Assembly: GCA_026988015.1 (NCBI GenBank)
Contig: JALSMA010000071.1
Location: forward strand, 1 to 36,776
Direction: 5' to 3'
Origin: Desulfobulbaceae bacterium
GTDB lineage: Bacteria; Desulfobacterota; Desulfobulbia; Desulfobulbales; Desulfocapsaceae
Length of the DNA: 36,776 bases
Part shown: positions 1 through 36,776 of the stretch, one piece after another
How the letters are laid out: every line of letters starts with the position of its first letter
Numbering within the stretch: position 1 is the stretch's first letter
Position numbers and translations under genes: made by a program
Notes under the pieces: generated by a model
Told to the model about the DNA's origin: nothing
What the model saw: the letters and a program-made list of their open reading frames with translations, nothing else
The model's database searches: none

Positions 1-280
1 AGATGTGTCAATAACTAATTTGACCCTGCCAGCTCTTTGTAGATGGACTCGCAATCTCATGCTTCCACCTCACTCAGCGACCGCGGCAAACTACCCAATC
101 ACTTCACTCCTGTCAACGTTTATTCGCTCTCTTTATGTTTTTATTTCATTTTTATGCATTACTGGCTGGTTAATATGGAAATTTATTTGCTTTTCATGTA
201 GTTAAGACGTAACATTGGTGCATATATTGATCGTGTTATCTGCCTACTTTATTATTGAAAATGAATCTTTCCAGTCCGGT
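1..280. other. Left-edge non-coding stretch upstream of selA
   Basis: No convincing gene is visible. A 66-codon open frame at 5-205 encodes a hydrophobic, Ser/Leu-rich peptide without a recognisable motif or ribosome binding site, and I regard it as chance. The TTG-initiated extension of selA back to 215 adds 22 residues that do not resemble the start of the SelA family. The stretch probably contains the selA promoter, but no clear -35/-10 pair stands out. Confidence 0.4.
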
Positions 281-1693
281 ATGAATACAAAAAACACACT
301 TCTTCGCAATCTTCCCAAGGTTGATCTTATCGTAGACGAACTGCTCGCAGTAAATAAACACAAAGCCTGTGGGGCAATAGTCAAATCTGCAATACAAGAT
401 ACTCTGCAATCCTTACGACAGGCCATACTTGCAGGTACCCTTAGGGAGTTGCCTGTTGACCAGAAGGCTTGGCATGCTCTTTTGAATAAGGCTATTCAAG
501 AGAAAAATTTACCCAACCTCAAGCGGGTTATTAACGGTACCGGTGTTGTTATTCATACCAACCTTGGTCGTTCTCTTCTTGGGCCATCGACTATTAAAGC
601 TCTGCAGAATGCAGGAGCCTGTTTTACGAACCTTGAATTTGATATCAGCACAGGTAAACGTGGCAGCAGGTACAGTCTTGTGGAAGGCATAATCTGTGAA
701 CTGACTGGTGCAGAGGCTGCCCTTGTTGTTAACAATAATGCTGCCGCTGTGCTTCTTTCTTTAAATACCCTGTCATTTAATAAGGAAAGTATAGTCTCCC
801 GTGGGCAATTAGTTGAAATAGGAGGGTCATTCAGGATTCCTGATGTTATGTCCAGGAGTGGTGCGTGTATGGTTGAGGTCGGCGCTACTAACAGAACCCA
901 TCTTTTTGACTATGAGAATGCCATAAGTGCAGAGACCGGGCTGCTGTTAAAGGTTCATACTTCTAACTTTCGTGTCATCGGATTCACCTCCGAAGTTTCT
1001 GCTGAAGATCTTGTGGCTCTTGGGAGAAAACATAAAATTGCTGTCATGGAGGATCTTGGCAGCGGCTCTTTGATAGACCTTTCCTCTTATGGACTCCCCA
1101 GGGAGCCCACCGTGCAAGAGATTGTAAAGGCAGGTGTGGATGTCGTTACATTCAGTGGAGATAAGCTGCTTGGTGGGCCACAGGCTGGGATTATTGTCGG
1201 TAAGAAAGATATTATTGAACGTATCAAGCGGAACCCGATGAACAGGGCCCTTCGCATTGACAAGTTCACCCTTGCCTCTCTCGAATCTGTCCTTCGGGAG
1301 TATTACGATTTTGATGTTGCTCTGCAGACTGTTCCTACACTTGCTATGCTGACTGCCGATTCGACTTTTCTAAAAAAGAAAGGGCTGAGAGTTCTGCGGA
1401 GACTTGGAGGAGCTGGCAAATGCAAAGATAAAATTATTCTGGGCCAAACCATCTCTAGAGTTGGAGGTGGTGCTATGCCGGAACATGGACTTGACAGCTG
1501 GGCCCTGGTACTGGCACCTAGGGATTATAGCGCAAGCTCACTTGAAAGTTGGTTCCGAAGCCTTCCGGTTCCGCTTATAATTCGTATCGAAGATGAAAAA
1601 ATAATTATTGATCTGAGGACCATTCTTGAGGACGATATCTCTGCACTTGTAAGTATCCTGGAACAGTATTTGAGGAAGGAGTATGTGGGCTAA
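281..1693 (+). CDS. selA: L-seryl-tRNA(Sec) selenium transferase
   Basis: SelA is a PLP enzyme that converts seryl-tRNA(Sec) to selenocysteyl-tRNA(Sec) using selenophosphate, a cytoplasmic step of selenocysteine synthesis. The 470-residue product from ATG 281 is close to the usual length of about 463. The body carries SelA hallmarks: INGTGVVIHTNLGRS near residue 90, VNNNAAAVLL, SRGQLVEIGGSFRIPDVM, and FSGDKLLGGPQAG, whose Lys295 (codon 1163-1165) is the PLP-binding lysine and has the same number as in E. coli. The start at 281 is chosen because MNTKN..LPKVD matches the family N-terminus; the upstream TTG at 215 does not. The stop overlaps the next gene's start (TAATG), so translation is probably coupled. 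selB, the common partner, is not downstream. The gene implies that selenoproteins are made. Confidence 0.96.
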   Translation: MNTKNTLLRNLPKVDLIVDELLAVNKHKACGAIVKSAIQDTLQSLRQAILAGTLRELPVDQKAWHALLNKAIQEKNLPNLKRVINGTGVVIHTNLGRSLLGPSTIKALQNAGACFTNLEFDISTGKRGSRYSLVEGIICELTGAEAALVVNNNAAAVLLSLNTLSFNKESIVSRGQLVEIGGSFRIPDVMSRSGACMVEVGATNRTHLFDYENAISAETGLLLKVHTSNFRVIGFTSEVSAEDLVALGRKHKIAVMEDLGSGSLIDLSSYGLPREPTVQEIVKAGVDVVTFSGDKLLGGPQAGIIVGKKDIIERIKRNPMNRALRIDKFTLASLESVLREYYDFDVALQTVPTLAMLTADSTFLKKKGLRVLRRLGGAGKCKDKIILGQTISRVGGGAMPEHGLDSWALVLAPRDYSASSLESWFRSLPVPLIIRIEDEKIIIDLRTILEDDISALVSILEQYLRKEYVG

Positions 1694-3852
1694 TGTTTGG
1701 TTACTTTCAGCATGATCTTTGCAAAGGGCTCGAGCGAAGTGATTTTTTTCGTTTTTCCTCAGAATTCAGGAAGGTGATTTATGAGAATATTCCCACCGTC
1801 ACCGAAATAGTTTTTCTAGACCCTCCTGAGCAACTGCCTGCTGGGTCGACCACAGAATGTGAAGAACAAAAAAAAATCCGAATTAGGATCGAGGAAGCTG
1901 TTGAATATGGGAGGCCAGTTTTGCTTGAAGGCATACTGTTTCTACCATTTAAGGTCCTGGACTCAACAGTTGTTGCCCAGGCAAATGGTATTGATGCTTA
2001 TGTCAGCAGGAAAATTGGCAGCGACTGGCTTAACGGACTTTCAGCCGCCATTATTCGGGAATTTCTGCTGGTTAAACGAGCCAGTGTAGATCCACTCACC
2101 GGTCTGCTCAGCAGTCTTCACTTGGAGGAATACCTTGATAATCGTGATAGCAAGCGCTTTGGTGTCATGGTGCTGCTCACTGTTTACCCGAAGAGCTCAA
2201 GTTCCTTCCAGGCTAAAAAATACCAGCATCGTACGGTATCTCTATTAAAGGCATTTGTGGATAACCGTTTTCCACTCTACTACCTTGGGCAGTCCTGCTT
2301 TGGGATCGTTTGTGAAAGATGTGACACACAATTTATTGCTGAGTTCGCGCCGTCACTGGTCAACTATCTGAAAAGATGTGGCTGCTACCGTGTTCATGTT
2401 GCCAGTGCACCTTTTGATGAGAGGGAGATCGAGTCACCGGATACAACTCCGGAGCCCCCCTCTGAAACACTGATGAAAAAGGTGTGGACAGCCCTGCATG
2501 TTGCCACCCGGCGAGGACCGTTTGCCTTTTGCAACTATGGTTCACTGAAACGGGCTGCCGATCACTCTCTGGCACCTCCTCCTGCAGTTCTTGCAAGGTG
2601 GCTGCGAAGAAAAACTCGATTGATGCGGCAATTTGCACTGCTTCAATTTGACCAGATTAATAAAGCCCTGTTGCAATCTGTGAGGAGTTTTTCTGCTGAG
2701 GGCTGGGAGATGTTTTGCGGTGAAAATGAGTTGTATCTGCTACTGCCTGAAAAAGGAGGGACTGCAGCAGCTACCGGCAGAGAAATTCTCGATACTGTGC
2801 AGAAAAGAAATCCAGCCGCTGAGAAAATTAATTGCGGAATAGGGGTTTTTCCTACAGGCGATTTTAGAAAATCGGAGATGTTGCTGAACTGCCGCAAAGC
2901 TCTCAGCCATGCCGCCTTTCTTGAGCCTGGATCAGTGGTGGTCTGTGACGAGGTGAGCTGTAATATTGCTGGTGATATGTTTTATGGTGACGGGGACATT
3001 ATTCTTGCAGTTAAAGAGTATAAAAGAGGTCTGCTGCTTCAGCCTGAGGATGGCAATCTCCTCAACAGTCTTGGGGTATGCTATGCGCAGATGAACAGAC
3101 ATAAACTTGCCATGGAATGTTTCAGTAAAGCATGTGAAAGTAAAAAGGATCGCTTTATGGCCCTGTATAATCTCGGCCTGGAACAACAGATTTTAAATGA
3201 TAAAAAAGGAGCAATCAAAACCTTTAGTGAGGCTCTAGCCCTTCCTGAAAAAGATGGAGAGCAGAAGGCCAGAAAAGATATTGGGTTTCAGTCAGGAGTT
3301 CTTTGTGTTGAAGAAGGCATGTATCAGCGTGGGCTTGATCTGTTAATGCCCTGGTATAAAGGTGAGAAAAAAGTTGGGAGGGAGGGGAAAGTTCTACGTT
3401 TTCTCGGGGAATGTTATGCCGGTCTTGGCAGGCGCCGGGAAGCCATGAAATACCTCCAGCTCGCCATGCGATATGATGAATATGACGCTGAAGTTTTGGG
3501 ACTTCTTGGGGAAATGTACTTGAAGGAAAACGAAGGTGATGATATTGCCCTCCGGTTTTGTGAAAAAGCTGTGGAACTTAATCCTGATTCGCCTGCCTTG
3601 AGATTGAGGCTGGCAACAGCTCAAATAGAATATGGAGATTTTGATAAAGGAATTCAAACTTTGAAGCCTTGTCTGCGCAATAAGGTGACTAGAGCAGGGG
3701 CTCTTTTGCAAAGAGGTGTAATGGCTTACGAACAGGGCCGGAGAAAAGAGTCGGAAAGATGGTTTGCAAAAGCAGTATCCTGTCCGGAAGGGAAAATAAA
3801 CCCTGAAATGAGAGAGTCTGTTCGTTACTACTTGAAAAAATTGCGTGTGTGA
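1693..3852 (+). CDS. TPR protein with two degenerate GGDEF-like domains
   Basis: This 719-residue protein has no signal peptide or membrane span and is probably cytoplasmic. Residues about 125-250 start with DPLTGL (133-138), the usual entry motif of GGDEF diguanylate cyclases, but the signature position reads GQSCF. A second similar fold at about 305-430 carries GENEL (343-347) in the context FCGENELYLLLPE, where an active enzyme would have GGDEF. Both domains therefore look catalytically dead and may bind a nucleotide or serve as scaffolds. Residues about 435-719 are tandem TPR repeats (for example LLNSLGVCYAQMNRHKLAME and VLRFLGECYAGLGRRREAMK), a protein-interaction solenoid. The ATG overlaps the selA stop by one base, and the TGA overlaps a possible GTG of the next gene, so it belongs to the selA operon. 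The GGDEF assignment is from motif reading; the TPR part is surer. Confidence 0.75.
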   Translation: MFGYFQHDLCKGLERSDFFRFSSEFRKVIYENIPTVTEIVFLDPPEQLPAGSTTECEEQKKIRIRIEEAVEYGRPVLLEGILFLPFKVLDSTVVAQANGIDAYVSRKIGSDWLNGLSAAIIREFLLVKRASVDPLTGLLSSLHLEEYLDNRDSKRFGVMVLLTVYPKSSSSFQAKKYQHRTVSLLKAFVDNRFPLYYLGQSCFGIVCERCDTQFIAEFAPSLVNYLKRCGCYRVHVASAPFDEREIESPDTTPEPPSETLMKKVWTALHVATRRGPFAFCNYGSLKRAADHSLAPPPAVLARWLRRKTRLMRQFALLQFDQINKALLQSVRSFSAEGWEMFCGENELYLLLPEKGGTAAATGREILDTVQKRNPAAEKINCGIGVFPTGDFRKSEMLLNCRKALSHAAFLEPGSVVVCDEVSCNIAGDMFYGDGDIILAVKEYKRGLLLQPEDGNLLNSLGVCYAQMNRHKLAMECFSKACESKKDRFMALYNLGLEQQILNDKKGAIKTFSEALALPEKDGEQKARKDIGFQSGVLCVEEGMYQRGLDLLMPWYKGEKKVGREGKVLRFLGECYAGLGRRREAMKYLQLAMRYDEYDAEVLGLLGEMYLKENEGDDIALRFCEKAVELNPDSPALRLRLATAQIEYGDFDKGIQTLKPCLRNKVTRAGALLQRGVMAYEQGRRKESERWFAKAVSCPEGKINPEMRESVRYYLKKLRV

Positions 3853-3860
3853 GGATTAGT

Positions 3861-4544
3861 ATGGTTATGAAAGAGAGAAGACGAATCAGTCGTGAACCTA
3901 AATATTGTCTTGATAATAATGTGGTTGGCGATTCCTGGCGAATGTTCAGAATCATGGGAGAGTTTGTCGAAGGCTTTGATTCCATGTCCGCCATGAATCT
4001 TCCAGCGGTGACCATCTATGGCTCTGCTAGGACTCCTGTGGATCATCCCTGGTATAAAATGACAGAGGAACTGGCAGCCCGACTGGTTCGGGAGGGGTTT
4101 GGGGTTGTTACCGGCGGGGGACCCGGAATAATGGAAGCTGCTAATAAAGGTGCTTACGAGGCAGGGGGGATTTCTGTGGGGCTTAATATTGCTCTTCCTC
4201 ATGAACAGGATCCTAACCCTTACGTTAATATGTCGCTTCAGTTTAAATATTTCTTTGTTCGGAAGGTGATGTTTATGAAATATTCCATGGCCTTCATCTG
4301 CATGCCCGGTGGCTTTGGGTCACTGGATGAGCTCTTTGAGTCGTTGACGCTTATTCAGACCCAGCGTATAAAGCCTTTTCCGGTTATTCTTGTCGGCAGC
4401 AAATTCTGGTCCGGGTTGATTGATTGGATTAAAGAACAGTTTCTTGCCAATGGGACCATCAGTGAGGAGGACCTCGATCTGATTAATATTATTGACGATC
4501 CTCAAGAAGTTGTGGATTTTATAAAGAGAAGTGTAGTACCGTAG
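3861..4544 (+). CDS. LOG-family nucleotide 5'-monophosphate hydrolase (TIGR00730 type)
   Basis: The 227-residue product has the two signature motifs of the LOG (lysine decarboxylase-like) family: GGGPGIMEAANKG (about 85-97) and PGGFGSLDE (about 149-157, with Ser where PGGxGTxxE usually has Thr). Characterised members hydrolyse the N-glycosidic bond of nucleoside monophosphates, releasing the base and ribose-5-phosphate; old annotations as lysine decarboxylase are wrong. The start at ATG 3861 is preferred because GAGG lies six bases upstream. A GTG at 3849 overlapping the previous stop would add four residues. The N-terminal 45 residues are Arg-rich and precede the Rossmann-like core. It is the last gene of the selA cluster; a 95-base gap follows. 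The exact substrate cannot be read from sequence. Confidence 0.85.
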   Translation: MVMKERRRISREPKYCLDNNVVGDSWRMFRIMGEFVEGFDSMSAMNLPAVTIYGSARTPVDHPWYKMTEELAARLVREGFGVVTGGGPGIMEAANKGAYEAGGISVGLNIALPHEQDPNPYVNMSLQFKYFFVRKVMFMKYSMAFICMPGGFGSLDELFESLTLIQTQRIKPFPVILVGSKFWSGLIDWIKEQFLANGTISEEDLDLINIIDDPQEVVDFIKRSVVP

Positions 4545-4639
4545 GAGGTTGTTGTTTTGTTTGATGTTTGCCTGTAATGTTATCGGCTTAAAATGAAAGC
4601 AATACGTTTCTTATTGTTATAATGCTAAAGGAGTAGGGT

Positions 4640-5722
4640 ATGGCTCAGATTGATGCGTTCTTTAAACTGATGAATGATGAAGGTGCTTCGGATTTACATA
4701 TGGTAGCCGAGCAGCAGCCGATCCTTCGAATTCGTGGAGATATGGAGCGAGTCAAATTCAAAAAAATGGAGAATGAAGAGCTGAAGACCATGCTCTATGA
4801 GATCTGTCCTGAAGATAAAATAAAGCTTTTTGAAGAGCTTGGAGACATTGATTTCGGCTATGAAATTCCTGGACTTGCCAGGTATCGTTGCAACTTCTTT
4901 CGTCAGAAATATGGAATAGGTGCAGTTTTTCGTGAAATTCCAAGTGAGATTCTTACCTGTGAACAACTTGGACTGCCTAAGGTTATTTCCCGCCTAGCAT
5001 ACCTTCCCAAGGGGCTAGTGCTGGTGACAGGACCCACAGGATCAGGTAAATCAACCACCCTTGCCGCCATTGTAGATGAAATCAACAAAAACAGAAAGGA
5101 TCATATACTCACCATTGAGGATCCCATCGAGTTTGTCCATCGCAGTCAGAAATGTATTATCAATCATCGTGAAGTAGGTCAGCACACCAAAAGTTTCACC
5201 GCAGCTCTCCGTGGTGCCCTTCGTGAGGATCCCGATGTCATCATGGTTGGTGAGATGCGTGATCTTGAAACTATTTCCCTGGCAATGGAAGCTGCCATGA
5301 CCGGTCATCTTGTTTTTGGAACACTCCATACCTTGAACGCCATGAAAACGGTAGATCGTGTGGTTGAAATTTTCCCTGCAAACCAACAGGGACAGGTACG
5401 CTCAACCCTTTCTGATGCCTTGAAAGCTGTAGTCTCTCAGACCCTGTTTAAACGGATTGATGTGAAAGGGCGTTGTGCTGCCCTGGAAGTTCTCATTGCG
5501 ACACCAGCTGTACGAAACCTTATCAGGGAAGGAAAAACCTACCAGATTGCCTCTGTTATGCAGACGGGAAAAAAGTATGGTATGCGTACTCTGGATGACA
5601 GTATAATGGAATATCTCGATAAACGTATGATCAGTGCTGACGACGCATATTCCAACGCTGTTGAGAAATCAAAATTCCTCAAATTTCTTAAGAAAGCTCC
5701 TTCTGACTTCACTGAGGTATAA
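4640..5722 (+). CDS. pilT: Type IV pilus retraction ATPase, PilT/PilU family
   Basis: This is a 360-residue hexameric secretion-superfamily ATPase that depolymerises type IV pili, powering twitching motility and DNA uptake. Visible motifs in order are Walker A GPTGSGKST (131-139), the Asp box ILTIEDPIEFVH (155-166), Walker B with Glu205 in DVIMVGEMRD, the His box TGHLVFGTLHT (221-231) and the C-terminal AVRNLIRE (290-297), which corresponds to the AIRNLIRE retraction motif of PilT. Length is typical. AAAGGAG at 4627-4633 gives a strong ribosome binding site for ATG 4640. It stands without other pilus genes, which is common for pilT. PilU paralogues are hard to separate from PilT by eye, so the exact symbol is uncertain. 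comEC lies 7 kb downstream on the other strand. Confidence 0.9.
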   Translation: MAQIDAFFKLMNDEGASDLHMVAEQQPILRIRGDMERVKFKKMENEELKTMLYEICPEDKIKLFEELGDIDFGYEIPGLARYRCNFFRQKYGIGAVFREIPSEILTCEQLGLPKVISRLAYLPKGLVLVTGPTGSGKSTTLAAIVDEINKNRKDHILTIEDPIEFVHRSQKCIINHREVGQHTKSFTAALRGALREDPDVIMVGEMRDLETISLAMEAAMTGHLVFGTLHTLNAMKTVDRVVEIFPANQQGQVRSTLSDALKAVVSQTLFKRIDVKGRCAALEVLIATPAVRNLIREGKTYQIASVMQTGKKYGMRTLDDSIMEYLDKRMISADDAYSNAVEKSKFLKFLKKAPSDFTEV

Positions 5723-5752
5723 CCACCTTGCACTTTGGTTGTTTGGCAATTG

Positions 5753-7045
5753 ATGGGTAAGTCTCAACAGGATATGCAGGAGATACGTTCTGCTAGGTCA
5801 CGGTTTATTGCCATGGCCGCTACCTATTTTCTTGGTGTTTTTAACGATAATTTCTTCAAACAGGCGGCCTTGCTGCTTGCTGTTGTTGCTGGCTTATCTG
5901 GTCTACAGGGGAAGGCTACCATGCTGTTTTCCCTGCCGTTTATTCTTTTTTCAGCCTATGGAGGCTGGCTGGCTGACAGATTTCCCAAAAAGCAGGTCAT
6001 TATCTGGGTGAAAGTTCTGGAAGTTGTGGCGATGGCAATGGGAGCCTATGGTGTACTCACCCTGAGCTGGTCATGGATTCTAGCCATGGTGGCTCTTATG
6101 GGGCTGCAGTCGACATTTTTTGGACCTGCGCTCAATGGGGCTATTCCTGAACTGTATCCGTCCTGGTATGTAACCAGGGCCAATGCTGTTTTAAAACTGG
6201 TCACCACATTAGCTATCCTGCTTGGTATGGCGATGGCCGGTATTGCGCTTGATCAGCACTGGTTTGAAACAGAAATTCCATTTGGACGTATTCTTGTTGC
6301 CGCGGTTGTGCTTGTGGTTGCTGTCACTGGAGTGGCTGCGTCTTTTGGAATTAAGCAGACCGAGCATATTCCATGTAAGACTTCTATCCCCTGGTCTGGA
6401 CCGTTTGCTTCGCTGCGGGACAGTATCAACCTCCGTCGTGATCCTCCTCTTCTGCTTGCAGTGCTAGGAGATGCCTTTTTCTACTTTTTTTCCCTTATTG
6501 CCGTCATGCTCATTAATACCCTGGGGATCAGTGAACTTAATATGAGTGTCACTGCTACAAGCATGCTTGCTGTGGCGCTCATGGTTGGTGTCTGTGTCGG
6601 GGCTATGATAGCAGCCCGTATCACCACACCTCAACGCTGGTCGCATGTTCTGGGGCCAGCAAGTTTTGGTATGGGGATATGCCTGTGTCTTGTAGGAGTA
6701 ATTGCTCATCAGAATACTGGCATGCAGTGGTTACTTCTCCTGTTGTCCCTTTCCTGTGCCGGAGTCTGTGGCGGTATTTTTCTCATTCCCTTTACCGCTT
6801 TTATACAGGTTCGGCCTGCTGAGAGTGAAAAAGGAAAAATTATTGCAGCGGCAAATTTCTGTTCCTTCTCCGGGATGCTCATTGCTGGACAGGTTTTTAC
6901 TCTCTTTGATGCTGCCTTTGTACCATCTTCAAATATGGTATTTCTAGGAGGGCTTGGTATGATTGCATCCTTTTTCTTTTCTGCTGGCGCAAGAGTTGCC
7001 AGACGATTTGAGTTAAGGATTGATTCAGATGGAGATGCCACATGA
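5753..7045 (+). CDS. lplT: MFS transporter, probable lysophospholipid flippase (LplT-like)
   Basis: The 430-residue product is a polytopic inner-membrane protein with about 12 predicted hydrophobic spans and a major-facilitator loop GGWLADRFPKK after TM2. The N-terminal pattern ATYFLGVFNDNFFKQA is typical of the LplT group. LplT flips lysophospholipids inward for re-acylation by Aas, and here the next gene is an Aas-like protein overlapping by four bases (ATGA), reproducing the E. coli lplT-aas order. ATG 5753 is used because the TTG at 5735 adds only six unrelated residues; neither start has a good Shine-Dalgarno. The gap to pilT is only 30 bases. The transporter family is secure from hydropathy and motif. 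The lysophospholipid substrate is inferred from the pairing. Confidence 0.8.
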   Translation: MGKSQQDMQEIRSARSRFIAMAATYFLGVFNDNFFKQAALLLAVVAGLSGLQGKATMLFSLPFILFSAYGGWLADRFPKKQVIIWVKVLEVVAMAMGAYGVLTLSWSWILAMVALMGLQSTFFGPALNGAIPELYPSWYVTRANAVLKLVTTLAILLGMAMAGIALDQHWFETEIPFGRILVAAVVLVVAVTGVAASFGIKQTEHIPCKTSIPWSGPFASLRDSINLRRDPPLLLAVLGDAFFYFFSLIAVMLINTLGISELNMSVTATSMLAVALMVGVCVGAMIAARITTPQRWSHVLGPASFGMGICLCLVGVIAHQNTGMQWLLLLLSLSCAGVCGGIFLIPFTAFIQVRPAESEKGKIIAAANFCSFSGMLIAGQVFTLFDAAFVPSSNMVFLGGLGMIASFFFSAGARVARRFELRIDSDGDAT

Positions 7046-9651
7046 GTAAGCGTTTGCTTCATATCATTTTAATGTTTCTGCTCGGTCTCCGCTACCGGGT
7101 AAAAGTTATTGGTGTGGATGAAGTTCTTAAAAAAGGGAATCGGGGTATTCTTTTTATGCCAAATCACCCTGCTCTTATAGATCCTGTCATAATGATGTCC
7201 CGGTTGTTTGTGCCGTTTTCGCCAAGGCCGCTTGCCGACGAAGAGCATGTTGATAATCGTCTACTACGACCTTTGATGAATGCGTTAAATGCAGTAGTTA
7301 TTCCTGATCTGAAGAAGAGAGGTAACAAGGGAAGGGGTGCGGTTCTTGAAGGAGTCCAGAATATTACAAACGGACTTGCCAGTGGGGATAACATTCTCCT
7401 CTATCCGGCCGGAAGGATCTATCGGAGCCGCTATGAATCCCTTGGTGCCAACAGCTCAGTTGCACTGGTTGTGAAAAGAGTCCCCGAGGCCCGGATTGTT
7501 CTTATTCGTACAACTGGGTTGTGGGGAAGCAGTTTTAGCCGAGCCAACGGGATACCGTCATTGAACAGGAATCTGCGAACTTTTGTTTTGGCAATTTTGG
7601 CATCTGGACTTTTTTTCATGCCAAAAAGAGAGATAAAAATTGAACTTGTTGAGCCGGCAGACTTTCCACGAGATGCTGGTAAACTCGAGATTAACGCTTA
7701 CCTTGAAAAGTTTTATAATAGAGTGGTAACAGGTAACAGTGTTGTACCTCTGTTCTGGTGGAAAGGCCGCACTCCTGTACAACTGCCTGAACCGGTACAG
7801 GACAATGGCCGTGATGATACCAGTCATGTGCCTATTGCTACCAGAGAGCTGGTTCTGGGGAAACTTAAAGAGTTGAGTGGTGTTGCCATTATTAATCAGC
7901 AGGACAGCCTTAGCGCTGATCTCGGGATTGACTCTCTGGTACTTGTGGAGTTTTCTGCCTGGCTTGAAAAGGAGTTTGCTGTATCTCTTCGCAGTGTTGA
8001 TGGCCTCGTTACAGTTTCTCACTGTATACTAGCTGCTGCCGGTGATTTTTCCACTCCCGTTGAGAATGGTACAAATCATATCCCTAGGAGCTGGTTTGAT
8101 AGTGAAGGGCAGGAAACGCTGCAGCTCCCGTCAGGAGAGACAGCTACAGCGATTTTTCTTGAGCAGGCCAAGAAGAGCCCTGGTAAAATCATTATTGGAG
8201 ACCAGATCAGCGGGTTCAAAACCTATCGTGATATCCTCACAGGCATTTTTGCATTGCGACCTGGAATTATGGCACTAGAGGAGAGTAATATTGGCATAAT
8301 GCTTCCCGCAACAGTAAGTGCCACTCTGGTGTATTTCAGTGTCATGTTTTCAGGTAAGATCCCTGTGATGGTCAACTGGACTGTGGGACAGACCAATATG
8401 AGCTATTGCCTGAAAAACGCGGGAGTGACGCATGTCATAACTGCAAAGGCGATCTATGAAAAAATTAAAGATCAGGGTTTTGATTTTGAACGCGTGGGAG
8501 TAACGTTTCTTTTCCTGGAAGAGATAGCAGCTGGGATCACCCTTCCAGCCAAAATTAAAGCACTGCTGCAGGCACGTTTTTCTATCGCAACTCTTGAGAA
8601 AACTGCTGTTCAGGACACGGCGGCAATTCTTTTCACCTCTGGATCGGAATCACATCCAAAAGCTGTTCCCTTGAATCATGCTAACTTTCTTGCCAATGTT
8701 GCAGATGTGACTGCGGTATTGAAACTTCGTCAGAGTGATCGGCTTCTCGGCATGTTACCTCCATTTCATTCCCTGGGGCTTGCCGGTACAGTGATTATGC
8801 CACTTGTGATGAGCCTTCCCACAGTGTACTCACCAAACCCCACTGAGGGATCGTTACTTTTCTCCGTTACACTGTCACACGATGTAACGGTTTTTATTGG
8901 GACCCCAACCTTCCTTGCCGGGATAGCAGGAGCTACGAAAACAGACAAACTGACATCGGTCCGGATTGCGATTACGGGGGCAGAAAAATGTCAGCCATAT
9001 GTCTATGAGGCAATGAGAAAAAGTTTCCCTAATGTCACTGTCTGCGAGGGTTACGGTATAACGGAATGCTCGCCTGTTGTGAGTCTCAATGATCCTCAGG
9101 AACCTGTTCCCGGTACCATTGGCAGAATTCTTTCCTCAATGGAGTACCTTCTAGTTCACCCTGAGACTCTTGAAGTTACGGCACCTGGTGAAACAGGTAA
9201 GCTGCTTCTTCGGGGGCCTAATGTATTTAATGGATACCTGAGACACGATGGAAAATCTCCCTTTGTTCATCTTCAAGGGAAAAAATGGTATGACAGCGGT
9301 GACCTGGTGGTGGATAACGATGGTATCATAACTTTTTCCGGGCGGTTGAAGAGGTTTGTAAAACTCGGTGGTGAGATGATTTCTCTGCCTGCCATTGAAG
9401 AATTATTGAACACGCATTTTCCAGGTGGTGATGAGCCGGTACTTGCAGTCTGTGCAACACCAGGTGATGATCATCCGGAGATTGTTTTGTTCACCTCCCT
9501 TGAGCTTTCACGAGAAGAGGTGAACCGGGTTATTCGTGACCATGGTTTTTCACCTCTGCACAATATCAGAAGAATAGTGGGTGTTGAAAACATTCCAGTG
9601 CTGGGTACTGGAAAGACAGATTACAAGGAACTGGAGAGCCGCTTTTGTTAG
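7042..9651 (+). CDS. aas: Aas-like acyltransferase / acyl carrier domain / acyl-ACP synthetase fusion
   Basis: The 869-residue protein contains three parts. Residues 1-230 are a PlsC-type glycerophospholipid acyltransferase with the catalytic NHPALID (41-47, HX4D) and a later YPAGRIYRS in place of the usual EGTR block. Residues about 265-335 look like an acyl carrier domain with GIDSL, Ser298 being the expected phosphopantetheine site. Residues about 370-869 are an adenylate-forming ligase with P-loop TSGSESHPK (532-540), YGITECSP, the YDSGDL motif and GTGK with Lys858. E. coli Aas is about 719 residues and lacks the carrier domain, so the extra length is explained by that insertion. Inferred role: activate a fatty acid, load it on the built-in carrier, and transfer it to lysophospholipid delivered by the upstream transporter. 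The start overlaps the lplT stop (ATGA). Confidence 0.85.
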   Translation: MSKRLLHIILMFLLGLRYRVKVIGVDEVLKKGNRGILFMPNHPALIDPVIMMSRLFVPFSPRPLADEEHVDNRLLRPLMNALNAVVIPDLKKRGNKGRGAVLEGVQNITNGLASGDNILLYPAGRIYRSRYESLGANSSVALVVKRVPEARIVLIRTTGLWGSSFSRANGIPSLNRNLRTFVLAILASGLFFMPKREIKIELVEPADFPRDAGKLEINAYLEKFYNRVVTGNSVVPLFWWKGRTPVQLPEPVQDNGRDDTSHVPIATRELVLGKLKELSGVAIINQQDSLSADLGIDSLVLVEFSAWLEKEFAVSLRSVDGLVTVSHCILAAAGDFSTPVENGTNHIPRSWFDSEGQETLQLPSGETATAIFLEQAKKSPGKIIIGDQISGFKTYRDILTGIFALRPGIMALEESNIGIMLPATVSATLVYFSVMFSGKIPVMVNWTVGQTNMSYCLKNAGVTHVITAKAIYEKIKDQGFDFERVGVTFLFLEEIAAGITLPAKIKALLQARFSIATLEKTAVQDTAAILFTSGSESHPKAVPLNHANFLANVADVTAVLKLRQSDRLLGMLPPFHSLGLAGTVIMPLVMSLPTVYSPNPTEGSLLFSVTLSHDVTVFIGTPTFLAGIAGATKTDKLTSVRIAITGAEKCQPYVYEAMRKSFPNVTVCEGYGITECSPVVSLNDPQEPVPGTIGRILSSMEYLLVHPETLEVTAPGETGKLLLRGPNVFNGYLRHDGKSPFVHLQGKKWYDSGDLVVDNDGIITFSGRLKRFVKLGGEMISLPAIEELLNTHFPGGDEPVLAVCATPGDDHPEIVLFTSLELSREEVNRVIRDHGFSPLHNIRRIVGVENIPVLGTGKTDYKELESRFC

Positions 9652-10442
9652 CAGTATCCAGGAATCTTGTACGAACGAGAGTAGGGATTTTGGGACATCT
9701 TGCCTGGCCTTCTATTTCGTGACCAAGTTTGATTCTATTGCCCTGTTTGCCTTGAAGCCACTACCGTTTGTTTATTTTTATCTCTACTATTCCGGGTATC
9801 GGTTTGAATTATTGCCTTTTGAAATCACACTTGGCGAAACCAACATCCTTATTTCTTATCGGTTACACGTGTGAAGGAAGACAGCACAGATTTATCAAAA
9901 ACTCTCCCCTCCCTTGCTTCTCAGTCCCACGTAATAGCGCAGCTTACATAGGACCCTGACCGTCTTCAGCAGGGGAGAGATCGAAAAGTTCTCACTATCC
10001 CCTAATCAAGGTGTCTGAGCGATTCTTATTACTGATTTCATCCTCCGCAGGACTGGATGCCTTTTATGATGGAGATTTTGAAACAACTATGATTAAATTT
10101 AAAGAAATCATAGTTTCGGATTTTGTGGCTGGAGGTATCAGGAAAAAAGGTGAGATGGAGGTGAAAGTCGTAAGTGAGGAATGGTCCGGAGTCTTGTCAT
10201 TACATTCAAAGGAGTTGGTTGGCCCCATTGAAGACTTTCTGGCGTCTGTCCTTTGGCGAGACTTTTCTTCTCTAAATCGAAGGGTAAGGGAATTTTGCCA
10301 CCACGTGTCGTGAGAAAAGCCCTTGGGACAAATATGCCTGATATTTTGAGTTGAAAATTTAATATTGTGTTAATGGGTTTGGGGCCACAGAACTCATTGT
10401 GCATGGTCTTCTTAACCGTTAAACAATTCTACGAGTGGTGAA
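9652..10442 (+). other. Long stretch without an intact gene
   Basis: About 800 bases separate the aas-like gene from the broken HD fragment. A GTG-initiated frame of 100 codons at 10011-10313 shows no motif I recognise and no ribosome binding site; it could be a gene remnant. A perfect 9-base inverted repeat (CTCTCCCCT at 9902-9910, AGGGGAGAG at 9971-9979) encloses about 60 bases and could be a structured RNA or an element end. No transposase, tRNA or terminator is evident. The stretch is best described as decayed accessory DNA. Confidence 0.45.
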
Positions 10443-10625
10443 ATGGCAGCACTTCATGACCCTAGCGAAACAGGTGCTCATGTACAGCGGGTGAGTACCT
10501 TCAGTGCTTAAATTTACCAGCGCTGGGCCGAGAAGAAAGGCATTCCGGTTGGAGAAAATAACAGTTTTCGTGGCCTTATCAGCCTGGCAGCCATGTCCCA
10601 TGATACTCTGCATCATCATGAATAA
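10443..10625 (+). pseudogene. HD-domain phosphohydrolase (HD-GYP-like) fragment
   Basis: Reading from ATG 10443 gives MAALHDPSETGAHVQRV, the start of the HD region found in HD-GYP-like response-regulator phosphodiesterases. An in-frame TAA follows at 10509-10511. The same frame then continues with IYQRWAEKKGIP and LAAMSHDTLHHHE, where an intact protein would read LAAMLHDIGK or similar, so the metal-binding HD is present but the following GK is lost. The frame ends at TAA 10623-10625. No further HD sequence is visible on either side. The in-frame stop, lost motif and short length show a dead relic. It lies just before a hybrid histidine kinase, so it may once have been an output gene of the same pathway. 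Confidence 0.7.
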
Positions 10626-10767
10626 TGGGATAGCCAGGGGTATCCGTGGAGAAAAGAGTGTCATGATGATTTGAAATTATCAATATACTCTGTGCAGTGC
10701 AGAAGAAGTACCAGTGAACTGTTATCCCAATATTATCTGAAGCGACCAACAAAATCGTAAAATTTTG

Positions 10768-12891
10768 ATGAATGAAAAAAAAGTAATAGATCAAATGAAG
10801 GAAGAGATAACAGCACTGCAATTTCAGCGTGAGATTCTCCGTGTTCAGCAGGAGGAGAGCCGTGATGGAATTCTAGTAGTGGATTCTGACTGGAACATTC
10901 TTTCATATAATCAGCGCTTTGTTTCCATGTGGGAGATCCCGGAGCAGGTACTTGAAACCAACGATGACCGGGCCTGCATTGCCACCGTTCTGGACAAACT
11001 CCTTAATCCTGCGCAGTTTATGGCTCAGGTTGAATTTTTAATGCTCAATCCAACTCGTAAAACCCAGGAGGTACTCGAGCTAAAGGGGAATCGTTTTTAC
11101 GAGCGTTCTTCTTCACCAATCATAGATAAGAACAACACGTTGAGTGGAAGAATATGGTTTTTCCGTGACATCACTGACGTGGTGATGTCTCAGTATGAGC
11201 TGAAACAGCAAAACCAAATCCTGGAAGAACTCGTTTACCAGCGAACAGAGCAGCTTGAAAAGGTAAATGAAGGGCTTGAAAAACTGGTCAGAGAACGGAC
11301 CCTGAATCTACAGGAACAGAAAGAACGCCTTCAGGTGATAACAGATAGTGTACCAGGGGTGGTTCTACAGTTTTATGTCTGTGATGATGGTGAACGGGGG
11401 ATCCGGTACACGAGTTCGAAACTATATGATATCTTCGGTGTTGAGTTCATTGACGATCCTCCTGCTTTGCTGAAAAAGCTGGTTGAAAATATTCATGAGG
11501 AGTCGCGGCAATCGTTCCTTGATTCTGTGGAGGAAGCGATACTAAACAAAAGTGCATGGCAGTGGCAGGGACGGTATGTGAAACCATGTGGGACGATTAT
11601 CTGGATAGATGGTTATGCACTGCCCACTGTTCGTGGAAAAGAGCTCTGCTTCGACGGGTTGTTACATGATGTTACTGAGAAAATAGAGCGAGAGACCCGG
11701 CGCCTTGAGAGTGCCTTGCAGCAGGAGCAATTCAAAAAATTCGAGAGTCTCAAAACCATGGCTGGGGCTATCGCCCACCAGTTTAACAACAGTATGATGG
11801 CTGTACTGGGAAACCTTGAACTTCTGGTGCTCTCCCTGCCAGAGGGCAGTGTTGATCATGATATGGCGGTTGATGCTTCGAAAGCTGCCAGTGGTGCATC
11901 TCAAATTGGATCCATGATGTTGAGTTATGTAGGACAGAAGCGACTGCAGGTTCAGGATATGTCTCTGGTTGATGTCGTTTTGGAAAATGTGAAAGTCTTT
12001 GAACAGAAACTTCCCTCTACAGTGGACTTCGAATGTCATCTACCTGAAAAAGATCTTTGCTGCTCTATTGACCGCTTTCAGATAAAAGAGGTGTTTGACA
12101 GTATACTTAACAATGCAGTGGAATCTTTAAAGGGAAGTTCCGGTACAATAAGAATTACATTTGGAGCTGATCATTTTACACCTAGAGATTTTCCCGTTCC
12201 ATTTCAGAGCACCAGACTTCGTGAGGGTATGTATAGTTTTTGTCAGATACAGGATAATGGGCATGGGATAGAGCTGGAAGATGCGGATAAGATTTTTGAG
12301 CCCTTTTATACCACGCGGTTTGTTGGTAGAGGCCTTGGCCTTGCCTTGACTGTCGGTATTATGCGACTTCATAATGGTGCCATAACAGTTACCAGTGTAC
12401 CGGGAAATGGAACTGCCGTAAAGATACTCCTGCCGGTGTCTCCAGAGTCTCAGGTTATGGTGCATCCGCAGAAGATGGCAGAATCTGGACGAAACAAACG
12501 GTTATGCGGTGATGTTCTGGTTGCTGATGATGAACCCATCCTTTTGATGGTCTGTAAAATGATGCTGGAACAACTCGGATTTACTGTACACACAGCAACA
12601 GACGGTCTGGAAGCGGTGGAAAAATTCCAGAATAACAATATTGATTACTGTGCTGTTGTTCTTGATATTCTGATGCCTGGGATGGATGGGGTCGAGGCGA
12701 TGGAGAATATAAAGAAAATTGACCCTGATGTTCCGGTACTGCTGATCAGTGGTTATGCCCAGAATGAAATTCCGGTCAGTGAAGGGCTGGGTATTGCCCC
12801 AGATGGGTTTATGGAAAAGCCGGTTCAGATTTCAGAAATGCGTTACAGTCTTGAAAAAGTACTGAACCGAATTACAGAGAATGAGTGTTGA
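10768..12891 (+). CDS. PAS-domain hybrid histidine kinase with C-terminal receiver
   Basis: The 707-residue product has no signal peptide or membrane span, so it is probably a soluble sensor. From the N-terminus it shows a short coiled coil, a PAS domain (about 30-135, SRDGILVVDSDWNILSYNQRF), a coiled coil around 150-190, a second PAS (about 195-310, ending GLLHDVTEKIE), a dimerisation/phosphoacceptor helix with IAHQFNN (His337), an HATPase domain with DNGHGIE and GRGLGLALTVG, and a receiver with Asp633 in LDILMPGMDG and Lys in FMEKPV. Gln after the phosphoacceptor His replaces the common Asp. ATG 10768 is used; TTG 10765 is adjacent, ATG 10795 is possible, and none has a clear ribosome binding site. 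Its 3' end overlaps comEC by 20 bases on the opposite strand. Ligand and output partner are unknown. Confidence 0.88.
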   Translation: MNEKKVIDQMKEEITALQFQREILRVQQEESRDGILVVDSDWNILSYNQRFVSMWEIPEQVLETNDDRACIATVLDKLLNPAQFMAQVEFLMLNPTRKTQEVLELKGNRFYERSSSPIIDKNNTLSGRIWFFRDITDVVMSQYELKQQNQILEELVYQRTEQLEKVNEGLEKLVRERTLNLQEQKERLQVITDSVPGVVLQFYVCDDGERGIRYTSSKLYDIFGVEFIDDPPALLKKLVENIHEESRQSFLDSVEEAILNKSAWQWQGRYVKPCGTIIWIDGYALPTVRGKELCFDGLLHDVTEKIERETRRLESALQQEQFKKFESLKTMAGAIAHQFNNSMMAVLGNLELLVLSLPEGSVDHDMAVDASKAASGASQIGSMMLSYVGQKRLQVQDMSLVDVVLENVKVFEQKLPSTVDFECHLPEKDLCCSIDRFQIKEVFDSILNNAVESLKGSSGTIRITFGADHFTPRDFPVPFQSTRLREGMYSFCQIQDNGHGIELEDADKIFEPFYTTRFVGRGLGLALTVGIMRLHNGAITVTSVPGNGTAVKILLPVSPESQVMVHPQKMAESGRNKRLCGDVLVADDEPILLMVCKMMLEQLGFTVHTATDGLEAVEKFQNNNIDYCAVVLDILMPGMDGVEAMENIKKIDPDVPVLLISGYAQNEIPVSEGLGIAPDGFMEKPVQISEMRYSLEKVLNRITENEC

Positions 12892-15409
12892 CTGCATCAT
12901 TTAGCGTATCCTGACGGAATGTAGTTGTCCTGATGTAACCTTTGTCGGTGGAGATAGTTATTGCTCCTGTTTCAGCAGTATTGAGAAGGGTTATTCCCAG
13001 CTCTTTACAGTACGAACGCAGTTGTGGTGATGGAAATATATGAGGTCGGAATCTTCCGGCTGAAACTACGATCTGCCGTGGACTAAGGTGTTGAAGAAAT
13101 ATCGCGGAATTTGAAGTCTTGGACCCATGGTGGGGGGAGAGGAGAATCGTTGATTTCAGCTCCTGTTGATCAACGCTTTGTACCAGCTCTTTTTCTACTC
13201 TTTTACTGATATCTCCAGGCAGGAGGCAGGATAAGGCTGCCGCTCTGTTGTCTGAAAATCTGATGATGAGACTCTCATCATTTGAGTCAGATTTTTTTCC
13301 AGACAAAAACACTTTCTGAGCACCTTGAAACGGGTTTTTAATATTTTTCAGTGATACGCCCTTTTCTTCTATCAATACCTGGTCACTAACAGGTTGCTTG
13401 ATAGATATTTTGAGAGCCGTTGCAAGCTGAAGAATCCGGTCATACCCGTCAGTGTCACCGCTGTTGCCATTAATCCATAATGTGTTTGGCCTGAAATGCT
13501 GCAGGATGAATGGAATACCATTCGAGTGGTCAGAATCCGGATGAGTGATAATGACATGATCCAGCCGTCGTATTCCCCTGTACCAGAGGTAAGGTGCAAT
13601 GACACTTTCCCCAACATTAAATTTCCTTGAAAAGCTACCACCACCGTCAATCAGTACAGTTTTACCACCCGGCAAAGCGATAAATGTGGAGCTTCCCTGT
13701 CCCACATCCAGGAAAACCAGTTCTGATTCTGTTGAAAATGTATTCAGAAAGGAACGGGGGGGAACAAAAAAGAAAAAGCACACAAGGAGAAAACTAATCA
13801 GGGACTTCCTTGAAAAAGAGCTGGCGAGGAGCCACATGAGGCTGATGTAGTAGAGGACGATGAGTAGAATTGATGGAGTTGGGAGCCAGATATTCGAAAG
13901 TTGAAATCCAGCAAGAAAATCAGTTATGGTCATGGCTACTTTGATACCGAATGCACCCAATCGTAACAGAAACTCTGCAAATACCGGGCTTAAAGGATGT
14001 ACTATGATCGAAAGTAATCCTAGTGGCAGGCTCCAGAAACAGAGGAGCGGTTCGATAATTAAATTGGCAATAATACCCACAGTGGAAATACGATTGAAGC
14101 TCTGTATAAGCAGTGGTGCTGTTCCCACTGTGGCTGCCATGGAAACCAATAATGCTGCGGTTAGCCAGCGGTAGGAGGAGGTAAGGGTGTGACTTTTCCC
14201 GCCCGAAGCACAATTTCTCCGGATAACAAAGTGCTGAAGATTTGGAATGATAGAAATGAGAGCTGCCACCGCAGCAAATGAGAGTTGGAAGGAGACAGAA
14301 AAAAGAATCTTTGGGTTGATAAAAAGGATAATAAGTGCGGCAAGTGAAAGGGTGGTGAATGGTGATTTCTGTCTCTGGATACAAAAGGAGATGATGAATA
14401 CAATTACCATGACAAGAGCGCGGAAAACTGGTGTCTGTGCACCAGCAAGAAGGGCATAGGCGATGAGGAACGGAATTGTGGCGATGAGTGCAATTTTTCT
14501 ACATGATACTCGAAGCATGAGATAAGAGGATCGTCTGGCAAGCCAGTAGAAGATAATAAAGATCATTGAGGCAACAAGGGACAGGTGAAGGCCGGATATT
14601 GCGAGAATATGAAAAACTCCGGCAGCCTTGAATGATTCGAGTTGGGTTTTGCTGAGTCCGGATCTGTCTCCTATCAGCAGGGCCCGGTAGAGTGCCGCCT
14701 GGTAAGGTGGCAGGGTTGCATCTATCTGTGATCTGATGAGAAGGCGAATTCTTTCTGGGAGTGTGACAAGGGTATTGAAGCTGTCTTTTCGCACCTGTAG
14801 TGGGGATATGTTTGCAGTGGAGCTGATCCGGCCTGTAACTCTGATATTCTTCTGGTCGAGAAACTGTGGGTAATTGAAACTTCCAGGATTGGCAAAGCTG
14901 TAGGGTCTTGATAAACTGGTCCGGATAACAAGCGAATCACCGGGGAGATACTGGTCAGGCCAAGGACTCTTCAAACGCAGCTGAACCAGACCCCTGACAG
15001 GAAAGAAAAATTGTTTGTGTTGTAGACGTAGAAATTCGCTGTTAAGAATCAGAGTTGTCTGTTCACCGTCAAAGGCAGGCATTCGATGAAGTGTTCCTGT
15101 GATAACCACGTCTTCCTGCTGAGTTATTTTTGAGAAAAGCGTGGTTTCTTTATTTTTTTGTATCTCCTGATTTTCAGCATGAAAACAGCCAAGTCCTGAA
15201 ATCAGGAGGAGCAGGAAAAGTAAGAACGTCTTTTTCTTGTTTGTTCGGCGATAGTGGAGGGTAAGACAGAAAACAAAGAGACAGAAAACGATGAGAGTCG
15301 GTATAGGAAAAGATCCAGGCAGGAGCTGCTGTAGAAGAATCCCTGCCATAAAAGCCAGAGTGACGGAGATAAGCAGATAGTGGCTGATATGTGCCAGTAT
15401 TTTGGTCAC
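12872..15409 (-). CDS. comEC: ComEC/Rec2-family DNA uptake channel
   Basis: The 845-residue product matches ComEC, the inner-membrane channel that imports single-stranded DNA during natural transformation. It has hydrophobic N-terminal spans followed by a soluble DUF4131-type segment, a multi-span competence domain beginning near RALLIGDRSGLS and ILAISGLHLSL (about 245-285), and a C-terminal metallo-beta-lactamase domain with LDVGQG (567-572) and HPDSDH (623-628) as metal-ligand motif. Start is GTG 15409, overlapping the waaA stop by four bases (GTGA), so the two are translationally coupled. The stop lies inside the 3' end of the convergent kinase gene. All three canonical parts are present and uninterrupted, so it is probably functional. 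A PilT homologue in the same window fits a pilus-driven uptake route, although other competence genes are not seen here. Confidence 0.93.
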   Translation of the reverse strand: MTKILAHISHYLLISVTLAFMAGILLQQLLPGSFPIPTLIVFCLFVFCLTLHYRRTNKKKTFLLFLLLLISGLGCFHAENQEIQKNKETTLFSKITQQEDVVITGTLHRMPAFDGEQTTLILNSEFLRLQHKQFFFPVRGLVQLRLKSPWPDQYLPGDSLVIRTSLSRPYSFANPGSFNYPQFLDQKNIRVTGRISSTANISPLQVRKDSFNTLVTLPERIRLLIRSQIDATLPPYQAALYRALLIGDRSGLSKTQLESFKAAGVFHILAISGLHLSLVASMIFIIFYWLARRSSYLMLRVSCRKIALIATIPFLIAYALLAGAQTPVFRALVMVIVFIISFCIQRQKSPFTTLSLAALIILFINPKILFSVSFQLSFAAVAALISIIPNLQHFVIRRNCASGGKSHTLTSSYRWLTAALLVSMAATVGTAPLLIQSFNRISTVGIIANLIIEPLLCFWSLPLGLLSIIVHPLSPVFAEFLLRLGAFGIKVAMTITDFLAGFQLSNIWLPTPSILLIVLYYISLMWLLASSFSRKSLISFLLVCFFFFVPPRSFLNTFSTESELVFLDVGQGSSTFIALPGGKTVLIDGGGSFSRKFNVGESVIAPYLWYRGIRRLDHVIITHPDSDHSNGIPFILQHFRPNTLWINGNSGDTDGYDRILQLATALKISIKQPVSDQVLIEEKGVSLKNIKNPFQGAQKVFLSGKKSDSNDESLIIRFSDNRAAALSCLLPGDISKRVEKELVQSVDQQELKSTILLSPHHGSKTSNSAIFLQHLSPRQIVVSAGRFRPHIFPSPQLRSYCKELGITLLNTAETGAITISTDKGYIRTTTFRQDTLNDAVNTHSL

Positions 15410-16671
15410 AACATCTTTTTGATAAGGTCTATATGGTATCGTATTACTCCCTGCTGGCTGAGGATGAAATCTCGTGCAGCCTTTCCTTTTTGTTCAAGTA
15501 ACACCCTGTTCGTCAATAAAAGGTGGAGCATATTGATGAGTTCTGTACCGTCCGCAACCTTGATTGCCCCGCCTGCTTCTATGAGTTCTTCGCTGATTTC
15601 TGAGAAATCCTCCATGTGAGGGCCAAACAGGACAGGAACCGAGAATATGGCTGGCTCAATGGGGTTATGACCTCCTTTTGCAACAAAGCTTCCACCAACA
15701 AAGGCAATATTGGCATGGCTGTAGACCTTATTTAACTCACCAATGGTATCAAGGATCAGGATGTCCCTGCCACCGGCATTTATCTGGCTGCGACAGTTTG
15801 CCTGTAATCCAAGTGCTGTTGCCAGGTTCTGTATGTCTCTGCCACGGTTGATATCGCGAGGGGCAATGATCAGGTAAGAATTTGGGAAATCCTGTTTTAA
15901 CTCCTTGAAGCTGTGCAGAATAATTTCTTCTTCTCCATCGTGGGTGGATCCTGCAATAAAGAGTTGTTTGTATTCAGGGAGGCCAAAGGAGATGGGCTGA
16001 TTTCTTGTTGCTGAGGAGTAGAGTGCCGTGTCGTATTTTAAATTACCAAGTGTTTCTATCTGATTGTGGTCAATACCAAGTTTAATGAGATTGTCTTTGT
16101 CTCTTTCAGTTTGCATCGATAGGGTGTGGAAACTGGCGAATAACGGTTTGAAGAAAAAAGAATAGCGTTGATAGGATTTGAATGACTTCCCGGATATTCT
16201 GCCGTTTACAAGGAGAGTTGGGATTTTTTTCTTTTTTAATGATGCGAGGAGTGCCGGCCAGAAGTCTGTTTCAACAAGGATAAACAGATCCGGCTGCACG
16301 GCGTAAATGAAATATTTAACAATGGGCAGGAAGTCAAAGGGAAAAGGGACGAAGCGGTCAACTTTTCCGGTAAGGAGTTTTGCTGCTACTCCTTCACCTG
16401 AGCGGGTAGTTGTGGAAAAAACCAGCTCCAGATTAGGTATTTCTTTTCTGAGAGCAGACAGTAGAGGAAGTGATGAGGTTACTTCTCCAACTGACAGCGC
16501 ATGAATCCAGATGGTGGTTTTGTCTTTGTTGTTTTTCCCACGTCTCAAGCCGATTCCAATGCGTCTGAGGCTTCTGAGTCTATACCTCGGGATACTGAGA
16601 GAAATGAGCGCAAGTGGAATGAAAAGAAATGGCAGCAGTATAAGCTGAAGTAAGGTATAGAGAATGATCAT
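15406..16671 (-). CDS. waaA: 3-deoxy-D-manno-octulosonic acid (Kdo) transferase
   Basis: WaaA (KdtA) transfers Kdo from CMP-Kdo to lipid A precursor at the cytoplasmic face of the inner membrane, an essential step in LPS core synthesis and a marker of a Gram-negative envelope. The 421-residue length is typical. The N-terminus is a hydrophobic anchor (about 3-28). HALSVGEV (57-64) contains the conserved catalytic-type Glu63, STTTRSGE follows near 90, and the C-terminal GT-B half has VGGSFVAKGGHNPIEPA, the donor-binding signature. ATG 16671 is the natural start. The gene is followed by comEC with a four-base overlap. No other LPS genes are adjacent. Whether it adds one or two Kdo residues cannot be told from sequence. 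Confidence 0.95.
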   Translation of the reverse strand: MIILYTLLQLILLPFLFIPLALISLSIPRYRLRSLRRIGIGLRRGKNNKDKTTIWIHALSVGEVTSSLPLLSALRKEIPNLELVFSTTTRSGEGVAAKLLTGKVDRFVPFPFDFLPIVKYFIYAVQPDLFILVETDFWPALLASLKKKKIPTLLVNGRISGKSFKSYQRYSFFFKPLFASFHTLSMQTERDKDNLIKLGIDHNQIETLGNLKYDTALYSSATRNQPISFGLPEYKQLFIAGSTHDGEEEIILHSFKELKQDFPNSYLIIAPRDINRGRDIQNLATALGLQANCRSQINAGGRDILILDTIGELNKVYSHANIAFVGGSFVAKGGHNPIEPAIFSVPVLFGPHMEDFSEISEELIEAGGAIKVADGTELINMLHLLLTNRVLLEQKGKAARDFILSQQGVIRYHIDLIKKML

Positions 16672-16910
16672 GGTTGCTGCATTTTTTTTAATTGCGATGT
16701 GCTCTAGTTCTAGTATGCTAAAATAAAAAAAGCCTCGTGCCCGCAGTAAGTCCTCTTGGGGTGCGTCCGAAGTTTTTCTGACTCTACGCCGACTACTTTA
16801 TCGTCTATCACTTGATCTTTTCACGTATCCATCAAGATATCATTTGTCAGGAGAAGGAATATTGCCACCCAATACAGATTTCGTAAACAGAAAAATAGTT
16901 TTTTGCAGGA

Positions 16911-19900
16911 TTATCCATTCAAGGTTATCTGTATGGCTTGACTGAGCTGAGTCATTGAGTAGGGCTTTTTGATAAAACTTTCTGCTCCAAGGCTGAGAGT
17001 TGCTTTAACGACTTTATTTTCGGAAAAACCGCTGGCAATAATTGCTTTTTGTCCAGGGTGTAGAGAGAGGATTTTTTTGTAGGTTTGGTAGCCATTTATA
17101 CCGGGTTCCATCAGCATATCGATGATGAGGAGATCAACCCGGGTTTCGCGAACAAATGCTATGGCTTCTTCTCCACTGGCCACTGCATCCACCTGATAGC
17201 CGAGGGTTTCCAGCATTCGACAGGCAATGTCTCGTAGAAGTGGTTCATCGTCAACAATCAGAATATGTTCACCTTGTCCTGCCGATTTGTCATTGGGTTC
17301 TCTGGTATAAGCAGGGAGAGACTTGTCGGGGAGTACCGGAAAGTATAGCTGAAAGATCGTTCCCTGGTCACTGCTGTCTACAGTGATTTTTCCGTTGTGA
17401 TCCTGAACCGTGTTCCAGACCACTGTAAGGCCAAGCCCGGTACCACTTTTGGCCATAACTTTTTTTGAATAAAACGGTTCGAAAATGTGTTCGATATTCT
17501 CCCTGGCAATGCCGGGCCCATCATCTCGAATGCCGAGTATAATATACTCACCAGCTCTCAGAGACTCTTCATCCTCATCACTCATATGTTGCAGGTGATT
17601 ACGGGTAGAAATATGAACTGTTCCTTCTGTTGAGATAGACTCAACGCTGTTGGTGACAAGATTCATCAAACACTTTTTTACATGCACCTGAGAGCAGGAA
17701 ATAATATTCTGGGGTGCATCAAACTGATATTCAATGTTGATATTCGGATAGAGTGATTTCAGTTTGCTGCACTCCAGGGATTGGAGATAGTCAAGTATCA
17801 GGGATTCAAGAGAGCAGTTTTCCCGAATGCTTGCAGCCCCCCTGGCCACAGTGAGAAGATCATCCACCACTGCGGCTGCCTGAATACCTGAATCTCGAAT
17901 TGCGCTTATTTGACGGTGAAGATCACTCTCTTCAGGGATTTTCTGTAAGATTAATTCGGGGTACCCAATGATACCTGAAAGTATATTGTTCAGGTCATGG
18001 GCAACCCCTCCTGCCATCAGGCCGATGGACTCCATCCTTTTGGCACGATTAAGCTGTTTTTCAAGGTGTTCTTTCTCGGTAATATTTTTTTTGCGCTCTG
18101 TTATATTTCGTACAATGGATGTGACTTCATTTTTGCCGCTTTTTACCATTCTTGCTTCATAATCAAAAAACGTATCTTCAGAGAACATTAGCTGGTATTC
18201 AAAAGTTATCATAGCTCCGGTGTTTAACGTTTCGTGTAAGCTTTTTTTGATGAGATCAGCAAGGGGTTTTGGGAGAAGATCATGGCTTGTTTTCCCAATG
18301 ATTTTTTCGCGCTCCTGAACGTAAAGGTCGTTCGGGTCAGCTTTAATATCCAGGTATTGGCCTTTGTCGTTCATCAAGAAAACCATGTCAGGAATGGCTT
18401 CAAGCAATGCAGTTGCCCTGGTTTCACTTTTTTTCAACTCCTTCTCAGCTGTTTTCCTGTCAGTTATATCAATCATAGTACCCACGGAGGCAGGCTTGCC
18501 ATTATGCATACTTGCAGAGCCAAGGGCCATGGCGTCGAACATCTCTCCATTTTTTCTGATACACTTTATGTCATAGGTGTTTTGCAGGTCTCCAATGGCT
18601 TGCAGGATCAGGTTTTCTTTGACTCTCTTATAGTCTTTGGGAGCAACAAGATCCAGAGGGGACATCTTACCCTCCATCTCGCCAGGAGTGTAGCCAAACA
18701 TGGCAGCCATGGCAGGGTTTACATACTGAAAAGTGAGGTCTTGAATAATATAGACACCAATGAGGGCCGAATCCATGGTGTTACGATATTTTGATTCGCT
18801 TTGAAGTAGGGCCTCTTTTTCATCTTTTAATCTTAATTGAGCCAGTTTCTTATCCAAAAACATTAGGTTGATGTTTTTGGCCATCTGGTCGAATTCGTGA
18901 AACTCAATCTGATTTCTGTCTATGGGTTTATCTGAGGAAATTAATTTGTTGAAAAATGTGATTAATATATCTATGTCTTGGTTCAGTTGTTTGTTTGATT
19001 TTCGAAACAAGGGCAGGAGGAAGGCGAAGATGATGAGTGTGAGGAGTGAGGAGTAGAGGATTCTTGTTTTGATCTGTTTGGCAAGTGATGTCTGCATTGT
19101 GGCAATCTCAGACTCAATATTGTCGAGATATACTCCGGCACCGATTATCCATTGAAAATCAGGGATTCCGTAAATAAACGATATCTTAGGGGATTGTGTT
19201 TGGGAGTTGTTTAACTTCTCGAAAGAGTATTGAATAAATTCACCGTTTGCTGTGGAGGCTGCTGCACTTTCTTTTGCAAAAAGCAGTTTTAGTTTTTCCG
19301 GGGACTGTCCCTTTATTTCCCAGAGTTTCCTGGAATTTGCGAACCGCTTTCCATTTCCGACCAGTACATCGCCGCTAAGGGTGTTTATAAAGATGTATCC
19401 CTCTTTACCAAAGCGTATATTGCTTATACCGGTTAAGAGTCGATCCTTGAGACTTTCCTTAATATCATCGACATAGAGACCTGCGCTGACCAGACAGTCA
19501 AAGTTTTCCAGTCTTCTGACAAAAGCTATTTTTTTGAAATTTTGTTCTTTCTCACCGGGCTTTGTCCAGTGGTATTGATAATATTCACCTTCAGGATTGC
19601 TTTTGGCAATCTCTATCATGTCTTTTACGATATCCTGACCGTTGATATCCTGTATTTTAAGAACGTTTTTGCCTTCAAGCTCAGGTCTGTCAGGAACCAG
19701 ATTTCGTGTCCCATCAAAACTTGTGATAAGAAAATATCCGTTTCCATCATTGAAACGGATGGGACGAAGGGCGTCTATAATTATCCCATGAATGGCTTTA
19801 TGATCCCAGGTTGTTTTATTCTGTTCATAGATATTTCGGGCAATTTCCACAGCCTCATTTACTCTGGATTGAATAAGATTCTTTGTTTCTTCCTTGCTCT

Positions 19901-20186
19901 CTTCTCTTTCGCGGGAGATCAAGTTGACAACCCGCATAACCTCTTGTTTTATAAGCTGCTTCTGTGTTGAAATGTAGCCGGTGCGCATATTTTGAGAATG
20001 AATCTTGAATACCTGGAGTGAACCGAAAATATCTATTGTGGTAATACTTATGGAGATTCCAAGGATAAAAATAATCCCCCAGAACTGAAAACGTTTTGTG
20101 AAATATGGTTTTTTGCCTTTATTGTACATTGTTGTATTGTTTGAGACCCAGGTAAGTATGTCGACACTGGTGTTTTTGTTAGACAC
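16911..20186 (-). CDS. Membrane hybrid histidine kinase with tandem Cache and PAS domains
   Basis: The 1091-residue sensor has a first membrane span (about 32-52), a periplasmic region (about 55-375) resembling two consecutive Cache_2-type modules (each with the pattern GYFLI or GYIFI and W/L..SAG.YVDDI or IGAGVYLDNIE), a second span (about 380-398), a helical linker, two PAS domains (about 470-590 and 595-705), a histidine kinase core with GGVAHDLNN (His730), an HATPase domain with DDGPGI and GTGLGLTVVW, and a C-terminal receiver with Asp1023 in LLIIDMLMEPG. Cache_2 modules commonly bind small organic acids; the ligand is unknown. The start is GTG 20186, with ATG 20129 as alternative; neither has a ribosome binding site. 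It is not in an operon, with 239 bases to waaA and a divergent gene 233 bases upstream. Confidence 0.9.
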   Translation of the reverse strand: MSNKNTSVDILTWVSNNTTMYNKGKKPYFTKRFQFWGIIFILGISISITTIDIFGSLQVFKIHSQNMRTGYISTQKQLIKQEVMRVVNLISREREESKEETKNLIQSRVNEAVEIARNIYEQNKTTWDHKAIHGIIIDALRPIRFNDGNGYFLITSFDGTRNLVPDRPELEGKNVLKIQDINGQDIVKDMIEIAKSNPEGEYYQYHWTKPGEKEQNFKKIAFVRRLENFDCLVSAGLYVDDIKESLKDRLLTGISNIRFGKEGYIFINTLSGDVLVGNGKRFANSRKLWEIKGQSPEKLKLLFAKESAAASTANGEFIQYSFEKLNNSQTQSPKISFIYGIPDFQWIIGAGVYLDNIESEIATMQTSLAKQIKTRILYSSLLTLIIFAFLLPLFRKSNKQLNQDIDILITFFNKLISSDKPIDRNQIEFHEFDQMAKNINLMFLDKKLAQLRLKDEKEALLQSESKYRNTMDSALIGVYIIQDLTFQYVNPAMAAMFGYTPGEMEGKMSPLDLVAPKDYKRVKENLILQAIGDLQNTYDIKCIRKNGEMFDAMALGSASMHNGKPASVGTMIDITDRKTAEKELKKSETRATALLEAIPDMVFLMNDKGQYLDIKADPNDLYVQEREKIIGKTSHDLLPKPLADLIKKSLHETLNTGAMITFEYQLMFSEDTFFDYEARMVKSGKNEVTSIVRNITERKKNITEKEHLEKQLNRAKRMESIGLMAGGVAHDLNNILSGIIGYPELILQKIPEESDLHRQISAIRDSGIQAAAVVDDLLTVARGAASIRENCSLESLILDYLQSLECSKLKSLYPNINIEYQFDAPQNIISCSQVHVKKCLMNLVTNSVESISTEGTVHISTRNHLQHMSDEDEESLRAGEYIILGIRDDGPGIARENIEHIFEPFYSKKVMAKSGTGLGLTVVWNTVQDHNGKITVDSSDQGTIFQLYFPVLPDKSLPAYTREPNDKSAGQGEHILIVDDEPLLRDIACRMLETLGYQVDAVASGEEAIAFVRETRVDLLIIDMLMEPGINGYQTYKKILSLHPGQKAIIASGFSENKVVKATLSLGAESFIKKPYSMTQLSQAIQITLNG

Positions 20187-20419
20187 TCATTTATTGTATA
20201 GAATTTGTAGTATGAAAGTCAAAAAAGAATGTGAAAATTACAGCGACCCTTACTGGATAGCTACTCTTTTGCTTGATTAATGGTTGTTCGAGATGGTGTC
20301 TTCAGAAGTGGTATTTAAATTATGTTTTTTCTCTTCCACTAGCTACCACAAAATATATTGTTTAGGTATTGTGAAATGGCCGGTAGTATAAGGTTATCTT
20401 TGAAAAAACAGGATGTTGG

Positions 20420-21202
20420 ATGGCTCGTTCCATGTGGTATAATAAAAAAATGGACTACTTTATGAAACCTATGCTTCTGGTGGTTTTTCTGATTCTGCAC
20501 CCCTTTGTAATACGTGCAGAGAGTGTAGATGAGGTGATTAGGAAGGTTGTTGAGAATCTCAATGGTAACACTGCTGTTATGGATATTCGTATGGTGGTGA
20601 AAACTTCACGAGCCGAGAGGCGCATGGAGATGAAGAGTTATTCCATAGGAAATGAAAAATCATTTATCAAAATAACCTACCCAAAAAAAGACAAGGGGAT
20701 AACCTTTTTGAAGGTGAACAAGGGGATGTGGCAGTATGTGCCCCGTATTGAAAAAATTATTAAAATTCCAGCATCCATGATGCTGCAGAGCTGGATGGGC
20801 AGTGATTTCAGTAATGATGATCTGGTGAAAGAGAGTTCCCTGTATGACGACTATGAGCATAAGATGATACAGGAAACGGATGAGTTGTATCAGGTGGAGT
20901 TACTACCAAAAGAAGATTCTGCCGTGGTCTGGGGGAAAATAGTGATGCTTGTATCAAAGAAATATCTTCTTCCTACCATGGTCTCCTATTTTGATGAAGC
21001 AAGTGTGCTGGTACGTCAACTCAGTTATGGCAATGTGAGGTCATTTTCCGGAAAGAATTACCCTTCACTGTGGATTATGAAACCGACAACATCCGATAAA
21101 AAAGGACATGAAACCAGGATCACTGTTTTAGATGCAGTCTTTGATGGCCGGATCAGTGATGAGTATTTCACTAAAAGGGCATTAAAACGGTTTTCCAGAT
21201 AA
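20420..21202 (+). CDS. LolA-like outer-membrane lipoprotein-sorting family protein
   Basis: The 260-residue protein begins with a signal peptide (hydrophobic 18-30, likely cleavage after IRA at about 33) and is predicted periplasmic. The body has the half-barrel pattern of the LolA/LolB-like 'outer membrane lipoprotein-sorting' family (COG2834 type): MDIRMVVKTSRAERRMEMKS, IKITYPKKDKGITFLKV, MWQYVPRIEKIIKIPASMM and a late LVSKKYLLPTMVSYFD. Such proteins carry a lipidated or hydrophobic cargo across the periplasm. It is the first gene of a run with two FtsX-type permeases, an ATPase and a beta-barrel, so it is probably the dedicated carrier of that system and not the housekeeping LolA. AGGAT precedes ATG 20420; ATG 20450 and 20462 lie in frame and would shorten only the signal n-region. 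Confidence 0.82.
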   Translation: MARSMWYNKKMDYFMKPMLLVVFLILHPFVIRAESVDEVIRKVVENLNGNTAVMDIRMVVKTSRAERRMEMKSYSIGNEKSFIKITYPKKDKGITFLKVNKGMWQYVPRIEKIIKIPASMMLQSWMGSDFSNDDLVKESSLYDDYEHKMIQETDELYQVELLPKEDSAVVWGKIVMLVSKKYLLPTMVSYFDEASVLVRQLSYGNVRSFSGKNYPSLWIMKPTTSDKKGHETRITVLDAVFDGRISDEYFTKRALKRFSR

Positions 21203-21220
21203 AGGATACTTTCTCAGTAT

Positions 21221-22441
21221 ATGTTTCTCAACTTTGCTTTCAGATATGTTCTCGCATATAAAAGGCGTTCAGCTATAACAGTGTTACTGGGTGCTGTGAG
21301 TACCGCTCTGCTTATTTTCACATCTGCCTGGATGGATGGTTCGCACGGACAGTTGATTAAGAACAGTGTTGAAATTTATTCAGGTTATATTCAAGTGACC
21401 GCTTCCGGATTTCGTGAGAACCCGGGATTTGACAAGCTGGTATTTGATTATGGCAGCCTTCAGGATCAGATCAAAACGGTGCCGGGAGTTGATGTTGTAA
21501 GTCCCCGTTTAGAAACTTTTGTCCTGTTTTCAGCGGGGGAAAAGGCCGTTGGAGGAATGCTCATCGGGATTGATCCGGATAAGGAAAAAAGAATTTCAAG
21601 GCTTTTTTCTTCACTTAAAGGTGGAGCATATCTCGTAGGGACTGATACCATCCAACTGTATATTGGGAGTGAGCTCGCCCGGCGTCTGAAGCTTGATTTA
21701 GGTGATGAACTTGCCTTTGTCGGGAGTGGTACTGATTATTCATTTGCAGCGGATAAGCTTGTTGTTAAAGGGATTTTCCAGACGGGTCTGTTTGAGTTTG
21801 ACGCCAGTGCGGCCTTTCTGGCAAAACCCTATTTTGACAGTATCATGGCTTCAGAAAATATAGCAAGTCAAGTTATTGTTCTTCCAAAAGAGCCAGTTCG
21901 TGCCGCGCAACTTGCCAGTGTAATCAGAAAAACAGTTGGAGGGGCATTTGAGGTTGCAAGCTGGCAGCAGACCATGTCTGCCTTGCTAAAGTCCATGAAA
22001 CTTGATTCTGTTTTTGGTTATATAACTCTTGGGCTCATTTTTATTGTAATTTTCTTTGTGGTGATGATTTATACTCTGCTGGCCGTGTTTTCCAGGGTCA
22101 AAGAAATCGGGATCATGCGCGCCATTGGAACAACTCCTAGGGAAGTTCTGTTGCTCTTACTGTTGGAATCGTCTTTTCTCAGCTTCCTTAGTGTTGTACT
22201 GGGTGGTATAGCAGGGGCACTGTCGGCCTATTATTTTAGCATTTATCCGGTCAGCTTTACGGGAATGGAAGAGCAGTTCAAGCAATATGGTCTTGCCGTT
22301 GCAACTATTCCAACATCCTTTAAACCTCTGATTATCCTACGTGATATGGCTATCATGTTCTTTTTGCTGGTTCTTGCTACCCTGTATCCAATTATTAAGG
22401 TGAACTGCCTTAAGCCCATTGAGGCTATCCATCATGTTTAG
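21221..22441 (+). CDS. FtsX/LolC-type ABC transporter permease (first of two)
   Basis: The 406-residue inner-membrane protein has the MacB/LolC topology: TM1 (about 17-37), a large periplasmic domain (about 40-260), then TM2 (264-290), TM3 (about 305-335) and TM4 (about 375-395). The sequence VKEIGIMRAIGTTPREV after TM2 is the coupling-helix motif of FtsX-family permeases. Permeases of this type do not move cargo through a pore; they extract lipoproteins or substrates from the outer leaflet by mechanotransmission. The start ATG 21221 lies 18 bases after the LolA-like gene and the 3' end overlaps the second permease by eight bases. The pair with the next gene suggests a LolC/LolE-like heterodimer. 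Cargo unknown. Confidence 0.9.
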   Translation: MFLNFAFRYVLAYKRRSAITVLLGAVSTALLIFTSAWMDGSHGQLIKNSVEIYSGYIQVTASGFRENPGFDKLVFDYGSLQDQIKTVPGVDVVSPRLETFVLFSAGEKAVGGMLIGIDPDKEKRISRLFSSLKGGAYLVGTDTIQLYIGSELARRLKLDLGDELAFVGSGTDYSFAADKLVVKGIFQTGLFEFDASAAFLAKPYFDSIMASENIASQVIVLPKEPVRAAQLASVIRKTVGGAFEVASWQQTMSALLKSMKLDSVFGYITLGLIFIVIFFVVMIYTLLAVFSRVKEIGIMRAIGTTPREVLLLLLLESSFLSFLSVVLGGIAGALSAYYFSIYPVSFTGMEEQFKQYGLAVATIPTSFKPLIILRDMAIMFFLLVLATLYPIIKVNCLKPIEAIHHV

Positions 22442-23669
22442 GTTTGCCATGAAGATGGCATGGGCCTCCCTTGCAAGAAGAGCTACAAGATCACTTATGG
22501 TTGTGTTGATGATCAGTGTCAGTCTCTGGAGTCTTCTTCTGATGCAGGGCGTTTATGATGGTATGACTGAACAGATGATAAACAATGCTATTAGAAGTGA
22601 CTCCGGGGATGTGTCTCTTTTCCGGCGCGGTTACCGTCTTGACCCATCCCTTGAAAATGTAATTCCCGATACCTTTCCAGATGGTCGAAAAGTTGAAGAT
22701 GTACTTGGTATGGATGGAAGGGTTGGCTCCTTTGTTAAACGTCTTCAGCAAAATGGTGTGGTGGCCACTGCCCGCTATTCGAGGAACATAATGATTTATG
22801 GTGTTGCGCTTGCAGCAGAGAAAAAACATGGTCAACTGCAACGCTATCTCCTCACAGGTCACTATGGTTTCGGAGCCAAACGTAAAGGGGCTATAGTTGG
22901 TTATCGGCTTGCTGAAAGATTGCATGTGACTGTTGGTAGTAAGCTCATCCTATCCTGTCAAAACAGTAGTTCAGATGTGGTATCTATATCTGTCAGGGTG
23001 AACGGGATTTTGAAAACAAATAATATGAGTTTTGACGAGGGGAGTGTCTTTATTGATCTAGATCTGGCAGAGGATTTCTTTGGGGTGCATCAGGGTGTCT
23101 CGCAGATTTCTGTTATGATGAATGAAGGAAAAGACATTGGGGAACTTCAGCTGGCTTTACAACAGAGCTTCCCTGGCCTTGATGTCATGCGCTGGGATGA
23201 GATGTACCCGGCTCTCATGCAGTCCCGTGTTATAATGAATGGGTTTAAGTCGGTTGTTTCCCTGATAATCTTTGGAGTCTCCGGGTTGGGGATATTGGGA
23301 GTGATGATGGTCTCGATCATCGAGCGTAGGCGTGAAATAGGGATCATGCTGGCACTGGGGACGGAATTTTCCCAGATCCGGATCATGGTCCTTATTGAAT
23401 CACTTATAATGGGATTCAGTGGCTTTGTGGCCGGGTCGCTGCTTGGCTGGGTAAGCCTGTTATACTTCAGAAGCTATGGCCTCGATCTTTCCATGTTTAG
23501 TGAGGCTTTTGAAGAGTTTGGGATGGATGCTGTCACCTATGCTCTCATTCAGCCAGGTTATTTTCTGAGCGCTTTTACGGCAATTTTATCTGCAGCTGTT
23601 ATCAGTGTTTATTTTCCCTTACGAATTGTATCGAAAGTCATTCCGGCTCGGATAATCAACGAAATATAA
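22434..23669 (+). CDS. FtsX/LolE-type ABC transporter permease (second of two)
   Basis: This 411-residue protein has the same layout as its neighbour: TM1 (about 21-39), a periplasmic domain (about 42-270), TM2 (about 272-297), the coupling motif IERRREIGIMLALGTEFSQ, TM3 (about 318-345) and TM4 (about 380-402). The two permeases are clearly different proteins, not recent duplicates. The start at ATG 22434 is chosen because GAGG lies nine bases upstream and it overlaps the preceding stop by eight bases; a TTG at 22419 would add five residues. The six-base gap to the ATPase gene shows tight coupling. Together with the preceding and following genes it would make a LolCDE-like complex with one ATPase dimer. 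Confidence 0.9.
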   Translation: MFRFAMKMAWASLARRATRSLMVVLMISVSLWSLLLMQGVYDGMTEQMINNAIRSDSGDVSLFRRGYRLDPSLENVIPDTFPDGRKVEDVLGMDGRVGSFVKRLQQNGVVATARYSRNIMIYGVALAAEKKHGQLQRYLLTGHYGFGAKRKGAIVGYRLAERLHVTVGSKLILSCQNSSSDVVSISVRVNGILKTNNMSFDEGSVFIDLDLAEDFFGVHQGVSQISVMMNEGKDIGELQLALQQSFPGLDVMRWDEMYPALMQSRVIMNGFKSVVSLIIFGVSGLGILGVMMVSIIERRREIGIMLALGTEFSQIRIMVLIESLIMGFSGFVAGSLLGWVSLLYFRSYGLDLSMFSEAFEEFGMDAVTYALIQPGYFLSAFTAILSAAVISVYFPLRIVSKVIPARIINEI

Positions 23670-23675
23670 AACACT

Positions 23676-24365
23676 ATGACAGCATTTCTTACTGTGAGAC
23701 ATATTGCAAAATCGTTTCATCTAGACAAGGATGTGACGGTTTCTGCACTCAGGGATATTAATCTTGATATAGATAGAGGAGAATTTGTTGTGATCTCCGG
23801 CCCGTCAGGAAGTGGAAAGACAACTCTTCTAAATATCATTGGTGGTCTTGATGTCCCTGACAGTGGAGAGGTCATTCTTGACGGACTGAAACTGACAGGA
23901 CTTTCGGAACGTAGCTTGTCCCGTGTGAGACGTGATCACATAGGATTTGTTTTTCAGGCCTATAATCTGCTTCCAGTACTGACTGCCCGTGAAAATATTG
24001 AGTATGTCATGAGGCTACAGGGGGTTAAGGGAGAAAGGTGCAGAATACGCAGTGCAGAGATTTCTGAAAAGTTAGGGATAGTATCTTTACTGGATAAGCT
24101 TCCCAATCAGTTGAGTGGTGGACAGCAGCAGCGGGTTGCTGTGGCTAGGTCGGTTGCGGCGACTCCTCGTCTTGTTCTTGCCGATGAACCAACCGCAAAT
24201 CTTGACTCAAAGTCTGCGATAGCCCTCATTGATATGATGGAAAAACTGAACCAGGAAGAAGGGGTTACGGTTATTTTTTCATCCCATGATCCCATGGTTA
24301 TTGGAAAGGCCAGGCGCTCTGTGGTGCTCAAGGATGGAAAGCTTGTTGCAAATAATGCCATATAG
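23676..24365 (+). CDS. LolD/MacB-type ABC transporter ATPase
   Basis: The 229-residue nucleotide-binding subunit contains Walker A GPSGSGKT (42-49), Q-loop Gln94 in VFQAYNLLP, signature LSGGQQQR (146-153), Walker B LVLADE (166-171), D-loop and switch His204 in SSHD. All catalytic residues are present, so it should hydrolyse ATP. The family (MJ0796/LolD/FtsE-like) powers FtsX-type permeases, which matches the two genes upstream. Its last 11 bases overlap the start of the beta-barrel gene, supporting one transcript and coupled translation. The substrate is not set by this subunit; the LolA-like and barrel partners suggest a lipidated or hydrophobic cargo bound for the outer membrane. Confidence 0.94.
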   Translation: MTAFLTVRHIAKSFHLDKDVTVSALRDINLDIDRGEFVVISGPSGSGKTTLLNIIGGLDVPDSGEVILDGLKLTGLSERSLSRVRRDHIGFVFQAYNLLPVLTARENIEYVMRLQGVKGERCRIRSAEISEKLGIVSLLDKLPNQLSGGQQQRVAVARSVAATPRLVLADEPTANLDSKSAIALIDMMEKLNQEEGVTVIFSSHDPMVIGKARRSVVLKDGKLVANNAI

Positions 24366-25323
24366 GAAAACAATCTGCCAGCTCCTGACTGCTGTCTGCT
24401 TCGGTTTTGTTCCAGGACTGAAAGTGGAGAACAGTCAGATTCCGGGGTACGACGCTAGGTTCCATGCCTTTGACTACAACCGTCTGCGTGCACAATTGAA
24501 CATTGACCATGATCTCCATCCCAATTTTACTGCCACAGTGATTGTTGACAATGAAAGCTATCTCAAATCTGTTTCCGGGAGTTTGGAAAACAGGATCAGT
24601 CTGTATCGTGGCTATGTGGAATACCTAGGAGAGAATCATTCTTGGATAATAGGAAAACAGCGTATTCCCCTGGGGGTTGGTCAGTTCTGGAACCCCATTG
24701 ATGTCTTTAATCCCATAAATATTGAAGCTGTGGAACCGGATGAGCGTCCTGGAACTGAGACCATTCGCTATGAATATGGTATTACATCGCTTTCCAATCT
24801 TGATGTGAATGTAGCAGAGGGAAAGGGAGCCATTCGCGTGAAGGGCTATCTGGATTTTGCAGATATAGCACTGCTTGGGCTCTGGGATGACGATTATGGC
24901 TTTGATATCATTGGTTGGGAACTTGAGGGGGAACTGGGCACGACAGGTATAGAACTGCGCAGTGAAGGAGGGAGTTTTCGTGAGCATCAGTCAGGGGAGC
25001 GTCATATCGAATGTATTATTGGCGCTGAATATGGTTTTGCAAATTCCCTTACACTCAGCGGAGAGTATTACTTCATAGATGTTTCCGGAAGTGATATGCT
25101 GGGGTTTTCAGCACGTTTTAGACCAGTTATGCTCCTCAGTTGCTCCTTTACCAGTGTGTTTACCACGGATGATGGCTCAGGATTTGTTTCGCCTGTTATC
25201 GAGTACAGTCTCAGTGATGAGATGACTCTCAGCGGTGGCTTGTTCTGGTATTTTGGTTCTGACACATCTCTGTTAGGAACCGGTTATGATCGTGTGTATC
25301 TACGTTGGTTTATAAATTTTTGA
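24355..25323 (+). CDS. Outer-membrane beta-barrel protein of the LolA/ABC operon
   Basis: The 322-residue product starts at ATG 24355, inside the ATPase gene's 3' end; the longer frame from 24286 runs through ATPase coding sequence and is discarded. A short hydrophobic stretch (about 7-20) looks like a signal peptide, although its cleavage site is not obvious. The rest alternates polar and hydrophobic residues, is rich in Gly, Tyr and acidic residues, and ends in Phe (WFINF), the C-terminal residue that the BAM machinery recognises. IIGKQRIPLGVGQFWNPIDVFNP resembles the early strand region of porin-like families such as DUF1302 or alginate-export proteins, but this is a resemblance only. It probably forms the outer-membrane end of the export route encoded upstream. 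Confidence 0.7.
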   Translation: MPYRKTICQLLTAVCFGFVPGLKVENSQIPGYDARFHAFDYNRLRAQLNIDHDLHPNFTATVIVDNESYLKSVSGSLENRISLYRGYVEYLGENHSWIIGKQRIPLGVGQFWNPIDVFNPINIEAVEPDERPGTETIRYEYGITSLSNLDVNVAEGKGAIRVKGYLDFADIALLGLWDDDYGFDIIGWELEGELGTTGIELRSEGGSFREHQSGERHIECIIGAEYGFANSLTLSGEYYFIDVSGSDMLGFSARFRPVMLLSCSFTSVFTTDDGSGFVSPVIEYSLSDEMTLSGGLFWYFGSDTSLLGTGYDRVYLRWFINF

Positions 25324-25337
25324 GTGAGTTGGCAGCT

Positions 25338-26078
25338 ATGAATATAATCTTATTTGAGAAAGGTGAGCTTACCGGTGGCAGCTTGATCTTGCGTGATCAT
25401 CGTGCCAGACACATTGTGAAGGTACTAAAAAGCAGTAGTGGTGATGTCCTGCGTGTTGGTGAGATAGATGGAGACACGGGAAGGGGAGTGGTTGTTTCGA
25501 TAAAGAAAAAGTATCCTTTTATTGTGGAACTTTCAGTTACGTTAACCCCAAACAGTAACCCTCCTGTCACCATCGACCTTCTGCTTGCACTGCCACGCCC
25601 TATAATGCTTAAACGTATCCTGAGTCAGGTGACTACATTGGGAGTAGGTCAAATTTATCTGATAAATGCCAAGCGGGTGGAAAAAAGCTTCTGGGATGCT
25701 GGTGTTGTCGATGAGGCTGGATATCGTCCTCATCTGATTCAAGGTTTGGAACAGGCCGTAGATACCCGTCTTCCTGAAATTTCTATATATCGCAGGTTTA
25801 AGCCATTTGTTGAAGATGTGCTGCCGGGTCTTCTTCACCAGTACAGTTCTTTTGTGGTGGCTCATCCCGACTCTACAAACACCTTGAGCCGATGTCTTAC
25901 TGGGAGGGGCCGAGTGCTCTATGGTATAGGGCCGGAAGGCGGTTGGGTCCACTTTGAGGTTAAAAAATTCAGGGAGGCTGGGATGAACTGTTTCTCAACA
26001 GGTCCTAGGATTCTCAAGGTTGACACCGCAGTTGTGGCCATCCACGGCAGAATCAGACAGTTACTTGAGGGGTGTTGA
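25338..26078 (+). CDS. rsmE: 16S rRNA m3U1498 methyltransferase
   Basis: RsmE is a SPOUT-class (trefoil-knot) enzyme that uses SAM to methylate N3 of U1498 in 16S rRNA. The 246-residue length fits. The N-terminal PUA-like part has RDHRARHIVKVLKSSSGDVLRV, the middle LPRPIMLKRILSQVTTLGV, and the knot carries GIGPEGGW (198-203 for GPEGGW) and LGPRILKVDT-like TGPRILKVDTA. The start is ATG 25338, 14 bases after the barrel gene; TTG 25305 would overlap the previous gene and adds 11 residues. It is a housekeeping gene probably riding on the preceding operon. Its 3' end overlaps the convergent kinase gene by 18 bases. Confidence 0.94.
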   Translation: MNIILFEKGELTGGSLILRDHRARHIVKVLKSSSGDVLRVGEIDGDTGRGVVVSIKKKYPFIVELSVTLTPNSNPPVTIDLLLALPRPIMLKRILSQVTTLGVGQIYLINAKRVEKSFWDAGVVDEAGYRPHLIQGLEQAVDTRLPEISIYRRFKPFVEDVLPGLLHQYSSFVVAHPDSTNTLSRCLTGRGRVLYGIGPEGGWVHFEVKKFREAGMNCFSTGPRILKVDTAVVAIHGRIRQLLEGC

Positions 26079-29000
26079 GGTGAGCAAATGGCTTATCGCC
26101 CTTTGTAAATCCTGGAGCTGAAAGGGTTTCGAGACTGCTTCCTGGAAGCCATAGTCTTTGAATCGTGCCATCACAGGATCATTTGAGTATCCACTGGACA
26201 CCATGACTTTTGCAGCAGGATTTATGGCTAGAATTTCTTTTATTGCATCTTTCCCACCCATTCCTCCAGGGATGGTTAAGTCCATTATTATCACATCTAT
26301 GGTCTGATTTTCCACCACGGACTTTTTATATATTTTGATTGCTTCTTCACCGTTTTTTGCCTCGACGACATCGTACCCGAGTTGCAGAAGTATTGCCCCG
26401 GTCACCTGAAGGATCATGGGGTCATCATCCATGATCATGATGCGTGCACTGTTGGGCACCCTTTTATCCGGTATCTCAGTCCGGGGATTTTCCGGGACCA
26501 TTGTTGCAGTGGTAGCCGGTAGGAAAATCGTAAAGGTAGTTCCGGTTCCAGGTTTCGATTCTGCAAAAAGAAAGCCGCCATGTTTGGTGATAATTGAATG
26601 ACTGACTGCAAGTCCAAGACCGCTACCCGTTTGTTTGGTTGTGAAATAGGGATCAAAAATTTTATCTATAATATGTACCGGAATACCAATTCCGCAATCT
26701 TCTATTACAACCTTTATGTATCTTCCCGTGTTGGCCGCTGGAGAGATTGCCTGTGGATCCATGCTGTTTTTGCAGTTAATAACGATTTTACCTCCATTTG
26801 GCATGGCATGGAGGGCATTTATGATTAAATTCTGGATAACCTGACTGATCTGGTTTTTGTCAATTTCCACAAGCCAGAGGTCATCATGGAAGTGATACTG
26901 ACAGGAAACATTACTGCCGCGTAATACAAAATCAGTGCAGTCACGAATAATTTCAGCCACTGAACAGACCTCTTTGACAGGGTTACCGCCACGTGCAAAT
27001 GTAAGGAGTTGCTGGGTCAATCCTCTGGCACGGATGGAGGCATTTTCCGCCTCTGTGAGTAGGGTTTTCGTTTCCTTTTTGAGATTTTCGTCAAGACGTG
27101 CCAGGTTTATATTTCCCAGAATGGAGGCTAGAATGTTGTTGAAGTCATGGGCGATACCACCGGCGAGAACGCCAATGGACTCAAGTCTTTCAATTTTGAT
27201 AAGCTCCTGCTCCATCATTTTCCGCTCTGAAATATCACGGGCCACGGCAAGGATTGCCGGGGTTCCGTTGAACTCAAAAAATGTACAACTGAGCTCCACC
27301 GGAACTGTCTTACCCTCTTTATCTTTCTGGGCACTTTCAAAGATCTGTTTGCCTGTGCTGGTAATCTCTTTTATATGTGTGGCTAATTCAGGCAGAAATT
27401 CGGCGCTGATAAGGTCCTGGACTTGAAGGTTCAGGATTTCGGCCCGGCAGTACCCAAGCCAGTCAATCGCCACCTGATTGGCTTCAAGGAGGGTTCCTTT
27501 AAGCTCGAAAACAATAATTGCATCATTTGCATTATCAAAAAAGGTTCGGAACTTTTTTTCAGAATTTTTAATTTCTTCCATGTGCAACGCATTGTCAATG
27601 GCGACTGCTGCTTGATTAGCAAAACTCTGGTACATAGATATCTCAGAATCAGAGAACAAGCGTCTGGCATGGGTGTGACCGATGATGACACCAAAGACCA
27701 TATCGCCAACCGTCAAAGGAGCACACAACACAGAGGTAATTTCTTTCTCAAAAACAATGTCTGGAATCGTAAACCTTGTCTCAGTGTTGATGTCAACAAC
27801 AAACATAGGTTTGTTATGTTTCAGAACATAACTGGCAAGTCCCAGTTCTTTTGTTAAAAAGAAGCTTCCTTTGATTTCTTCAGGAAATCCTATGGTATCA
27901 CGGATGATAAGTTTTTCTCCATCGGCGCTGAGTAGTATGAGTGTCGAGAAGTCAAAATGGAGCAGTTCTTTTCCAAGTGAGGTGCATTCCCTAAATAAAT
28001 CTGTTGTTGTCAAGGTTTGGGTGAAATAGTTTGAAAATTCAAGAAGCTTACGAAGCGCATTGGTTCTTTCTGCAACTGTCGCTTCGAGAAAGTCCTGGGC
28101 TTGCTCTAAATCCTCGTTTACCCGGTGTAACCGCTTAATATCCGCAGTTCTCTGGGTTGTCAAGGTGGTGAAGACATGGGCGAGAGTACCCAGTTCGTCG
28201 CGACTGTTGTCGTCGAAGGTGACGTCCAGGTTTCCTTTTCGTAACAACTCTGCTGTCTGTGTCAGGCGCAGGATCCTTGTGGTAATACTTTTATGCAGCA
28301 ACCAGATGATAATCAAGGCGAGGCCAACACCAGTAAGGAGAATGGAAAAATTTATTCTGAGAGTGGAATCACGGGTATCATTAATGTTGTCCCGGGCGTG
28401 ATTTACTTCGTGTTCTGCAAGTGTTAGAAGAGTTTTTGCGGTGACGTTCAGGTTACTCTCCTGGAAAGTGAGATCTTTGAAAACCGATTTTATCTGTTCA
28501 TTGATTGATACTATCCTGATACAGGTTGAGGTGATTTTTGCCAGGGTGGATTCAATTTCCTGTTGGGTTTTTTCACTGATATCAGGGTCAGTAACGGCTC
28601 TTTCAAAAAACTCTTTAACCATGTTGGCCACTGTCTGCATGTCGGATCTTTTTCTGGTGATATAATACTGGTGCACAGTCGACTCGATTTCATTCTGTAA
28701 CTGTTGGAGTTTTGATGCTCCGGAAGACAGTATTCTCAGCGTGTTAAGCATGCTTTCCAGTTGATCTTCAAGGCCTTTTTCAGGGGCGGCAAGTTCGGTT
28801 ATAAGTTCGAAAGAAAGAATGGATGTGTCTGCAAAGCGTTTTGCGGTAGAAAGGTAGAGGCTCAGGTTTATATTATGCTCAGAGAGGACAGGTCCTGTTA
28901 AAGATGTATTTAAAAGTTTTTGGAGTTTTGTACTTAGTGAAATGGCCTTTGCTGCTTCTCGTATTGATGCCTGGGCATACTCTTCATGGGCTCTTTGTAC

Positions 29001-29261
29001 CCCAATCTGAGAATAACTGAGAAAGAAGCTGCTGTGGAGGCGTCTGGCTCTTTGGAGGTTCCTGTCCATTGCGAGAATATGCTTCTGAATCTCAAAATTT
29101 TTCTCAATGATATGTTCTGCCTTGTGGACATAGTGCAAAGAAAAATATCCGCTTGCAGCAACAGTGAAAACAAGAAACAGCAATAGGCCAAATCCAATAC
29201 TGAACTTTGCTGAAATTCTAAGGTTATTACAGTAAGAAAAAGGAGTGCAGGTCTTTTTCAT
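26061..29261 (-). CDS. Membrane hybrid histidine kinase (HAMP-GAF-PAS-HK-receiver)
   Basis: The 1066-residue sensor has TM1 (about 20-42), a long helical periplasmic domain (about 45-300), TM2 (about 305-322), a HAMP domain (about 325-380), a coiled coil, a GAF domain (about 410-560), a PAS domain (about 570-690), a kinase core with GGIAHDFNN (His705), an HATPase domain with EDCGIGIP and GSGLGLAVSHS, and a receiver with Asp994 in IIMDLTIPGG and Lys in VSKPFQ. The gene begins 28 bases after a LivJ-type substrate-binding lipoprotein, so that lipoprotein may present a ligand to the periplasmic helices, as LuxP does for LuxQ; this is inference. The helical periplasmic domain resembles those of chemoreceptors. 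No DNA-binding output is encoded, so a separate partner must act downstream. Confidence 0.91.
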   Translation of the reverse strand: MKKTCTPFSYCNNLRISAKFSIGFGLLLFLVFTVAASGYFSLHYVHKAEHIIEKNFEIQKHILAMDRNLQRARRLHSSFFLSYSQIGVQRAHEEYAQASIREAAKAISLSTKLQKLLNTSLTGPVLSEHNINLSLYLSTAKRFADTSILSFELITELAAPEKGLEDQLESMLNTLRILSSGASKLQQLQNEIESTVHQYYITRKRSDMQTVANMVKEFFERAVTDPDISEKTQQEIESTLAKITSTCIRIVSINEQIKSVFKDLTFQESNLNVTAKTLLTLAEHEVNHARDNINDTRDSTLRINFSILLTGVGLALIIIWLLHKSITTRILRLTQTAELLRKGNLDVTFDDNSRDELGTLAHVFTTLTTQRTADIKRLHRVNEDLEQAQDFLEATVAERTNALRKLLEFSNYFTQTLTTTDLFRECTSLGKELLHFDFSTLILLSADGEKLIIRDTIGFPEEIKGSFFLTKELGLASYVLKHNKPMFVVDINTETRFTIPDIVFEKEITSVLCAPLTVGDMVFGVIIGHTHARRLFSDSEISMYQSFANQAAVAIDNALHMEEIKNSEKKFRTFFDNANDAIIVFELKGTLLEANQVAIDWLGYCRAEILNLQVQDLISAEFLPELATHIKEITSTGKQIFESAQKDKEGKTVPVELSCTFFEFNGTPAILAVARDISERKMMEQELIKIERLESIGVLAGGIAHDFNNILASILGNINLARLDENLKKETKTLLTEAENASIRARGLTQQLLTFARGGNPVKEVCSVAEIIRDCTDFVLRGSNVSCQYHFHDDLWLVEIDKNQISQVIQNLIINALHAMPNGGKIVINCKNSMDPQAISPAANTGRYIKVVIEDCGIGIPVHIIDKIFDPYFTTKQTGSGLGLAVSHSIITKHGGFLFAESKPGTGTTFTIFLPATTATMVPENPRTEIPDKRVPNSARIMIMDDDPMILQVTGAILLQLGYDVVEAKNGEEAIKIYKKSVVENQTIDVIIMDLTIPGGMGGKDAIKEILAINPAAKVMVSSGYSNDPVMARFKDYGFQEAVSKPFQLQDLQRAISHLLTSTPLK

Positions 29262-29289
29262 CTATCAATACCGGACGGGGTAAATCTGC

Positions 29290-30570
29290 TTATTCATCGG
29301 CAGGGTCTCCTAAGTGTGAAAATTTAATATTATTTTGTAGTCCTTCAACCCCCAGTGCAGGTGTTGTCAATTGCAGAATGTTAAAACGTGGAGTTGCGCA
29401 ATCACCAAATTCGTTACAGCTGAGAAGGCCACTGACGCCCTGATGATTCCGGGTGTTGTAGAGAGTCTCTCGCAGGGTTTGTCTGTCTATGGATATTGAA
29501 TTATCCGGGTGGAGTACTGCACTCTTGCGAATCGCATGAAACAACAGCATTGCAGCATCATATGCTGTTGTGTAGTAGCTGTTTACAGGTGCTGAGTGGT
29601 ATTTGGCATTATACTTTTTTGCTAGGGCTTCAACGGAAGGTGTCATAACAGGCTTAGCTGGTCCGACAAAATACATTCCTTTGGCTGCGTCCTGCACTTT
29701 GTCGATAAATGAGTTGGCGATGAGGGCACCATCGCTCATAAGGACAACCTCTTTGAAGTCAGGACGTTTTCTTGCCTGAAGGAGAATATGGTTACCTTCA
29801 GGTTGAAAGAGGGGAAAAAACAGTAGTTCGGCCTGGGCAAGGATTACAGCATTAAGGACAGGTCCCATATCCTCTTCACCTTTGCTGATGGAAGTATCCA
29901 ATACAATCTCACCTCCAAGATTTTCGAATGCTTTGCGAAATCCTTCCGTGAGCCCTTTTGTGTATATGTCACTGTCATTAATAATTGCGGCTTTCGTTAT
30001 ATTCAAGTGGCTGAATGCATAGGTTGCTGCTGTTTTACCTGCATTCTCTTCATTGGCAGTTGTCCGGAAGTATCCTGTGTGGGAGTCGGGAGCTTTCTGG
30101 CCGGCAATGGTGGTGAGAAAAGGGGCGCTGTTGTTACCTGATATCATAACCAGACCAGCTTCAGACATGGCATGTGAAGCGCTGGCTGCAGCAGCGGAAC
30201 AGGTTGTGCCAAGAATGGCCACGGTTTCGGGATCAGCAATTATTTTTAAGACAGCGTTGGCACCTCCTTCTTTTGTGCAGCCGGTGTCTTCTGTCTGCAG
30301 CTGAATGTCATGCCCTAAAATAGTGTTGTCAATGGTGTCGAGAGCAAGCTCAATACCACGGATCTGGCCAAGGCCGATGTCAGCTACATCTCCGGATAAT
30401 GCCTGTAGAATTCCAATTTTGATAGGTGCATTCGGTGCAATTTCAACACAACCTATGGCACTATCACAACCTGCATATTTCTCGCTCTTGTTTTCACAAC
30501 TACTGAGAAAAAAGGGTAGTGTGGCTGCAGCAAATAAGAGGGTGATATAAGAAAGAAAGGTTGTTTCCAT
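29290..30570 (-). CDS. LivJ-type substrate-binding lipoprotein
   Basis: The 426-residue protein belongs to the periplasmic-binding type I family of branched-chain amino acid and amide receptors: IKIGILQALSGDVADIGLGQIRG, LAIDTID-like LALDTID and VAILGTTCSAAAASASHAMSEAGLVMIS are typical. The N-terminus is a lipoprotein signal with lipobox LSSC (22-25), so it should be anchored to a membrane by Cys25. Extra cysteines (CDSAIGC, TGC, LSCNEFGDC) may form disulfides. No Liv-type permease or ATPase is nearby; the gene instead leads into a hybrid histidine kinase 28 bases away, which suggests a sensing and not a transport role. Ligand cannot be read. ATG 30570 lacks a strong ribosome binding site. Confidence 0.88.
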   Translation of the reverse strand: METTFLSYITLLFAAATLPFFLSSCENKSEKYAGCDSAIGCVEIAPNAPIKIGILQALSGDVADIGLGQIRGIELALDTIDNTILGHDIQLQTEDTGCTKEGGANAVLKIIADPETVAILGTTCSAAAASASHAMSEAGLVMISGNNSAPFLTTIAGQKAPDSHTGYFRTTANEENAGKTAATYAFSHLNITKAAIINDSDIYTKGLTEGFRKAFENLGGEIVLDTSISKGEEDMGPVLNAVILAQAELLFFPLFQPEGNHILLQARKRPDFKEVVLMSDGALIANSFIDKVQDAAKGMYFVGPAKPVMTPSVEALAKKYNAKYHSAPVNSYYTTAYDAAMLLFHAIRKSAVLHPDNSISIDRQTLRETLYNTRNHQGVSGLLSCNEFGDCATPRFNILQLTTPALGVEGLQNNIKFSHLGDPADE

Positions 30571-30988
30571 AGTGTTGTCTCAATAATTTGAAGGTAATCT
30601 GAGCCGTGACGGCTTCACGATTGTTTTTGTCGGTAACAGGTTGGTGGAGTCGTGAAAACTCTTTGCCTACCACATTGTACTCCCTTTGGAAAGTGCCTTG
30701 GATGGACATTTTTTAAATTACGACGTACCTGGTGTGCCGAAAAAAAAGAGCCTCGACAGCCTTTAAGGAAAGGCAGTTGGTTGTTACTGGAACGAAAAAA
30801 CAAATTTGAGCCTCGAATATAATCACGACCAGGTAATTCGCTATTCTGAACAGGCAGGAGTACTGTCAGGATATTTCCAACTGCATGCATGACCTGATAT
30901 TGCTTTATTATATGTTTTCCGATCGGAAAAACGCAAGGAATGTTATTGAAAAAAGGAGGCTGGAGTGTTGCGGGGGATATTGTTGTCA
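30571..30988 (-). other. 418-base leader/gap upstream of the binding-protein gene
   Basis: No gene is convincing here; the open frames are antisense noise. On the minus strand it would be the 5' leader of the substrate-binding lipoprotein. It holds a palindrome AGCCGT-G-ACGGCT (30602-30614) 32 bases before the start codon, a perfect stem GCCTTT/AAAGGC with four-base loop (30759-30774) followed on the minus strand by a run of eight T (30740-30747), and a repeated word GAGCCTCGA (30748-30756 and 30808-30816). The stem and T-run could terminate transcription entering from the HTH gene. I cannot match it to a known riboswitch. Confidence 0.4.
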
Positions 30989-31246
30989 TTACTTGATCTT
31001 CTTTTTGCTGAAGCCACCTTTCTTGGTTTTTTTTCGAAGATTCAGTCCTTCTATTAATATCTTAAAGTCAATATTGTTTTTATGTAGTGCGACGAAACAG
31101 GTGACGACTGCAGCTATGGCATTGGGGACCTGCCCTTTTTTTTTGTATGATTGAATATTCTTATCACTCACTTTTATGAGATCACAGAATTTTGGCAAAG
31201 TCATTTCAATATCAAGGAGATGTTTTTTGAATTCAATAAAGGTCAT
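30989..31246 (-). CDS. Small HTH-like putative DNA-binding protein
   Basis: The 85-residue product has GAGGA nine bases upstream of ATG 31246, supporting translation. Residues about 15-45 (LPKFCDLIKVSDKNIQSYKK, then KGQVP) fit a helix-turn-helix of the XRE/phage-regulator sort, in which the second helix starts after a VS turn and a KKG/VP wing follows. The C-terminus is a basic tail (RKKTKKGG...KKKIK). It is transcribed divergently from the lysine-rich peptide gene across a 201-base region containing a perfect palindrome, which would suit an autoregulator. It could also be a leftover of a phage or plasmid. The family assignment is from pattern only. Confidence 0.6.
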   Translation of the reverse strand: MTFIEFKKHLLDIEMTLPKFCDLIKVSDKNIQSYKKKGQVPNAIAAVVTCFVALHKNNIDFKILIEGLNLRKKTKKGGFSKKKIK

Positions 31247-31337
31247 GGTCGTTATTCCTCAACGGGTTTCCGGGAGATATTATGTTGTGAAGTAGCAATG
31301 ACTGGTAAAATTAATGGCAGTAATCCTGCAAAGTTTC

Positions 31338-31366
31338 TTGACAATATAGAGATCATTGTATAGCTA
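31338..31366 (+). promoter_or_regulatory. Possible sigma70 promoter for the lysine-rich gene
   Basis: A perfect TTGACA lies at 31338-31343. With a 17-base spacer the -10 would be TAGCTA (31361-31366), a weak match; TATAGC at 31359 (spacer 15) and TATAAT at 31374-31379 are nearby but badly spaced. The site is about 80-110 bases before ATG 31448 and overlaps a palindrome. Confidence 0.4.
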
Positions 31367-31372
31367 TATAGC
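31363..31372. promoter_or_regulatory. Palindrome in the divergent promoter region (candidate operator)
   Basis: GCTATATAGC is a perfect 10-base palindrome midway between two divergent small genes, right after the presumed -35 box of the plus-strand gene. Its position over the -10 region would let a bound dimer block transcription. The adjacent HTH-like gene product is the obvious candidate ligand, but nothing proves it, and AT-rich palindromes of this size occur by chance. Confidence 0.3.
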
Positions 31373-31447
31373 ATATAATATGTCTTTTGGTAAGAAAAGG
31401 ATTGCTGGAAGCATATATTCACATTCAACTGAGTCCAGGAGGACGAT

Positions 31448-31597
31448 ATGTCAAAAAAGAAAGACAAGAAAAAAGAGAAAGAAAAAAAGAAAGATAAGAA
31501 AAAAGTTTGCACGAAGAAAGAATGTAAGGCCAAAGATGTGAAGAAGAATAAGAAGTCCAAGAAGAAAGATAAGAAAAAGTCCAAAAAGAAGAAATAA
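31448..31597 (+). CDS. 49-residue lysine-rich small protein
   Basis: ATG 31448 is preceded at five bases by AGGAGG (31437-31442), the strongest ribosome binding site in the window. The frame ends at TAA 31595-31597. The product has 31 Lys in 49 residues (63%), with only Asp, Glu, Ser, two Cys (21 and 26, spaced CTKKEC) and a few others; it has no hydrophobic core and must be disordered. Runs of KKK separated by D, E or S resemble histone H1-like or nucleic-acid-binding tails. It follows a promoter-like region, is divergent to an HTH gene, and is followed by a hairpin at 31609. Its function is unknown; binding of DNA, RNA or another polyanion is a guess from charge. A simple A-rich repeat that happens to be open is the alternative, but the ribosome binding site argues against it. 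Confidence 0.6.
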   Translation: MSKKKDKKKEKEKKKDKKKVCTKKECKAKDVKKNKKSKKKDKKKSKKKK

Positions 31598-31925
31598 CTC
31601 CTGCTCATAGCACTGATCAGCACTGCCTGGTCAGTGCTGCATAAGAACTCACCCCACATCAAATCTCCGAGTTTTGTCTCCCCCCTGTTTGCTTCTCTAA
31701 CAGATATTCCGTTTTGTCTCTCTTTTGCTTAAGGTTCTAGTGAAATCAATACTTACAAGATTGGAACTAAAAACTAACCCTTTGCTAACAAAGCAGTGCT
31801 AAATACACGCTGGATCGTTTTTATAGCAAAATAATAGCAGTATGGCGTAATGATTCAGGGTGTTCTGGCGAATTGGTCGGTTACGTTAGCTACTGTGTAG
31901 ACTACTCGGGGAGAGTGGAGTTGCA
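31598..31925 (+). other. Intergenic region between lysine-rich gene and fusion receptor
   Basis: These 328 bases contain a hairpin at 31609-31639 (see separate entry), then AT-rich DNA with two copies of GTTTTGTCTC near 31674 and 31711 and a presumed promoter for the gene at 31926. GGAG at 31917-31920 is that gene's ribosome binding site, five bases before ATG. No open frame of note is seen on either strand. Confidence 0.4.
31609..31639 (+). terminator. Hairpin with two alternative stems after the lysine-rich gene
   Basis: AGCACTGATCA (31609-31619) pairs with TGGTCAGTGCT (31628-31638) over 11 bases with one G-T wobble. The inner copy CAGCACTG (31618-31625) can instead pair with CAGTGCTG (31632-31639) over 8 bases with a six-base loop. 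No T-run follows, so a Rho-independent terminator is not certain; it may protect the 3' end of the short mRNA or act as a two-state structure. Confidence 0.45.
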
Positions 31926-34316
31926 ATGAATAAAATACTTATAATTGATCAGACTGAGGAGTGTACGAAGACTATTGCTGATTCCCTTGTGGAGAACGGC
32001 TATGCGGTGATGACTGCAAATAATGTTTTTCGGGCAGCGGCAATTCTTCACAAAAAGAAATTTGATTTGATACTCTGTTCCCAGACTCTTTTCTTCGAGT
32101 CGCAGTCTCCTTTGAAAGAGATTATTCTCGAAGATACCAGACACAGTAAAGTGATACTGCTGCAGGAACGCTGGGAGGAAACTGTAACATCATTTGATAA
32201 TCCCCGCATCATCGGACAAATTTTAAAACCTGTGGACCAGGAGAAACTCCTTGAGGTGATTTCTACTCAGATTCAAACAAGTGGGTTTACTGGAATGGTA
32301 AGTGATATCGATATCACGGATTATCTTCAACTTCTTGCTATGAATAAGGCAACTAAGGCATTTGTGGTGGAAGGAAAAAGTGGTAATGGAGTTATGGTTC
32401 TCCATAAGGGAGATCTTATTTATGTAAAGTATAACGAATTCCGAGGTGACCTTGCATTTCATGCTTTGATGGCCCTGGAACATGGGAAAATTATTGATAA
32501 GAAACTCAAGCGAATCCCCGCCAGGAATGTTACTGCTCCTCTGTCACGACTTCTGCTCGAAACAGGTAAAAACCGTGATGAGAGCAAGACAGAAGAGAGT
32601 GCTTCAATGGATGATTTCCTGATAGGTGAGAGCAACCCGTCTTTAAGGCAGGAGGCGCTACATCCAGAGATAATAGCTGAACCCCAAGCTGGAAGTAGCC
32701 GTGGGGCTTTGCTTCTGGGTGTTTCTCTACTTCTTCTCTTTGTGACCTTGGGTGGATTAGTATGGAATCTGTTACCATCAGACGACAGTATTGAGAACCA
32801 GCTTGCTGCTACTGTAAATGGGAATGGGGTAGTGGCACCAGTATCTTCGAATATCTTTGCTGGAAATCCTGAGCTGGTTTCCACTTCAGAATTACCCTCC
32901 CTTGCAGGTGGGGTGGCTGAAGAACAAGAAATGCCTGAAAATGTTGTTCCTGAACAGGAGGAAAAGTCACCTGTTATTGCAGGTGGTGAAAAAGCAGAGA
33001 CTGATATTCCTCTACCGGCAGAGGTTCAACCGGATATAATTTTACGTCTCCATGGTTCCAATACCATAGGTGCTTCCCTCGCAGTCAATCTTGCCTCAGA
33101 CTACCTTGCTCATCGACTTGGCTTTACTGATATCAAGGTGAGAGCGGGCAATAACAGTGTAGAAAAAATTATAACGGCCCATACTGCGACTGGCCTGGTT
33201 GGCATCGAAATTTATGCCCATGGTTCTTCGACCGGATTTAAAGATCTTGATTCGGGAACGTGTGACGTCGCCATGGCTTCTAGGAAAATAAAAGAAAAGG
33301 AAGTTGTTTCGCTGGCGAAATTTGGTGACATGACGGCTTCTGCAGCTGAACACATCCTGGCCCTTGATGGTATCGCTGTTATTGTGAATAAGGGGAACCC
33401 AGTTAAAACTCTCACCATCGAACAGATTGCTGCAATATTTTCCGGGAAAATAAGGGACTGGAAAGATCTGACAGATGGAAAATATGAAGGTACAATACAT
33501 GTTTACGCCCGTGATGAAAAATCTGGAACTTTTGATACCTTTAAAGGGATAGTTTTAAAGAAACTGCCCATTGCTGAATCGGCAAAGCGCTATGAATCAA
33601 ATGCCGAATTGTCAGATGATGTGGCAAGAGACAGACTTGGTATTGGTTTTACCGGCCTGCCGTATATCAGGCAGTCAAAGGCGGTCTCAGTATCTGATCT
33701 TGGTACTATCCCAATTTTCCCAAATTTTTTCACTGTGGCCACAGAAGATTATCTTCTGGCAAGACGACTCTATCTTTATGTCCCTCCAAACAGTGAAAAC
33801 CAGACGGCAAGAGACTTTATAGAATACAGCCTCACTGCGCCCGGTCAGATTGTCGTGAACGATACTGGCTTTGTCGATCTTGGCATTCGCTCTTTTGCGG
33901 CGGGCATTGATATGGATGAATTGATAATTCAGAACAGGGTTGTTTTTGAGCACTATACCAAAGAAACGAAGGACAAAAAACGTCTTTCCCTGAACTTCAG
34001 GTTCCGGGAAAACTCTACAGATCTTGATAATCGTGCGCTTCGTGATCTTGACAGGATGGTTGACTTTTTGAAGAATCAGCCCATTGAAGGTGTTACTTTG
34101 ATCGGGTTTGCGGATAGCAAGGGAGAGTATCATTATAATACCAGTCTTGCCATGGAACGTTCAAAGGTGGTGCGAAGGGAGCTGAGGAGTCGTGGAATCC
34201 CGATTTCTTCAGTGATCAGTGCATCTGAAGAGATGCCGGTTTCATCAAATATGACCAACAGGGGACGGGAAAAGAATCGTCGGGTTGAAGTATGGGTCCG
34301 TTTGAATAATGTGTGA
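31926..34316 (+). CDS. Pseudo-receiver/DUF4388/TM/PstS-like/OmpA fusion protein
   Basis: This 796-residue protein joins modules from both sides of the inner membrane. Residues 1-115 look like a response-regulator receiver (KILIIDQ, Lys101 in ILKPVD), but the phosphoacceptor position is Ser52 (FDLILCSQ), so it cannot be phosphorylated normally. Residues about 116-205 resemble DUF4388 (GFTGMVSDIDITDYLQLL and GVMVLHKGDLIYV). One span lies at about 261-283. After an acidic linker, residues about 368-660 match PstS-like phosphate-binding proteins (LHGSNTIGASL, SSTGFKDL, VAMASRKIK, GKIRDWKDL, DEKSGTFDTF). Residues about 685-796 are an OmpA C-like peptidoglycan-binding domain (FRENSTDLD, LIGFADSKG, NRGREKNRRVEV). 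PstS-OmpA proteins are known; the cytoplasmic half is the odd addition. A possible role is sensing phosphate or another oxyanion at the cell wall. GGAG precedes ATG; a terminator follows. Confidence 0.85.
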   Translation: MNKILIIDQTEECTKTIADSLVENGYAVMTANNVFRAAAILHKKKFDLILCSQTLFFESQSPLKEIILEDTRHSKVILLQERWEETVTSFDNPRIIGQILKPVDQEKLLEVISTQIQTSGFTGMVSDIDITDYLQLLAMNKATKAFVVEGKSGNGVMVLHKGDLIYVKYNEFRGDLAFHALMALEHGKIIDKKLKRIPARNVTAPLSRLLLETGKNRDESKTEESASMDDFLIGESNPSLRQEALHPEIIAEPQAGSSRGALLLGVSLLLLFVTLGGLVWNLLPSDDSIENQLAATVNGNGVVAPVSSNIFAGNPELVSTSELPSLAGGVAEEQEMPENVVPEQEEKSPVIAGGEKAETDIPLPAEVQPDIILRLHGSNTIGASLAVNLASDYLAHRLGFTDIKVRAGNNSVEKIITAHTATGLVGIEIYAHGSSTGFKDLDSGTCDVAMASRKIKEKEVVSLAKFGDMTASAAEHILALDGIAVIVNKGNPVKTLTIEQIAAIFSGKIRDWKDLTDGKYEGTIHVYARDEKSGTFDTFKGIVLKKLPIAESAKRYESNAELSDDVARDRLGIGFTGLPYIRQSKAVSVSDLGTIPIFPNFFTVATEDYLLARRLYLYVPPNSENQTARDFIEYSLTAPGQIVVNDTGFVDLGIRSFAAGIDMDELIIQNRVVFEHYTKETKDKKRLSLNFRFRENSTDLDNRALRDLDRMVDFLKNQPIEGVTLIGFADSKGEYHYNTSLAMERSKVVRRELRSRGIPISSVISASEEMPVSSNMTNRGREKNRRVEVWVRLNNV

Positions 34317-34347
34317 ATTTCAGGTATGTTTGTAGAGACGTATTCGG

Positions 34348-34386
34348 AAGGAGGCGACCCACAACTGGATTTGCCTCCTTTTTTCC
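34348..34386 (+). terminator. Rho-independent terminator after the fusion gene
   Basis: A perfect 8-base stem AAGGAGGC (34348-34355) / GCCTCCTT (34373-34380) with a 17-base loop runs straight into six T (34379-34384). It lies 32 bases after the stop codon of the fusion receptor, so that gene is probably transcribed as its own unit. Confidence 0.85.
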
Positions 34387-34557
34387 CTTTGCAAGTTTAT
34401 TAGAAGGTATAAAACTGTTCTGAACTGACAGTGTCTTCTCCTGTAATCGGTTAATAATGTTAGCGATATTGTTTTTGAAATATTACAGTGGGTAGCAGTT
34501 TTTCCTTGAAGCCATTCATGACCTGTTCTGCACAGTGATTCAGAAAGATCTGTTCTT

Positions 34558-35370
34558 ATGGAAACATTCATCGGGTTATCACCCATTGTTCAGGCCCTAA
34601 TTGCTACCTGTTTCACTTGGTTTGTCACAGCTCTGGGCTCAGCCATGGTGTTTTTTACCAAAAAGAGCAACACTAGAATAATGGACTATCTCCTGGGATT
34701 TGCCGCAGGGGTAATGATTGCAGCAAGTTTCTGGTCATTGCTGGCACCGGGCATTGAGATGGCGGAGCAGCTTGGACGGGTTCCCTGGCTTGTGGCCGCC
34801 AGTGGTTTTATGGCCGGCGGTGTTTTTATGCGGCTGGTTGACAAATTTCTACCTCATCTCCACCCGGGGTTGAAGATGGAACAAAGGGAAGGTATAAAGA
34901 CCTCCTGGCAACGATCCACGCTCCTTGTACTTGCTATAACCCTTCATAATATTCCGGAAGGGCTTGCAGTTGGAGTGGCCTTTGGCGCAGTAGGAGCGAA
35001 CCTTTCCGCTGCCACCATGGGGGGCGCGATAGCACTTGCTCTGGGCATTGGACTCCAAAATTTCCCTGAAGGTGCTGCTGTATCTATCCCATTGAGACGT
35101 GAAGGAATGGGGCGTTTTAAAAGTTTTCTGATGGGACAGCTTTCAGGAGCGGTTGAGCCCGTTGCCGGTGTTATTGGTGCAGCCTTTGTTATTTACCTTC
35201 AGGAACTGCTACCCTATGCACTTTGTTTTGCTGCAGGGGCAATGATTTTTGTGGTTGTGGAGGAGTTAATTCCCGAATCGCAACGTGAATACAAAAATAT
35301 AGATATGGTTACCATGGCCACTATGGTGGGATTTACTGTGATGATGGTTCTTGATGTGGCACTTGGCTGA
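34558..35370 (+). CDS. ZIP-family divalent metal transporter (GufA-like)
   Basis: The 270-residue inner-membrane protein has about eight hydrophobic spans and the two metal-binding helices of ZIP transporters: HNIPEG (130-135) in TM4 and QNFPEG (167-172) in TM5. This pair, with HPGLKMEQREG in the TM3-TM4 loop, is typical of the GufA/ZupT branch, which imports zinc and other divalent cations. The length fits the bacterial family. It sits 170 bases behind an intrinsic terminator and so should have its own promoter, although none is obvious; the ribosome binding site before ATG 34558 is weak. No metal regulator is adjacent. Which metal it prefers cannot be read from sequence. Confidence 0.9.
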   Translation: METFIGLSPIVQALIATCFTWFVTALGSAMVFFTKKSNTRIMDYLLGFAAGVMIAASFWSLLAPGIEMAEQLGRVPWLVAASGFMAGGVFMRLVDKFLPHLHPGLKMEQREGIKTSWQRSTLLVLAITLHNIPEGLAVGVAFGAVGANLSAATMGGAIALALGIGLQNFPEGAAVSIPLRREGMGRFKSFLMGQLSGAVEPVAGVIGAAFVIYLQELLPYALCFAAGAMIFVVVEELIPESQREYKNIDMVTMATMVGFTVMMVLDVALG

Positions 35371-35555
35371 TTTCTTCTTGCTTGCGGGCAATCACATTTT
35401 CAGTTTGGACGTACCTGCTTAGCCATCGGTTATTTGCACTTTTTACGAGATTGCCATATCTGCTAAAAATTGTAAACGGTGTTGATTTAAGCCAGTGGGC
35501 TGATAATAGCTTGCTGTTTAGAACAATTTCCCTATTATCAAATAAGTAATCAAGT

Positions 35556-36167
35556 ATGAATACAGGCCTCTTCTTAACCGCGCTGCTTTCCTATTTTGTA
35601 ATCGTTGATCCACTTGGAGTTTCAATAATATTTGTGGCTCTTACCGAGGGGAAAGACGGGGCATACTGCAGGAGAATGGGGATCCGCTCGGTTCTGCTTT
35701 CTTTGTTAATAATCCTCTGTTTTGGTTTTTTCGGAGCGAAATTACTGGATACTCTCGGTGTTGCAATTGAGTCATTTCGTATTGCAGGTGGTTTACTGCT
35801 TTTTTATACAGCCTTTAATATGATCACCAAGCAGGAACCTTTTCGCATGGAAAGGGATCAGGATGCTCCGGATGATATTTCAGTATATCCACTCTCTTTT
35901 CCTCTTCTTGCCGGTCCTGGCAGCCTGACCTTGACAGTGTTGCTCTATGCAGGTGCAGAAGGGCGGGTTGAGGATGTTGCAGCACTCATTGCTGCAGTTT
36001 TCACTGTACTCCTGCTTACTCTGTTCAGCTTCATGAGTGCCCGTAAAATATCCCGTTTTCTTGGTGAGACAGGAAACAATATTGCCAAAAGGCTTCTTGG
36101 TGTACTCCTGGCTTCCCTTTCCATACAGTTTATTGCCGATGGTGTTATGGGATTTATCGCTTCCTGA
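35556..36167 (+). CDS. MarC-family integral membrane protein
   Basis: The 203-residue protein has six hydrophobic spans and the MarC/UPF0056 patterns YFVIVDPLGVSIIFVALT at the N-terminus, FRIAGGLLLFYTAFNMI in the middle and PLSFPLLAGPGSLT in TM4. MarC proteins were named from the E. coli mar locus, but no antibiotic resistance role has held up and the function is unknown. The start is ATG 35556; the ribosome binding site is poor. It is monocistronic as far as can be seen, 185 bases after the ZIP gene. The family is secure. Confidence 0.9.
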   Translation: MNTGLFLTALLSYFVIVDPLGVSIIFVALTEGKDGAYCRRMGIRSVLLSLLIILCFGFFGAKLLDTLGVAIESFRIAGGLLLFYTAFNMITKQEPFRMERDQDAPDDISVYPLSFPLLAGPGSLTLTVLLYAGAEGRVEDVAALIAAVFTVLLLTLFSFMSARKISRFLGETGNNIAKRLLGVLLASLSIQFIADGVMGFIAS

Positions 36168-36294
36168 GAAATTCCTGACTCTATGATAATTGAGGGATTG
36201 TTTTTTACTGAACCACCCACTTTCCAACCTTTCTTAGGAGTCCATCACAAGTAATATATGGTGGGATCCAGGACTAACTGTGGAGGGTGGGCCA

Positions 36295-36696
36295 ATGGCA
36301 ACAAAATAACTAAAATCATTTCTCGCAGTCTACAGCAGTGGTAGTTTTACAAAGGCTGCAAAAATACAGAATACTAGTCAGCCGGCCGTAAGCGAACAGA
36401 TCAAAAATCTCGAAAAAATCTTAACTGTAGACTTTTCGACAGAATGGGAAGATCCATCAAGACAACTCTTAAAGCGGGTATCCTTTTCCCTGAGGCGCGG
36501 TCAGTCATTGATGATATGGAGGGTGAAAGATGAGATTTCCAATGGAGATCAAGATGTTGGTGGAGAATTGATCATAGGCGCAAACACCATACCCGGTGCG
36601 TACTTATTGCCGCATTTTGCAAGTCTCTTTCAAAAAACGATATCCTTAGCCCAACTTTGCGTTTTCCGCTCCATCAATGGAGCTGAACAGAGTTAG
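36295..36696 (+). pseudogene. LysR-family regulator pseudogene
   Basis: From ATG 36295 the frame hits TAA at the fifth codon (36307-36309), but then reads LKSFLAVYSSGSFTKAAKIQ and SQPAVSEQIKNLEK, the classic LysR winged HTH. Near 36430 the frame shifts: the expected LFDRMGRSIK and ILFPEARSVIDDMEG lie in a second frame. Near 36527 it shifts again to VKDEISNGDQDVGGELIIGA and PGAYLLPHFASLF, the start of the effector domain, which then loses resemblance and stops at 36694-36696. One nonsense codon, two frameshifts and loss of the C-terminal half show a dead gene. The frame after the first stop is still readable, so the decay is recent. The original target genes are not in the window. Confidence 0.85.
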
Positions 36697-36776
36697 GAAA
36701 GATGAAAGTAAAAATAATATAATAGCAAACACAAATGGTTACCATTTAATGGAGCTGATTTTAGGCTTTGTAGTGC

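Follow-up and report, generated by a model that had tools for sequence, protein, structure and literature searches.

What might be done by a protein that carries a receiver and a DUF4388 domain on one side of a membrane span and a phosphate-binding-protein-like (PstS-like) domain followed by an OmpA domain on the other? The question is raised by a gene in a 36,776 nucleotide stretch of DNA from a Desulfobulbaceae bacterium, the whole of which is called the window below. The original prediction, made from the DNA sequence, held that these five parts are present in one chain and that their combination had not been described. The open reading frame begins with ATG, has no internal stops and is preceded, on direct reading of the sequence, by GGAG 5 nt upstream of the start codon. 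A Pfam scan of the 796 amino acid product returned Response_reg, DUF4388, PBP_like_2 and OmpA in that order. The five predicted parts were all recovered, the domains by Pfam and profile matches and the span by hydropathy, and the same order is seen in relatives. Two single-sequence AlphaFold runs gave mean pLDDT values of only 36.5 and 35.3 and the fold assignments therefore rest on sequence profiles. The features are collected in Table 1.

Table 1. Features of the fused gene and its downstream flank, in window coordinates.
Feature	Position	Strand	Basis or remark
Whole gene, 796 aa	31926..34316	+	receiver - DUF4388 - TM - linker - PstS-like - OmpA, single frame
Pseudo-receiver, residues 4-112	31935..32261	+	Pfam Response_reg and family profile
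Ser52 codon, phosphoacceptor column	32079..32081	+	alignment; Asp in 24/24 module-less receiver-DUF4388 proteins
Lys101 codon, conserved receiver Lys	32226..32228	+	alignment; Lys kept in 6/8 fused proteins, window included
DUF4388 (PF14332), residues 122-220	32289..32585	+	Pfam, 32.9 bits
Single transmembrane segment, residues 261-279	32706..32762	+	hydropathy 2.56, sole segment over 1.6
Periplasmic linker, residues 280-371	32763..33038	+	fast evolving by dN/dS
PstS-like binding domain, residues about 372-660 (limits set by eye)	33039..33905	+	PBP_like_2, TIGR02136, profiles
OmpA-type peptidoglycan-binding domain, residues 693-785	34002..34280	+	Pfam; Asp730, Arg745 kept
Hairpin and T run, likely intrinsic terminator	34347..34386	+	MFE -24.4 kcal/mol, z -3.97 for 34330-34400

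Homologues with the same order had been proposed as a check on the prediction. The full order was found in 8 of the 257 genomes of the class that were searched (the first pass of the class searches scored at most 3 or 11 candidates per genome and copies may be missed). Identity of the fused relatives to the window protein is 86% in G010, 59% in G008 (partial), 54% in G004, 45% in G110, 39% in G161, 38% in G158 (partial) and 37% in G140. In G008 the contig runs out ahead of most of the PstS-like sequence, the OmpA part being assumed, and in G158 it runs out within OmpA. In the class profile search the eight fused proteins scored 287.8-351.1 bits, a shortened relative in G151 scored 234.7 bits and the other matches listed scored 139.7 bits or less. 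That two genes were joined by an error of sequencing or assembly, which had been named as a possible refutation, is extremely improbable and was ruled out, as the same continuous frame recurs in separate genomes. From these sequence comparisons it is nearly certain that the receiver-DUF4388-TM-PstS-OmpA architecture is real and is contained in one chain. No description of it was found in the open-access literature, among the matches listed (subscription papers and architecture databases lay outside the scope), and a scan of genome contigs gave one weak PstS match (30%, a Verrucomicrobium record) and no named relative of the fusion. The parts are known individually; as far as we could look, their combination is a new architecture, and within the same scope the claim that it was undescribed stands.

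Reduced forms of the gene also exist. Proteins of the order DUF4388-TM-PstS-OmpA, without a receiver, are encoded in G032 and G171 (L017 and L046), and a second gene of G032 has neither receiver nor DUF4388. In a tree of 35 PstS-OmpA modules (two partial rows dropped), these head-reduced genes nest inside the receiver-bearing group and so losses of the receiver or of the head are the simpler reading; the fork uniting that group has support of only 86/73. In G151 (L149, 3181-4257) the frame stops after a dead receiver and DUF4388, at 238 residues. Beyond that stop, still in frame, comes a stretch that encodes a span, and no PstS-OmpA part was found downstream within the stretch read.

The receiver is the least obvious of the domains. 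Response_reg (PF00072) matches the window protein with an E value of 1.8e-5 and 25.3 bits, under the Pfam cut-off of 30.2. However, a profile built from eight family receivers matched solved response regulators with a best E value of 9e-13 (model positions 1-83), and many further matches ran from model position 1-4 to 113-118. The homology was accepted on account of this family profile despite the low Pfam score; the assignment is weak from the window protein alone and firm, at the level of sequence, for the family. The phosphoacceptor column reads S, S, T, S, P, N, N and S in the eight fused proteins and is never Asp (in the profile alignment the N of L044 is a Q). All eight retain Asp8, the first of the acidic residues; the second survives only in L015 and the receiver Thr in none, L047 having Ser there. 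By contrast, the full D-D-D-T-K set is present in all 24 distinct receiver-DUF4388 proteins which lack the module. This comparison was made in a profile alignment of 38 rows, namely seven fused proteins (L016 being the fused protein outside it), the shortened G151 protein, which has His at the phosphoacceptor site, two receiver-less proteins and 28 rows without the module. The 28 rows represent 24 distinct proteins, four loci being present twice, and these are a subset of the matches obtained, most matches of the class profile search lying outside the comparison. The predicted Ser52 thus belongs to a non-Asp column throughout the fused family, and the predicted Lys101 falls at the conserved Lys column by alignment.

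When the window gene is compared with its 86% relative, a single genome pair, dN/dS is 0.068 for the receiver, 0.072 for DUF4388, 0.084 for the PstS-like domain and 0.057 for OmpA, against 0.412 for residues 222-371 comprising the linker and span. Most of the more distant pairs are saturated at synonymous sites and are little informative. Judged from this one pair, purifying selection on the dead receiver is strong. As Asp is lost in all eight fused proteins and in none of the 24 module-less ones, and as dN/dS is so low, it is quite likely that the receiver has a role independent of phosphorylation.

The hydropathy scan (threshold 1.6, numbering on an 808 amino acid frame) found a sole hydrophobic segment over the threshold, in agreement with the single membrane span predicted. 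Lys and Arg flanking the span were counted in seven fused proteins and favour an N-in orientation in six; the bias is small in the window protein (1 vs 0) and reversed in L043 (1 vs 3). The N-terminus is presumably cytosolic.

DUF4388 was matched by Pfam with an E value of 7.3e-8, its bit score exceeding the cut-off of 25 as expected from the prediction, and it was matched in all ten members of A1. Among solved structures, a sequence search with DUF4388 gave no relative, the best E value of 0.85 being taken as chance. We take DUF4388 to be the Pfam name of the PATAN domain. Extracts of two reports (PMC10519157; PMC7690835) describe binding of PATAN domains to the pilus motor PilB in Synechocystis, and the first of these extracts adds that PATAN regulators work via PilB, whose localisation decides the direction of twitching. 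Extracts of other papers place PATAN genes in some cases near MglA or MglB (PMC4316618), and describe an interaction of PatA with the divisome while terming the function of its PATAN domain undetermined (PMC7380572). PilB was found in all ten carriers searched, including both receiver-less ones, but all 19 members of the genus that were sampled have it as well, and 15 of these are without the fusion. The presence of PilB was therefore dropped as support for a pilus output, which it permits without favouring, and output through the type IV pilus machinery is doubtful.

The periplasmic half is much more readily recognised. PBP_like_2 covers residues 427-637 (E value 1.1e-29, 104.5 bits, cut-off 27), TIGR02136 covers residues 422-651 (E value 2.3e-50, 171.4 bits, under the NCBIfam cut-off of 206.6) and profile matches to solved phosphate-binding proteins reach 1.1e-32, all as anticipated for a phosphate-binding-protein-like domain. 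The motifs GSSAG, MASRDLK and REDGSGT align with those of the solved proteins. The spacing R-x3-S-G-T presumably equals that of the phosphate ligands in E. coli PstS. The pocket motif residues Gly377, Ser378, Thr380, Ser434, Thr436, Arg529, Ser533, Gly534 and Thr535 are present in all 37 module sequences, as are G382, H432, G433, S452, D481, G482, D530, D537, E607, Y609, R613 and R614; invariance was judged only at the positions queried. R453 is kept in 35 of the 37. The predicted OmpA domain was matched (PF00691, E value 4.7e-14, 53 bits) over the cut-off of 27.2. The Asp/Arg pair of OmpA domains makes the contact with peptidoglycan. Here Asp730 is kept in all 35 rows with a letter at that column and Arg745 in 33 of 35, with Trp in the other two. 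Since the PstS motifs and the OmpA pair are kept in the modules, a functional pocket and wall binding are predicted as likely, and the motifs lean towards an oxyanion as the ligand.

Each half of the protein has known counterparts. A protein named by NCBI as 'phosphate ABC transporter substrate-binding/OmpA family protein' (WP_152441739.1, Pseudoalteromonas sp. THAF3) has the same PstS-like and OmpA module, being 43.4% identical over 99% to the C-half of the relative L015, and the module of the window protein aligns with it too. Like the window protein it has one hydrophobic segment ahead of the module, but its head of roughly 89 residues matches neither receiver nor DUF4388. PstS of the TIGR02136 type (solved as 4q8r and 4gd5) has the same pocket motifs; unlike it, the window domain lies behind a membrane span, is fused to OmpA and has, as judged by eye, additional residues ahead of the HGS motif, and the 20 window proteins scanned include no permease. 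At the other end, module-less proteins such as L004 and L007 of the same genome also have a receiver followed by DUF4388, but they differ from the fused proteins in their intact phosphorylation residues and in having no PstS-OmpA module. Of the 24, 22 have no segment over the hydropathy threshold, and the other two, L131 and L139, have a single one close to the C-terminus; in L007 a Roadblock/LC7 domain follows. The cyanobacterial PATAN-CheY regulators are soluble. PixG, PilG, TaxP2, PixE, LsiR and PatA join PATAN to a CheY-like domain, according to extracts of the literature (PMC10519157; PMC7690835; PMC7380572), the first of which places PATAN at the N-terminus in PixG, PilG and TaxP2, whereas DUF4388 follows the receiver in the window protein.

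The neighbours of the gene on one side, encoded on the opposite strand and with small ORFs between, are a histidine kinase and a Peripla_BP_6 protein; Zip and MarC proteins, encoded on the same strand as the gene, lie on its other side. Among ten contexts compared, these neighbours are common only to G010, the 86% relative, and operon logic was dropped for this reason. An acyltransferase and a PhoH-like neighbour common to G140, G171 and G032 were set aside because their orientations differ. The gene is probably monocistronic since a likely terminator follows it, although this hairpin was not listed by a simple terminator scan. A promoter scan gave 7 sites, where chance alone would give 4.9, and none lay upstream of the gene. 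Elsewhere in the window, an extremely lysine-rich ORF of 49 residues with two Cys lies upstream of the gene (31448-31597, +); its first 24 bases were matched exactly in 3 of 149 loci, all of them copies of the window. A type II/IV secretion ATPase (PF00437; 4640-5722, +), similar in size to PilT and with a weak match to the PilB model, has a lysine-decarboxylase-like gene on one side and an MFS gene on the other. A 345-residue ORF (24286-25323, +) with no Pfam match at E <= 0.001 is flanked by an ABC ATPase and by an RNA methyltransferase.

The PstS-OmpA module is found behind other heads. Modules were collected from the class search, from 395 genomes sampled across the phylum, of which 5 matched (the window genome being one of them), and from an order sample of 141 genomes around G451 (9 with a match); in a search of 72,556 plasmid records, 1 matched across 80% or more of the query. 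Their N-termini, labelled by eye, include 12 with a signal-peptide-like segment only, 5 with a four-Cys pattern (C-x5-C...C-x2-C), 9 with a kinase and 1 of gamma-proteobacterial type, and some modules are headed by DUF4388 alone. On the tree of 35 modules the kinase group forms one side of a branch with support of 100/99, and 6 changes, the minimum possible, suffice to explain the seven head labels. Pkinase scored over its cut-off in the three kinase heads given to Pfam (L067, L074 and L077). HRG replaces HRD in all nine kinase heads (L067/L070-L078, family f39), and L077 and L078 have DGFG where the others have DFG; other kinases of four of those genomes, taken at E <= 1e-15, keep the catalytic Asp in 5 of 5 (HRD, HRD, HQD, HQD, HKD). 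The hydrophobic segment before the module is under the threshold in 8 of the 9 kinase-headed proteins, and their span was assumed from the run after KRRR or similar. Family f39 is thus a candidate group of transmembrane pseudokinases. Two unrelated signalling folds sit dead on one periplasmic module; this represents two origins and could be chance.

Several neighbourhoods of these other modules were recorded. Tubulin_2 genes, called by Pfam in G297 and G407 and by similarity in G332, adjoin or lie near four-Cys-headed genes (L100, 7631-10663; L101, 9693-12756; L102, 4074-7079). An EAL-CBS-GGDEF gene is beside or near a four-Cys module in G193, with a 93% identical homologue in G190. In G451 genes for an MCP, a GGDEF-EAL-CBS protein and a pseudokinase-PstS-OmpA protein stand in a row on one strand, and homologues in G755 have the same order (L088, 2015-9981; L104, 7314-14954); the row was not found in G722, nor directly adjoining the gene in G736.

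The reading we prefer, tentatively and at a little below an even chance, is that the gene product is a single-pass, inner-membrane receptor which is tethered to the wall, free of phosphotransfer and equipped with a docking head. The ligand sensor anchored in the cell wall that the original prediction proposed, signalling inward by domain movement without phosphorylation, is compatible with the sequence data and partly supported by them. The OmpA domain would tether the chain to the cell wall, the PstS-like domain would close on phosphate or a similar oxyanion and, as the periplasmic half shifted on its tether or came under a different tension, this change would pass via the span to DUF4388. 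The pseudo-receiver would serve as a fixed docking or dimerisation face and not as a phosphorylation switch, and DUF4388, as a PATAN-type domain, would bind a motor or polarity protein, the type IV pilus machinery being the best guess. Phosphorylation is left out of the scheme because the phosphoacceptor is gone across the fused family, and the second, seemingly dead signalling domain on this module, the kinase head, also speaks for the receptor. Against it count the modules with a signal-peptide-like N-terminus only, the near relatives that lack the receiver (2 genes) or the whole head (1 gene), the weak charge bias of the window protein, the neighbours confined to the 86% relative and the TIGR02136 score under its cut-off. 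For inward signalling across the membrane, taken separately, the chances appear evenly divided. It might instead be argued that the receiver is a drifting relic and that DUF4388 alone matters, given that L017 and L046 have dispensed with the receiver and kept DUF4388 and that, at longer range, the receiver is more diverged (47% identity between G000 and G004) than the C-half (66-68%). The low receiver dN/dS between close relatives, and the Pfam matches (E <= 0.01) that the receiver still gives in every one of the eight members which have it, make this quite improbable.

The main rival to the receptor is a serious one, though in itself rather unlikely: the protein would be an envelope tether or landmark linking the inner membrane and the wall, sensing no small ligand on the time scale of signalling, with the PstS-like and OmpA parts positioning the cytosolic receiver-DUF4388 scaffold at a particular site. 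Because 12 of the 37 modules, as labelled by eye, have a signal-peptide-like segment and no cytosolic head, the periplasmic half can act without inward signalling. A positional role is also in keeping with the tubulin-like genes beside or near four-Cys modules in three genomes, with the FtsZ-like 1 operons containing OmpA-family proteins and protein kinases that an extract of PMC2875224 describes, and with the dependence of PATAN regulators on PilB localisation (PMC10519157) and the contact of PatA with the divisome (PMC7380572), both again from extracts. A mere tether would, however, have no need of the oxyanion-pocket motifs retained in all 37 modules. The strong similarity to the PstS family would suit equally an accessory to phosphate scavenging or transport, in which the Pst permease receives its phosphate from the PstS-like domain, with only a minor regulatory part for the cytosolic half. 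Pfam found no pst permease among the 20 window proteins scanned, three other PBP_like_2 proteins are encoded in the same genome and a chain tethered to the wall would presumably make a poor shuttle, so that this role is very unlikely.

More generally, and with considerable doubt, the PstS-OmpA module may define a class of wall-anchored transmembrane receptors which signal via dead heads, by docking without phosphotransfer. These heads would be the pseudo-receiver with DUF4388 in this bacterial class and the pseudokinase in family f39, and the signal would be an oxyanion or the wall. If the receptor reading is true, a periplasmic signal would cross one span to a non-enzymatic head, and the roles of a pseudo-receiver and of DUF4388 would become testable within one chain. 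It would also provide a function for a PstS-OmpA family that NCBI names as part of a transporter, a name which contrasts with the window gene, where no Pst permease gene is present among the neighbours scanned.
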